This document shows positions 1 to 49,887 of a DNA stretch of 49,887 bases, one piece after another. The stretch is from Acidobacteriaceae bacterium (GTDB lineage Bacteria; Acidobacteriota; Terriglobia; Terriglobales; Acidobacteriaceae). The notes beneath the pieces were generated by a model. The model saw only the letters and a list, made by a program, of their open reading frames with translations, had not been told where the DNA came from and did not search any database. Where the stretch lies: NCBI GenBank assembly GCA_003165795.1, contig PMWW01000149.1, forward strand, positions 735 through 50,621, in the 5' to 3' direction. Position 1 is the first letter of the stretch, and every line of letters starts with the position of its first letter. Position numbers and translations under genes: made by a program.

Positions 1-36
1 GCATTCTGAGGGCAAGGTCACTATGCGCATCAGGGT

Positions 37-426
37 TTGCGGGTAGTGGAGGGCCAACGCGTCATGCAAGCGGCAAGCGATATCTTTCTCGGCTGGGCAC
101 GTACCAAGGAGCACGATTACTATCTTCGCCAGTTCCGCGACATGAAGGTTTCCGCCGAAATCGAAACCTTCCGGCCGGCCACTCTGACTGGGTACGCTAC
201 CTTGTGCGGCTGGGCCCTGGCGCGAGCTCACGCCAAAGCAGGGGATGCGGCAATGATTGCCGGATACCTGGGATCGAACGATCAGTTCGACGACGCCCTG
301 GCAAAATACTCGGAAGCCTACGCTGACCAGGCTGAACGTGACTTCAAATCCTTCCAGGCAGCGATTCGCTCCGGGCGCCTCTCCACAGAGCCAGCGAAGG
401 ATGCTGGATTGGAGTTCTTGTTATAG
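37..426 (+). CDS. DUF2252 family protein, C-terminal fragment
   Basis: The reading frame carries the C-terminal signature of DUF2252 proteins (RVVEGQRVMQAASDIFLGW, then YYLRQFRDMK and a final YADQAERDF stretch). The family is large (usually over 400 residues) and of unknown biochemical role, so only the last third or less is here. Homology continues upstream of the TTG at 37 (codons 19-36 read HYAHQG), but an in-frame TGA sits at 7-9. The expected upstream residues (ILRARS) read in another frame (3-20), so the gene may be frameshifted near position 20 rather than just cut by the window edge. It lies at the right end of a putative integrated element. Family assignment is fairly secure; whether it is functional is doubtful. 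Confidence 0.7.
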   Translation: MRVVEGQRVMQAASDIFLGWARTKEHDYYLRQFRDMKVSAEIETFRPATLTGYATLCGWALARAHAKAGDAAMIAGYLGSNDQFDDALAKYSEAYADQAERDFKSFQAAIRSGRLSTEPAKDAGLEFLL

Positions 427-946
427 CAAGAACGCGAGCTAGTGCCTTCGCCTGAAACTGTCCTAAATAGGTACGAGTTTGACCCGAAAGGACATCTTGG
501 CTGTCCAGAGGATGGATGGCCGCCGACGCGAGCCAGAAGTAGTCATATTGAGGGTGTGCGGGGCGCTTTCGATACGGCGACTTGAAGGAAGCCCCTGGCC
601 GTGGGATTTGAATGGTCCCGGGTTGAGATGGGATGCGCTTCTTTGAAATCCAGTGCAGCTCGTCCGCAGCCATCGGCAAGGCTGCTTAACGTGCTTTATA
701 TTCCCTTTCGTAAGGCCCCTCGATGAGCGATAGAATTGCTTGCTATCGCTCACGCAAGAAACACGGTCTATCGCTCATGACACGATTGGCAAGAATGGGG
801 AACTGGTGGAGGGGTAGGGTGGAAGTCGGTTTTAGCTTTTTCCAACCCACAACCCAACCCACAAAATGTGATGTCTTGTATGTCTTCCGCGTACTTAGGC
901 AGTCCCCGCGGTCTTGTAAGTCGTTGTAAAACCTAACCTTGTCAGA
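427..946. other. gene-poor end of putative integrated element
   Basis: No convincing coding region was found in these 520 bases. Short frames on both strands (for example 463-753 minus and 723-929 plus) show no recognisable domain and no good ribosome site. The stretch contains an inverted-repeat cluster at 723-778 and ends exactly where tRNA-Val sequence begins at 947. It reads like the terminal, att-proximal DNA of a mobile element. Confidence 0.45.
723..778. repeat. three-arm inverted repeat GAGCGATAG/CTATCGCTC
   Basis: GAGCGATAG (725-733) is followed by its exact complement CTATCGCTC (743-751), with a 9-base loop. A second complement copy, CTATCGCTCAT (768-778), pairs with ATGAGCGATAG (723-733) over 11 bases. 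The arrangement could be binding sites for a recombinase or regulator near the end of the element, or two alternative hairpins. No protein partner is visible. Confidence 0.5.
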
Positions 947-991
947 TTCACACGGTGGAAGTCACAGGTTCGAATCCTGTAGCGCCCACCA
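947..991 (+). other. 3' half of tRNA-Val(CAC), att-site remnant
   Basis: The 45 bases form a canonical tRNA 3' half: anticodon loop TTCACAC (947-953, anticodon CAC), stem strand GGTGG, 5-base variable loop AAGTC, T stem and loop ACAGG-TTCGAAT-CCTGT, acceptor strand AGCGCCC and encoded ACCA (988-991). A complete gene would need CCACC just before the loop, but the sequence there is TCAGA, and no D-arm or GGGCGCT acceptor strand in tRNA context lies within reach. The break at the anticodon loop is where many tyrosine integrases cross over. The element should therefore lie to the left, with the intact tRNA-Val outside the window. Confidence 0.8.
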
Positions 992-1052
992 TCTAAGTCA
1001 CTGTAGCAACCCAGGTTGAGCGATTCCGGTATTTCCAGCCGCACCGAACTCG

Positions 1053-2786
1053 TCACCATTCATCACCATCTCCGAGAGTTTCTCTTCCGCTTCCCGTTGA
1101 TGGGCGGGAACCGGAAACGTGTAAATTCCGAGCGTGGTTGTGGCTGGGGAATGTCCCGGTTGCACCTGTGCGCTGCGCTGTTCGGCGTGTGCGATGCTGC
1201 GAGCCTGGCCGTCGATGAAAGTTTCGTCGGCTTGTGAAGAGCCGCCACAGGACGGCCGCCAAGGCCACCAGCCCCACGCTCCACACCGCGAACGCCAAGT
1301 GTACGACCCACGCAGGTGCCACGCCGACCCGCCGCAACAGGAAGGGCAGAAAATTCCAGGTAGTGATGTGGACGTAGTCCCATGGGTCCCAGTGCATGGC
1401 ATAGTTGGTTAAGCCCCAGGCGTCCATTTTTCCCAACCCGAACCCCACGATGTTCCGCATGCGCAGGACAATCACGAAGGTCGGATGGCCCAGTGTCTCC
1501 ATCTGGTAAATTTCGAGCGGTAACCAGAAGGCGAGCGATGCAACCTGGATCACAGCGCTGATCGCTAAGGTCCCTATTCCTACGGCCCAAACCAGTTTCC
1601 CCACTTGGTTGCGATAACGTAGCAGCAGCGGCACCGCCAGTAATGCTGCCAGCTCAACCGCGGTCGAAACGTAGCGGTCGCCCCAGGCGAAGTCGCCACT
1701 CCACACGGTATATTGCGCGTAAAAACTGATGTACGCCAGGAGCAGGAGGCATCCGGTGATGACGTATGCCTTGACGACTGGGCTGAACCGGTTCCAAGCC
1801 ACGGCGGCGAGCACCATCATGAGGACCAGCAACGGATCGAAAAGAAAGATCGACTTTTCCGGCGCAAATAGTGCTCCTAAAAAGCCGACGTGGAATGGTG
1901 TCTCGAACGGATAGCTGGCCGGCAGGGCTGGATTCCGCTGCCGGGCTTCGCCAGCAACCACGCTCACGTAGGTGTTGAAGAACGAGCCAAAGCGGTAGTA
2001 CTGGTAGAGGCGGTCGATCAACCCGAAAAGCACGTAAACCGGAAGAGCGGTCGCAATGTAGGTTCGACATCGATTCCAACGCTGGCGGTCGCGGACTCCT
2101 TCGAACCACAGAGCCAGCAGCAAGAAAAGGGCTCCAGCCAGCAGATCCATGCCCGTAGTAAGGCGGGTGAGCAGGTTAAGTCCGAAGGCTCCCGAGCCAA
2201 TCAGAAGAGCGCGTAGTTTGCCATTCCGCAACCACTCGTATTGATAAGAGAGCCCGCTGAGCGTTAGCAGAAAGATGTAGTTGTTCTCCATCATGTTCTG
2301 CGTGTAATGGAGGTGCGTCGTTAATAGCAGCAGAGCCAGAACGCCCGCGACGGCAGGCTTCACCCCGAAGTTCAATTGCCGCAGAAAGCGGAAGCAAATC
2401 AGCGCGGTCAAGACGTTGACCAGGATGTTAATGCTGTAGCTGACAATGATGTTGCGGACACTGGGATCGTTCCCGTTGTAATCGGCGAAGACGGTAAGCC
2501 GCTCCACGTAGGTTCCCACCACCTCCGCCGGCAGCAGGAGGAGTGACTGTCCTATGCCATACCAACTCTGCAACCTGCCGCCGCGGCCATGCACGCCGAA
2601 TTCGGGATACTCCTGGGGAAACACCGGCGGTTCCGCGGTCCATAGCGCGTGCGCGGATTGCAGCCGATGTTGCGTGTCGGCGGTGCCTAACTCTCCCGAT
2701 TGCACCACGAATGCAATGAGACCGGCTGCCAGGGCCAGCAGGAAGAGCGGGTCACGGAACCAGCGGCGAATAGGATGCATCACCAT
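1053..2786 (-). CDS. polytopic membrane protein, GT-C glycosyltransferase-like
   Basis: A 577-residue protein with roughly ten to twelve hydrophobic helices spread from residue 12 to about 510 and a basic, low-complexity hydrophilic tail. The first extracytoplasmic loop contains an acidic SGELGTADTQHR segment, a position where GT-C (PMT/ArnT-like) lipid-linked sugar transferases keep catalytic acidic residues. No family-specific motif is certain. Inner-membrane location is clear; transfer of sugars from polyprenyl carriers is only inferred from topology. It is the first gene to the right of the tRNA-Val remnant, so it probably belongs to the native chromosome. ATG at 2786 is used here; a second ATG two codons later is equally possible. 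Confidence 0.6.
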   Translation of the reverse strand: MVMHPIRRWFRDPLFLLALAAGLIAFVVQSGELGTADTQHRLQSAHALWTAEPPVFPQEYPEFGVHGRGGRLQSWYGIGQSLLLLPAEVVGTYVERLTVFADYNGNDPSVRNIIVSYSINILVNVLTALICFRFLRQLNFGVKPAVAGVLALLLLTTHLHYTQNMMENNYIFLLTLSGLSYQYEWLRNGKLRALLIGSGAFGLNLLTRLTTGMDLLAGALFLLLALWFEGVRDRQRWNRCRTYIATALPVYVLFGLIDRLYQYYRFGSFFNTYVSVVAGEARQRNPALPASYPFETPFHVGFLGALFAPEKSIFLFDPLLVLMMVLAAVAWNRFSPVVKAYVITGCLLLLAYISFYAQYTVWSGDFAWGDRYVSTAVELAALLAVPLLLRYRNQVGKLVWAVGIGTLAISAVIQVASLAFWLPLEIYQMETLGHPTFVIVLRMRNIVGFGLGKMDAWGLTNYAMHWDPWDYVHITTWNFLPFLLRRVGVAPAWVVHLAFAVWSVGLVALAAVLWRLFTSRRNFHRRPGSQHRTRRTAQRTGATGTFPSHNHARNLHVSGSRPSTGSGRETLGDGDEW

Positions 2787-2907
2787 CTGTTTAGCAGCCC
2801 TTCAATCGGCCTCCCTATCAGCCGACCCTTGGCCGACCGGAACCACATCGATTTACGAGATGGCTCGTAGTCGTCTTCTGCAACCCGGAATTCGGCGGAG
2901 ACAGCAT

Positions 2908-3354
2908 TTACTTGCGCCGGACGTGCAGCACCTTTTGTACTTCGGCGACAACATCGCCGGCTTCGTCCTTCACTTCCACCAAGAAGGTCGGCTCATACTT
3001 CTCCTGGGTGGTGAGCTTGGCGCGAATCTCGTCGAGCTGCTCGTCGCTCAAACGAAACTCCGCCCTGACTCTTCCCTTCCCCGGTTTGCGGAAGCGAATG
3101 CTGGCGGCCTTGTCCCAAACGATGTAGTCACGGCCCAGGTTGTTCATCAGCATCAGCATGTAGAAGGGATCGGTCATGGAATATAGCGAGCCGCCGTAGT
3201 GGGTGCCCACGTAGTTCCTGTTCCAGAAGCGCAACTTCATCTCCACGTCGACAGCCTTGTTGCCGGGACCCCACTTCACCCGAATTCCAGCCCCGAGTAT
3301 GGGTGGCCAGAGGTTGATCGCCCGGATCATTAGTAGCTGAATTTTCGTGCCCAT
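2908..3354 (-). CDS. DUF4442 hotdog-fold protein
   Basis: A 148-residue protein with the DUF4442 pattern: an N-terminal NLWPPILGAGI segment, then NRNYVGTHYGGSLYSMTDPF, typical of the central helix of hotdog thioesterase-like folds. DUF4442 proteins are related to acyl-CoA thioesterases (PaaI/YiiD type), but the substrate is unknown. It is transcribed leftwards and separated from the upstream OmpA gene by strong hairpins, so it probably has its own promoter. Length matches the family. No signal peptide, so cytoplasmic. Confidence 0.75.
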   Translation of the reverse strand: MGTKIQLLMIRAINLWPPILGAGIRVKWGPGNKAVDVEMKLRFWNRNYVGTHYGGSLYSMTDPFYMLMLMNNLGRDYIVWDKAASIRFRKPGKGRVRAEFRLSDEQLDEIRAKLTTQEKYEPTFLVEVKDEAGDVVAEVQKVLHVRRK

Positions 3355-3504
3355 GTGAGCCCAGTCCAGTAACGATCATACCTTGCACGGTGAGTCGCTC
3401 ACTCCTTGCTGGTCTTTGTCATCCCGACTGGAGCGAGCGGAGCGCAGGGATCTGCGGTTTCCCCTGAGCCTCCGTCAGAAAGTCTCTGGCTCTCAGCGCT
3501 AGAA

Positions 3505-3530
3505 AGGCCGCCCCATGCAGGACGGCCTTC
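3505..3530. terminator. hairpin AAGGCCG/CGGCCTT, possible terminator
   Basis: AAGGCCG (3505-3511) pairs with CGGCCTT (3524-3530) around a 12-base loop. Short T-rich tails are present on both strands, so the direction is uncertain. Another hairpin, CCAATGG/CCATTGG, follows directly. Confidence 0.4.
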
Positions 3531-3589
3531 TTTCCAATGGGCCTTGGTGGCCATTGGCTCCGGGCTGAGGGGAGACTCACTAAACTTGC

Positions 3590-3614
3590 GCGCGGCCGAG
3601 TTGACCGGCCGCGC
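3590..3614 (-). terminator. probable terminator after ompA-like gene
   Basis: GCGCGGCCG (3590-3598) and CGGCCGCGC (3606-3614) form a perfect 9-base GC stem with a 7-base loop, 6 bases beyond the stop of the OmpA gene. On the minus strand it is followed by GCAAGTTTAG, a weak T-tract. Confidence 0.55.
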
Positions 3615-3620
3615 ATAGCG

Positions 3621-4370
3621 TCATTGCTGTTGCATCGGCTGCTGCTGGTTCGGGGAAGGATTCCCTTGAGCTGAGGAAGCGGATTCCGCCAAGCTGTTGG
3701 CCATCAGCCGAACATCCACCCGGCGATTCTTGGCCCGTCCCGAAGCGCTGGTGTTCTGCGCCACCGGCTTGTCCTTGCCCAGTCCGATCAGGAAAATCTT
3801 GTGCGCGGGAACCTTGTACTTCTGGGCCAGGTATTGAATCACAGCGTCGGCACGGCGCTGACTGAGCTGGTAGTTATAGTCGGCTGCGCCGGTCGAATCG
3901 GTATAGCCCTCGACCTGCACGATGTAATGCTTTTGGTTCTGGATCTGTTCCGCGAAATTGGCGAGCGTCTGTTTGTCCTTGCGAGTGAGGTCGGCCTTGT
4001 TGAAGCCGAACAGCACCGTCGTATCGCTAACCCGCTTGTAGTTGTCGAGATTTTCCACCGTACCGGTCAGGCTCGTGACGCGATTCGATGCCTGGGTAGC
4101 GTTCTGACTTGCCTGATCGGCGGTCTGACCTGCTGTCAAGGCTTTCTGATCCGCACTCGCAGCCTTGGAGTTCACCTGCGCTATGCCCTGTTGCGCGCGG
4201 GAATCAACATCGCGGATGTCGCGCGTATTTTTCGCGGTTTGATCATCTAATTCATTAACGTTGTTAATGACCGGCGTGGTTTGGTTGCGCACATAGTTCT
4301 TGGTAGCGCAACCCACCGTCAGAGGCAAACTGCCGGCCACCAGCATCGCGAGTACGGAAAACCGACGCAT
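3621..4370 (-). CDS. OmpA/Pal-family peptidoglycan-binding lipoprotein
   Basis: The protein has a lipoprotein signal (MRRFSVLAMLVAGSLPLTVGC, Cys as lipidation site) and a central polar, heptad-rich segment (Asn/Gln/Ala-rich, residues about 35-105) that looks like a coiled coil. A C-terminal OmpA domain (about 115-225) has VEGYTDSTG, the LSQRRADAV helix and the GRAKNRRVDVRL end that binds diaminopimelate in peptidoglycan. The usual role is to tether the outer membrane to the wall. The start is set at the ATG preceded by GGGAG at 7-base spacing; a longer frame using TTG at 4388 would hide the signal. It is divergent from uvrC across 302 bases. The C-terminal tail is rich in Gln and Pro. Confidence 0.85.
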   Translation of the reverse strand: MRRFSVLAMLVAGSLPLTVGCATKNYVRNQTTPVINNVNELDDQTAKNTRDIRDVDSRAQQGIAQVNSKAASADQKALTAGQTADQASQNATQASNRVTSLTGTVENLDNYKRVSDTTVLFGFNKADLTRKDKQTLANFAEQIQNQKHYIVQVEGYTDSTGAADYNYQLSQRRADAVIQYLAQKYKVPAHKIFLIGLGKDKPVAQNTSASGRAKNRRVDVRLMANSLAESASSAQGNPSPNQQQPMQQQ

Positions 4371-4672
4371 AAAAAGGCTCCCTGCCAACTTTCAACTCTT
4401 GACGCACGCAGTCAGCGTCTAGCCTGACTTTGAAAACAGCAAGCTGGCTGCCATTGCTTGAGTAAATGGGCCACAAATTTTGATGCGCATTTTCAATAAC
4501 TTAGAAGGCCCTCGCGAAGCTCTGAGCTTACTCTGGGGTGGGCGCCGGATAGTCCTGACGCGAAGAGTAGAATTTTTACCAGGTGGGTTAATCCGTAAGA
4601 GCAGGCGCTAACCCCAGTCTGGTTCAAGCGGACCCACGGCAGCTCACGCCGTTTACCTTCATTTCGAGCTGA

Positions 4673-6577
4673 ATGGACCTTCACCAGAAAATTCGGACCC
4701 TTCCCACCTCGCCCGGCGTGTATCTGTATAAGAACGCCGACGGCCAGATCATTTATGTGGGCAAGGCCAACAACCTGCGGTCGCGGGTGCGGTCGTATTT
4801 TCTGGAAGGCGCCGCCGCCAACGCCAAAACCGGAACGCTGCTGCGCGAAGCGGTCGATCTCGATTACGTGGTGGTCGACAACGAGAAGGAAGCGCTGGCG
4901 CTCGAAAACAACCTGATCAAGCAGAAGAAGCCGCGATACAACATTCTTCTGCGCGACGACAAGACTTACCCCTACATCAAGCTGACCATCGGCGAGCGCT
5001 ATCCTCGGGTCTTTCCCACGCGCCGGTTGCGCAAGGACGGCTCACTTTACTTTGGGCCTTACTTCCCTACCAGCCTGGCTTACCGGCTGGTTGACTTGAT
5101 CCACCGGCACTTCCTGATTCCGTCGTGCAAGCTGGACCTGAACCGTTATTATCCCCGGCCCTGTTTGCAGTATTACATCGGCAGGTGCCTGGGCCCGTGC
5201 GTTGAAGACCTCACTACGCCTGAGCGATATGCTGAAGCAGTACACGACGTAAAGCTGTTCCTGGAAGGACGAGGCGCCGATCTCTCGCGATCGTTGCACC
5301 AGCGCATGAACGCCGCCGCCGAACGGGAGCAATACGAATTGGCCGCGAAGTATCGTGACCTGATCTCGACCGTCATCTTGCTGGAGCAAAAGCAGCGCAT
5401 TGCCGCCGTCGAGGGCGATGATGCCGACGTCTTCGGTTATCACTACGAAAACGAGATGCTGGCGGTCAACCTCTTCCACATGCGGGGCGGCAAGATTGTC
5501 GACAAGCGCGAATTCTTCTGGGAAGACCTCAGTGAAAGAATTGAGGCGGGAGAGTTCAATCCCGGCGAGTTTTTCTCGTCCCTGCTGAAGCAGATTTATC
5601 TGGACCAGCAATACGTACCGCACACGATTTATGTGCCAGTGGACTTCGAGGACCGTACCACATTGGAGGAGGTCCTGTCCGAGGGGCACAAGCGCCGAGT
5701 GCAGATCCATGTCCCACAGCGTGGGGACAAGCGATCGCTGGTCGATCTGGTTGGTCAAAACGCAAAGCAAGCATTCGACCAGCGTTTCCGCGTAATGAAA
5801 CCGGCGGCCAAGGCAATCCAGGAAGCCCTGCAAGACGCCCTCATGCTGCCTGAGCTGCCCACGCGCATTGAGTGCTTCGACATCTCTCACATCCAGGGCG
5901 CGGAGACGGTCGCATCGATGGTCGTCTGGGAAGATGGCCAGATGAAGAAGTCCGACTATCGTAAGTTCATCATCAAAGGCGTCACCGGCGTAGACGACTT
6001 CGCCTCGATGCGCGAAGTGGTTACGCGGCGCTACCGGCGGGTGCAGGATTCGGGCTCGCCAGCGATCGCCGATTCTGCGCCCGCTGCAGCGAAGGCGGAA
6101 AAGCAGAACATGCCCAGCCTGGTGCTCATCGATGGCGGCATCGGACAATTACACTCTGCCGCCGAGGCTTTGGCGTCACTGGGAATTGTCAATCAGCCGC
6201 TCGCGTCCATCGCCAAACGCGAAGAGATCATCTATGTGCAAGGGCAGGAAGACGATCCGATTGTGCTGGACCGCCATTCTCCAGTACTGCACTTGGTGCA
6301 ACTGGTACGCGACGAGGCCCACCGCTTTGCCGTGACGTTTCATCGCAAGCGCCGGCAGATTCGCGACCGCAAGACCGAATTGCTGGATATTCCCGGCGTC
6401 GGCGAACGCACTACCAAACGCCTATTGCAGCATTTTGGCAGCCTGCAGGCCGTGAAAGATGCGGACCCTGCGGCGTTGGCGTCGGTGGTAAGCCGACCGC
6501 AAGCAGACGCCATCCTGCGCCATTTTCGCGAAGACGAATCGGTTACGGAAGCGTCTCAGGCTCCGGGACAGAAATAA
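4673..6577 (+). CDS. uvrC: excinuclease ABC subunit C
   Basis: The nuclease that makes both incisions around a lesion in nucleotide excision repair after UvrAB loading. The 634-residue protein shows the N-terminal GIY-YIG domain (residues about 12-92, PGVYLYKNADGQIIYVGKA), a cysteine-bearing linker near 160, the UVR motif that contacts UvrB (about 205-240), the RNase H-like C-terminal nuclease domain (IECFDISHIQG near 400), and tandem helix-hairpin-helix DNA-binding motifs (LLDIPGVGERTTKRLL near 570). Length is normal. No uvrA or uvrB is in the window. The gene stands alone, with a 302-base upstream spacer holding its promoter. Confidence 0.97.
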   Translation: MDLHQKIRTLPTSPGVYLYKNADGQIIYVGKANNLRSRVRSYFLEGAAANAKTGTLLREAVDLDYVVVDNEKEALALENNLIKQKKPRYNILLRDDKTYPYIKLTIGERYPRVFPTRRLRKDGSLYFGPYFPTSLAYRLVDLIHRHFLIPSCKLDLNRYYPRPCLQYYIGRCLGPCVEDLTTPERYAEAVHDVKLFLEGRGADLSRSLHQRMNAAAEREQYELAAKYRDLISTVILLEQKQRIAAVEGDDADVFGYHYENEMLAVNLFHMRGGKIVDKREFFWEDLSERIEAGEFNPGEFFSSLLKQIYLDQQYVPHTIYVPVDFEDRTTLEEVLSEGHKRRVQIHVPQRGDKRSLVDLVGQNAKQAFDQRFRVMKPAAKAIQEALQDALMLPELPTRIECFDISHIQGAETVASMVVWEDGQMKKSDYRKFIIKGVTGVDDFASMREVVTRRYRRVQDSGSPAIADSAPAAAKAEKQNMPSLVLIDGGIGQLHSAAEALASLGIVNQPLASIAKREEIIYVQGQEDDPIVLDRHSPVLHLVQLVRDEAHRFAVTFHRKRRQIRDRKTELLDIPGVGERTTKRLLQHFGSLQAVKDADPAALASVVSRPQADAILRHFREDESVTEASQAPGQK

Positions 6578-6698
6578 GTTTCCACGAAACTATGGCGTGG
6601 ATTGATCGACTCCCTCCGCTGGTTTCACTTGTGTTCTGTCGCACGAATTCGTACCATCCTCCTTCTCACCTCAAACTTGCAGGTTGTCGGAGGAACGC

Positions 6699-7241
6699 AT
6701 GAGCGACGAACTGGACGAACTGAAAGAAGCGGCGGAACGAGCTAAGGAGAGCCGACAACTGGCGCCCGTAAGCTTGACCATGGCGATCCTGGCGGTCCTG
6801 GTTGCCACCGTTTCTCTACTGGGGCACCGCGCCCACACCGAAGAGATCCTGCTGCAGACCCGGGCCACCGATCAGTGGGGTTATTACCAGGCGAAAAACA
6901 TGCGCCGTAATAACCTGGAGGCGCTCGCTGACGTCTTGACCGCGATGGAAAACACCAAGGCAGATCGCGCTCAGCAAGTAGAGGATCGTTTCCACAAGGA
7001 GATCGACAAATATCGCGATCAGCAAAAGGAGATTCAAGATGAAGCGCGCGGACTGGAGGCAGAGGTGCAGCAAACCAGCCGGCGCGCCAACCGCTTCGAC
7101 CTCGGCGAAGTGTTCCTGGAAATCGCACTGGTCGTGACGTCCATCACCCTGCTCACTGAGAAACGCGCTTACTGGTATCTCGGCTTCGTCTTGGCCGCTG
7201 TTGGTCTGGCTTCTGCAGCTAGCGGATTGCTTATGCGTTAA
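6699..7241 (+). CDS. DUF4337 membrane protein
   Basis: A 180-residue protein: a charged N-terminal helix, one membrane segment (APVSLTMAILAVLVATVSLL), a long periplasmic or cytoplasmic helical region rich in Lys, Glu and Gln (probable coiled coil, about residues 60-130), then two closing membrane segments. This is the DUF4337 architecture; function unknown. The start is fixed by GGAGGA at 6689-6694, 4 bases before ATG 6699. It converges with pcm, 56 bases away. Confidence 0.8.
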   Translation: MSDELDELKEAAERAKESRQLAPVSLTMAILAVLVATVSLLGHRAHTEEILLQTRATDQWGYYQAKNMRRNNLEALADVLTAMENTKADRAQQVEDRFHKEIDKYRDQQKEIQDEARGLEAEVQQTSRRANRFDLGEVFLEIALVVTSITLLTEKRAYWYLGFVLAAVGLASAASGLLMR

Positions 7242-7297
7242 GGGCGGCGTGTCCGCCTGCTGTGAAGGCCTCAGCGTTTGCCGAAGCAGGCATGGCG

Positions 7298-7978
7298 CTA
7301 TTGCTCCCAACCTTGCGCTCCTACGAGGGGTACGAAGCGGCAAAGCTCGTGGGCCGTCACCACGGTTTCTCCACCGATCTTACGGACGACCTGCACTTGT
7401 TGTTCAATGCGAGTTCCCACCGGTATGACTAATCTACCTCCCTCGGCAAGCTGTTCGACCAGACTTTCAGGAATCCGCGGCGCGGCCGCCGCAACCAGAA
7501 TTTTGTCGAAGGGAAGCTGTTGCGGCAGTCCAACGCTTCCATCGCCTTGCACTACATAAACATTGCCATAGCCGAGTTCTGACAGGACCTGTCGCGCCTT
7601 ATCGGCCAGTTCCAAGTACCGTTCGATGGTCCATACCTCGGAGGCCAGCTCCCCGAGAATGGCTGCCTCATATCCCGTACCGGTGCCCACTTCAAGCACG
7701 CGGTCCTCGGGCCGCGCCTCTAAGGCCTCGACCATGGCTGCGACGATGTAGGGTTGCGAAATGGTTTGCCCCGCACCGATCGGCAGCGGGTAATCCCCAT
7801 AGGCGTTGCCGGCATCTTCATTGGGGATAAAGCGTTCGCGCGGCACTTTGGCCATCGCCGCCAACACGCGTTCATCGCCAATCCCGCGCGAGCGTAGCTG
7901 CTCCTCAACCATACGCTCGCGCTGTTGAGCACGCGCTTCGGAGTCATGATTGTTACTGCCAAACAGGTGAGTGAACAT
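7298..7978 (-). CDS. pcm: protein-L-isoaspartate O-methyltransferase
   Basis: Repairs isomerised aspartate in aged proteins by SAM-dependent methylation. Visible motifs are ERFIPNEDAGNAYGDYPLPIG and GQTISQPYIVAAM before the Rossmann SAM site VLEVGTGTGYEAAIL, then VVQGDGS and LIPVG-type strands near the end. Its 226 residues match the family. It sits 37 bases downstream of tamB on the same strand, so it may be the last gene of the outer-membrane assembly run; an 8-base hairpin (AGCAACTA 7985-7992 with TAGTTGCT 8005-8012) lies in that gap. Cytoplasmic. Confidence 0.95.
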   Translation of the reverse strand: MFTHLFGSNNHDSEARAQQRERMVEEQLRSRGIGDERVLAAMAKVPRERFIPNEDAGNAYGDYPLPIGAGQTISQPYIVAAMVEALEARPEDRVLEVGTGTGYEAAILGELASEVWTIERYLELADKARQVLSELGYGNVYVVQGDGSVGLPQQLPFDKILVAAAAPRIPESLVEQLAEGGRLVIPVGTRIEQQVQVVRKIGGETVVTAHELCRFVPLVGAQGWEQ

Positions 7979-8015
7979 ATTGATAGCAACTACCTGCTAG
8001 TTGTTAGTTGCTGCT

Positions 8016-11000
8016 TCACCGCTTGCGCTTCCGGATGAGAAGGTCGAAGCTCACGACGCCATTCTCGTCGCGAATGCCCTGGACCGTATATTCGCTGTTG
8101 ATGTTGTATTCAAACTGGATCACTTCCTGGGCGGAGCGGGCCAGGTTGGTGATGTAAGTAAGCGTGATGTTGTTGGACACTTGCTGTTCCAGGGTGAGAC
8201 GCGCGTTAGGATCATTATCCGGACCTCCCACCGAAGGATTGATCCTGATCGAACTCACCCCAAATATCTTGGACACGCGGTTCGAGGCCGCCTGGTTGAT
8301 CGCCGCGCCAAGAATCGCGCCGGAAGCGCTGTCGGCGAATCCCGGCGACGGTGAAGTTCCGGCGGCGCTCTCCTGCTGAGTGCGTCCGAACGCCAGCAGG
8401 GAAACGATGTCATCACTGGAAAGCGGCGGGTCCGAGCGATACGTCGTGTTCAGCCTTTCCATGGTGCCGTGCAATCCGATGGTAATGTCGTAATCCCGGA
8501 CCCGGGTCGTGGCTTCTACGTCGAGCACCGGGTCGATCCGCACAGGATCGAGAAAGGTGACATCGCCGCGCTCCAGATGATATTTGGTGCCTCCCAACTT
8601 GATGTCGCCTTCGGCAATGTTGATGCGGCCGAGTAGCACCGGGCGCTCGCCGGTACCGCGCAATCGCAGATCGACATCACCCGACAGCTTGGCCAGCGTG
8701 GTCTGGACGGTCAATTCGGGCGTGGAAACAATGCGCACGTCGAGATGCAAATTGTTGAGCGGAGATTTCCCATTGGGGATGGTTGCCGGCGCGCTGGCCT
8801 GGGCCAGCATGAATTGCAAGTCGCTCGACGGGATCTGGGCGAAGCGAGTGACCGTGATATTGCCACTCAAGGTCGAGTTCTGCAGCGTGCCGGTCAGGCG
8901 CAACTCCTGGTCTGACGTAACGCTGATACCGGCGTACCGGAAGCGGATCTCCCTTCCGCTAGAGGTGAGGTTGAAGCCCAGAGTGCGCCCGAAGGTGACG
9001 AAGCCGGCCAATGTAACCTGGCCGCCGCCCATGCGCCCGGTAAGTCTCTCGACCTGCAAACGGTCCTTGCTGAACACCAGCCTGCCATTGACATCGCCGA
9101 GTCCTGCGGGCAGATCAATCATCGACAGGCCGGCGTGGACGATATCGACGCGTCCTGACATGACCGGATTCGACGCCGTACCGCCGATAGTAAGGTCAAC
9201 ATTGGATGCGCCGTACGAAGTGAGGTCGGGACTCAAGCTTTGCGCCAGCTTCAAATTGAGATGACCGCTGGCGTGAAGATCCAACCGGCGATCATCCTTC
9301 AAACTCGCGCTGCCCGAGAGAGAGAAGCGGGTGTCCGCACTCACCAGGGTGCAGCGCTGTACAGTTACTACCTGACTGGCGAAGCTCAGCTCGACCGGAC
9401 CATCGCTCTTGAGGGCGATGGATTCAATCTCCACAGAAAATTCGCGCACGCTCAAGCTGCCACTCAGCAGCATGGGCTGTTTGAGCGGGCCGCTCAATTG
9501 CGCCTGCCCGTTGAGCGAAGCATGTTGAGTAACCCGACTGCGGAGATCCGCCGGCAGGAATGGGTTGATATCAAGATTGGAAAACTGCAAATTCAACTTG
9601 GCCGGCATCATGCCTTGCAAATCGATGCTGCCGTCGAGGGAGAGAGTGGCCTTGCTAAAATTGGAGCGCGCCGTGAGCTGCAGTTGCCTTCCGTGAGTCA
9701 CGGCATCAGCTTCCAGGGCACCGATGGGCTCGCCGTTCAAGATCAATTTTCTGATTTGCAGATGGCCGTTGATGACGGGCTGGGCGAGAGTGCCCGCTCC
9801 CTTTGCCGTGAAACTAGCGACGCCGGCAACTTGCAAGTGCGGCGTTTGCACCTCGGGAACCTCGGCGAGATCGATGCTTTGGCCGCTGAGATCGAACTTC
9901 AGTCCGTTATTGCTGAAATCGTAGGCCGCCCAACCCTCGACCACGCCGCGCCCGGCTTGCAAGTGAACGTCTTCCAGTCGCGCGGTGCGACTGGCGAAAA
10001 CAATGTTCGAGGTCAGCGACTTGATCGGACGACCGTACGCCTGGGCTTCGGTCAGCGAGATCTGGCCATGTCCGTGCGGGTCCGCCTGAGTTCCAGCGGC
10101 CTGGATGGTGAGATTCAGCTTGCCGGCTACCGGATAGTCGAAGCCCGCGGCACGCTGCCACGCGGCGATGTCGGCGTTGTGCATCGCAGCCTGAACCTGA
10201 AATTGCGAATTCTCCGTGAAGTTGCCCTTGTCGAGGGTGGTCATTCCATCCACGTTCAACTGTGCGCCTGCCTCGTCGATCACGGCGTGATGAAGCGCAA
10301 CTGCCGACTGCGAGTACTGCACGTCTCCGGAAAACTGGTCGATGTGAATCCTTCTTGGCTGGGTCGCGGGCTGGGGCGGAGTTGGAGGCTGAGGAGCCGA
10401 ACCTAGATGGAACCAGGACTTCCGTTTCGCGGAAGTTTGGCTTTCGGCCTTCGACGCCCCAGCAGACTTGGGAGTTCGCACGTAGAGATACGTGAAGTTG
10501 GTGGCTTGCAGATGTCCGGCAATACGAGGACTACGCAGTCTGTCGTTGAGCGTGCCGCTGAAGCTGGCGGCTCCCGCAAGTTCGACCGGCAGAGGAGCGC
10601 TGCCCATGGCGGCAAGGAGAGGCTGAAACTCGGTAAGGCTAGTCGTATTGATGGCGAGCTGCAGTGCGACCGAGGTCGGTCCCAGAGTGCCGGTTGCTTC
10701 CAAATGAGTGTGCGGCGTGGTTAGGCTGAGAGCGGCAAGATCGATAACACCGGAGCGCACATTGTGCCGTCCGCGCAAGCTGCCGTTCACGGGCAACTGG
10801 TTGTTCGCAGCCTGGGCCGGCGCGGCAACATCGAGAGCAAGGTCGGCAAACAGATCATTCAGCGACCGCTTCCATGACAGGTTGACCGCGCCCGCCACAT
10901 TGCCTGTGAGATTCAGCTTGTCCACGGGCAGCGAGCTGCTCGACATCATACGAGCTAACTCGGCCAGCGATAATCCGCTCACCCGCAGCCGGGCAGAACC

Positions 11001-12203
11001 TTCTTGCATGGCGGGGCCATTCTTGCCAGCGGTTTGTGACGTAACACGCGGATTGGTTAAGCGCAGGTTCGAGGACCGCTTACCAGTCGTCGCCACCGGT
11101 CCGCCGGGAGTTGACGCAGAGGTGCCTGACGTCAGGTTCTTGATGTCGGCATCTCCGGTGACTTGTCCGCCCAGCAAGCGCGCCGCGATACGTGTGAGCA
11201 CAAGGTGGTTGTTGTCGAGAGAGAAATTCGAATCCAGATTAGCGTTGTGCAGCACGATTCCGCTGTCTAGGTAGTCGAGATCACGCAATGCGATCCGCCC
11301 GCGCGCAGCATGGCCTGCAGGTTCAGAGTAGTTGGCCGTTCCGTCGAGAAGCATGGTGCCGCCGCGAAGTTGGTATATGCGTGTGACCGCACCAAGCTGA
11401 GCGGCGCCTAGCGTGCCGCTATAAGTGACCTGCACCTGAGGATGAGTGAAGTCGGTGACCTTGCCGCTTGCTTGAAACGACGATCTTTCGGAGGTAAGTT
11501 TCAGCTCTTTGATCTCGACCATGTTATGCCAAAGGCTGAATTGGAGTTTCGCCTGCGCTGGGACGTCGCGAAAGTCCTGGTACCTCGCATCCATCTTGCC
11601 GACGTGCACGCTGCCGTCGTACCGCTGGGCGACACGGTTGTAGCTCATCGCCGCGGTAATGTCGTCGGCGCTAAAATCGAGCGGCACCTGGCGTTGGTTG
11701 AGCAGTAGCATCCCATCATGGAAATCGGCGCGCGCGATGGCGAGATCGAACAATTCCTGCACGGGCGACTTGGTGGACTTGATCTTTGGCTCGGGTGCAT
11801 TGGTGCTGCCATCCGGATGGACGATGATGTGAACCACGGGACGTTGCAGCTCGACTTGTTCCAGGCTGATCTGCCGCTCGACGAACGAGATAATGTGCAA
11901 ACGCACCAGCGCGCGGTCGACGTGCGCGTAGGGTAACTGGTCCGCTCCCTCCAGTCCATGAATGGTCAAACCGTCGGCTTCGAAGGCAAGTTGCGACAGG
12001 TTCCAATGAAATGAGGTCAGCTCAACCCGGCCGCCGGTAGCGTCTTCCAGGGTCGCGACCAGCTTGCGCCGAACCAAGTCCTCGAATTGTGGACTGCGCA
12101 GATACCAGCCAAGGGCTGCAGCTATCGCCAGCAACACTCCGCTAATCGCTACCCCGACCCAGAGGCGGGTGCGCGCGTGTCGCTTTTTGACTTCGTCAGG
12201 CAT
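8016..12203 (-). CDS. tamB: translocation and assembly module TamB
   Basis: A 1395-residue AsmA/TamB-type protein. An N-terminal membrane anchor (residues about 13-33) is followed by more than 1,200 residues of repeating beta-strand sequence rich in LxLxG patterns, as in the long hydrophobic-groove proteins that bridge inner and outer membranes. The C-terminal DUF490 domain (about 1040-1395, with TYRSDPPLSSDDIVSLLAFG) ends in a basic RKRKR. Proposed roles in the family are outer-membrane protein insertion with TamA and bulk phospholipid transport. Low-complexity Ser/Pro-rich linkers appear near 375 and 600. It starts 3 bases after the stop of the SurA-like gene, showing translational coupling. 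Confidence 0.93.
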   Translation of the reverse strand: MPDEVKKRHARTRLWVGVAISGVLLAIAAALGWYLRSPQFEDLVRRKLVATLEDATGGRVELTSFHWNLSQLAFEADGLTIHGLEGADQLPYAHVDRALVRLHIISFVERQISLEQVELQRPVVHIIVHPDGSTNAPEPKIKSTKSPVQELFDLAIARADFHDGMLLLNQRQVPLDFSADDITAAMSYNRVAQRYDGSVHVGKMDARYQDFRDVPAQAKLQFSLWHNMVEIKELKLTSERSSFQASGKVTDFTHPQVQVTYSGTLGAAQLGAVTRIYQLRGGTMLLDGTANYSEPAGHAARGRIALRDLDYLDSGIVLHNANLDSNFSLDNNHLVLTRIAARLLGGQVTGDADIKNLTSGTSASTPGGPVATTGKRSSNLRLTNPRVTSQTAGKNGPAMQEGSARLRVSGLSLAELARMMSSSSLPVDKLNLTGNVAGAVNLSWKRSLNDLFADLALDVAAPAQAANNQLPVNGSLRGRHNVRSGVIDLAALSLTTPHTHLEATGTLGPTSVALQLAINTTSLTEFQPLLAAMGSAPLPVELAGAASFSGTLNDRLRSPRIAGHLQATNFTYLYVRTPKSAGASKAESQTSAKRKSWFHLGSAPQPPTPPQPATQPRRIHIDQFSGDVQYSQSAVALHHAVIDEAGAQLNVDGMTTLDKGNFTENSQFQVQAAMHNADIAAWQRAAGFDYPVAGKLNLTIQAAGTQADPHGHGQISLTEAQAYGRPIKSLTSNIVFASRTARLEDVHLQAGRGVVEGWAAYDFSNNGLKFDLSGQSIDLAEVPEVQTPHLQVAGVASFTAKGAGTLAQPVINGHLQIRKLILNGEPIGALEADAVTHGRQLQLTARSNFSKATLSLDGSIDLQGMMPAKLNLQFSNLDINPFLPADLRSRVTQHASLNGQAQLSGPLKQPMLLSGSLSVREFSVEIESIALKSDGPVELSFASQVVTVQRCTLVSADTRFSLSGSASLKDDRRLDLHASGHLNLKLAQSLSPDLTSYGASNVDLTIGGTASNPVMSGRVDIVHAGLSMIDLPAGLGDVNGRLVFSKDRLQVERLTGRMGGGQVTLAGFVTFGRTLGFNLTSSGREIRFRYAGISVTSDQELRLTGTLQNSTLSGNITVTRFAQIPSSDLQFMLAQASAPATIPNGKSPLNNLHLDVRIVSTPELTVQTTLAKLSGDVDLRLRGTGERPVLLGRINIAEGDIKLGGTKYHLERGDVTFLDPVRIDPVLDVEATTRVRDYDITIGLHGTMERLNTTYRSDPPLSSDDIVSLLAFGRTQQESAAGTSPSPGFADSASGAILGAAINQAASNRVSKIFGVSSIRINPSVGGPDNDPNARLTLEQQVSNNITLTYITNLARSAQEVIQFEYNINSEYTVQGIRDENGVVSFDLLIRKRKR

Positions 12204-12206
12204 TGC

Positions 12207-12923
12207 TCAGTTGCCGCCTGCGGCCCTCGCAGAATCGGTCGGAGCGTTCACTCCGGGAATCGATACGCTGCTATGAATTTCTGCTTGCTGCCGCAGGTTA
12301 TGCAGCCAGGCGTCCAGCAGTTCGTCCATGCGCTGCTGGGTCAGCAGTTCGCGAATTCTAGGCTCGACTTCGTCCAGAGCCACAACTTTGCCGCCGCTCT
12401 TTTGCAGATCGGGTAGCAACTGATTTTGGTAGTACGCCTCGACTTCATCTCCCTGCACGTGAATATTGGGACGCAGTCGAACTTCCACGAAATTCATTAC
12501 CTGAAATTCGGCGCGAAGGTGCCGCTTCACTACCTCCTCGCTCAAGCCATAGATAGCCAGCAGCTTCCGCCAACTCTCATCGTCATTTCCGTTGGGAACT
12601 TGCGACCGCAGCTTGGCTATGTCTTGCCGCAGTTCGTCATCCGACGGCTGCATGTAATTCGCGTTGCCCATCTGCGCTTTAAGCAACTGGCGATCTATCA
12701 GCCGCTGCAAGGCCAGCACGCGATCAGACTCGGTCACCGCGCTAAGCCTTTTTTGCTGCATAAAAGCCTCGAAGCAAACAGCCTCGTCCCAGTCGCTCCG
12801 CAGTAGGGGTTGGCGATTGACCGTCGCCACAATACCGTCGATAACTTCGCCGCAAAATGCTGGCACAACCGCTGTAGCTAATAGCACGGAAAGGCAAATC
12901 GTGAAGCCAAGAATTTGTTTCAT
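12207..12923 (-). CDS. periplasmic SurA N-domain-like chaperone
   Basis: A 238-residue secreted protein with signal MKQILGFTICLSVLLATAVVPAFC. Next comes a SurA-type N-terminal chaperone region (IDGIVATVNRQPLLRSDWDEA, LALQRLIDRQLLKAQMG) and a C-terminal helical segment (RIRELLTQQRMDELLDAWL). The parvulin isomerase domain that should sit between them is absent, so this is a chaperone-only SurA/SlyD-like form. It overlaps the stop of the upstream BamA-like gene by one base (TGATG) and lies 3 bases before tamB, placing it as the periplasmic escort of an Omp85-TamB module. Confidence 0.85.
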   Translation of the reverse strand: MKQILGFTICLSVLLATAVVPAFCGEVIDGIVATVNRQPLLRSDWDEAVCFEAFMQQKRLSAVTESDRVLALQRLIDRQLLKAQMGNANYMQPSDDELRQDIAKLRSQVPNGNDDESWRKLLAIYGLSEEVVKRHLRAEFQVMNFVEVRLRPNIHVQGDEVEAYYQNQLLPDLQKSGGKVVALDEVEPRIRELLTQQRMDELLDAWLHNLRQQAEIHSSVSIPGVNAPTDSARAAGGN

Positions 12924-15900
12924 CAGAAAGTTTGTCCAATACTAAAAAATACGTTGATGCGACGTAGCGACTCAGTCTCGCCGGTTTCCTGAATAGGATA
13001 GCGCGTCGGATTCAAGGTATAGCCTAAGTCGAAACGCACTGGGCCAACGGGAGTCTTATAGCGCAAACCCATTCCTACTGCCTGGGCGTCATAGTTGAAG
13101 TTGCACGGCGCTTTGCTGTTGGGCGGGGCGCAGTTGGCGATTGAGGCCTGTTGGAACCGGAGCATTCCACTGATGATGTGGTTCGCAGTGTCGAAGACAT
13201 TGCCCATGTCGTGGAAAAAGACGAACCCCAGATTGTCCCCAACGTAAGGCAGCGGCACGGGGGGTGTACGTATCTCAACATTATTGACGAACAGTCCTTG
13301 TCCGCCGATGGGATATCCCGTCTGGGTATCGCGAGGTCCCGCCTGGTTGATAGAAAAGCTACGCAGAGAGTTGCCCCCGCCGGCGAAGAACAACTCGGGC
13401 AAGGGAATCTGCGTGGCCTCCACGGGAAGGGTATTGGTCGGTAAGTTTTGCAGATCGATAAAGTCGTTGGTGCCATACGGTTTTTCGATCCCAATCTGGG
13501 TCCTACGGGCGAACACCCAGTTCTTCTTAAACGGGTAGTAGGTTGAATTATCGAACAATACACGTCCGAAGTTAGTCTGCGACCCTAAGGCGCTGGTTGC
13601 CAGACCCAGATTAAGCGCGTTGTAGTTACCTTTGTGAGGATCAATGGGGTCATCCCGTTTATCGCGTACCATGGTAAAGGTAGGCATCGCAATGAAGACC
13701 GGCTTCGAATACAACGTAATCAATGTAGGATCGATCACCAGACTGTTGGGATCGACGGACACGCGCTGAAATGTCAGTCCGTAGAGCAGAGTTGTAAATC
13801 GATTGTACTTTTGCTCGGCCTGGACCGATCCTTCCAATGTCTCCGACGCAAAGGTGTTGACGTCGGCGGTGTTGTCGTAGAAGCCGCTCACGATGAACCG
13901 CCAATTTTCCCGCCGGAACAGGCGTGGGGCTTCGTAGCTAACTAATCCCCGGCGCGTCAGCAAGCCAAATCTGATCCGGAACGTCAGCGTCTGGTCACGG
14001 CCAAACATGTTCAGGCGGGTAATTTCCAAAACGCCGTTGGGGCTAACTCCGGTTTTCCCCTGCGGATTACTGGTGGTGGGGATGTTGCCGGTCGCGAATT
14101 CGATTCCTCCGCCATAGCGGAACGTCCATCGCTTGGCTTCCTGAAGGTTGAAAAGGACATCCTTGGAAGGTTCCTGACCTTCGGGATTCTGCACCGCCAT
14201 GTCGACCTCGTTGAACAATCCCAGGGAGTACAGCCGCCGTTGCGAAGCTACCATGCGGTTCTGGCTGAGAGGATCGTCGTCGTGAATGCGCATTTGGCGA
14301 TTCACCACATAGGGACGGGTAAAGTCCAAACCAGTGATAAGCACGCGATCGACGAAGACGCGCTGCCCTTCCGTAATCTTATAAAGCACGTCCATGCGCT
14401 GCGGTTCGCCGGACACCGGAGTCGCCGAAGACTCGAACTGCACATCTGGGAAACCACGGTCGTAATAGAAGTAGGTTATGGCATCGCGGTCGGTGGCAAT
14501 ATTCGCGTCACTGAACGGTTGCCCCGAAACGCTGCTCAACAGAGGGTCCAATTGTTGCGGCGTGAAGCTGTTGGCCCCGGCTAGCTGCACCGCGTTCACC
14601 AGCGTCTGCGGACCTTCGGTAATCTTGAGGACCACCTGCAGCTCATTCTTCTTGCCCTGATAGTTGTCCTCCATTTCGGCCGACACGTTCGATTGCAGAA
14701 ATCCATTCGCCGCATACAGATATTTGATAGAACTCAAGTCCTCGTTGAGCAGTCGCTGATTCAAGCGGCCATTCGGCAGCAGCATGCTCGATGGCTGGAC
14801 CGCCATCCGCTCCCGAATGATTTCTGTGCTGAAGTACTTGTTGCCATCGATTTTCACCGATACCAGTTTGCGGCGGATCCCGGGATCGATCCTGTAAACG
14901 ATGTTGAGGTGATTTTGTTCCGGTGTGGGTTGACGGTCGACCTCAACGGTGGCGTCGAAATAACCCTGGGTTTGCAGATAATCCCGAAGATTGCGCCGGC
15001 CTTCGTTCAGCAGATCGTCATCGACCGAGTTTTCCTGGTATACCGGGACCAGCTTCTTGAGTTGACCCTTGCTGATCTTTTCGCCTTCCGTGCTGATGGC
15101 GACGGTTGGCCCTTGCTGCACTTCGAACACATAATTGAGCCGGTTGGTCTTGGCCTGATAGCGCCGGTCAGTCAAGGAAACCTGTGCTTCCAGGTGAGCG
15201 TTCTTCTGGTAGTGCGCGCGCAGCCGTTCCAAGGCCCGGGTGACGTGCTCCGCTTTCACCTTGTCCTCGGACTTCAGCTTGGTAAGCTTACGCACCTGCT
15301 CCGCAGGGATACCGGTGTCGCCTTCAATGGTGACCTCACCCACGCGCGCCAACTCGCCGGGGTTGACATGAAAATGTATCGCCATTTGACTGGTCTCTCG
15401 ATTGGGCTCCAGAGTGTAGGCGATCGAGGCCAGGTAATATCCGTTGTCGGCTAGTACCTTTTTCATGCGCTCCATTGAGCGGGTAAGCTTTTCTTCAGCG
15501 AACACATCCCCCAAGTCGAGTTGGCTGGCGCCAATCAGTTGATTTGGCTTGGGATTGGTCTTTTGCGGCGCACCATCGACAGTGATCGCGCCATTAAAGT
15601 AGTTCTCGGTGGCGACGAACGCCAGAGTGAGGCCATGGTGCAAGCCGGGTTCCACTTCCACTTGCAAAGTGGCGAATCGTCCAGTGGCGTACAACGCCTG
15701 CAGGCTGGCCCGGAGCTGGTCGCGATCCAGAGGTTCATTAGTCTTCTGCGCTAACAGTGAGCGCAACATGGCAGGATCGGCACCGGCAATACCGCGGAAC
15801 TCAATGTCGGTGACCGTCTCGCCCTGATATTTGGCGAAGGCGCCAATCTCATCCCCGAGATTGGATTGGGGTGGGGCAGACGATGGGGGCGCTTGGCCGG

Positions 15901-15988
15901 TTTGGGCCGGCATCGGCGACACGAGCGGGCCCAGGAGGGCGCAGCAAAAAGCGAGCTTGCAAAACGATGCCGTGATTAGCGTCCTCAA
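12923..15988 (-). CDS. Omp85-family outer membrane assembly protein (BamA/TamA)
   Basis: A 1021-residue protein with signal peptide (cleavage near residue 29, PMPAQTG). Five POTRA-like repeats cover about residues 50-510 (for example VTDIEFRGIAGADPAMLRSLL and ARVGEVTIEGDTGIPAEQVRKL). A C-terminal 16-strand barrel region covers about 600-1021, with the conserved KRDDPIDPHKGNYNALNLGLA segment, GPVRFDLGYTLNP, and a terminal phenylalanine. It inserts beta-barrel proteins into the outer membrane. Because tamB follows in the same operon, it is as likely to be TamA as BamA; the length and five POTRAs favour BamA type. It is divergent from the ThiF-like gene. Confidence 0.92.
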   Translation of the reverse strand: MRTLITASFCKLAFCCALLGPLVSPMPAQTGQAPPSSAPPQSNLGDEIGAFAKYQGETVTDIEFRGIAGADPAMLRSLLAQKTNEPLDRDQLRASLQALYATGRFATLQVEVEPGLHHGLTLAFVATENYFNGAITVDGAPQKTNPKPNQLIGASQLDLGDVFAEEKLTRSMERMKKVLADNGYYLASIAYTLEPNRETSQMAIHFHVNPGELARVGEVTIEGDTGIPAEQVRKLTKLKSEDKVKAEHVTRALERLRAHYQKNAHLEAQVSLTDRRYQAKTNRLNYVFEVQQGPTVAISTEGEKISKGQLKKLVPVYQENSVDDDLLNEGRRNLRDYLQTQGYFDATVEVDRQPTPEQNHLNIVYRIDPGIRRKLVSVKIDGNKYFSTEIIRERMAVQPSSMLLPNGRLNQRLLNEDLSSIKYLYAANGFLQSNVSAEMEDNYQGKKNELQVVLKITEGPQTLVNAVQLAGANSFTPQQLDPLLSSVSGQPFSDANIATDRDAITYFYYDRGFPDVQFESSATPVSGEPQRMDVLYKITEGQRVFVDRVLITGLDFTRPYVVNRQMRIHDDDPLSQNRMVASQRRLYSLGLFNEVDMAVQNPEGQEPSKDVLFNLQEAKRWTFRYGGGIEFATGNIPTTSNPQGKTGVSPNGVLEITRLNMFGRDQTLTFRIRFGLLTRRGLVSYEAPRLFRRENWRFIVSGFYDNTADVNTFASETLEGSVQAEQKYNRFTTLLYGLTFQRVSVDPNSLVIDPTLITLYSKPVFIAMPTFTMVRDKRDDPIDPHKGNYNALNLGLATSALGSQTNFGRVLFDNSTYYPFKKNWVFARRTQIGIEKPYGTNDFIDLQNLPTNTLPVEATQIPLPELFFAGGGNSLRSFSINQAGPRDTQTGYPIGGQGLFVNNVEIRTPPVPLPYVGDNLGFVFFHDMGNVFDTANHIISGMLRFQQASIANCAPPNSKAPCNFNYDAQAVGMGLRYKTPVGPVRFDLGYTLNPTRYPIQETGETESLRRINVFFSIGQTF

Positions 15989-16137
15989 ACTCTGCCCTTC
16001 AGCAAACTCGCTGCCCAGCAGACCTCGTTCGGGGAGTCCGCCAAGTCATTATCATCCACGCACTTGGGTCCGAAGCCGCGTAACCGCAGAGACTTTCCTG
16101 GCGCAGCCCGCGCAAGGCGCGGTTCATGTGGAGTACC

Positions 16138-16143
16138 TATAAT
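16138..16143 (+). promoter_or_regulatory. TATAAT -10 element
   Basis: A perfect TATAAT lies 26 bases after a GC-rich hairpin region and 27 bases before the GTG of the ThiF-like gene. No good -35 hexamer is seen at 16-18 bases, so it may rely on an activator or be fortuitous. Confidence 0.35.
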
Positions 16144-16169
16144 AAACAAGGAACCCATCCTCTGAGCAG

Positions 16170-17195
16170 GTGTCGCCCGTGGAATTCGCTGAGCGGTATT
16201 CCCGCCAAGTCCTGTTTCCACCGATCGGTGAAGCAGGACAGCAACAATTAGCCAAGAGCCGGGTAGCGATTGTAGGCTGCGGAGCCACCGGTTCGGCCCT
16301 GGCGTCGCTGCTATCACGGGCCGGAATGGGATATCTGCGCATCCTTGATCGCGATTATGTCGAGCCCAGCAATCTGCAGCGGCAAGTGCTATTTGACGAG
16401 GCTGATGCCGCCGAATCGTTGCCCAAGGCGATCGCGGCAGCGCGCAAAATCAAGAGCTTCAATTCCGCGATCACGGTTGAGCCGCGGGTCGCCGATCTCA
16501 CACCCGGGAATGTCGCAGAGCTGCTCAGCGATGTCGAGATCGTTCTCGATGGCACGGACAACTTCGAGACGCGATACTTGATCAACGATTTCGCCGTCAG
16601 CCAGGGAGTGCCGTGGATTTATGCTGCCGGAGTTGCCAGCTATGCGGTGACGATGACGGTCCTACCTGGGGAGACGGCTTGCCTGGCCTGTGTCTTTCCT
16701 GACTCCCCGCGAGGCATGGTTGAGACCTGCGACACTTCCGGCATCCTGAACTCGGCAGTGAATTTCGTGGCTTCGATCGCCGCGACCGAGGCGATTAAGT
16801 TGGCGGTCGGAGCGCGCGACAAAATCCGGCGCACGCTGTTGTCGTATGACGTTTGGACCAGCGATTACGCTTCGATCAAGACCGACAAGCCGCGCCCTGG
16901 ATGCCGCTGCTGCCAGCAGCGTGACTTCGTGCATCTTGCCGGTGAAGGGCGTCCGCATATTACGCTCTGCGGTCGCAATTCTGTGCAAATTCACGAGCGG
17001 CAGCGGCCCATCGACTTTTCCGAAATCACACGGCGACTGACCCCGCACGGCAAGGTTCGGCACAACGAATTTATCCTGCGATTCTGGCGAGAGCCTTACG
17101 AACTGACGCTTTTCCCTGACGGCCGCGCGATCATCAAAGGGACGACCGACACGGCAATCGCGCGAAGTTTGTATGCGAGGTACGTGGGATCGTGA
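16170..17195 (+). CDS. ThiF/MoeB-like E1 adenylyltransferase
   Basis: The enzyme adenylates the C-terminus of a ubiquitin-like sulfur carrier (ThiS or MoaD type). The nucleotide site reads VAIVGCGATGSALASLLSRAG. LDRDYVEPSNLQRQVLF is the E1 signature, DGTDNFETRYLIND precedes the catalytic-cysteine region VETCDTSGIL, and zinc is held by CLAC and CRCC pairs. About 85 extra residues after the zinc site (from HITLCGRNSV) resemble a small alpha/beta domain that begins like a ThiS/MoaD-binding or sulfur-carrier fold; this is uncertain. The start is GTG 16170 or GTG 16179, the second preceded by GAGCAGG. No thiS or moaD is nearby. Confidence 0.85.
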   Translation: MSPVEFAERYSRQVLFPPIGEAGQQQLAKSRVAIVGCGATGSALASLLSRAGMGYLRILDRDYVEPSNLQRQVLFDEADAAESLPKAIAAARKIKSFNSAITVEPRVADLTPGNVAELLSDVEIVLDGTDNFETRYLINDFAVSQGVPWIYAAGVASYAVTMTVLPGETACLACVFPDSPRGMVETCDTSGILNSAVNFVASIAATEAIKLAVGARDKIRRTLLSYDVWTSDYASIKTDKPRPGCRCCQQRDFVHLAGEGRPHITLCGRNSVQIHERQRPIDFSEITRRLTPHGKVRHNEFILRFWREPYELTLFPDGRAIIKGTTDTAIARSLYARYVGS

Positions 17196-17372
17196 GAGGC
17201 AGCTGTCAGCAATCAGCAGTCAGCCCAAGCGCACGGTGAACCGAAGGATTTTGCCAAGTGCCAACCAAGTGCCCAGTGCCATGCGCCAAATCATAGTGAT
17301 GGCTGAATGCTGAGTGCTGACTGCTTCTTCTTCTGTTATCTTTTCTCCTTCACGTCAATCGAGGCCGCCTGA
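17196..17372. repeat. degenerate CAGTCAGC-type repeats in spacer
   Basis: The spacer between the ThiF-like gene and the MFS gene holds a run of related short words (CAGCAATCAGCAGTCAGC at the left, GCTGAATGCTGAGTGCTGAC at the right) that are partly inverted copies of each other. Similar words occur between hscB and hscA at 22621-22660. No gene is seen. Confidence 0.4.
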
Positions 17373-18668
17373 ATGTCTGTAGCCCCATCGCTGCTCGACT
17401 CCCTTCCCGAACCCACCAAGTTCTACCGCTGGCTGGTGCTGATGTCCGTCAGCCTGGTGATGTTCGGCAACTACTACTTCTATGACGCGCTAGAGCCTCT
17501 GGCCAAGCTGCTGCAGGTACAACTCCACTTCACCGACCAGAATATCGGGCTGCTGAATTCGTTCTACTCCATTGCGCCGATCGCCACCGTGCTGATCGGC
17601 GGCATCCTCATCGACCGCATCGGCACTCGCAAGGCGCTGCTGATCTTCAGCGTGATCTGCCTGATCGGCTCGGTGATCACTGCCATTGGCGTGACGTTTC
17701 CCTTGATGGCGGCAGGCCGCTTCGTCTTCGGCATGGGCGCCGAGTCGCTGGTCGTCGCGGTGACCACAGCGGTGGCCAAATGGTTCAAGGGCAAAGAGCT
17801 CAGCTTCGCACTCGGCATCAACCTGATGATCGCGCGTGGAGGAACCTGGATGGCGCAGAATTCGCCTACCTGGGCCAAGGGCGCCTACAACTCGTGGCAA
17901 ACACCCTGGGTGATCGGCGTAGGCTTCGTTAGCTTGTGCGTCATCGGAGCTATCGGGTACTGGATCCTTGAGGTCCGCGCCGAGCGAACCTCTTCGCTGG
18001 GAACGGCGGGCGAGTCGGACAAGCTGGTGCTGTCGGACGTGAAGAAGTTCGGAATCTCCTACTGGTATTTGGTCGGCCTGTGCGTGGTCTTCTACTCGGC
18101 GATCTTCCCCTTTGAGACCTTCGCGGTGAAGTACTTTGTGGATGCTAAAGGCACATCGCTGCAGTTGGGTGGCTTCCTGCTGAGCGTGCTGACCATCTTC
18201 ACCATGATTGGCACGCCGCTCATCGGACTCTACTCCGACAAAGTTGGGCGCCGTGCCACCATCATGCTGCTTGGGACATTCTTGCTGATCCCGGTATTTC
18301 TCATGATGGCCTACACCAACATCACGCTTTACGTTCCGATGGCCATGTTGGGATTTGCCTTCACTCTGGTGCCGGCCATTATCTGGCCGTCGGTGGCCTA
18401 CCTGGTCGAGCAACGCTCCCTGGGTACGGCGCTGGGATTGATGACGATGGTGCAGAACATGGGACTGGCGGGGATGAACTGGGTTCTCGGCAAAGCCAAC
18501 GATGTGGCTGGAGCAAGCGCTGCGAATCCCTCCGGCTATGTGCCTATGCTGAAAATCCTGACCGTCCTGGGCTTCATCGGATTCGGCTTGGCTTTCCTGC
18601 TTCGTCAACGGGAGAGGGGGCCGAACGGTCACGGGCTGGAGACCATTACGACAGCGTCGCAGGCATAA
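17373..18668 (+). CDS. major facilitator superfamily transporter
   Basis: A 431-residue MFS permease with twelve predicted membrane helices. Loop 2-3 carries GGILIDRIGTRKALLIF, the MFS motif A, and its repeat in the second half is PLIGLYSDKVGRRATIML. The substrate cannot be told from sequence; the FAVKYFVDAKG and WPSVAYLVEQRSLGTA segments resemble anion:cation symporter or oxalate-formate-like branches. Inner membrane. It has its own upstream spacer and a 230-base gap before iscR, so it is probably monocistronic. Confidence 0.9.
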   Translation: MSVAPSLLDSLPEPTKFYRWLVLMSVSLVMFGNYYFYDALEPLAKLLQVQLHFTDQNIGLLNSFYSIAPIATVLIGGILIDRIGTRKALLIFSVICLIGSVITAIGVTFPLMAAGRFVFGMGAESLVVAVTTAVAKWFKGKELSFALGINLMIARGGTWMAQNSPTWAKGAYNSWQTPWVIGVGFVSLCVIGAIGYWILEVRAERTSSLGTAGESDKLVLSDVKKFGISYWYLVGLCVVFYSAIFPFETFAVKYFVDAKGTSLQLGGFLLSVLTIFTMIGTPLIGLYSDKVGRRATIMLLGTFLLIPVFLMMAYTNITLYVPMAMLGFAFTLVPAIIWPSVAYLVEQRSLGTALGLMTMVQNMGLAGMNWVLGKANDVAGASAANPSGYVPMLKILTVLGFIGFGLAFLLRQRERGPNGHGLETITTASQA

Positions 18669-18855
18669 GTTGCACCGCTCGAACTGTTCATTCCGCTTCA
18701 GGTGAAGCGCAGTCTAACGGAATGATCCAGTATATCCGACGAAAATTATCGCCAATCACTAAACCGTTCCCTGCCTGATAGTTACCGCTAAATGCAAAAG
18801 TTGACTCTTGGCTGAAAGGGTTGCGCGCTCAGCCTCGCCCGGCGTAGAATCAAAG

Positions 18856-18874
18856 TGCGACTTAAAAGGTCGCA
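18856..18874. promoter_or_regulatory. candidate IscR/Rrf2 operator
   Basis: A perfect inverted repeat, TGCGAC-TTAAAAG-GTCGCA, sits 25 bases upstream of the iscR start, where an autoregulatory Rrf2 protein would bind. Rrf2 operators are palindromes of this size, though the bases differ from the E. coli IscR box. Position and symmetry are seen; binding is inferred. Confidence 0.5.
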
Positions 18875-18899
18875 TATTCATCTTAACGATTGAGGGCCA

Positions 18900-19367
18900 A
18901 TGCTGAAGCTGACCAAGAAGGCGGACTACGGGCTGATTGCCATGCGGCATCTGGCTCAGCACGCCGACTTGGGAGCTTGCAGCTCAAAAGACCTGGCAGA
19001 GATATACAGCATGCCGCAGGAGGCATTGGCCAAGATCCTGCAGAAGCTGACGAAGGCTGGCCTGCTGGTATCGCAGTATGGCACCAATGGCGGATATACC
19101 CTGGCCCGCGATCCACGGCGAATCAGCGCATTCGAAGTGATCCGAGCGATTGATGGGCCTCTGTTCATTACTTCGTGCAGTACATCGCACAGCGACTGTG
19201 ATCAGAGCGATCGTTGTACGGTCCGCGAACCGCTACGCAAGGTGAGCCGGAGCATCGAAGAAGTTCTAAACCGATTGACGATTTGGGAAATGACCGAGCC
19301 GGAACCCGAAGCGCCGCCGGAGCTAGTAACTCTGGGCTGGACTTCGGAGAGGGCGGAGCAATCATAG
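18900..19367 (+). CDS. iscR: Rrf2-family Fe-S regulator IscR
   Basis: A 155-residue transcription factor. The winged helix (residues 1-85, [14 protein letters not shown] and [21 protein letters not shown]) is followed by three cysteines, C93, C100 and C106 (C-x6-C-x5-C), equivalent to the [2Fe-2S] ligands of E. coli IscR. It therefore probably senses cluster status and represses the downstream operon when loaded. The start is ATG 18900 with GAGGG before it. First gene of the ISC operon; iscS starts 14 bases downstream. An Rrf2 relative such as SufR or CymR is possible, but the context supports IscR. Confidence 0.92.
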
Positions 19368-19381
19368 GAGATGGCGGAACG

Positions 19382-20653
19382 ATGAGCACCAAGAGCACGA
19401 ACGTTATTGCGGGCAATGGTAATAAGGATGTGAAGCTGCCCATTTACATGGACAACCACGCGACCACGCGGACCGATCCGCGGGTGGTGGAGGAAATGCT
19501 GCCCTACTTCACCGAGAAGTACGGCAACGCCGCCAGCCGCAATCATGAGTTCGGCTGGGTTGCCGAACAGGCGGTAGAGCAGGCGCGCGAACGCATAGCC
19601 AAGCTGATTGGCGCGACGGCCAAGGAAATCATCTTTACATCAGGCGCCACCGAGAGCGACAACCTTGCCATCAAGGGCGTCGCCGAGATGTACAAGGAAA
19701 AGGGCAATCACATCATCACCCAGGCCATCGAACACAAAGCTGTGCTCGACACCTGCAAGCGCCTGGAGAAGTATGGATTCCGCGTTACCTATCTGCCGGT
19801 GCAGAAGGACGGACGCATTGATCTCGACGACCTGAAGCGCGCCATGGATGACAAGACCATCCTGGTAACCATCATGGCGGCGAACAACGAGATTGGCGTG
19901 CTGCAACCGATTCGCGAGATTGGTGCGCTGTGTCACGAGCGCGGTGTGCTCTTCCATACCGACGCGGTACAGCAGATTGGCAAAGTTCCATTCAACGTGA
20001 TCCAGGACAATGTGGACATCGCTTCGATTTCGGCACACAAGCTGTATGGACCGAAGGGAGTGGGCGCGTTGTATGTTCGCCGTAAGAATCCGCGCGTGCA
20101 GTTGGTAGCGCAGATCGATGGCGGCGGCCACGAGCGTGGTATGCGCTCGGGAACGCTCAATGTCACGGGAATTGTCGGTTTCGGGAAAGCCTGTGCAATC
20201 GCCGGCAGCGACATGGCCGAGGAAGCGAAGTATCTCGCTGGTCTGCGCGATCGCCTGAAGGACGCGATCATGGGCCAGCTCGACGAGGTGTACATCAACG
20301 GATCGATGGAACACCGCCTTCCCGGCAACTTGAACATCAGCTTCGCTTACGTGGAAGGCGAGTCGTTGCTGATGGGCATCAACGACATTGCAGTTTCCAG
20401 CGGTTCGGCATGCACCTCGGCGACGCTGGAGCCATCTTATGTATTGAAGGGCTTGGGCGCGGGCGATGACCTGGCGCACAGCTCGATCCGCTTTGGCCTG
20501 GGACGCTTCAATACCGCGGCGGAGGTGGATTACGTAGCTGAGCGGGTGGTGGACACGGTGAGGCGCCTACGTGAATTGTCGCCGTTGTACGAGATGGCGA
20601 AAGAAGGCATCGACCTGACCAAAGTGCAGTGGGCCGCCGAGCCGGCGCATTAA
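19382..20653 (+). CDS. iscS: cysteine desulfurase IscS
   Basis: The PLP enzyme that removes sulfur from cysteine and passes it to IscU. Its 423 residues run from MSTKSTN. Key features are [14 protein letters not shown] at the N-terminus, the PLP lysine K220 in [13 protein letters not shown], and the catalytic cysteine C344 in [13 protein letters not shown], the long mobile loop of group I (IscS/NifS) desulfurases. The frame stays open upstream to 19214 but that overlaps iscR; ATG 19382 fits the protein family. A 144-base hairpin repeat follows the stop before iscU. Confidence 0.96.
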
Positions 20654-20665
20654 TGGCTTTGAAAG

Positions 20666-20809
20666 GGCACGACTTCAGCCGTGCCGGAGAAGGCATAGAG
20701 AATTGGGCTTTAGCCCCTGCGGGAATTCGCGTTTGGATAGAAACCCAAATCCCGCAGCGGCTAAAGCCGTCATAAAGGAAGCAGCTTACGGCACGGCTGA
20801 AGCCGTGCC
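20666..20809. repeat. nested inverted palindromic repeat between iscS and iscU
   Basis: The outer arms are 20666-20685 and 20790-20809 (GGCACGGCTGAAGCCGTGCC), complementary at 19 of 20 bases, and each is itself nearly palindromic. The inner arms 20706-20724 and 20750-20768 (TCCCGCAGCGGCTAAAGCC) match at all but one base. The whole unit would fold into a long two-stage hairpin in the iscS-iscU messenger. The centre CTGAAG/CTAAAG is shared with other repeats in the window, so it looks like a REP/BIME-type element. Confidence 0.85.
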
Positions 20810-20848
20810 TCTTCAATGGCACAGTTTCGCAACTTAGGAGAGAACAGC

Positions 20849-21283
20849 ATGGCTTACAGTGACAAGGTTCTTGACCATTACACCAATCCCCGCAACGTGG
20901 GCTCGCTCGACAAGGCCAGCCAGGAAGTGGGCACCGGCCTAGTGGGCGCACCGGAGTGCGGCGACGTGATGAAGCTGCAGATCAAGGTGAACCCGACCAC
21001 CAACATCATCGAGGACGCCAAGTTCAAGACGTTCGGTTGCGGCTCGGCGATTGCCTCCTCTTCGCTCGCTACCGAATGGGTGAAGGGCAAGACTGTGGAT
21101 GAAGCGCTCGGCATCAGGAACACCGACATCGTGAAGGAGTTGTCGCTGCCTCCGGTGAAGATCCACTGCTCGGTGCTGGCCGAAGATGCCATCCGCGCCG
21201 CCATCGGCGACTGGAAGAAGAAGAATGGCCAAACGCAGACCCAGGGTCAGCCGCAGAGCGTTGCGGTTGAGCAGCGGGCGTAA
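20849..21283 (+). CDS. iscU: Fe-S cluster scaffold IscU
   Basis: The scaffold on which [2Fe-2S] clusters are built before HscAB-assisted release. Its 144 residues include the three ligand cysteines C37 (PECGD), C64 (TFGCGSAIA) and C107 (KIHC), the conserved D39, and the LPPVK motif (100-104) that is the HscA recognition site. The start is ATG 20849 with TAGGAGAG upstream; a longer in-frame start at 20816 overlaps the repeat and has no homology. The C-terminal tail is Gln-rich and longer than in E. coli. Confidence 0.97.
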   Translation: MAYSDKVLDHYTNPRNVGSLDKASQEVGTGLVGAPECGDVMKLQIKVNPTTNIIEDAKFKTFGCGSAIASSSLATEWVKGKTVDEALGIRNTDIVKELSLPPVKIHCSVLAEDAIRAAIGDWKKKNGQTQTQGQPQSVAVEQRA

Positions 21284-21340
21284 ACTGTAGTTGAGGACCG
21301 GCGTGATCGCGCTACCAGCGAACCGCGCCGGGAGACAACC

Positions 21341-21721
21341 ATGAGCACGGTCAATATTGAGAGTCCGACTACCGCTCCGGCACCGGCTGCCAAAGGCATC
21401 CAGGTGACGGACAAGGCCCTGGGCCGCATTCGTTCAGCGATGGCGAAGGAAAATATCTCGCCGACCGAAGGCGGACTTCGTCTGGGTGTGCAAGGCGGTG
21501 GTTGTTCGGGATTGAGTTACAACGTCCGTTTCGACACGCAGCCGCGCGAGCGCGATCGCATTTTCCAATACGGCGACGTTCGCATCTTTGTCGATCCGAA
21601 ATCATTCATCTACCTGCACGGCATGATTCTCGATTACGAAGAGAGCCTGATGCATGAGGGCTTCGTGTTCCAGAATCCGAATGCGAAGAAGTCTTGCGGC
21701 TGCGGTAGTTCGTTCTCCTAA
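21341..21721 (+). CDS. iscA: A-type Fe-S carrier IscA
   Basis: A 126-residue HesB/IscA protein that carries clusters from IscU to target apoproteins. All three ligand cysteines are present: C55 in GGGCSGLSY and C119, C121 in the C-terminal SCGCGSSF. An 18-residue Thr/Ala/Pro-rich N-terminal extension precedes the domain. It is the fourth gene of the ISC operon, with about 57 bases to iscU and 110 to hscB. Confidence 0.95.
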   Translation: MSTVNIESPTTAPAPAAKGIQVTDKALGRIRSAMAKENISPTEGGLRLGVQGGGCSGLSYNVRFDTQPRERDRIFQYGDVRIFVDPKSFIYLHGMILDYEESLMHEGFVFQNPNAKKSCGCGSSFS

Positions 21722-21831
21722 CACGGCAGAGAGGCCGATGGCGACGGAGTTTCCTTAAATAGCGAAACTCTAACGCTATCGCTTCGCCTCATCTGACCGG
21801 CGGCACGCGAAGTCCGAGAAAGCTAGGAGCT

Positions 21832-22620
21832 ATGGCTCAAACCGAGCAGAAAAAACGCGGACCGTCCGACAGCGGCATCCTGGTGGTGACCCAAACTAAG
21901 CCGCCCACTGCCAATTGCTGGTCGTGCGGAGCGATGCGCGCCGCACACTTCTGCCAGCAGTGCGGCAAGGTTCAACCGCCCGCGCCGGTGGATTACTTCA
22001 GCTTTTTCGGACTTCCTTACAAGCTCAATCTAGAGCCGGACAAGCTGGAGCGCGAATTCTATGCCTTGAGCAGGCATTTGCATCCTGACATCAATGCGGT
22101 AAGCAGCGACCGCGAGCAGCAGTGGAGCCTGGAGCAGAGTTCGCAGCTCAATGACGCTTATCGCACCTTGAAGGACCCAATCACGCGGACCGAATATCTG
22201 CTGCGGTTGCAGGGTGTGCAACTGGAAGAGCAATCGAAAGCCGCTACCGAAGAGGCGCGCCGCACTGGCAAAGTAAAGAAGCAGGTGGTCCCTCCTGATC
22301 TGTTGGAACAGGTTTTTGAGTTAAACATGCAGCTGGAAGAAGCCCGCATGAACAAGAAGATGGGCGAGCCGGACCGCAATCTCGAGCGCGAACTGCAGGA
22401 CACGAAGAAACAGTTGCAGGCGAAATACGACGGTATGATGGCAGAGCTGCACGCGGCGTGGAATGAGTGGGATACGTTGGTGGAGCGCACCGGGCAGGGA
22501 GATACGGTTCTGGAAGACGATCGCCTGGCCGTGCGCGACAAGATGGTAGACGTACTGAACCGCCGGAGCTATCTGCGCAACTTGCTGCGCGATATTGATG
22601 AAGTACTGGAAAGTCAGTAG
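21832..22620 (+). CDS. hscB: J-type co-chaperone HscB with N-terminal zinc knuckle
   Basis: Recruits IscU to HscA and stimulates its ATPase. The 262-residue protein has a J domain with HPD at residues 84-86 (LSRHLHPDIN) and a helical C-terminal IscU-binding domain. Before the J domain lies a tetracysteine motif, C29-x2-C32-x8-C41-x2-C44 (NCWSCG then HFCQQCGKVQPP), absent from E. coli HscB but very like the metal-binding domain of mitochondrial HSC20. The C-terminal part has an insert rich in charged residues (about 130-185), making it longer than most HscB. Confidence 0.94.
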   Translation: MAQTEQKKRGPSDSGILVVTQTKPPTANCWSCGAMRAAHFCQQCGKVQPPAPVDYFSFFGLPYKLNLEPDKLEREFYALSRHLHPDINAVSSDREQQWSLEQSSQLNDAYRTLKDPITRTEYLLRLQGVQLEEQSKAATEEARRTGKVKKQVVPPDLLEQVFELNMQLEEARMNKKMGEPDRNLERELQDTKKQLQAKYDGMMAELHAAWNEWDTLVERTGQGDTVLEDDRLAVRDKMVDVLNRRSYLRNLLRDIDEVLESQ

Positions 22621-22665
22621 TCGGTAGTCAGTCGTCAGTTGGCAGTAGTCAGTTGGCACATTGAT
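22621..22665. repeat. short degenerate GTCAGT repeats
   Basis: The start of the hscB-hscA spacer is built from repeated GTAGTCAGT / GTCAGTTGGCA words. It is a simple intergenic repeat of the kind also seen after the ThiF-like gene. No gene. Confidence 0.4.
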
Positions 22666-22739
22666 ATTCACTGACATTAAACTGACATTAATATGGTTCG
22701 GGCAGTTCGGTTTGGCGAATAGCGAAGAGCGAATAGCGA

Positions 22740-24644
22740 ATGAGCAACGAACGCATAGTCGGCATCGATCTGGGCACCACGAACTCGCTGGTCGCGTACA
22801 TGGAAGGGGACCGTCCGGTCGTCATCCCTGGCGAGGACGGTTTGAACCTGGTGCCGTCGGTCGTCGCCTTGGACGGGAACGGGCAGATCGTCGTCGGCAG
22901 CGCGGCGCGCAAGTTCCTGATTGAGACCGCCGATCACACTGTGTACAGCGTGAAGCGCCTGATGGGCCGCGGAGTCGAGGACGTGCGCGACGAGTTGAAG
23001 CTCTTTCCTTTCCGCTTGGCCGAAGACCTGGCCGCGGGCGAAGTGCTACGGATCAAGCTGGGCGATAAGACCTTTACACCGCCGGAGATTTCCGCGTTCA
23101 TCCTGCGTCAATTGAAACGCAACGCTGAACGCTATTTTGCTGCCCCGGTCACCCAGGCTGTGATCACCGTGCCCGCGTATTTTAATGATGCGCAGCGGCA
23201 GGCGACGAAGGATGCGGGACGCATTGCGGGATTGGAAGTTCTGCGGCTGGTCAATGAGCCTACGGCGGCAGCCCTGGCCTATGGTCTCGACAAGAAAGAA
23301 ACTGCTACGGTTGCGGTTTACGACCTGGGCGGCGGCACCTTCGACATTTCGATTCTCAAGCTGCACGAGGGCATCTTCGAAGTCATCGCCACTAATGGCG
23401 ACACCCATCTCGGCGGCGACGACATCGACAACCTGCTGATCACCATCGCGCTCAGCGACATTGAAGGCGACCTCGGTGTGGATATCCGGCGCAACACGGA
23501 GATCGTGCAGGGAATTCGTAAGGCGGTGATCGAGGCCAAGATTGCGCTTTCGTCGAACGAGAAGACGGTGCTGAATGTCGAGCTCCCTGGCGGCAAGCGC
23601 TATCAGCGCGAGATTACGCGCGCGCAATTCGAGCAACTGATTCAGCCGGTGATCGATCGCACCATCGGGCCGGTGCGGCAGGCGATGAAAGATGCCGGAC
23701 TGAAAGCGACACAGATCGACGAAGCCGTGCTGGTGGGAGGATCGACCCGGATTCCGCGAGTTCGCCAATTGGTGGAAGAACTCTTCGAGCGTAAGCCGCA
23801 CAGCGACCTGAATCCTGATGAAGTGGTGGCGTTGGGTGCCGCGGTCCAGGCCAACATCCTGGCGGGCGGATCGGAAGCGACAAAAGAGATGCTGCTGCTC
23901 GACGTGACGCCGCTGTCGCTGGGAATCGAAGCGCTGGGCGGGGTGGTAGCGAAGATCATCCATCGCAACTCGACCATTCCGGCTTCGGCTACCGAGCACT
24001 TCACGACCGGCGTCGAAGGCCAGACCAACGTTGCGATTCACGTGTTGCAAGGCGAGCGCGAGTTGGCCAAGGATTGCCGCTCGCTGGCGCGTTTCGATCT
24101 CAGAGGTATTCCGCCAATGCCGGCCGGACTGCCGCGCATCGAGGTCAAGTTTCTGATCGACGCTAACGGCATTCTGCATGTGTCGGCGCGCGAATTGCGC
24201 AGCGGCAAGGAAGCTGAGATTGAAGTGCAGCCCAGCTACGGCCTGACCGACGAGCAGGTCGAGAACATGATCCTCGAATCGTTCGACAAGGCCGAGGAAG
24301 ATTTCCGGCAGCGGCAGGTGATCGAAGCGCGTAATGAGGCGGAGACGATGCTGACTGCGTTGGAGAAAGGGCGCAAGAATGTCGCGTGGGAGCAGTTGTC
24401 GTCGCAGGAGCGCACCAACGTCGGCAAGCTGGAGACGGCGTTACGCGCGGTGATGCAGGAAGAAGATTACCAGTCGATTCGCAGCGCCATCGATGCACTG
24501 AACCAGGGAACGATGCGTCTTGCCGAGTTGATGATGGACTCCGCGGTAGGCGCCGCGCTGAAGGGCCAGAACATGGATACCGCCGACGTAGGCGAAGGGC
24601 CGGAGTCGCCGCATCCGATTGCATCGGCTGAGATTGAGCGGTAG
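22740..24644 (+). CDS. hscA: Hsp70-type chaperone HscA
   Basis: The specialised Hsp70 that binds IscU at LPPVK and drives cluster transfer using ATP. Its 634 residues are in the DnaK/HscA size range. The nucleotide-binding domain is clear: [15 protein letters not shown] (phosphate 1), [13 protein letters not shown] (phosphate 2) and [13 protein letters not shown] (adenosine). The linker [12 protein letters not shown] leads to the substrate domain and a helical lid. DnaK is excluded by context (between hscB and fdx) and by the HscA-like short C-terminal lid without an EEVD-like tail. Confidence 0.95.
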
Positions 24645-24733
24645 AGCGAACGGCAGCAACCGAGAAGTTGCCGTAAGTAGCTTGCGGAAAAAATTTAGGA
24701 AACGCTCAGATCAAGTCACAGCGAAGTCCCTCA

Positions 24734-24787
24734 GCGGCTAAAGCCGCAATGATTTTGAGGTACTTACGGACGGCCTGAAGGCCGTCC
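24734..24787. repeat. two palindromic repeats between hscA and fdx
   Basis: GCGGCTAAAGCCGC (24734-24747) and GGACGGCCTGAAGGCCGTCC (24768-24787) are perfect palindromes around CTAAAG and CTGAAG, 20 bases apart. The left one is preceded by GATCAAGT...CCTCA, also found before a damaged copy at 37306. Same family as the iscS-iscU element. Confidence 0.8.
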
Positions 24788-24847
24788 CCTTCACCTGACG
24801 GTCCCCCCTTCGAGAAGCGGCGGCTAAAACCAGGCGGTTTTGAGGTA

Positions 24848-25282
24848 ATGAGGTTTATGGCAGAAGAGAAAGCACAAGGCAGCGGGGCGGCAACAGTTGA
24901 GGCGCCGGGGCCGAACACGGTCCGGGTCACGTTCCTTCCCGCGAACAAGACATTCGAGTTTGAACACGGCAAGCTTCCCTACCAGGACCACGGCAAGCCG
25001 GAATCGATTCTGGATATCGCGATGAATTGTGGACTGCACCTGGAGCATGCTTGCGGCGGCAACTGTGCCTGCACGACCTGCCACGTGGTGGTGAAAAAGG
25101 GCAAAGAGTTGCTCAACGAGATGGACGACGACGAAGCCGACCGGCTCGATATGGCGGCGGATCTGCAACTCAATTCGCGCCTGGGATGCCAGACCGTGAT
25201 CGAGAAACCGGGTGAAGTGGTGGTGGAAATTCCGTCGTGGAATCGCAATTATGTATCGGAAGCGGCCACTCACCACGACTGA
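24848..25282 (+). CDS. fdx: ISC-type [2Fe-2S] ferredoxin
   Basis: An adrenodoxin-like ferredoxin that supplies electrons for cluster assembly on IscU. The cluster ligands are visible as ACGGNCACTTCH (C-x5-C-x2-C, with one extra cysteine) and the distal RLGCQ. The length, 144 residues from ATG 24848, is about 30 longer than E. coli Fdx because of a Gly/Ala-rich N-terminal extension. An alternative start at ATG 24857 is preceded by GAGG. Between hscA and iscX in the canonical order. Confidence 0.94.
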   Translation: MRFMAEEKAQGSGAATVEAPGPNTVRVTFLPANKTFEFEHGKLPYQDHGKPESILDIAMNCGLHLEHACGGNCACTTCHVVVKKGKELLNEMDDDEADRLDMAADLQLNSRLGCQTVIEKPGEVVVEIPSWNRNYVSEAATHHD

Positions 25283-25312
25283 TAGCCGACATCTTACCTA
25301 TTCGAGGAACCT

Positions 25313-25531
25313 ATGGCTGCTGAGTTGAGATGGGATGACACGGAAGATATCGCGATCGCGCTGACCGACAAGTTTCCCGAGCAGAATCCGCTGGAGGTCC
25401 GCTTCACCGATCTTCACCGCTATGTGACCGAGTTGCCGATCTTCGTCGACGATCCCAAAGCGTCGACCGAAGGCAAGCTGGAGTCGATCCAGATGGCATG
25501 GCACGAAGAGTGGCAGGACCGGAAGGAATAA
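25313..25531 (+). CDS. iscX: Fe-S assembly protein IscX
   Basis: A 72-residue acidic protein with the IscX pattern (LRWDDTEDIAIALTDKFPEQNPLEVRF, then W-x-E-E-W near the end). IscX binds IscS and is thought to modulate or feed iron to the assembly complex. GAGGAA lies 5 bases before the ATG. Last gene of the ISC operon; a small hairpin (CTCACC-TAAAG-GGTGAG, 25547-25563) follows without a T-tract. Confidence 0.95.
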   Translation: MAAELRWDDTEDIAIALTDKFPEQNPLEVRFTDLHRYVTELPIFVDDPKASTEGKLESIQMAWHEEWQDRKE

Positions 25532-25625
25532 GTAACTAACTCCCCTCTCACCTAAAGGGTGAGCCCCTGAATTGACTGCGTGTGGATCCCATGTCGAACC
25601 ACTTCCTAAGTCGCGCGAGGTAGCC

Positions 25626-26405
25626 ATGCGAGTGTTAAGAAAAGCCCCTCAATTCCTCTCTGTCATTTTGTTTCTGTTAACCTGCTGCGCTGCCTGGGCG
25701 CAGAACGGCGAGCACCGCGTTCGGAATATTGTTCTGGTTCACGGTGCCTGGGCAGATGGTTCGGGCTGGAAGGGCGTTTACGACATTCTGGTCAAAGATG
25801 GCTATAACGTCAGCATCGTCCAGGAGCCGGAGACGACTTTTCAAGAAGATGTGGCTGCCACGAAACGCGTACTTGCTCTACAAGATGGACCCTGCATTCT
25901 TGTCGGTCACAGTTATGGGGGAGCCGTAATTACCGAAGCGGGGACGGACTCGTCAGTGGTTGGCCTGGTTTACATCGCAGCCCACATGCCAGATGCTGGC
26001 GAGAGCGAGGCTGAGGACGGTAAGCGCTTCCCCAGCGACCTTAGCAAGTCTAACGCGGTCAAAAAGACGGCAGACGGTTTCACTTACCTCGATCCCGCAC
26101 AGTTTCAAGAGTACTTTGCAGCCGACGTTCCCGCTGCGCAGGCTGCTTTCATGGCGCGATCGCAGGTGCTCAACGCCGATGCCAACTTCAAAGCAGTCAT
26201 TACCACGGCTGCGTGGAGAACGAAACCAAGCTGGATGCTGGTGGCGACGAAAGACAGAGCCATCAATCCTGATCTCGAACGCTGGTATGCCACGCGAGCC
26301 AATAGCCACAAAGTCGAAGTTTCAGGCGCCAGCCACGCGGTTTACGTCTCCAGACCGAAGGAAGTTGCAGCTCTGATCGAACAAGCTGCATCGGAGGTTC
26401 GATAG
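25626..26405 (+). CDS. secreted alpha/beta hydrolase
   Basis: A 259-residue esterase-like alpha/beta hydrolase with signal peptide (MRVLRKAPQFLSVILFLLTCCAAWAQ). The nucleophile elbow is GHSYGG (Ser), preceded by the oxyanion strand NIVLVHGAWADGSGW. The likely acid is Asp in TKDRAINPD, and the base is His in GASHAVY. This pattern matches the salicylate-esterase/HNL-like branch that is common as periplasmic EstC-type hydrolases. The start is ATG 25626; the frame extends upstream to 25572 but that would bury the signal. Substrate unknown. Confidence 0.88.
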   Translation: MRVLRKAPQFLSVILFLLTCCAAWAQNGEHRVRNIVLVHGAWADGSGWKGVYDILVKDGYNVSIVQEPETTFQEDVAATKRVLALQDGPCILVGHSYGGAVITEAGTDSSVVGLVYIAAHMPDAGESEAEDGKRFPSDLSKSNAVKKTADGFTYLDPAQFQEYFAADVPAAQAAFMARSQVLNADANFKAVITTAAWRTKPSWMLVATKDRAINPDLERWYATRANSHKVEVSGASHAVYVSRPKEVAALIEQAASEVR

Positions 26406-26477
26406 AAGCCTTGTCAACATGACCGCCGACGTCGCGTGCCAACAACAAGATTCGCTTGGTAGAAGCCCTCCGCTTCT

Positions 26478-26818
26478 AATCCGGGTGCCCCGGTATGTGA
26501 CACCTACAGTTACGATGGCTGGGTTCAGGCGGGTGGAACTAGCTTGTCCACCTCGGATTGGGCGTCATTGTTTACGCTCGTCAACTGGTTGCGTGGGAAT
26601 GCAGATAAGGTACGCTTAGCCACGCAGCTCTGGACTTGTACGCGATTTACTATTCATCGAATTACCATACCTCCTTCCACGACATTACGCCGGGCAGCGG
26701 CGCCGGTCCGGGCTCTGATTTGGCAACTGGCATTGGTAGTTACCAAGCAAGCGATTTAGCTCCGGCGTTAGTCGCAGATCCGAATTTATCTAACGCGGCT
26801 TTTACAGGACGGACGAAT
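26478..26818 (+). pseudogene. S53 (sedolisin) peptidase C-terminal remnant
   Basis: Reading from AAT 26478 gives NPGAPVCDTYSYDGWVQAGG, then TSLSTSDWASLF, the catalytic-serine region (GGTSxS) of sedolisin/kumamolisin proteases. Near 26622 the frame must shift by one base to continue with ALDLYAIYYSSNYHTSFHDI, TPGSGAGPG and DLATGIGSYQ, the C-terminal calcium-binding part of the same family. No N-terminal catalytic Glu/Asp region is present, and the tail runs into the stop of the DUF1801 gene. It is a frameshifted, 5'-truncated relic of an acid protease. Confidence 0.75.
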
Positions 26819-27241
26819 CTAAAAGGGCTTCGCTTTCTTCGCAGGTTTCGATTTGCCAGAACTGTTGAGGGCGACCGCTTGGCGAACCAGCGCCTTGAAG
26901 GCGGACTCGTCAACTTCTTCTGCTTCGTGGATGTCGATCGCGCGGCGTGTGTTTCCCTCGAGACTCGAGTTAAAGAGACGGGCCGGGTCCTTTAGAGACG
27001 CGCCCTTGGCGAAGGTAAGCTTCACGACATTCTTGTAGGATTCGCCAGTGCAGATGATGCCGTCGTGCGACCAAACCGGAGTGCCCATCCACTTCCACTC
27101 CTCGACCACGTCCGGGTCTGCTTCCTGGATGAGCTTGCGCATTCTGCTGAGGGTTTCCCCGCGCCAGTCCCCGAGTTCAGCGATTCTTTTCGAGATGAGC
27201 TCCGATGCCGATTGGCCGTGGCTCGCGTCTGACTTTTTCAT
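26819..27241 (-). CDS. DUF1801 protein
   Basis: A 140-residue protein of the DUF1801/YdhG-like group (frataxin-like alpha/beta fold). It shows [23 protein letters not shown], then [31 protein letters not shown], the family core, and an Ala/Lys-rich C-terminal tail. Function unknown; relatives are linked to iron or stress only by fold. Cytoplasmic, monocistronic, convergent with the S53 relic. Confidence 0.85.
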
Positions 27242-27331
27242 GTTCTCATCCTAGAAGTTCCAGCTACATTTCATTTGCAAGACCGTGGAAGATAGTCATG
27301 TAAGCTAATATCGCTCTAAAGCGGTCTTAGT

Positions 27332-28387
27332 CTATTTTGGTTTGGCGCCGAAGGTGATGCCCAGGCCGGTTGTGAGCTGCAAGTCGTTGTCCCTCTTTCC
27401 CGGCACGGGCACGCTATTATAGACGTCGCCGAAATTCAGGTTCCAGGTCAATGCCCGGTAAAACTTGCTGGCCACCCCAAAGTTAAACGCGCCGCGATAG
27501 TTCCCGGCATCGTTCAGGTAGGGGAAAAAGTATAGGCTCTCGGTGATGGCGGTACTCGGGGTAAAGTTATGCCCAAACTGCTCGCCAACGGTGGCATTGA
27601 TGAAGTTGTTGACCAGTCCGGTGGAGTAGTTTTCGTAGGTGTAGCCTATGCCGCCGAGGACATCCAGCGTCGTGGTTTTGGACGCGATGACGTGGAATCC
27701 CAAACCCCCGCTGGGGCTGAGGCGCTCATCCAGTAACTGCAAGTGATCATAGCCACCGCCAAACAGGCCAAACGCAAATAGGCGCTTGGTAAGGTTGCGA
27801 TCGTAGCGAATGGCTCCAAAGAAATTGTTTGCACTCGGGGTGGTCACATTGTTCGCGGTGCTGGTCGAATAAAGCGAGGTAGCGACAATGCTCCATTCGT
27901 CGGTCGTGGTCTTGCGATCGGCATTGAATCCCAACGCGACGTTGGTCGTATCGGAATTGCCTCGAGCCAAGCCCAAGCCGAAATTGCCGCCGCCACCCCA
28001 ACCTTCCAGAAATCCGGGATGCAGCGACTTCTCATACGCCGCCTGGTCTGCCGGGGAACGAATAATAGCAACGTCGGTCAGGGGAATGGTCTGCGCGCCT
28101 GACGCGCCATTAACGACAACCGAGGAATCCTGAGTATTCACCGCGCCGGTGACGACTTGCTTGTCGGTTTTTGTCACCACCATCGGTTGCTGAGAGGAAA
28201 ACTGCGCGACCGCGTCCCGATCGATGGTGATGGCGCCGGCATAGTCGGTCTTTACCGTGAGCTTCTTGCCGTCCATGCTCACGATGGTGCCGGTGACACG
28301 ATCACCGTTCTTGAGGGTCACTTGTTCGGCAGGCAAAGCCACACAGAAACAGCAAACCAAGGCAATACAGACACAGATTCTGACCAT
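27332..28387 (-). CDS. DUF481 outer-membrane-associated protein
   Basis: A 351-residue protein with signal peptide (MVRICVCIALVCCFCVALPAE). A small N-terminal beta domain (QVTLKNGDRVTGTIVSMDGKKL, about residues 21-110) is followed by a YdiY/DUF481 domain (about 130-351) of alternating strands ending GLGITFGAKPK, probably a beta-barrel. The N-terminal segment resembles the Sm-like region often joined to DUF481 in Acidobacteria. Function unknown; outer-membrane location is inferred. Confidence 0.85.
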   Translation of the reverse strand: MVRICVCIALVCCFCVALPAEQVTLKNGDRVTGTIVSMDGKKLTVKTDYAGAITIDRDAVAQFSSQQPMVVTKTDKQVVTGAVNTQDSSVVVNGASGAQTIPLTDVAIIRSPADQAAYEKSLHPGFLEGWGGGGNFGLGLARGNSDTTNVALGFNADRKTTTDEWSIVATSLYSTSTANNVTTPSANNFFGAIRYDRNLTKRLFAFGLFGGGYDHLQLLDERLSPSGGLGFHVIASKTTTLDVLGGIGYTYENYSTGLVNNFINATVGEQFGHNFTPSTAITESLYFFPYLNDAGNYRGAFNFGVASKFYRALTWNLNFGDVYNSVPVPGKRDNDLQLTTGLGITFGAKPK

Positions 28388-28637
28388 ATCCGAAAACTCT
28401 CTTTCCGTTGGTACCGTAAATTTTCTAGATTCTTGGTGCGGCAGCGCTCAAGCCTTGCGGTATGCGGCGTGGGTGGCTGGTCGCTCCCGCCCCGAGTCAC
28501 AGGTTCATGATCGATCAGGTAATTCTAATGGCGAGAAGGGTTTTCAGGTCGGAAAATGTGAATAGGGATTAAGGCCGCCACCGCTGGTGGAAGGCGGTCA
28601 TCGACAGAGATCCCTAGCCCGCGGATACACTAGTGTG

Positions 28638-28802
28638 ATGAATGACAAAGCTCACGACGTTAAATGCCCGACCTGCGGCGCTCTGCCGGGAAAACCATGC
28701 TGCCGCGAGAATGGCGGCGTGCTCTCCGACTCGCACCTGGCTCGGAAGACCCTCGCCAGCGTGCACATCGCCAAGGCAAGGAAGAAGACGAACCACGCCT
28801 AA
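28638..28802 (+). CDS. small zinc-finger-like protein
   Basis: A 54-residue basic protein. Residues 10-22 read CPTCGALPGKPCC, a C-x2-C-x7-C zinc knuckle like the short CPxCGAxPGxxC finger found in phage and actinobacterial DNA-binding proteins. The rest is helical and Lys/Arg-rich. The annotated frame could extend to 28587 but the extra residues lack homology. There is no Shine-Dalgarno before ATG 28638; a TACACT box at 28626-28631 with TCGACA upstream would place transcription start at or next to the ATG (leaderless). Confidence 0.65.
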   Translation: MNDKAHDVKCPTCGALPGKPCCRENGGVLSDSHLARKTLASVHIAKARKKTNHA

Positions 28803-28878
28803 CATCTGAAAAACTGAGTAGAATGACTACGCACTTGGCAAGCAACTCCTCCAGGAAGACATTCTAGGGCATGGGATC

Positions 28879-31239
28879 GTGAATTCAAAAGCACCGCGCA
28901 AGGGCCCGTCGGTGTCCTCTTTATCATCGAGCGACCGCATCTTCGCCACCGGCGAAATGGCAGAGCTGATCCGCGCTTTCGACTGGAGCGCCACGCCGGT
29001 CGGTCCGATTGATCAATGGCCCGGCACGCTGCTGGTGACCGTCAACACCATGCTGGCCACGCGTCATCCCATGTTCCTCTGGTGGGGCGATGACCTTATT
29101 CAGTTTTACAACGACGCCTACCGTCCCAGCCTGGGGCGCGACAAGCATCCCAAAGCCGTCGGACAACCCGGCCGGGAATGTTGGCCCGAGATCTGGCCGG
29201 TCATCGGTCCGCAGATTGATGCCGTCATGTCGCGCGGTGAATCCACCTGGCACGAAGACCAACTGATTCCCATCTACCGTGACGGCAAACTCGAAGACGT
29301 CTGGTGGACCTATAGCTACAGCCCGGTGCGCGACCCTGAGGGGACCATCCGCGGCACGCTCGTCACCTGCTCGGAAACCACCGGTCGCGTCCTCGCCGAG
29401 GAGCAGTTGCGAGTCAGTCAGCGGCAATACAAGGCCCTCTTCGATCTGGCCTCGGATGCGGTCTTCATTGCGAATGTCAGTGGGACCATCAGCGAGGCAA
29501 ATGTTGCCGCATGCAAGCTTCTCGGCTGTGACCGGGAGCAACTGTTGGGACGCAACTATGCCGAGGTGGTGGTGGAAGGCGAAGTCCCGCGCTTATGGAA
29601 GGCGCGCGATGAGTTGCTGAAGGGCGGCATCAGCGTGGAAGAGTGGCAGCTGATCACCAAGCAGGGTTCGATCATCTCGGCGGAAGTGAGCGCGGCCATT
29701 CTACCGGACGGACGCTGGCAGGCCTTCGTTCGCGACATATCCGACCGTAAGCGAATGGAGCAGGAGCGCACTCGACTCGTCGCCGAATTGCAACGCGAGC
29801 GCTCCCTCTTCTCGACCATCCTGGAAAATGTTCCACTGGGGATTGTCTTCGCCGAAGCGCCTTCCGGGAAGATCGCCTTCGGCAACAAACAGACGGAGGC
29901 AATCTTCCGTCACCCACTACATCCCAGTGAAACCATCGAGCAGTATCGCGAATGGGAGGCGTACCACGCCGACGGCCGACGGGCGGAGGGGCATGAATAT
30001 CCGCTCTCGCGTGCCTTACGTTCGGGCAAAGTCGAACACGGTGAATACCGATACCGCCGCGGCGATGGCACCCTGATCTGGATTCGCGTAATCGGAGCTC
30101 CCGTCCGCGACAGTAACGGTGCCATCACCGGCGCATTGGTTGTGTTCAGCGATGTCGACGAGCAGAAGCGGGCCGAAGCCGCCCGCGATGCGCTATCGGA
30201 ACAGTTTCAGCAAGTGTTGGACGTGACCACCGATGCGGTCGTGAGCCTGGACCGGAAATGGCGGATGACGTATCTAAACTGGCGCGCGCGGGAGATTCTG
30301 GCCCCGCGAGGAGATGTTTTGGGGACAATTCTCTGGGAGAGCTTTCCGGCGACGGTTTACGAGGGTTCTCCCTACGTGGAAAACTATTATCGGGCCATGA
30401 ACGAGGGCGTGGCGGGATCGTTTGAAGCCTATTATCCGGAGCCGCTCAATATCTGGCTTTATGTGATGGCGCGGCCCTCGAAAGACGGGATCATCGTGTT
30501 CTTCCGCGATGTAACGGAGCAGAAGCGCGCGGCCGCCGTGTTAATTCAAAGTGAGAAACTTGCCGCTGTCGGCAGGCTGGCCAGTTCCATTGCTCACGAG
30601 ATCAACAATCCCCTCGAAGCCGTCACCAACCTGCTCTACCTAAGCGCGCAGACCGCTACCACGCCGGAGGTCAAGAAATACCTGGCCATGGCGCAGCAAG
30701 AGCTTGCCCGGGTCAGCAACATCGCCACCCAGACCCTGCGCTTCCACCGCCAGTCTACCAACCCGCGTGAAACCTCTTTGCAGGACCTTCTGGAAAATGT
30801 TCTTACCCTGTTCCAGGGCAGAATAGGAGGCGCGGGCATCGCCATCGACCGCCAGTACCGAACCGACCGCAAAATTGTCGCCTTCGGAGGTGATCTTCGA
30901 CAGGTCTTCGCTAACCTGGTTAGCAATGCCCTTGATGCTTCTCCACGCGGCGGGAAAATCGTGATTCGACTGCGCGATGGTTGCGACTGGTCCGGCAATC
31001 ATGGAGTGCGAGTAACCATCGCGGACAGCGGAATTGGCATGTCATCCGAGACGCGCCGTCGCATCTTCGAACCATTCTTCACCACCAAGAGTTCAACCGG
31101 TACGGGTTTGGGACTATGGGTCAGCTCCGAGATTCTTCGCAATCATCACGCCTACGTCCGCATCCGCAGCAGTCAATCCGCTGACCGCCATGGAACAATT
31201 TTTTCCATCTTCTTCCCGATGTATGCGGCAGAGACATAA
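28879..31239 (+). CDS. multi-PAS sensor histidine kinase
   Basis: A 786-residue cytoplasmic kinase. Four PAS-like modules span about residues 30-160 (with GPIDQWPGTL, FLWWGDDLIQFYNDAY), 180-295, 305-435 and 440-540. The HisKA helix has phospho-acceptor H573 (SSIAHEINNPLEAVTNLLYL). HATPase_c has N box NLVSNALDA (679-687), DSGIGM (716-721) and GTGLGLW. No membrane segment, so it reads an internal cue, or a redox or ligand signal through PAS. The start is GTG 28879. No response regulator is adjacent, so it is an orphan kinase. The first PAS module is the type often found in phytochrome-like hybrid kinases. Confidence 0.9.
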   Translation: MNSKAPRKGPSVSSLSSSDRIFATGEMAELIRAFDWSATPVGPIDQWPGTLLVTVNTMLATRHPMFLWWGDDLIQFYNDAYRPSLGRDKHPKAVGQPGRECWPEIWPVIGPQIDAVMSRGESTWHEDQLIPIYRDGKLEDVWWTYSYSPVRDPEGTIRGTLVTCSETTGRVLAEEQLRVSQRQYKALFDLASDAVFIANVSGTISEANVAACKLLGCDREQLLGRNYAEVVVEGEVPRLWKARDELLKGGISVEEWQLITKQGSIISAEVSAAILPDGRWQAFVRDISDRKRMEQERTRLVAELQRERSLFSTILENVPLGIVFAEAPSGKIAFGNKQTEAIFRHPLHPSETIEQYREWEAYHADGRRAEGHEYPLSRALRSGKVEHGEYRYRRGDGTLIWIRVIGAPVRDSNGAITGALVVFSDVDEQKRAEAARDALSEQFQQVLDVTTDAVVSLDRKWRMTYLNWRAREILAPRGDVLGTILWESFPATVYEGSPYVENYYRAMNEGVAGSFEAYYPEPLNIWLYVMARPSKDGIIVFFRDVTEQKRAAAVLIQSEKLAAVGRLASSIAHEINNPLEAVTNLLYLSAQTATTPEVKKYLAMAQQELARVSNIATQTLRFHRQSTNPRETSLQDLLENVLTLFQGRIGGAGIAIDRQYRTDRKIVAFGGDLRQVFANLVSNALDASPRGGKIVIRLRDGCDWSGNHGVRVTIADSGIGMSSETRRRIFEPFFTTKSSTGTGLGLWVSSEILRNHHAYVRIRSSQSADRHGTIFSIFFPMYAAET

Positions 31240-31268
31240 CCCGGTTCGAGCCATGCGTCCCGCACGGT

Positions 31269-32294
31269 TTAGCCGACGGTGACCGGGCGGGAGGTTTCGA
31301 TCTTCGCCTCGCGCAGGTATTTCGCGGCCTCTTCCGGCGGGGTGGGGTTCTGGTAAAACCCGGTACCCCATTCGAAGCCCGCGATTTTGGTGAGCCGCGG
31401 CATAAACTCGATGTGCCAGTGATAGTGGTCCATGGAGGCTTCCTGCGCAGGCGCGGTGTGAATCACCATGTTGTAGGCGGGATTGTCGAGAACCTGGTCG
31501 GCGCGCATCAGCAGATTCTTCACCGCCTTGGCCAGGCTCTCATACACCTGCGACGACGAATTCTCGAAGGCCGACTCGTGCCGCTTGGGAAGAATCCAGG
31601 TCTCGAAGGGAAAGCGCGGTGCGTAGGGAGCCAGGGTAAGGAACGCGTCATTCTCCGCCACAACGCGAACTGCAGCTTCGGTCTCCTGCCGGACGATATC
31701 GCAGAAGACGCAGCGTTCCTTGTAAATGAAGTACTGCTTCGAGCCCTCAATTTCTTCCATCACTTGTTTCGGCACGATGGGCAGAGCGATCAGTTGGCCG
31801 TGGGAGTGCTCTAGGGTGGCGCCCGCCAGTTGCCCATGGTTCTTGAAGATCAGGATGTACTTAAAGCGGCGGTCCTTTTTCAGGTCGAGAATGCGATCGC
31901 GAAAGGCCCAGAACACGTCTTCAATGCGTTTCTCGGAAAGATTGCCCAGAGTGGCGTCATGGTCGGGAGTTTCAATGATGACTTCGTGCGCGCCGATGCC
32001 GTTCATCTTGTCGAACATGCCTTCAGCCTGACGGCTGAGGTTGCCCTCAATCCCGAGCGCGGGGAACTTGTTGGGCACGACGCGCACGGTCCAACCCTCG
32101 GAGTCACGCGATCCGCCATTGGGCCGGTAGGCCAAAACTTCAGGCGGCGTCTTGCTCTCGTTGCCGGCACAGAACGGGCAGAACCCGCCCTTCGTCTTGA
32201 TGGGCTCGCGAGTGAACTCAGTGGGGCGCTTGGCGCGATCGGTCGAGATAATGACCCATCGCCCTACGATTGGATCTTTACGCAACTCAGGCAC
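31269..32294 (-). CDS. galT: galactose-1-phosphate uridylyltransferase
   Basis: The Leloir-pathway enzyme swapping UMP between UDP-glucose and galactose-1-phosphate. The 341 residues contain CPFC (zinc pair), the nucleotide site NHGQLAGATLEHSHGQLIAL and the C-terminal DHYHWHIE motif. The active-site triplet is H-S-H-x-Q instead of the commoner H-P-H-x-Q, a variant seen in GalT-like and ADP-glucose phosphorylase-like members. The start is GTG 32294 (AAAGG with 6-base spacing); a longer frame to ATG 32345 has no ribosome site. Converges with the histidine kinase. Confidence 0.88.
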   Translation of the reverse strand: MPELRKDPIVGRWVIISTDRAKRPTEFTREPIKTKGGFCPFCAGNESKTPPEVLAYRPNGGSRDSEGWTVRVVPNKFPALGIEGNLSRQAEGMFDKMNGIGAHEVIIETPDHDATLGNLSEKRIEDVFWAFRDRILDLKKDRRFKYILIFKNHGQLAGATLEHSHGQLIALPIVPKQVMEEIEGSKQYFIYKERCVFCDIVRQETEAAVRVVAENDAFLTLAPYAPRFPFETWILPKRHESAFENSSSQVYESLAKAVKNLLMRADQVLDNPAYNMVIHTAPAQEASMDHYHWHIEFMPRLTKIAGFEWGTGFYQNPTPPEEAAKYLREAKIETSRPVTVG

Positions 32295-32418
32295 GGCGGA
32301 CCTTTCCCTGGAGCTCGAATCTTCTATGTTACCGCTTCTGAACATCGGCGAGCGCCGTGATTTACTTTACGCCTCGAAAGCGGGCCCGGGCCCCACAAAT
32401 TTTTCTCCTGGAGGCATT

Positions 32419-32448
32419 GAAAAAGCCTGGACCGAGCGGCCCAGGCTT
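32419..32448 (-). terminator. rho-independent terminator of aminotransferase gene
   Basis: AAGCCTGG (32423-32430) pairs with CCAGGCTT (32441-32448) around a GC-rich 10-base loop. On the minus strand the stem is followed by TTTTTC, 25 bases past the aminotransferase stop. Confidence 0.8.
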
Positions 32449-32472
32449 CCCTTCCCTGCTAAACCGGTACTG

Positions 32473-33873
32473 TTATGCGCCCACTTGCTTCCCTACCGTC
32501 GCGGACTTACTACGCGGCTTGCCAGCGGTGATGTTGATGCATTCTTCCAGCAGGTCCATTGCGATGTCGGACTGCTCTTTAGTGACGATGAGCGGCGGCG
32601 CGATACGAATGCTATTGGGACCGCAGCCCAGCAACAGCAGGCCACGCTCGAAGGCGAGCTCGACGATACGGTCGCGTTCGGCGCCGCCTTGAGTCTTAGC
32701 TTGCTTGTCGGTAACGATCTCGATGCCGATCATCAAGCCGCGTCCGCGAACGTCGCCCACCAGATCGAGCCGCTGCGGCCAATCCGCAATCCGCTCCGTG
32801 ATGTGGCGGCCGACGATCTCAGCATTCTTGATGGCTTCGCGTTCGAGCACGTCCATGGTTGCCAACGCCGCCGCGATACAGACGGGATTGCCGCCGAAGG
32901 TGGAGGCGTGCGACCCTGGCACCCAATCCATGATCTCAGCCTTCGACATCATGATGCCGAGCGGCATACCGCTGGCAATGCCCTTGGCGATGCAGACGAT
33001 GTCGGGCTCGACGCCGGTGTGCTCGATGGCCCACCACTTGCCGGTGCGGCCGGCGCCCGATTGCACTTCGTCGGCGACCAGCAGAATGCCGTGACGGTCG
33101 CAGATGCGGCGCAACTCCTGCATGAACACCGTGGGCGCGACCACGTAGCCGCCCTCGCCTTGAATCGGTTCGACGAAAATCGCCGCAACTTCCTCGGGAG
33201 GCAGCGTCGTCTTGAACAGTTTCTCTTCGATAAAGCGAGCGCAGCCCAGCGCGAAGGCTTCGGCTTCCTGGCCGCCGCCAACGCATCCGCGATAAACATC
33301 GGGATAGCGCACATGGGTGACACCAGGGACCAGCGGGGCAAAACGGCGGCGCTGTTGCGGCTTGGACGCGGTCAGCGAGAGCGCACCCATAGTCCGTCCG
33401 TGGAACGCGCCGTAGAACGCGATCACGTTCTGGCGCTTGGTGTGATAGCGTGCCAGCTTCAGTGCTGCCTCAATCGCTTCCGCGCCCGAGTTGCCGTAGT
33501 AGATCTTATGCGGCCCCTTCATGGGAGCGATCTTTGACAGGCGCTCGGCGAGGGTGACCATGCTCTCGTAATAGAAGTCAGTGCCCGACATGTGAATCAG
33601 TTCGGCAGCCTGCTTCTGGATGGCGGCGACCACCTCGGGATGGCAGTGGCCGGTGGAGGTCACGGCGATGCCGGCGGAGAAGTCGAGGAACTCGTTGCCA
33701 TCAACGTCTTCGACGATGACGCCGCGTCCGCGCTTGGCCACCATAGGGTAGGAACGCGTATAGGACGGCGAAACATAGCGTTCATCGCCATCGAGAATGC
33801 GCCGGGCATTGGGTCCGGGCAAAGCAGTCTTGAGGTTGGGACCGGCAACGGCAGTAAGAGTATTGGCAGACAT
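32473..33873 (-). CDS. class-III aminotransferase (GabT/ArgD-like)
   Basis: A 466-residue PLP enzyme. Visible are DFSAGIAVTSTGHCHPEVV, YYGNSGAEAIEAALKLARYHT (cofactor phosphate site), FHGRTMGAL, VEPIQGEGGY, VADEVQSGAGRTG and the PLP lysine region IAKGIASGMPLG. The family covers 4-aminobutyrate, acetylornithine and ornithine transaminases. The length and C-terminal GCGPNSIRIAPPL favour a GABA-type or acetylornithine-like branch, but substrate cannot be fixed. Monocistronic, with a clear terminator at 32419-32448. Confidence 0.88.
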   Translation of the reverse strand: MSANTLTAVAGPNLKTALPGPNARRILDGDERYVSPSYTRSYPMVAKRGRGVIVEDVDGNEFLDFSAGIAVTSTGHCHPEVVAAIQKQAAELIHMSGTDFYYESMVTLAERLSKIAPMKGPHKIYYGNSGAEAIEAALKLARYHTKRQNVIAFYGAFHGRTMGALSLTASKPQQRRRFAPLVPGVTHVRYPDVYRGCVGGGQEAEAFALGCARFIEEKLFKTTLPPEEVAAIFVEPIQGEGGYVVAPTVFMQELRRICDRHGILLVADEVQSGAGRTGKWWAIEHTGVEPDIVCIAKGIASGMPLGIMMSKAEIMDWVPGSHASTFGGNPVCIAAALATMDVLEREAIKNAEIVGRHITERIADWPQRLDLVGDVRGRGLMIGIEIVTDKQAKTQGGAERDRIVELAFERGLLLLGCGPNSIRIAPPLIVTKEQSDIAMDLLEECINITAGKPRSKSATVGKQVGA

Positions 33874-34398
33874 GATGTTTTCCTCCGAAAGGCTTGCGGC
33901 GCCAGTTGTGCGCCGGAGCTTCTGTCAGCCCGCGAGTACAGTCTGGTTGAACTGGGACAGCGCGGGAGGCCGACCGGGAAAACGCGAAATTAGTCGCCGG
34001 AGAAAAGGTTGGGACGGGCCATACAAGGCGCCAACTTGGAATCGGCACGGGAGGAAATCGCCCGTGACCAGGTAGCGCGCACACCCAGGCCGCGCCCCGG
34101 ATGGAAAGCGACGGCGAAGGCATTCGGCTGGCTCGAGCGGCTGGTCAAAAGAGGATACTCCCATCTTCATTATAGTCGGGCTGGGAGCGCGGCGTAACCC
34201 CCAAAATCGCCCTGCCAGGGGCTGTTCGGGTCTCGCCCAAGGGAGCCAGATTCGCACCGCACGGCCAAACTTCCGGGTGTGTACTATCATCGATAGTAGT
34301 ATGCTGAGAAAAGGGTAGGTCTATCCTCCAAGACGTGCATCTCACAAAATGGCCCATCAACCTCTCAAACATTGCGGAGCTGAAAAGGAGCATTAACC
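33874..34398. other. 525-base divergent intergenic region
   Basis: Between the aminotransferase and the small secreted protein gene. No coding region is convincing. It should hold both promoters, and it carries the palindrome at 34282-34298. The segment 33980-34150 is GC-rich and featureless. Confidence 0.4.
34282..34298. promoter_or_regulatory. palindrome TACTATC-ATC-GATAGTA
   Basis: A perfect 7-base inverted repeat with 3-base spacer, about 100 bases before the gene at 34399. Its shape and TACTA/TAGTA ends recall BlaI/MecI-type operators, which are common in Acidobacteria. No blaI is in the window. Confidence 0.4.
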
Positions 34399-34770
34399 AT
34401 GGCGAAAAAAGTGTCTTTGTGTTTGGCTTCCCTGGTATTTTTCATTTTGTTTCCCGTGCTGCTGAGCGCGCAGGACAATATGGGCATGGGCGGCGGTAAG
34501 CAGGCGATGTCGGTCACTGGCTGCCTGAAGCAAGGCACCGACACCGGCGGTTATTACATCATGGGGCAGGACAGCAAGATGTACGAACTGATGGGCAAGG
34601 GCCTGGGTGCGCACGTCGGTCACACCGTTACCGTGACCGGCATGCAGGTAACGCTGCCGCCGGCGCAGGAACAGAAGAAAGAGGCGACCGAGAAGACGGA
34701 AGCCGGCGCCAGTACGGTCGTGGACATGAAGGTCAGCAATTTGAAGATGGTCAGTGAGAGCTGTCAATGA
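34399..34770 (+). CDS. small secreted DUF5818-like protein
   Basis: A 123-residue protein with signal peptide (MAKKVSLCLASLVFFILFPVLLSAQ), a Met/Gly-rich start of the mature part, and a small beta domain (VTGCLKQGTDTGGYYI to VTVTGMQVTL). This resembles the short OB-like DUF5818 proteins seen in Acidobacteria. A Lys/Glu/Ala-rich linker and a final Cys-Gln follow. Probably periplasmic; function unknown. AAAAGGAG is 10 bases before the ATG. Confidence 0.7.
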   Translation: MAKKVSLCLASLVFFILFPVLLSAQDNMGMGGGKQAMSVTGCLKQGTDTGGYYIMGQDSKMYELMGKGLGAHVGHTVTVTGMQVTLPPAQEQKKEATEKTEAGASTVVDMKVSNLKMVSESCQ

Positions 34771-34813
34771 CAACGTTCTAAGCCATTTGTAGGAAGCGAG
34801 CAAAGTGACCAAT

Positions 34814-34841
34814 GAGCACAGTTCCGACGAGGGCTGTGCTC
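34814..34841. terminator. hairpin between convergent genes
   Basis: GAGCACAG (34814-34821) pairs with CTGTGCTC (34834-34841) around a 12-base loop, midway between the stop of the secreted-protein gene and the stop of the methyltransferase remnant. No T-tract, so termination is only possible. Confidence 0.35.
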
Positions 34842-34856
34842 GTAGTGTCTGTGGCT

Positions 34857-35316
34857 TTATTCCGCCGGGTCGAGTTTCAACTGTTCGACGGCAGCGCCGC
34901 GCGCCTTCGGAGCTCGCTTGAAGGTAGCTTCCAACAGACGCGGATACCGCACCTGCGCGCCGCTTAACAATTGCTCGACCGTCAAAATCTGAATCCGCGG
35001 ATAGGTCCCCGTGTCGAACGCCGACTCGTCTTTGTAGAAGCCGGCTTCGGCGGCCTCTTTGACCATGGGCTTGGTCGGCTCTTCCATCGTGATGAGGACA
35101 CCGATGGCCGCCTTCTCGCGCTCGATCACCCCGCGCAGATCGCGCACGAATGCGACGTTAATGTTCTGCCCGGCTTTTACCGAAAAGATAATCTGCTTGG
35201 TTTTGCCGCTGTTGTCCACGTGGAAGTAGAGACGCCCGTCGATGCCACGGTCCGCGCCTTTGCGCTGGTCGGTGGGTCGTGCGCCGACAAGGCTCACCGA
35301 CCGCTAGGACCTGGGA
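34857..35316 (-). pseudogene. DNA methyltransferase C-terminal endonuclease-like remnant
   Basis: The frame reads QVLAVSLVGARPTDQRKGAD, then RGIDGRLYF...IIFSVKAGQNINVAFVRDL and VLITMEEPTKPMVKEAAEAGFY. This is the C-terminal PD-(D/E)xK-like module (IDG...SVK) typically fused to site-specific DNA methyltransferases that begin MADNKL.YGDNL. Homology begins within a few bases of the stop codon of the TPR gene and lacks the methyltransferase core. An open frame from ATG 35297 gives 146 residues that could still be translated. The matching N-terminal piece is at 36790-37091 on the same strand. Confidence 0.8.
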
Positions 35317-36342
35317 TCAAATTGTAGCCAAATGAGCGGGATCTGCTTGCATAGTTCTGAGCCCCAATTCCAGTTGCCGAGGGTCCGGAATGCCTTCTCT
35401 CAAAGACAGAATGGCCAAATTTCTTTGGGGCAATTCGTTAGTTGGATCGATTTCCATAGCGCGCTGCAAAACGCGCCGAGCCACGCTTGTGTCCCCGAGC
35501 AGAGCCAATGTCGCTCCATAAGCGTTGAGACATTCAGAATATGTGAGGCCCAATCCGAAAGATTCCCGGAACGTTCCTTCCGACGGAAGTTCAATCCGAG
35601 GGCGGTTCCAAGCTGCCGAACAAACAACAGCGAATCCGAGATTCTTGGCTGTAACTTGATCAGCGGGATCCAATCGAAATGCAACGACAAAGAAATGCAG
35701 CGCTTCTTCGAACCGCTTGATCGCAACGTGATCAATTCCCAGCTTTGTATAAGCCGCCGCGATATTCTTCTTGGCTAGGTTTACTGTTTCGGGGCTCGGT
35801 CGCAGGCGCATCGCCTTATCGAAATCCAAGATCGCTTTGTCCAAAGCACCAATTCTTGCGGTCGCGACTCCACGGTTCAAATGCGCCCTAGCCAGATTCT
35901 CGCGAGCGATCTCGTAGCCTGGCTGGAGTTCCATTATCAGGGCATAAACGACCATAGCGGCGTCCAGTGCGCCTTTTTCGCCTAGCTGATTCGCTGAATT
36001 CAGTAGCGCGCCGGCAAGTCGGCTGTCCAGCGCAAACGCCCGAGAAAAGTATCCTCTCGCCTCGTCAACGAGTGCGTTTTGCAATAAGAAAACTCCTTGC
36101 TCGAAAGCTTGATGTGCGTCCGGATAGCCCGGCGACTCCTGCTCTGACTGGCGCGGAACCTTGAGTGTAATTATTTCGTCCGAGCGAATAGCATCCAGGT
36201 GACGAGCAACTCCCGACTCGTCGCTTCCTTCGACCAAAACCATGCCGCCGCCTAGCGTCTCTACGACCGTCCCTATAAGCAGGTGATCTCCCACCCGGTA
36301 CTCGACAACGTCAAGCAGCTTAGGATTGATTTCGGTATTCAT
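35317..36342 (-). CDS. TPR-repeat protein with N-terminal DUF4926-like domain
   Basis: A 341-residue cytoplasmic protein. Residues 1-62 form a small beta domain (KLLDVVEYRVGDHLLIGTVV, ETLGGGMVLVEGSDESG) resembling DUF4926. From about 75 to 330 there are six or seven tetratricopeptide-like helix pairs (for example ALLNSANQLGEKGALDAAM, NLARAHLNRGVATARIGALD). It overlaps the DUF6883-like gene by four bases (ATGA), so the two are co-translated. Codon use is richer in AT than the neighbours. The stop codon abuts the methyltransferase remnant. A role as partner or immunity-like scaffold for DUF6883 is inference only. Confidence 0.75.
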   Translation of the reverse strand: MNTEINPKLLDVVEYRVGDHLLIGTVVETLGGGMVLVEGSDESGVARHLDAIRSDEIITLKVPRQSEQESPGYPDAHQAFEQGVFLLQNALVDEARGYFSRAFALDSRLAGALLNSANQLGEKGALDAAMVVYALIMELQPGYEIARENLARAHLNRGVATARIGALDKAILDFDKAMRLRPSPETVNLAKKNIAAAYTKLGIDHVAIKRFEEALHFFVVAFRLDPADQVTAKNLGFAVVCSAAWNRPRIELPSEGTFRESFGLGLTYSECLNAYGATLALLGDTSVARRVLQRAMEIDPTNELPQRNLAILSLREGIPDPRQLELGLRTMQADPAHLATI

Positions 36343-36746
36343 GGCGTCCTTCCGAGAGTTTTCGTTAGTTCTGTCTGCCGGTCAGGATCGATATAGCACG
36401 TCAGAAAAACTGGGTTCATAGGATTCTCCGTTCTTAGAATCCAGCCGACCGAGACAATTGCAACGTTTGCATTGACGCCTACAATCTCGTGATATGTCGT
36501 CCAGCGCTCGCCATACCGGTCATGCGTGCCTTTCTCGGCAGCCGCTCGGGCAAGCGTCCCCTTTATGACCGCAGCTAAGCTTTCCGCGTGACGCTGCTCT
36601 ATACCCAAGAATGCTTTGAAAATTCTGGCCTTGTGTCTCCCTATTTCGTGTTTGGGGTTGAGCACGTAGTCGCGGAGCTTCTGTAACTCAATTGTCGCAC
36701 GTTCGCGGTATGGCAACGTGTCCAAGCAGTCCCCCGTCGCGCGCAA
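36339..36746 (-). CDS. DUF6883-like protein
   Basis: A 135-residue protein whose LPYRERATIELQKLRDYVLN followed by GRHKARIFKAFLG and, near the end, VSVGWILRTE and FLTCYIDP match my recollection of DUF6883. That family is small, often sits next to DUF4926 proteins and is sometimes a C-terminal domain of polymorphic toxins. The conserved H-x-x-G-R-H-K could be catalytic or binding. The frame opens at TTG 36746; a later start near LPYRER is equally plausible. Four-base overlap with the TPR gene. No known activity. Confidence 0.7.
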   Translation of the reverse strand: MRATGDCLDTLPYRERATIELQKLRDYVLNPKHEIGRHKARIFKAFLGIEQRHAESLAAVIKGTLARAAAEKGTHDRYGERWTTYHEIVGVNANVAIVSVGWILRTENPMNPVFLTCYIDPDRQTELTKTLGRTP

Positions 36747-36789
36747 TTGAAATCAAACAACAATAGCAGCCCGCTACATTGTGCCACGT

Positions 36790-37091
36790 CGCTAACAAAT
36801 CGTTCACGTAACGCCGTGGCCGAAAAAGGTGCCGAAGGCCTCCACCACCCACCCGCCGCGCTCGACGCCCTCCTGATAGGCGCGCTCGGCGTCCAGGTTC
36901 CATTCCCACGTGTCCTCGAAGGCGGTGATCTGCGAAGAAGAGCGAGTGCCATCCTTCTCGGCGAAGAGAACGTTGTAATCCTGACGGCTGTTGAATGGGG
37001 GATCGAGATAGATGAGGTCGACCGACTCGTCGCGCACGTAACGGCGCAGCACGTCGAGATTGTCGCCGTAGAACAGCTTGTTGTCGGCCAT
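36790..37091 (-). pseudogene. DNA methyltransferase N-terminal remnant
   Basis: From ATG 37091 the frame reads MADNKLFYGDNLDVLRRYVR, DESVDLIYLDPPFNSRQDYN and ends in EAFGTFFGHGVT before a TGA at 36804. DPPF is the catalytic motif IV of beta-class amino-methyltransferases and this opening is highly typical of Mod-like enzymes. Shifting frame after the stop gives NDLLA, the next expected residues, so homology ends near 36790. The SAM-binding FxGxG part and several hundred residues are missing. The matching C-terminus is at 34857-35316. Confidence 0.85.
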
Positions 37092-37231
37092 TGCCCGCGA
37101 TTCTAGCAGGCGGCCAGCGCAAGCCTCAGTGGTTTCGTGTGGTGTTGTTGCCGCGAAGGGTTCCGTCCCGAGGGTGTCTGTGTGATAACTACTGTCGCCG
37201 CTACGCGGCTCGGTCGAATTTTCCACTTAAC

Positions 37232-37251
37232 CCCGGGGCTGGCACCCCGGG
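37232..37251. repeat. palindromic repeat, loop CTGGCA
   Basis: CCCGGGG-CTGGCA-CCCCGGG followed by CTCAC. The copy at 47362-47381 (GCCGGAG-TTGGCG-CTCCGGC then CTCAC) has a different stem but the same loop type and flank, so stems co-vary while the loop is kept. Confidence 0.65.
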
Positions 37252-37340
37252 CTCACTTCGCGGCCGCCGCTGCTCGGCTAGCTCGATTCGGATTTAGGAA
37301 AATCTGATCAAGTTACGGCGAACTACCTCAGCCGCTAAAG

Positions 37341-37470
37341 AGGCTGCTGAAAAACTCGATAAACATAGTTGCTGCCGCCGGCTCCGGAGATCAAAGGTAA
37401 GAGACTTAGACGCGACGCTAAAGCGTCGCTCTAGCCGAACGGAGCGCTGCAGAGAATTTTTCAGCAGCCT
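37341..37470. mobile_element. 130-bp MITE-like element
   Basis: Perfect 14-base terminal inverted repeats AGGCTGCTGAAAAA (37341-37354) and TTTTTCAGCAGCCT (37457-37470) enclose 102 bases with no coding capacity. GGCTGCTGAAAAA-type ends resemble those of several transposase families. The element splits a CAGCGGCTAAAGCCGC-type palindrome, whose left part (GATCAAGTTACGGCGAACTA onward) lies at 37306-37340. No clear target duplication. Confidence 0.7.
37412..37429. repeat. palindromic repeat GCGACGCTAAAGCGTCGC
   Basis: Perfect palindrome around CTAAAG inside the MITE-like element, preceded by GA and followed by TCTAGCCGAAC. Confidence 0.75.
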
Positions 37471-37508
37471 GTGAAGCGCTCGTGATGACAACAAATAAGG
37501 GACTGGAC

Positions 37509-37526
37509 GCGGCGCTGAAGCGCCGC
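37509..37526. repeat. palindromic repeat GCGGCGCTGAAGCGCCGC
   Basis: Second family copy, preceded by GGA and followed by ACTACCCGAAC, the same flanks as the copy at 37412. Confidence 0.75.
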
Positions 37527-37574
37527 ACTACCCGAACGACAGATCACGTTTCCGCTTTCGGGGGAGTTCTTGAC

Positions 37575-37592
37575 GCGAGCCTGAAGGCTCGC
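37575..37592. repeat. palindromic repeat GCGAGCCTGAAGGCTCGC
   Basis: Third copy, preceded by TGAC and followed by TCTACCTCCAAC. Its right arm is included in the 34-base tandem duplication. Confidence 0.75.
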
Positions 37593-37654
37593 TCTACCTC
37601 CAACTCGAATCTGAAACCGAGCTCGCTCTACCTCCAACTCGAATCTGAAACCGA
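37587..37654. repeat. perfect 34-bp tandem duplication
   Basis: 37587-37620 and 37621-37654 are identical (GCTCGCTCTACCTCCAACTC and onward to CCGA). The unit begins in the right arm of a palindromic repeat, suggesting slippage at that hairpin. Confidence 0.9.
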
Positions 37655-37744
37655 GCTGCACCATGGTCGGCGCCGCCACTCGGTTGACCCCCTTTCTCAC
37701 CGACCCCTACACTAGAGGATTCCGTACTCATAACAGGAAGACTC

Positions 37745-39232
37745 ATGCCACTGGAGCTGTTCAATACTCTGTCCGCGAAGGTCGAGGAGTTTCATCCGCT
37801 GGAAGACAACCTGGTCCGCATGTACGCCTGCGGGCCAACGGTCTACGACTACGGCCACATCGGCAACTTCCGGACGTTCATCGTGGTCGACACGCTGCGA
37901 CGCTTTCTCAAGCAAAGCGGCTATCAAGTGAAGCACGTCATGAACGTCACCGACGTGGACGACAAAATCATCCGCAATGCGGCGCGCGATGGCGTGACGG
38001 TGCAGGAGTACACCAAGAAGTATCGCCAGGCGTTTCTGGAGGACGCCGATGCGCTGAACATCGAGCATCCTGAGATGCTGGTGAATGCGACCGACCACAT
38101 CCAGGAGATGGCGCACTTGATTGCCGGGCTGGTGGGGAAAGGCTACGCGTATCGCACCGATGATGGCTCGTATTACTTCCGCATCGCCAAGTTTCCCGAG
38201 TACGGCAAGCTGTCGAAGAAGGATTTTGCCGGGATGAGCGACGGCGCACGGGTAGACGTCGACGAGTACGACAAGGACAATGCTCGCGACTTTGCGCTGT
38301 GGAAGGCGCCCAAGCCGGGCGAGGCCCGGTGGGAGACCGAGATCGGGCCGGGACGTCCGGGCTGGCACATCGAGTGCTCCACCATGTCGATGAAGTATTT
38401 GGGTGAGAGCTTCGACATCCACTGCGGCGGCGAGGACCTGATCTTCCCGCATCACGAAAACGAGATTGCGCAGTCGGAGGCCATGACTGGCAAGCGCTTC
38501 GTGCACGTCTGGGTGCACTCGCGATTTCTGCTGGTTGAAGGCGAGAAGATGTCGAAGAGCCTGGGCAACTTCTACACCGTGCGCGACCTAATCCTGAAGG
38601 GACACAAGCCGTCGTCCATCCGCTTTTTGCTGATGTCGGTTCCCTACCGCAAGCAACTTAACTTCACCTTCGACGGCTTGACGCAGGCGGCAAACTCGGT
38701 GGAGCGGCTGCGCAACTTCAAGTTGCGGCTGGAGAGCGAACCGTTTCCTGAAGGAACCAGCGAGGCGATCGCGGGGACTGCGAAGAAGACGTCGGACGAG
38801 ATGCGCTCCGGGCTCGACGACGACTTGAACACGGCGCGCGCGTTAGGAGCGGTCTTCGACATGGTTCGCGACGTGAACGCCGCGGCCGACGCGGGCGACG
38901 TGCGAAAGGGAGATGTGTTGGCGCTGCTCCAGGTGCTGCAGCAGTTCGAAGAGATCTTTGCCGTGCTCAAAGATGATGACGCCGCGAAGGTGCGCGCCAC
39001 GGTCGAGTGGGCGAAGTCTGAGGGCCTGGAAGACAAGATCAGTGCGGAGACAGCGGAGCTGGGGAAGGCGGCGTCGCTGGCGGATGCCGACGTGGAGCGG
39101 CTTGTGGCCGAGCACTCGCAGGCACGCAAGATGCGCGATTTTGCGCGCTCGGATGCGATCCGCGCGGAGTTGGCGGAGAACGGCATCATCCTGGAAAATA
39201 CCAAGGACGGCGTGCGCTGGAAGCGAAAGTGA
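37745..39232 (+). CDS. cysS: cysteinyl-tRNA synthetase
   Basis: Charges tRNA-Cys. The 495-residue class I synthetase has the zinc cysteine C29 in YACGPTVYDYGHIGN (HIGN in place of HIGH, a variant tolerated in CysRS), STMSMKYLGESFDIHCGGEDLIFPHHENE with the other zinc ligands, and KMSKS at 268-272. The C-terminal DALR-like helical domain ends KDGVRWKRK. AGGAAG is close to the ATG. It converges on the EamA gene with an 8-base gap. Confidence 0.97.
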   Translation: MPLELFNTLSAKVEEFHPLEDNLVRMYACGPTVYDYGHIGNFRTFIVVDTLRRFLKQSGYQVKHVMNVTDVDDKIIRNAARDGVTVQEYTKKYRQAFLEDADALNIEHPEMLVNATDHIQEMAHLIAGLVGKGYAYRTDDGSYYFRIAKFPEYGKLSKKDFAGMSDGARVDVDEYDKDNARDFALWKAPKPGEARWETEIGPGRPGWHIECSTMSMKYLGESFDIHCGGEDLIFPHHENEIAQSEAMTGKRFVHVWVHSRFLLVEGEKMSKSLGNFYTVRDLILKGHKPSSIRFLLMSVPYRKQLNFTFDGLTQAANSVERLRNFKLRLESEPFPEGTSEAIAGTAKKTSDEMRSGLDDDLNTARALGAVFDMVRDVNAAADAGDVRKGDVLALLQVLQQFEEIFAVLKDDDAAKVRATVEWAKSEGLEDKISAETAELGKAASLADADVERLVAEHSQARKMRDFARSDAIRAELAENGIILENTKDGVRWKRK

Positions 39233-39240
39233 TTAGCCGG

Positions 39241-40203
39241 TCAGGCTTCCGATTCGACTTCGGGCAGAGCATCAGCGGTAATCGCGCCTGCGCTGCCGTC
39301 GTGAATCTTGGCGGTCGTCACCAGCGCCACTCCGGCGACGATGATGACCGTTCCCGCGAACATGTAGGCATCGAGGCGCTCGCTGAGCACCAGCCATCCC
39401 AGGAACACTGCCACCAGCGGATTCACATAAGCGTAGGTGGCAACCTTGGGAGTGGGCACATGTTTGAGCAGCCAGATGTAGGCTGTGTAACCGACCCACG
39501 ATCCAAAGACAACGAGATAAAGCACAGCCAGCATCGCGCGGCGCGTCACCACCACGCGATGATATTCGCCGGTGAAAACAGCGACCATCGAGTTGCCGAT
39601 GGCCGCGAACAGCATCTCCCACGCAGTGGCAGTGAACGGGTCAACCTTCATCTGCCACTTGCGCGACAACACCGATCCAATCGACCAACTCAGCGACGAG
39701 AACAGCAAGATGGTAGCGCCCAGCAATGGCATGATCCCGAGCGTGGCGCGATGTTCAAACCGAGGCCAGAACAGAGCCGCGACTCCGGCGATTCCCAGAG
39801 CTACGCCGAACAAGCCGCGCCGCGATAGACGGTCGCCGCGAAAGACGAAGGTTTCCAAGAGCAGGAACCAGATAGGAGTCACGGCTACGATCAGCGCGGC
39901 GAAGCCGGTAGGCACCCATTGCTCGGCCCAAGCCAGGCCGAAATTACCTCCGACCAGCAGCAAACAGCCGATAACCGCTAGGCGGACGCCTTCGGCGAGG
40001 GTGATGCGGACGGTGCGGCCCATGGCGGCACAAGCCACCAGCATCAGCGACCCGGCGATGGCAAAGCGCATAGCGCACATCACAGCCGGAGGAAGATGCT
40101 CTTGATCGGCAATGCCGATGGCCAAATAGGTGGATCCCCAGAAGACGTACACCAGGGCAAACGCAAGGGTGACTTGCAGACGATGATGGCGGTCCGTATT
40201 CAC
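39241..40203 (-). CDS. EamA-family transporter
   Basis: A 320-residue drug/metabolite exporter-type protein with ten predicted helices in two EamA repeats (about residues 10-140 and 150-295). The first repeat opens FALVYVFWGSTYLAIG and the second has WSIGSVLSRKWQM. RhaT/YedA-like members export amino acids or metabolites; substrate unknown. It starts 19 bases after the stop of the phosphatidyltransferase gene, so the two are probably cotranscribed. Confidence 0.9.
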   Translation of the reverse strand: MNTDRHHRLQVTLAFALVYVFWGSTYLAIGIADQEHLPPAVMCAMRFAIAGSLMLVACAAMGRTVRITLAEGVRLAVIGCLLLVGGNFGLAWAEQWVPTGFAALIVAVTPIWFLLLETFVFRGDRLSRRGLFGVALGIAGVAALFWPRFEHRATLGIMPLLGATILLFSSLSWSIGSVLSRKWQMKVDPFTATAWEMLFAAIGNSMVAVFTGEYHRVVVTRRAMLAVLYLVVFGSWVGYTAYIWLLKHVPTPKVATYAYVNPLVAVFLGWLVLSERLDAYMFAGTVIIVAGVALVTTAKIHDGSAGAITADALPEVESEA

Positions 40204-40222
40204 AAGAGCGACGAAGGAAAAT

Positions 40223-40813
40223 CTACGCGGCCGGTTTGCCTTGCTCCCGCAGACGATGCCCCGTCACCAGAACATAATGCACGCCCGAAATGGTGGTGAA
40301 GGTGAAAGTCGCGTACAGAAAGAACTTCATCAGCACGAATACCCAATGTGCGGGCAGCACTTGGGACAGCACTACAAAGAAAACGGCCGCGATCTGGCAC
40401 GCGGTATTGATCTTGCCAAAGATGCTGGGCCGGAAGTCGCGGAAGCCGACCGCCGCATACAAAACTATAGAGGTGGCGACGATGCACGCGTCGCGGCTGA
40501 AAACCGCTACGGTGAACTTCCACGGAATCTTCTTCACAAACGAAAGCACCAGGAACAGTGAACTCAGGAGCAGCTTATCGGCCAGTGGATCCAGATACTG
40601 CCCCAGCAGGGTCTGCTGATGCAGGGCACGCGCGAGCAGCCCGTCGAGCGCGTCACTCAGCGCTGCCGCGACCAGCAAGCCTAGCGCCCAAAACCAATCC
40701 CCATCGAAAACCGCGATGATTACGAAAGGGATGAAGATCAAGCGCAGCAGCGTGATCTGGTTCGGCGCCGTCCAAAACTGGTTTTTCACCCGGGTACCAT
40801 GGAGTGGTGGCAT
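40223..40813 (-). CDS. CDP-alcohol phosphatidyltransferase (PgsA-like)
   Basis: A 196-residue inner-membrane enzyme with the catalytic motif D-x2-D-G-x2-A-R-x8-G-x3-D-x3-D, seen as SDALDGLLARALHQQTLLGQ followed by YLDPLADK, and about five membrane helices. The family transfers phosphatidyl groups from CDP-diacylglycerol; size and NQITLLRLIFIPF at the start fit PgsA (phosphatidylglycerophosphate synthase) or a cardiolipin-synthase-type relative. Confidence 0.88.
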   Translation of the reverse strand: MPPLHGTRVKNQFWTAPNQITLLRLIFIPFVIIAVFDGDWFWALGLLVAAALSDALDGLLARALHQQTLLGQYLDPLADKLLLSSLFLVLSFVKKIPWKFTVAVFSRDACIVATSIVLYAAVGFRDFRPSIFGKINTACQIAAVFFVVLSQVLPAHWVFVLMKFFLYATFTFTTISGVHYVLVTGHRLREQGKPAA

Positions 40814-41007
40814 GTCTTTAGGCGAGCGACAATCGCCGCCGGCGCGTCCTTTGCCGCAGCTGGTTGCTTAAGCGCTTCTCCGATTGTGACGGGTTTGTTA
40901 CTGGCTGGCAATGGCTGCGAAGTGACGGGACTAAATCACGGGCTTCCATGAAGGTCGCGACATCCGTATAATTTCAGCCTTGATACTGCGCCGCAATAAC
41001 GGGCAAG

Positions 41008-41997
41008 ATGCAGACTCTCCCATCTCATTTTGACGGCAAACGATTTCGCAATCTCGAGCCGCGCCGCAACCGCTATGGCGCGCTGGTGCGCTGGCTGCTT
41101 TCGCGCCGGCCAGCTCCCTGGCGGCAATGGAGCGACGCCCAGCCCGGTGCTCCTCCGCCTAGGAGATCAGAGCGCCTGCGAATCACGTTTATAAACCACG
41201 CAACTTTCCTGCTGCAACTTGACGGAATCAATGTCCTCACCGACCCCATCTGGTCGGAACGGGCCAGTCCAGTTTCTTGGGCAGGGCCACGGCGACGCCG
41301 TCCGCCAGGAATTCGTCTGCCAGATCTTCCTCCCATCGATCTGGTTTTGCTAAGCCACGATCATTACGACCACATGGATATTCCCACACTCCAGCGCCTG
41401 GCTTGCGACCATCATCCGACGATCTATACCGGACTGAAGAACGCCCGGCTGCTCGCCCGGCACGGAATTCGCAACGTTGTGGAACTTGATTGGTGGCGGG
41501 AAGCCGCGGCGCGCAGTGATATGTGGATCACGGCGGTGCCGGCGCAACACTTCTCCGGCCGCTCTCCGTTCCAGACCGACAAGACGCTGTGGTGCGGGTT
41601 TGTCGTGCAGACCAACGCCTCCAGCGTCTACTTCGCCGGTGACACCGGGGCGGGACCACACATCGGGCAAATCGCGCGCCGCTTCCCCGGGATCGATCTC
41701 GCTATTCTCCCTATCGGAGCCTTTCGCCCGGAGTGGTTCATGGGCGAAGTGCACATGTCACCGCGGGAAGCCGTGGAGGCGCACCTGGCCCTGAGAGCGC
41801 ACGTGAGTGTGGCCAGCCACTTCGGCACGTTCGCCTTGGCGGATGACGGACAAGACGAGGCGGTCCAGGTGCTGCGAGATGTGCTGTCGCACGCCAAATT
41901 GCACGATACGGAGTTTTGGGTGCTGGGCTTCGGCGAAGGACGCGAACTGCCGCCGCGAGCGGCGTCGCTCGATGAATCCCGACAGATCGCCTTGTAG
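41008..41997 (+). CDS. MBL-fold hydrolase, NAPE-PLD/UlaG-like
   Basis: A 329-residue metallo-beta-lactamase-fold protein. Metal ligands are visible in SHDHYDHMD (H-x-H-x-D-H), in AVPAQHFSGR, in YFAGDTG and in ASHFGTF near the end. The pattern FRPEWFMGEVHMSPREAVEAH is characteristic of the NAPE-hydrolysing phospholipase D-like branch. No signal peptide; cytoplasmic or membrane-associated. It may act on N-acyl phospholipids, by family only. Confidence 0.88.
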   Translation: MQTLPSHFDGKRFRNLEPRRNRYGALVRWLLSRRPAPWRQWSDAQPGAPPPRRSERLRITFINHATFLLQLDGINVLTDPIWSERASPVSWAGPRRRRPPGIRLPDLPPIDLVLLSHDHYDHMDIPTLQRLACDHHPTIYTGLKNARLLARHGIRNVVELDWWREAAARSDMWITAVPAQHFSGRSPFQTDKTLWCGFVVQTNASSVYFAGDTGAGPHIGQIARRFPGIDLAILPIGAFRPEWFMGEVHMSPREAVEAHLALRAHVSVASHFGTFALADDGQDEAVQVLRDVLSHAKLHDTEFWVLGFGEGRELPPRAASLDESRQIAL

Positions 41998-42069
41998 CGT
42001 GGCTCCCCAACTCATGTGGCCAAGGAAGAAAGTGTCCAGTTCAAGTGATTTTGCCGAAGGGCATCGACG

Positions 42070-42636
42070 ATGGGCCCTAAGAAAAGTTCGCTCCAATCCA
42101 AAACCATGGTCGCCTTGCTGCGGGGGATCAATGTCGGCGGCAAGCATCGCCTGCCCATGCCGCAGCTCGCGGAAATTTTTGCAGAGGCCAACTGCACCCA
42201 GGTGCGCACCTACATCCAAAGTGGCAACGTTATCTTTTGCGCGGCGCCCTCGGTCGTCGAGGGGATTTCGGCCTGCATCGCCAGGAAGATTGAACAGCGC
42301 TTTGGATTTGCCTCTCCTGTGGTCCTGCGCACTGCGGAGCAGATGGCCCGGACCGTGCGCGACAATCCATTTCTGCGCGCGGGCGTGCCAGCGCAGGCGC
42401 TGCATGTGTACTTCCTCGCCGATCTGCCAGATGCCGGCGCCGTCAAGTATCTTGATCCCGAACGATCGGTGCCGGACGCCTTTCGCGTTTTGGACCAGCA
42501 GATTTACTTACATCTTCCCAACGGCATGGCGCGCACCAAATTGACCAACGCCTACTTCGATTCCAAGCTGTCAACCGTCAGCACGGCGAGAAACTGGGCG
42601 ACCGTGCTCGCATTGTTAGAGCTGATGCAGGCGTGA
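42070..42636 (+). CDS. DUF1697 protein
   Basis: A 188-residue protein with the family opening VALLRGINVGGKHRLPMPQL, then TYIQSGNVIF and the C-terminal TKLTNAYFDSKLSTVSTARNW. DUF1697 is an uncharacterised two-domain alpha/beta family, often near stress genes. GAAGGG is 8 bases before ATG 42070. The first eleven residues before the conserved core may be extra. Confidence 0.9.
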   Translation: MGPKKSSLQSKTMVALLRGINVGGKHRLPMPQLAEIFAEANCTQVRTYIQSGNVIFCAAPSVVEGISACIARKIEQRFGFASPVVLRTAEQMARTVRDNPFLRAGVPAQALHVYFLADLPDAGAVKYLDPERSVPDAFRVLDQQIYLHLPNGMARTKLTNAYFDSKLSTVSTARNWATVLALLELMQA

Positions 42637-42811
42637 TGGGCACGCGTGTTCCAGCTTCACATCGCACGCCTTCCTCAGCTGGCGATACGGCTCCGCAGCC
42701 ATAAAAGGAGCCGCTGGCATGGCAGCGTCTCAGTACAATCTTCAGCATCGGCAAGAGTATAGTTGCGGTGCACTTCGGTTTCCCGAGACCAGCGCAAGCG
42801 ATAGGTGCTTT

Positions 42812-43996
42812 ATGCAACGCAGATCATTTCTGAAGGGGACAGGAGCTGTTATCGTCGCCGTTGCCGGCGGTGGAGTCTGGCGCGCCTACGACCAGGGCGT
42901 CTTCAGCGTCGGCGAAGGTCCGGCTTACGAACCCTGGAAAGACTGGCGCAAAGATTCGAATGATGGATCGCCCCTCGTGCTGGTGCGGGCTGCGATTCTA
43001 GCGGCCAGCCCGCACAACACGCAGCCGTGGCTTTTCAAAGTAACCAATTCGTCGATTGAGTTGTATATCGACACCCAAAGGAACGTCGGGGCGCTCGATC
43101 CCTACTTGCGGGAAGAGCACATTGGGATGGGCTGTGCACTGGAGAACCTGATGCTGGCCGCGACCGCCAATGGCTACGCTGCCACCGTTTCGCTGGTTCC
43201 GGGAGAGCTGGGGCCGATCTCCGCCGATCCGCCTCCGAAGCTGGTCGCGCGTGTAGATCTCGCCCGCAGCAATCGCCAGCAAAGCGATCTTTATGATGCG
43301 ATTCCGCGACGCCATACGAATCGCAGTGCCTACCTCCCGCAGAAAGCCATCCCGCCTGAGTTCATCGACTCTCTCCACCGCTTGACCAGCGACGAACCAG
43401 ACGTCAAGATTTTTCTCTTCACGGCAGAGGCCGATCGAAAACGGATCGCGGAGATAAGCTCGGCGGCGAACTCCGAACTTTACTCCGATCCAGCCGTAAC
43501 TCGCGGCAGCGATCGCTGGATTCACACCAACTGGAGTGCGATCCAGAAACATCGCGACGGCCTTACGCCTGATGCCTTCGGGGCGCCGCCGATAGCGACT
43601 GCCATGATCAAGATGATGCCGGTGCGGATGCTGAAATGGGCGGCGTCGCGCGGCCCGAAGGACGGCTATTCGCGGTTGATGTTGAGTGCGCCTTTGATTG
43701 GCATCCTTGCGGTGCCTGATCGGTATGGCCAGCCAGACTGCCTGCGTGCTGGCAGAATTTGGCAGCGAGCGCACTTGCTGGCGACCGCTCGGGGCGTTGC
43801 CGGCCGACCTTGCAATGAGGCAGTGGAAATGATCGACCACGAGAAGTCGCTGGGAGAACCGCCGAAACGAGCCGGTCTGCTTGCCGAAATCATCGGTGAC
43901 ACCAAGTGGCAGCCGACCTTTGTTTTCTACATGGGCTATTCCAAATGGACCGCCCGAGCTAGCCCGCGTCGGCCAGTTAAAGATGTGGTTGTCTAA
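42812..43996 (+). CDS. Tat-exported Acg-like nitroreductase
   Basis: A 394-residue protein with a twin-arginine signal (MQRRSFLKGTGAVIVAVAGG), so it is exported folded, presumably with FMN. The body shows RAAILAASPHNTQPW (the nitroreductase flavin-site opening), RRHTNRSAY and the C-terminal GRPCNEAVEM, matching the Acg/Rv3131-like branch of the nitroreductase superfamily. These bind FMN and may act as flavin stores or reductases. The start is ATG 42812; the longer frame from 42719 hides the signal. Confidence 0.82.
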   Translation: MQRRSFLKGTGAVIVAVAGGGVWRAYDQGVFSVGEGPAYEPWKDWRKDSNDGSPLVLVRAAILAASPHNTQPWLFKVTNSSIELYIDTQRNVGALDPYLREEHIGMGCALENLMLAATANGYAATVSLVPGELGPISADPPPKLVARVDLARSNRQQSDLYDAIPRRHTNRSAYLPQKAIPPEFIDSLHRLTSDEPDVKIFLFTAEADRKRIAEISSAANSELYSDPAVTRGSDRWIHTNWSAIQKHRDGLTPDAFGAPPIATAMIKMMPVRMLKWAASRGPKDGYSRLMLSAPLIGILAVPDRYGQPDCLRAGRIWQRAHLLATARGVAGRPCNEAVEMIDHEKSLGEPPKRAGLLAEIIGDTKWQPTFVFYMGYSKWTARASPRRPVKDVVV

Positions 43997-44045
43997 TAGC
44001 CAGAAAGGTACGATGGCGGGGTATTGAAGCCGCCGGGAGAGAGAG

Positions 44046-44480
44046 ATGAGCGGAACCGGCTGGAGGATTACAGTTGTCCTGCTGCTGAGCGCCTTGGGCG
44101 CCGCTGCCCAAGCTGCTGTCGTGGAACCGGCCCTTTCGGCGGCCGAGCAGGCGGTTGTGGGCCGCCAGATAGCGACACTAAAGTCGGCAACCGATCGTCA
44201 GGTTGCGGAGGAGTGGAGCAACGCCAAGAAGATTGCGGAGTTGATATGCCGGCCCGCGGCGCTGCCCGTCCTGAAGAAGCAAGCCAAAGGAGTGGACCGG
44301 GTATTTCTCGGGACCGACGCGGCGGCAAGCTTGACGCTGGACAGCAATCAACGTTTGACCGGCAGCGGAACGTTTCGTACTCCCCAGGGCTGGCAGGATT
44401 TTACGTTTAGCTGCGAGGTGAATCCGGAGACAGGAAAAGTAACGGGATTCGAGACCAAGCCGCTTCCGGCGCGACCGTGA
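44046..44480 (+). CDS. small secreted protein, DUF930-like
   Basis: A 144-residue protein with signal peptide (MSGTGWRITVVLLLSALGAAAQAA). The mature part is a helix with LICRPAALPVLKKQAKGVDR and a short beta domain GSGTFRTPQGWQDFTFSCEV. The two cysteines could form a disulphide. It weakly recalls DUF930 proteins; function unknown. GAGAGAGAG precedes the ATG. Confidence 0.6.
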   Translation: MSGTGWRITVVLLLSALGAAAQAAVVEPALSAAEQAVVGRQIATLKSATDRQVAEEWSNAKKIAELICRPAALPVLKKQAKGVDRVFLGTDAAASLTLDSNQRLTGSGTFRTPQGWQDFTFSCEVNPETGKVTGFETKPLPARP

Positions 44481-44631
44481 ATCCATTGCCGATGTCGCAT
44501 GCATCTGGTCTCAGCGCTACTGGATGCGGAATGCGGCCACCCGCCAGCGATCGCCGCGCTGCTCGATGTCGAAACGATGGCCCTGCCTGCAGGAAAGTCG
44601 AGCCGAGCCACTAGCTTCCGCGCGCGCTTGA

Positions 44632-44660
44632 TTGCCGCCGTGCCTCCAGAACGGTACACT
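44632..44660 (+). promoter_or_regulatory. candidate promoter of DAHP synthase gene
   Basis: TTGCCG (44632-44637), 17-base spacer, TACACT (44655-44660), about 22 bases before the start codon. Spacing is ideal. Confidence 0.5.
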
Positions 44661-44682
44661 AGGCCATTACAAGGGGTCTCTC

Positions 44683-45777
44683 ATGCTTATTGTTATGAAG
44701 GCGAATGCCAGCCAAGAGCAGGTGCGCAGCGTCTGCGAAAAGATCGAGAGCTTCGGCTTTCGCGCGCACTCTATTCCCGGAGCGCAACGCACCGCCATCG
44801 GCATCACCGGCAACGAGATGGAGCTCGATCCCGGCACATTCGACGAAATGGCGGGGGTGCAGGAAGTCATTCGCGTCAGCAAGCCCTACAAGCTGGTGAG
44901 CCGCGACCTGAAGGAAGAAAAGACGGTGGTGCGCTTCCCCAATTCGGAGGCGACCGTGGGCGGCGTTGAAGTCGCCGTTATGGCCGGGCCATGCGCCATT
45001 GAAAGCCGCGAGCAGGCGCTGACCACCGCCGAACTTGTGGCCCGCGCCGGCGCGCGCTTCTTTCGTGGAGGCGCTTATAAGCCGCGCACCTCGCCCTACT
45101 CGTTTCAGGGATTGGCTGAGGACGGTCTGAAGATCCTGGCCGAAATCCGCGACCGCTTCGGTCTGCTGATCGTCACCGAAGCGGTGGATAACGAGTCGCT
45201 CGAACTGGTGGAGAAGTATGCTGACATGATTCAGATTGGCGCGCGCAACATGCAGAACTTTTCGCTGCTGAAGCGTGCCGGGCGGGCGCGCAAGCCGGTG
45301 TTGTTGAAGCGCGGCATGTCGGCGACGCTGGAAGAGTTTCTGATGGCCGCCGAATACGTCATGAGCGAGGGCAACTACAATGTGGTGCTGTGCGAGCGCG
45401 GAGTGCGCACCTTCGCCGACCACACTCGCAACACGCTGGACCTGAGCGTGGTGCCCGCAGTGCAGCGCTTGAGCCACCTGCCGATCATCGTCGATCCCAG
45501 CCACGGCACCGGCAAGCGCAATAAGGTGACGCCGCTATCGCGCGCCGCGGTTGCGGTAGGGGCCGATGGCCTGATCATCGAAGTTCATCCCGATCCCGAT
45601 CGCGCGCTCAGCGACGGAAAGCAGTCGCTCTTCCCCGACCAGTTCGACCAGCTCATGGTCGAGATTCGACAGATCGCCAACGTACTTGGCCGCTCGGTTG
45701 CCGCCACCGTTCCCAATCCTGGAGCGCGCCGTCCCACTCCGGTTAGCACGGCTTCGGGAACGGCTGCCGCTCGCTAA
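44683..45777 (+). CDS. aroF: 3-deoxy-7-phosphoheptulonate synthase
   Basis: First enzyme of the shikimate pathway (PEP plus erythrose-4-phosphate). The 364 residues comprise an N-terminal ferredoxin-like regulatory domain (residues 1-75, [14 protein letters not shown]) as in Thermotoga-type DAHP synthases, then the TIM barrel with [49 protein letters not shown] and [11 protein letters not shown] 25-residue Pro/Ser/Thr-rich C-terminal tail is extra. The start is ATG 44683 with AAGGGG upstream. The stop overlaps the next gene by one base (TAATG). Confidence 0.95.
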
Positions 45778-46958
45778 TGGCGACCGCGTGGCCGTGCCGC
45801 AGCAGTTCGCGATTGGGGGTGTCTCGGCTGCTACTTCTCGCCATCGCGCTGACTGCAACGGCGTGCCATCAGCGTAAAACGGTTGGGCCCGGATACCATG
45901 AGTACGCCTACGTCACCAACGGCAAGAGTAACTCAGTCAGCGTTCTCGATCTGCTGCAGCTACGCAACGTGAAGACCATCGCGGTCGGCGTGGGACCGAC
46001 CGGGGTCACGGCCAGTCCCACGCGCAATGAGATCTACGTCGCCAATGCCGATTCCAACAACATCAGCATCATCGACGCCGAGAGCGAACAGGTGGTCGCC
46101 GTCATCGGGGTTCATCGCGCGCCCTACTACGTTTCGGTTTCGTCCGATGGCAAGCGTGCCTATGTTGCCAATTCAGGTTCGGCGAATGTTTCGGTGATCG
46201 ATCTCGCCAAGCGTGCCGTGATCGCGACTATTCCAGTCGGGGGTGCGCCCGGACTGGCAAGGGTTGCGCCGGACGGCAAACTCGCCGTCGCCAGCAATCG
46301 GACCGACAACAGTGTCACCATCATCGATACGGAGAAGCTCAGGGTGCGCGGCACCGTGTCGGTATGCCAGCAACCGCAGGACATGGTTATCTTGCCCGAC
46401 AGCAGCAAAGTGTTCGTGGCCTGCCCCGGCTCGAACCAGGTCGCCGCTGTCGATCTGAAATCTGACCGCCTGCTGGCGTATCTTGACGTGGGGCAATTGC
46501 CCGCGCAACTCACCCTCAAGCCGGACGGCGGCGAGCTGTTCGTGGGCAACTTCAACAGCAATAGCTTCTCGATCATCGAAACCGGGAACAACGAGGTTGG
46601 AGGCAGCTACCTGATCGGCAGCAATCCGTCGCATGGCGTTGTTACCTCCGACAACGGCTTGCTGTACATGAGCAATTTCGGATCGGACTCGGTGAGCGTT
46701 TACGCCATCGACGAAGGCCGCGTGATCGGCTCGGTGCAGGTCGGCAGCCATCCTGACGCGTTGGCGCTTACGCCCGATGAGGCGCACCTGCTGGTGGTGG
46801 ATTCGCGGTCCGGCGACGTCGCCGTGGTGCGCACGGTGAAGACGCAAGACAACTCGAAGATCAGTGCCGATCGCGCGTTGGTGACGTTGATTCCCGTGGG
46901 CAACCAGCCCAACGATATCGTGATCAAGGCCTTCCAGGTGGGAAAAAAGAGCCGTTAG
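45777..46958 (+). CDS. YVTN beta-propeller lipoprotein
   Basis: A 393-residue lipoprotein: signal RLGVSRLLLLAIALTATAC with lipobox TAC. Seven YncE/YVTN-type 40-residue repeats follow (AYVTNGKSNSVSVLDL, IYVANADSNNISIIDA, AYVANSGSANVSVIDL and so on), forming a periplasmic beta-propeller. The first 12 residues are unusually basic, so an internal start is possible. Translationally coupled to aroF (TAATG). Ligand unknown. Confidence 0.85.
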   Translation: MATAWPCRSSSRLGVSRLLLLAIALTATACHQRKTVGPGYHEYAYVTNGKSNSVSVLDLLQLRNVKTIAVGVGPTGVTASPTRNEIYVANADSNNISIIDAESEQVVAVIGVHRAPYYVSVSSDGKRAYVANSGSANVSVIDLAKRAVIATIPVGGAPGLARVAPDGKLAVASNRTDNSVTIIDTEKLRVRGTVSVCQQPQDMVILPDSSKVFVACPGSNQVAAVDLKSDRLLAYLDVGQLPAQLTLKPDGGELFVGNFNSNSFSIIETGNNEVGGSYLIGSNPSHGVVTSDNGLLYMSNFGSDSVSVYAIDEGRVIGSVQVGSHPDALALTPDEAHLLVVDSRSGDVAVVRTVKTQDNSKISADRALVTLIPVGNQPNDIVIKAFQVGKKSR

Positions 46959-47094
46959 ATGAAATGGCGCCGCCTTTCGTATTCCACGGGGGACCGAAGC
47001 CCAGCAAGAAGTTTGAAGGTCACAGTCGCGCCGGTTCTGGATGAAGAGCAGTGGGCCGGGCTACCGCAGAGCGGCGCGGGCGACACACAGCGGG

Positions 47095-47124
47095 TTGACT
47101 TTGTGACCCTGCCACGGGCACAAT
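47095..47124 (+). promoter_or_regulatory. candidate promoter of metallothionein gene
   Basis: TTGACT (47095-47100), 18-base spacer, CACAAT (47119-47124), about 34 bases before the start. Confidence 0.4.
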
Positions 47125-47157
47125 TCCGCCTGAGCTTTTCGTAAGAAGGAGACCATG

Positions 47158-47313
47158 ATGGCAGAATCTGAAGCAAAGATGTGTGCGCACGAACCGTGCC
47201 AGTGCACGGTTCCCGCAGGTCAAAATTATTGCAGCGACTCTTGCCGGGATGCGGGATCGAAAGAGGTCGAGATCGCTTGCCAGTGCGACCATCCCGCTTG
47301 TCCGCTGACCTAG
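47158..47313 (+). CDS. bacterial metallothionein (SmtA-like)
   Basis: A 51-residue protein with eight cysteines and two histidines. Its pattern is MCAHEPCQC, then NYCSDSC and ACQCDHPAC, the CxHxxCxC...YCSxxC...CxCxHxxC frame of cyanobacterial and pseudomonad SmtA/BmtA metallothioneins, which bind zinc or cadmium. AAGGAG (47146-47151) is 6 bases before ATG 47158; ATG 47155 is an alternative. The frame is short and easily missed. No smtB repressor in the window. Confidence 0.85.
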   Translation: MAESEAKMCAHEPCQCTVPAGQNYCSDSCRDAGSKEVEIACQCDHPACPLT

Positions 47314-47361
47314 AGGACCGTTCTTCACCGCCCTCACTCATTCGGGAACCAAGCCCAAGAA

Positions 47362-47381
47362 GCCGGAGTTGGCGCTCCGGC
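47362..47381. repeat. palindromic repeat, loop TTGGCG
   Basis: GCCGGAG-TTGGCG-CTCCGGC followed by CTCAC; partner of the copy at 37232-37251. The surrounding spacer 47314-47602 holds no gene. Confidence 0.65.
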
Positions 47382-47531
47382 TCACACCTCAGCTGGCGAA
47401 AAACCTAGCTTGGCATATCCATCAACCAGCACCGTACCGCAACCCTTGGTTCTCACCACCCGATAATTGCGCAGACCTCAGCGTAGCGCGTAATCCTGCG
47501 GATCGCTCTAGTTTGACCGGGCAGGCTTCTC

Positions 47532-47545
47532 TTTTGTGCACAAAA
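47532..47545. promoter_or_regulatory. perfect palindrome TTTTGTGCACAAAA
   Basis: A 14-base palindrome 57 bases before the start of the small membrane protein, with CACAAT (47560-47565) 14 bases further on. Possible operator. Confidence 0.4.
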
Positions 47546-47602
47546 ACCGGCGGTTGTAGCACAATAGAGTTTCCGCGTCATTACTCATCTCTTGGGGGAC
47601 GA

Positions 47603-48019
47603 ATGTCAGTCAAGCAAAGCCGTGGCAAGAATCAACCATCGTTGGAACTTCGACCGTTTGACCGCCTGACCCTTGCATTGATTGGGTTGGGAGTGATATT
47701 CGCTTCCCTTGGTCTTGGCGAAGCCGTCTACCGGCTCGCCTTCTCCGATTTCGATGGAGCCACCGACCGTCTTCCCATCGAAATGTTGTTCGGCCTGGCA
47801 TTTGCCTGGATAACCACCAAGGTTGCCAAGAGACTCTACCAGCACCGAATCGAGGCCTCCGCCAGAATCAACTTGATCTGGGACCGGAACCACAAGATCC
47901 GTCATGCGGTAGAAGCCATCGCGCCCGTGCCATATCCCGGCCACCAGCAAGCGATCCGGGTGATTCGCGAGGAGGTGGACCGCATCGAATGGGCACTGGC
48001 CGACATAATGCCGCGATAA
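47603..48019 (+). CDS. small two-helix membrane protein
   Basis: A 138-residue protein with two membrane helices (LTLALIGLGVIFASLGLGEA, then MLFGLAFAWITTKVA) and a cytoplasmic His/Arg-rich C-terminal helix. No family recognised. GGGGG is 4 bases before ATG 47603, which decides the start; the frame is open to 47369 but that covers a repeat. Function unknown. Confidence 0.65.
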   Translation: MSVKQSRGKNQPSLELRPFDRLTLALIGLGVIFASLGLGEAVYRLAFSDFDGATDRLPIEMLFGLAFAWITTKVAKRLYQHRIEASARINLIWDRNHKIRHAVEAIAPVPYPGHQQAIRVIREEVDRIEWALADIMPR

Positions 48020-48271
48020 TCCCACATGGGCGCGATTTCTAGTTGACGCCTCCTCGTTCGGCAGCCCCATCGTCTCCGCAATGGCGAGGGGCGGCCCCGC
48101 TATGGCAACACTCGATGACTTCTTACGACCAGACCCCTACCTGCAACGCAGCCGCCCTGCGGACGGAGGCCGCAGTCCATTTGATCTGCGCGCCCACTTG
48201 AACCGGCAACCTCACTTTGGCGAAGCAGGGTCGAAGCGCGTCGCCGGGGGAGTTGGGCCTCCAGTTGCGTG

Positions 48272-49051
48272 TTACGGGCGAACTGGAGTTTCAGGATCGG
48301 TCGCCAACAGCTGGGGAAGCTTGTAATCGAGATACTGGATGGTGAGTACGGCCTTACCGCCGAGCCGCACATCGGTAATGGTGCGGTTAAACGCGGGCAG
48401 GTAGAACTCGCCGATTTTCTGATACTGATGATGGATTTGCGAACGTACGGTCCAGAACGACGGGTTCTTCGCCGGCTCAGCCTCGATGCGTCTAACCGCG
48501 AAATCCTGGGAATCGATCCAGATCGTTCCCCGGTACAGAAACTTGGTTTCACGCAATGGTTCAACCCGCATCACGTAAAGCGGCCGTCCCTCACCGGCAT
48601 CGCACCCGAGCAAAGAAAAACGATAGTTCGCAGTGCTGAGCGCCACTGCGTCACGGTTAGCTTCATCGGAGGCGGCTTGCTGCTCGGACTGCAGCAGCTT
48701 ATGAAGAACGTGATTGCGGAGGAGACGTGATCCCGACTCCGAAATCACGGTGAATTCCTTGGCCCCAGGCGCCGTGTAGGAAGCCTTCACCTGCATGTGG
48801 GCGCTAAGCGCGGAAGGCAATCCGGTGTAGTCCAGGTTGTATTGCCGGATTGAATCGAAGTGGCGCAGCTTTTGCGCGCGCTCGGCGTTGCGGCCCATGA
48901 GTCGGGCCACAACCGCGTCGCCGGGAAGGTTGAGTTCGGCGGGGCACGGAACTGGCGCGGCGCTTGGCCCGGTCGCCGAAGCGGCGCTCCCGGCGAGCAG
49001 TAGGACCCCGATGCACAGCCACCAATGAACTGAAAGTTTGATTGGGCCCAT
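48272..49051 (-). CDS. secreted LolA-like protein
   Basis: A 259-residue protein with signal peptide (WWLCIGVLLLAGSAASATG). The mature part shows the half-barrel pattern of LolA/LppX-type outer-membrane lipoprotein-sorting proteins (RQYNLDYTGLPSALSAHMQV, FLYRGTIWIDSQDFAVRRIE, KIGEFYLPAF). Probably periplasmic and lipid-binding; exact ligand unknown. Two cysteines (PVPCP, LLGCDAG) may form a disulphide. Confidence 0.75.
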   Translation of the reverse strand: MGPIKLSVHWWLCIGVLLLAGSAASATGPSAAPVPCPAELNLPGDAVVARLMGRNAERAQKLRHFDSIRQYNLDYTGLPSALSAHMQVKASYTAPGAKEFTVISESGSRLLRNHVLHKLLQSEQQAASDEANRDAVALSTANYRFSLLGCDAGEGRPLYVMRVEPLRETKFLYRGTIWIDSQDFAVRRIEAEPAKNPSFWTVRSQIHHQYQKIGEFYLPAFNRTITDVRLGGKAVLTIQYLDYKLPQLLATDPETPVRP

Positions 49052-49229
49052 CCTCGGAACCAGGTTCTACTTTAAACGGATACGGTCGTAGCCGCGAGCG
49101 CAATGGCCGGTTTTCGTAAGAGGGACCACTTCTTCGATAACAATTCCCAGTACCTCAATCCCAGGCCGTAGCGATTGCGCGGCAGATCGCGGATGCAGCA
49201 CAGGAATGCCCGCGCCCATGACCTGGGGA

Positions 49230-49258
49230 TTGAATTTATCTAGGTACTTAAGTATATT
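49230..49258 (+). promoter_or_regulatory. promoter of RHH gene, predicted leaderless
   Basis: TTGAAT (49230-49235), 17-base spacer, TATATT (49253-49258). The expected transcription start falls on the A of ATG 49265. The palindrome TACTTAAGTA (49245-49254) overlaps the -10, and no ribosome site exists. Confidence 0.6.
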
Positions 49259-49264
49259 GGTACC

Positions 49265-49534
49265 ATGGTCGCAAATGCAAAACCTCCCATTGTCGTCGAG
49301 CGGGTCCAGACCGGCGTCCGCATGGAGAAGCGCCTGCTCAAGGTGCTGAAAGGGCTGGCGGAGCTGAAGGACCTGACGCTGGGCGATTTGCTGGAAGGAA
49401 TCGTCTTGCATGCCTTCGAGGGCAAGGCCCCTTTTTCTCCCCAGACCCTCAAGGAGATTGAAAAGCTGCGCAACATTTACGGACTGACTCTTAGAGCCGC
49501 GGACAGCCACCAACTAAAGGAGCAGCAACGATGA
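49265..49534 (+). CDS. ribbon-helix-helix-like regulator
   Basis: An 89-residue basic protein. TGVRMEKRLLKVLKGLAELK followed by DLTLGDLLEGIVLHAFEG fits an RHH fold (strand TGVRMEK, two helices), with an N-terminal extension. It probably binds DNA as a dimer and could bind the palindrome overlapping its own promoter. The stop overlaps the next start by four bases (ATGA), so the two genes are translationally coupled. A toxin-antitoxin type or simple regulator role is open. Confidence 0.7.
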   Translation: MVANAKPPIVVERVQTGVRMEKRLLKVLKGLAELKDLTLGDLLEGIVLHAFEGKAPFSPQTLKEIEKLRNIYGLTLRAADSHQLKEQQR

Positions 49535-49887
49535 ACGCTTGCCATGCCTTATTCGCAATTGGATTTACGTTAGCCATTGTCTCCACTTCCCTACCCGCGC
49601 AAGAGGCGGCAGCTTCTGCCGCGCTGGCCCACACTCGCACGGAATTCAAGATAACAGTGGACGCGCCTTTCGAGCAGACGGCTCCGCTCTTCGGCGCCAA
49701 TGAGGAGCGCAAGTGGGCGCCAGACTGGGATCCGCAATTCGTCTATCCCAGCCCGGCGCACGATCAGCCAGGCATGGTCTTTCAGGTGGCGCACGAACAT
49801 TTTTCCAGCGTGTGGATCAATACGGCTTTCGACCTCGCCGCCGGACACATCCAATATGCCTATGTGCTGAACGACGCGATGACCACG
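49531..49887 (+). CDS. secreted SRPBCC-like protein (truncated by window end)
   Basis: 119 codons to the window end. A signal peptide (MNACHALFAIGFTLAIVSTSLPAQ) is followed by FKITVDAPFEQTAPLFG, the opening of a START/SRPBCC-type lipid or ligand-binding fold. Then KWAPDWDPQFVYP and FQVAHEHFSSVWI. Coupled to the RHH gene by ATGA overlap. Rest of gene lies outside the window. Confidence 0.65.
   Translation, partial: MNACHALFAIGFTLAIVSTSLPAQEAAASAALAHTRTEFKITVDAPFEQTAPLFGANEERKWAPDWDPQFVYPSPAHDQPGMVFQVAHEHFSSVWINTAFDLAAGHIQYAYVLNDAMTT

Follow-up and report, generated by a model that had tools for sequence, protein, structure and literature searches.

The question raised by this locus is why the 3' half of a tRNA-Val(CAC) gene stands in an acidobacterial genome with no 5' half beside it. 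The window analysed here is a stretch of 49,887 nucleotides from an Acidobacteriaceae bacterium (assembly GCA_003165795.1, contig PMWW01000149.1), and its positions 947-991 read TTCACACGGTGGAAGTCACAGGTTCGAATCCTGTAGCGCCCACCA. A first-pass annotation had explained these bases as the attachment-site duplicate left by a tyrosine integrase that uses the anticodon loop, with the inserted element lying to the left of 947. In our analysis it is highly probable that 947-991 is indeed the distal junction of an integrated anticodon-loop tRNA island, with the element extending left from base 946. The features on which the argument draws are collected in Table 1; below, G-numbers denote genomes (G000 being that of the window) and C-numbers their contigs.

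Table 1. Features at the left end of the window (positions are those of the window).
Feature	Position	Strand	Remarks
DUF2252 gene, C-terminal part	1..426	+	PF10009 profile positions 285-391, E 5e-41; cargo truncated by scaffold gap at left edge
Distal attachment arm of the element, 111 bp	836..946	+	155 bp ending at 991 88% identical in G002/G004; precedes other tRNA 3' halves in Acidobacteria
Doubled motif AACCCACAACCCAACCCACA	844..863	+	candidate integrase arm-binding sites; sole copy in window
tRNA-Val(CAC) 3' half, anticodon loop to CCA	947..991	+	displaced target fragment at distal end; exact match to intact genes in G006/G008; single copy in own genome
Tyrosine integrase C-terminal stub, ~47 codons	998..1141	-	reads TTTLGIYTFPVPAHQREAEEKLSEMV..., points at tRNA fragment; G007/G003 DNA identity
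PMT_2-like membrane protein	1053..2786	-	weak PF13231; matched in 9/9 genus genomes; marks chromosomal side

The tRNA fragment and the arm that precedes it

Read as a tRNA, the fragment comprises a seven-nucleotide anticodon loop (TTCACAC, anticodon CAC), the 3' side of the anticodon stem (GGTGG), a variable loop (AAGTC), a perfect T arm (ACAGG TTCGAAT CCTGT) and the 3' strand of the acceptor (AGCGCCC), followed by A and CCA. The bases that precede it, TCAGA, are unable to pair with GGTGG, and hence no 5' half is adjacent; neither ARAGORN nor Rfam at its gathering score reported a tRNA in the window, and no tRNA 5' half was found to the left of the fragment on its contig. The first-pass description of a perfect 3' half with its 5' strand replaced was borne out by the exact identity to the intact genes of two sister species in the same genus (G006 and G008), for which the chance expectation over 45 bp is approximately 3e-15 (both strands of a genome of this size), and the 45-mer has no second occurrence in its own genome with up to three mismatches allowed. 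The stem strand that had been expected there, CCACC, is the one carried by a tRNA-Val(CAC) gene on another contig of the same genome (C28), while the genus relatives have CCATC, paired through a G-U. At the level of sequence comparison, these observations support the reading of 947-991 as the truncated 3' part of a genuine tRNA gene and as an ordinary insertion scar of a mobile island.

The DNA immediately ahead of the fragment is informative as to what did the cutting. The 155 bp that run through 991 recur in G002 and G004, where they likewise lead into this fragment but the right flanks differ from that of the window, and a common end followed by divergent flanks marks the end of a mobile unit. 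A search with the whole arm matched 10 of 60 genomes in the family, some of them weakly. In a further survey, a 20-bp pattern derived from the arm was run against genome contigs and the matched stretches were then inspected; of 26 such stretches, the arm was seen to extend further in the 18 acidobacterial records, and the matches in other phyla contained no arm outside the 20-bp pattern. Two matches on viral contigs likewise lacked any arm sequence outside it and appear to be chance hits, and a comparison of the arm with plasmids gave no match. The arm is followed by the 3' half of tRNA-Val(CAC), Val(GAC), Asp(GTC), Ile(GAT) or Phe(GAA), in all undecayed copies from the anticodon loop onward; several arms elsewhere are trailed by a short tRNA stretch or the core only, and these are presumably decayed copies. 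The family to which the scar at 947-991 belongs is one of soil-bacterium islands that break several tRNA genes, of different types, at a common position. In the window, in G002, in G004 and for the other tRNA types, the match to the tRNA sets in at the anticodon loop, which places the crossover in that loop, its exact point there being inferred.

Near the left end of the arm lies the doubled motif. At the distal ends of the window's element, G002 and G004 it (AACCCACAANCCAACCCACA) starts 147 nt ahead of the tRNA 3' end, and the integrase ends of G008, of G002 and of contig C91 in the window's own genome have a near-identical doubled motif 41-42 nt past the tRNA. It is reasonable to postulate that the doubled AACCCACAA motif serves as an arm site of the integrase.

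It might be supposed that deletion or rearrangement, with no mobile element involved, removed the 5' half and left a mere tRNA pseudogene, as the locus is rearranged relative to its relatives and the contig stops short of an intact gene. We consider this very improbable, for in place of the 5' half there stands a conserved arm that precedes tRNAs of several types, and the break falls at the anticodon loop, neither of which would be expected of a pseudogene.

The two flanks of the fragment

The contig begins 1,680 bases to the left of the fragment, with scaffold gaps in between, short runs of N at contig positions 593 and 733; one gap lies directly left of window base 1, and the contig piece beyond it holds part of an IS3-type transposase. 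Such gaps, and the fact that other contigs break or are gapped inside tRNAs, might suggest that the assembly has joined unrelated pieces at a tRNA repeat. The sequence is gap-free from base 1 of the window to the fragment, however; furthermore, the junction of arm and fragment recurs in the separately assembled G002 and G004 and in many other Acidobacteria, and that of fragment and integrase stub recurs in G007 and G003, so that a chimera, too, has very little to recommend it.

The stub to the right of the fragment, which was recognised as the C terminus of an integrase by eye and from its position (it is too short for Pfam, which gave no match), raises the question of whether the element might instead lie on the right and the host on the left, since the stub points directly at the fragment as an integrase would at the integrase end of an island. 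This arrangement is, in our estimate, just as improbable as the two preceding ones. The stub amounts to merely 47 codons and also follows the uninterrupted tRNA in G007 (87% identity over 196 bp) and G003 (76% over 153 bp), which argues that it is an old scar predating the present insertion. The genes past the stub are present in all nine genus genomes, and it is on the left that the mobile arm is found, together with a DUF2252 cargo gene that is matched in only three of the nine; among these matches is a second copy in the same genome (contig C49; 86% DNA identity), which lies approximately 3 kb from an integrase. The placement of the element to the left of 947 is as such upheld by the distal arm, and the first-pass annotation had both the mechanism and the side right, but it overlooked the older integrase remnant with which the right side starts. 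The right-hand DNA cannot be taken for wholly untouched host sequence, and the presence of this remnant indicates that the locus has been hit repeatedly.

Beyond the stub, the genes are part of the genus core but are rearranged relative to the relatives, in which the PMT_2-like gene occupies a different chromosomal place, mostly on contigs other than those bearing the tRNA site. This rearrangement of the neighbourhood limits the host synteny shared with G003 and G007 on the right to approximately 150-200 bp. As a separate observation, the last approximately 60 codons of the PMT_2-like gene are unmatched in the complete copies of the relatives and, in another frame, overlap the integrase stub, which suggests that the 3' end of the gene was replaced at the rearrangement junction.

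Uninterrupted targets, a probable left junction and the integrase end

Intact tRNA-Val(CAC) genes followed directly by the right flank of the window are found on G003:C448 and G007:C143. G007 was considered as a simple empty site and rejected, as its right flank is the integrase stub, and it therefore represents an uninterrupted tRNA beside an older scar. Among the relatives compared we saw none that carries the fragment without inserted DNA, the finding that the first-pass annotation had named as counting against it. The anticodon loop is also the usual seat of group I and other introns, but no intron family was detected within 2 kb around the fragment, no 5' half lies to the left on its contig and the relatives' genes are uninterrupted, which leaves an intron the least probable of all the explanations weighed here.

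The integrase end of the element at tRNA-Val(CAC) is missing from the assembly, and in its own genome the element is seen at its distal end only. A candidate for the other junction is nonetheless available. Contig C28 terminates 53 bases into an intact tRNA-Val(CAC) that is preceded by a broken integrase, and its left flank is 76-77% identical to G003:C448, whose right flank is in turn 76% identical to the window. On G003:C448 the end of that integrase, an intact tRNA and the stub are contiguous, and the flanks of C28 and of the window, when joined at the anticodon loop, align with it end to end; judged from this alignment, C28 is probably the left junction of the same insertion. The two contigs are physically unlinked, and the 23 nucleotides that they share differ at one base, as they should if the 3' half of the regenerated tRNA came from the element. 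The host left flank of the relatives (the ligD side) is present on contig C74 with no tRNA adjoining, and the right flank of G007 maps to other contigs of the genome. In place of the region upstream of the relatives' tRNA-Val(CAC), C74 (L100:1-1500) contains two similar repeats of approximately 180 bp (GCTGAAAAAGTCGG...CTTTTTCAGCAACCTG), resembling a small mobile repeat.

The events that would have produced this arrangement can be set out as follows. A tyrosine integrase would have recombined a site on the element with the host gene for tRNA-Val(CAC), the exchange falling in the anticodon loop. The element would have brought its own copy of the 3' half, such that the host 5' half and the element 3' half together would form a working tRNA at the integrase end, while the host's own 3' half would have been displaced to the far end, where it now stands behind the distal arm of the element. 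Integrase ends of the expected kind are seen in the relatives, and these, together with the arm family, lend support to the attribution of the duplicate to an integrase of this type. On G008:C44 the order is an intact tRNA-Val(CAC), the doubled motif and a convergent tyrosine integrase of 391 aa (PF00589, E 1e-23), and G002 has the same layout. The closest relative of the G008 integrase in the genome of the window (71%) is on C91 beside a tRNA that was identified as Val(GAC) by eye and is gapped at the anticodon; the 3' half of this tRNA is the same as in Val(GAC) fragments elsewhere. In other genera, relatives of the integrase at 37-70% identity adjoin tRNA-Phe, Val(GAC) and Asp, and these relatives sit beside the tRNA at the end of the element opposite the distal arm.

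A complete example is present on one contig, G082:C9, which runs from tRNA-Phe and the integrase through 38.8 kb to the distal arm and a tRNA-Phe 3' half identical at 45 of 45 positions. Both ends, the integrase and the identical 45-bp repeats are thus in hand, and the tRNA-Phe there is fully regenerated. Among the products it encodes are a Rep3-type initiator (PF01051), a ParA-like protein that is 87% identical to its counterpart at the same place in the Val(CAC) element of G002, and an Ssp/DndB phosphorothioate defence set. The latter (G082:C9:49002-62392, L216) comprises genes like SspA, B, C, F, G and H along with a DndB-like gene; the SspC and SspF matches are partial over their profiles, and the boundary between these two genes may thus have been drawn at an unusual point.

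Other arrangements were noted at tRNA genes in these genomes. Integrase genes lie upstream of the tRNA 5' end and on the same strand at G000:C28:28345-28989, G000:C159:2748-3511 and G003:C448:1-557, as though the 5' side supplied or bounded the tRNA, a mirror of the usual layout. On G005:C65, G008:C132 and G002:C178, the sequence directly after the tRNA-Val(CAC) 3' half resembles an integrase end belonging to another element, which suggests that elements are arrayed in tandem at this gene; tandem arrays of tRNA-gene islands are known (PMC4383910). Tyrosine integrases also directly adjoin many tRNA genes in G000 (contigs C89, C94, C161, C61, C54, C107 and C159), mostly convergent at the 3' end, and the genome is by this measure rich in tRNA-site insertions.

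Relation to known systems and implications

The anticodon-loop tRNA island is a well-known kind of element, of which the present case is a further member. The Islander compilation contains 2083 anticodon-centred islands, the commoner of the two crossover classes tallied, and 3760 with a 3' fragment (PMC4383910). Those islands have a displaced 3' tDNA fragment at one end and the regenerated tRNA with the integrase at the other. The exact 3' half at 947-991 is such a fragment; the element in the genome of the window is known from its distal end alone, and the opposite end is seen complete in G082. Mycobacteriophages that integrate at tRNA anticodon loops are similar in employing a tyrosine integrase and a core of 30-45 bp that includes the tRNA 3' half, and in rebuilding the tRNA at one junction (PMC10865867); the integrase described here, however, is less than 27% identical to the phage integrases listed there. 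The two elements whose ends were read (G002 and G082) show plasmid-type replication genes. Next to the distal arm they encode a ParA-like protein and predicted initiators of the RPA or Rep3 type, and in this G002 and G082 resemble integrative plasmid-like elements, which have Rep and ParA near one end; the interior of the element in the genome of the window is absent from the assembly.

In a limited literature search, no precedent was found for a conserved 111-bp distal arm spanning five tRNA types. One proposal, which we regard as standing at about an even chance, is that a single acidobacterial integrase clade has moved between five or more tRNA targets (Val-CAC, Val-GAC, Asp, Ile and Phe) at the anticodon loop, and has retained a near-constant 111-bp distal arm with the doubled arm motif at fixed spacing. 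Were this so, the arm alone would locate island ends genome-wide, and the choice of target would be set by the short core only. The analysis fixes the right boundary of an island in an Acidobacteriota genome to the base, and the signature of arm plus tRNA 3' half finds related islands in broken metagenome assemblies, in which integrase and fragment lie on separate contigs. In at least one relative, such an island carries a phosphorothioate (Ssp) defence system.

Follow-up and report, generated by a model that had tools for sequence, protein, structure and literature searches.

An overlapping gene pair within a disrupted gene

The window, that is the whole 49,887-nucleotide stretch of Acidobacteriaceae DNA analysed here, contains on its minus strand a small gene of the DUF6883 family followed by a gene whose product joins a DUF4926-like domain to an array of TPR repeats (Table 1). 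The two reading frames share an ATGA, exactly where the initial annotation had placed them and their four-base overlap, and on either side of them lie the remnants of a single gene for a fused DNA methyltransferase-endonuclease, a setting that the annotation had missed. The 36339-36746 frame opens with TTG, its exact start being uncertain, and the 35317-36342 frame with ATG. An overlap of this type is expected, from its sequence, to couple the translation of the two genes. A chance overlap of unrelated genes was ruled out because a second locus, L022, repeats both the two-gene order and the architecture of the window pair.

Table 1. The gene pair and its flanking remnants, in window coordinates
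Feature	Position	Strand	Basis
N-terminal remnant of fused DNA methyltransferase-endonuclease gene	36804..37226 (homology 36819-37094)	minus	76.8% identity to L037 residues 26-120
DUF6883 protein, 135 aa, predicted BECR-fold RNase toxin	36339..36746	minus	PF21814 match; AF2 model; structural match to CdiA-CT Kp342
ATGA stop/start overlap of the two reading frames, 4 bases	36339..36342	minus	Sequence
DUF4926-like/TPR protein, 341 aa, predicted antitoxin/immunity protein	35317..36342	minus	TPR_2 E 1.3e-15; alignment with L022 partner
DUF4926-like N-terminal domain, degenerate, residues ~1-70	36133..36342	minus	22.9 bits, wide DUF4926 profile
TPR array, residues 76-333, ~14 helices	35344..36117	minus	AF2 secondary structure, block pLDDT mostly 85-96; Pfam TPR matches
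C-terminal Mrr-like endonuclease remnant of the same gene	34857..35297	minus	Mrr_cat E 4e-7; 68% identity to L037 residues 428-563

DUF6883 and DUF4926 genes occur as a pair

The small protein matches PF21814 with 68 bits (E 1.1e-18), above the Pfam gathering cut-off of 27. Its HEIGRHK segment (residues 33-39) had been described as an invariant-looking H-x-x-G-R-H-K, and across 116 aligned DUF6883 relatives this is true of K39 (100%) and nearly true of H33 (94%) and G36 (97%), but not of the second histidine (H38, 78%).

We found DUF4926 directly downstream of DUF6883 in 80 of the 80 loci of a scan that took one genome per species, at distances of -60 to +130 nt (median 37 nt) and in Cyanobacteria, Chloroflexi, Planctomycetes, Acidobacteria, Verrucomicrobia, Bacteroidetes and Proteobacteria, among others; the pattern used for the scan was picked from sequences near that of the window, and the figure speaks for that part of the family. 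The pairing recurred in 26 of 29 loci of a Pfam-found sample of the phylum and, by profile, in 11 of 14 loci on viral contigs, the remaining three having a small open reading frame in the same place. Among 297 genomes of the phylum, matches to the two families fell mostly in the same genomes, side by side, and on plasmids of Stanieria and Rubrobacter the annotation gives DUF6883 and then DUF4926. Homologues standing as single genes in housekeeping contexts, which would speak against a conflict module, were thus not what the searches returned: the profile search confirmed the DUF6883 assignment, and the gene neighbourhoods make the DUF4926 pairing near-obligate across bacteria. A Streptomyces plasmid protein with an internal DUF6883 domain (L058, 2191-3678) adjoins an SMI1/KNR4 gene rather than a DUF4926 gene, and this gene is perhaps a different immunity partner.

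The taxonomic family of the window bacterium yielded no further DUF6883, the window protein gave no match in phage records, and a sequence search of solved structures with that single protein found no relative. A profile search of the solved structures gave only matches to eIF3d, which were at chance level and were discarded.

A predicted BECR fold with a possible toxin-like active site

In the BECR fold, an N-terminal helical segment precedes a four-stranded meander, and in many BECR clades a Ser or Thr in strand 4 lies at the active site (PMC3482391). The AF2 model of the window DUF6883 protein (alignment of 17 sequences, pLDDT 93.1) has this layout, with three helices at residues 21-28, 37-47 and 51-64 and then a four-stranded meander at 69-76, 79-89, 95-105 and 108-119; position 116, in strand 4, is Ser or Thr in 95% of the 116 sequences and Thr in the window. 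When the model was compared with the PDB by Foldseek, ranks 1-4 were all occupied by CdiA-CT of Klebsiella pneumoniae 342 (Kp342) with a probability of 1.00. The same toxin was the best match by VIA-align (Z 10.4 over 101 residues, 2.4 A), well apart from unrelated structures (Z 4 or less); it was followed by the CdiA-CT of E. coli 3006 (Z 7.8), after which came a Salmonella toxin, BrnT (6.6), RelE (5.4) and MqsR (5.0), and all seven matches with Z of at least 5 are bacterial RNase or toxin-antitoxin structures. Among predicted viral structures, the top two matches are phage minor capsid proteins.

The active site of CdiA-CT Kp342 is made up of K157, Y160, H170, R252 and T255 (PMC9086364). Conserved DUF6883 residues follow in the same order, namely K23 (100% of the 116 sequences), Y27 (99%), H33, R113 (91%) and S/T116, with identical R-x-x-T spacing, and plausibly correspond to that active site; the pairing was read from the order of the residues and the offsets of the aligned ranges rather than from a residue-by-residue structural alignment. 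By this inferred mapping the window protein keeps four of the five residues (K23, Y27, H33 and T116) and has Val where most relatives have Arg113. Because Val replaces this conserved residue, the window toxin may be attenuated or even inactive. The L022 toxin has Ser at the same position, and one other complete domain lacks Arg, Lys or Gln there (L104, Thr). That both toxins with a TPR-fused partner are without Arg113 may be a coincidence in so small a sample.

The DUF4926-TPR partner is real, degenerate and rare

The product of the second gene has strong TPR matches, amounting to about seven repeats, and its AF2 model is good for the TPR array and poor for residues 1-73, the DUF4926-like part. 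In the fusion proposed at the outset, the DUF4926 half has to be described as degenerate: PF16277 matches it with E 0.005 and 16.6 bits, below the Pfam cut-off of 29.1, but a wide DUF4926 profile, made from 125 relatives with the window left out, scores 22.9 bits on the first 72 residues and reaches 6.1 in the best of 200 shuffles. The L022 partner (genome G259, L022/L154) has 415 aa, with two clear DUF4926 domains and then TPRs, and it aligns over the whole of the window protein with 30% identity. Since the wide-profile score beats the shuffles and the L022 partner combines clear DUF4926 domains with TPRs, the fusion is a real one in spite of its degenerate domain.

This architecture is no local accident, but it is rare. 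A TPR-fused partner was seen at two of about 130 loci, those of the window and of G259, and a search of 396 genomes of the phylum, which set aside the partners of a few weak DUF6883 matches, returned the same two. Plasmids had no TPR-fused partner, and the one TPR-only match among them (Sinorhizobium) was without DUF6883 nearby. What is unusual about the locus is the fusion alone, the DUF6883/DUF4926 pair itself being widespread.

The degenerate DUF4926 domain, taken together with Val at 113 and with Ser99 in place of Arg, raises the question of whether the module has been domesticated into a simple RNA-binding/TPR scaffold or is being lost; the absence of Arg113 from both known TPR-paired toxins points the same way. 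We find this reading doubtful, given that both reading frames are intact, that their overlap has been kept and that K23, Y27, H33, K39, G79, W102 and T116 are all retained.

The same domain at the end of phage and Rhs-like proteins

On two viral contigs DUF6883 lies C-terminal to Phage_Mu_F (L067, E 1.9e-15; L071, E 5.5e-16), and in L070 and L072 it comes after families of minor head proteins. A small open reading frame follows each of these four phage head proteins, which look like MuF toxins whose toxin domain has no name. DUF6883 also ends open reading frames in G133, G544 and G152 that are called Rhs-like from the repeat signature 'NQPxxLxDPxG', and in G133 and G544 a DUF4926 gene comes next. 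In nearly all cases, a DUF4926-like gene lies right after the MuF or Rhs-like carrier. Several other long open reading frames that contain DUF6883 or DUF4926 were left out of account unless a carrier domain was found in them, since in GC-rich DNA they probably reflect upstream read-through.

A C-terminal domain that is exchanged among carriers and is followed by an adjacent small gene is the defining trait of polymorphic and MuF toxins (PMC3482391, PMC5576092). The DUF6883 family has this layout when its carrier-borne and stand-alone copies are taken together, the window copy being one that stands alone. A tree of 116 DUF6883 domains places the window copy in a divergent group (support 0.85) together with L022 and the fusions to MuF and Rhs-like proteins, a grouping that could be a long-branch effect.

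The existence of MuF-borne DUF6883 allows the locus to be seen as orphan immunity, guarding the cell from DUF6883 toxins that neighbours or phages deliver, with the resident toxin gene as a remnant; polymorphic toxin systems commonly include polyimmunity loci (PMC3482391). We hold this to be quite improbable, for the toxin gene is intact and its overlap with the partner gene indicates translational coupling, and it is the immunity domain that is the more degenerate of the two.

The pair replaces the middle of a methyltransferase-endonuclease gene

In homologues of the same family, the two flanking pieces belong to one open reading frame of ~550-650 aa with ~300 residues between them, as in the intact homologue L037 (569 aa). 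Residues 121-427, in L037 numbering, are missing from the window and the DUF6883/TPR pair stands in their place; the remnants on either side have a GC content of about 60%, the pair one of 53%. Prophage structural genes were not seen next to the pair, and Rfam and tRNA scans around it found nothing and thus gave no sign of a tRNA integration site.

The same position is occupied by other cargo in at least six relatives; counting the window, one family has seven or more genomes in which the middle of this gene has been refilled. Three of the cargoes are complete restriction-modification systems: a BglII-type endonuclease with an MT-A70 methyltransferase in L156, from the same genus as the window, and in L170, and a D12 methyltransferase, an HNH endonuclease and a control protein in L168. 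The others are a 460-aa protein without matches (L165), small open reading frames (L167) and a PDZ protein (L169). Across the refilled copies the breakpoints fall at residues 116-142 on the N-terminal side and at about 428-506 on the C-terminal side. In a tree of the N- and C-terminal pieces, L168 groups with the intact L192 and L169 with the intact L191; because disrupted copies group with intact ones, the replacements must have arisen several times, and a single shared ancestral disruption was rejected as the sole cause. The C-terminal pieces of the window and L156 differ with dN 0.04 and dS 0.8, which indicates purifying selection for most of their divergence, and the loss of the gene therefore looks recent in both, unless the C-terminal piece is still used.

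A pair that has displaced one defence gene, at a spot where relatives hold restriction-modification genes, could itself be a regulated anti-phage unit acting by abortive infection. The TPR array would then be a sensor, in keeping with the role of such arrays as protein-binding platforms, which restrains the RNase and frees it on binding a phage component. This is an unlikely reading of the locus. Neither gene matches a PADLOC family beyond chance (DUF6883 had no match and the TPR protein a single chance-level one, to DndE, E 0.013), the usual DUF4926 partner is without TPRs, and carriers of the MuF and Rhs-like kinds suggest toxins used between bacteria or between phages rather than resident defence.

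A predicted toxin-antitoxin module

We consider it probable that the window pair is a toxin-antitoxin (toxin-immunity) module, composed of a BECR RNase toxin and a TPR-fused DUF4926 antitoxin and acquired horizontally. The suggestion of a conflict module in the initial annotation is borne out to this extent by the family-wide pairing, the MuF and Rhs-like carriers and the BECR-like predicted fold. In such a module, the DUF6883 protein would be a small ribonuclease, probably a tRNase or another RNase that blocks translation, and the ATGA would keep the production of its partner in step with that of the toxin. By binding the toxin, the DUF4926 domain would shield the active site in the way that immunity proteins of BECR CdiA-CT toxins do, and the TPR superhelix might enlarge the binding surface or make the toxin's release depend on another protein. 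In the window the module has replaced the middle of the methyltransferase-endonuclease gene.

Among the closest known systems is CdiA-CT/CdiI of Klebsiella pneumoniae 342 (BECR tRNase; PDB 6CP9), whose fold the window toxin is predicted to share; its active-site residues resemble the conserved K, Y, H, R and S/T of DUF6883 in kind and order, and there too an immunity gene comes after the toxin gene. The two differ in that sequence identity is about 15%, the window protein stands alone without CdiA, its partner is a DUF4926-TPR protein and the conserved Arg is replaced by Val. The MuF polymorphic toxins of temperate phages resemble the family in having DUF6883 at the C-terminus with a small gene downstream, although the window copy is without the MuF domain; DUF6883 is not named in the available part of Jamet et al. 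2017 (PMC5576092). Unnamed DUF6883/DUF4926 pairs, such as those of Stanieria pSTA7437.01 and Rubrobacter plasmid 3, have the same toxin family and gene order but usually a stand-alone, single-domain DUF4926 partner of ~70-90 aa. The type II toxins BrnT, RelE and MqsR are likewise small stand-alone BECR proteins with antitoxins; they have no significant sequence similarity to the window toxin, and its antitoxin is not a DNA-binding protein of the BrnA, RelB or MqsA type.

A BECR toxin with its immunity protein is thus a known kind of system, and what is new is the assignment of this family to it and the TPR-fused partner. Across 5.4 million open papers DUF6883 is absent and DUF4926 occurs once, in a list; subscription papers, or another name, could cover the family. 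Genomes of many phyla, plasmids and phages carry both domains under the label 'domain of unknown function', and the evidence gives each a testable assignment, RNase toxin for the one and immunity protein for the other, with which annotators could put names to numerous gene pairs. With the TPR-fused partner there is a naturally occurring example of an immunity domain linked to a protein-binding array. More tentatively, and with rather low confidence, we suggest that the locus brings together an antitoxin whose TPR fusion senses a trigger, an unnamed BECR family and a recurrent exchange site that was replaced independently in several lineages of one family. A gutted restriction-modification gene that other conflict genes fill time and again would mark a definite place where related bacteria exchange defence genes.

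Two further observations concern the surroundings of this site. Upstream of the methyltransferase remnant lies a dispersed repeat: ~120 bp of sequence (37164-37287), without an Rfam match, has 18 further complete or partial copies elsewhere in the genome, with 74-91% identity. The genomes G350 (L167/L192) and G460 (L169/L191) each possess both a refilled and an intact copy of the methyltransferase-endonuclease gene, on different contigs.
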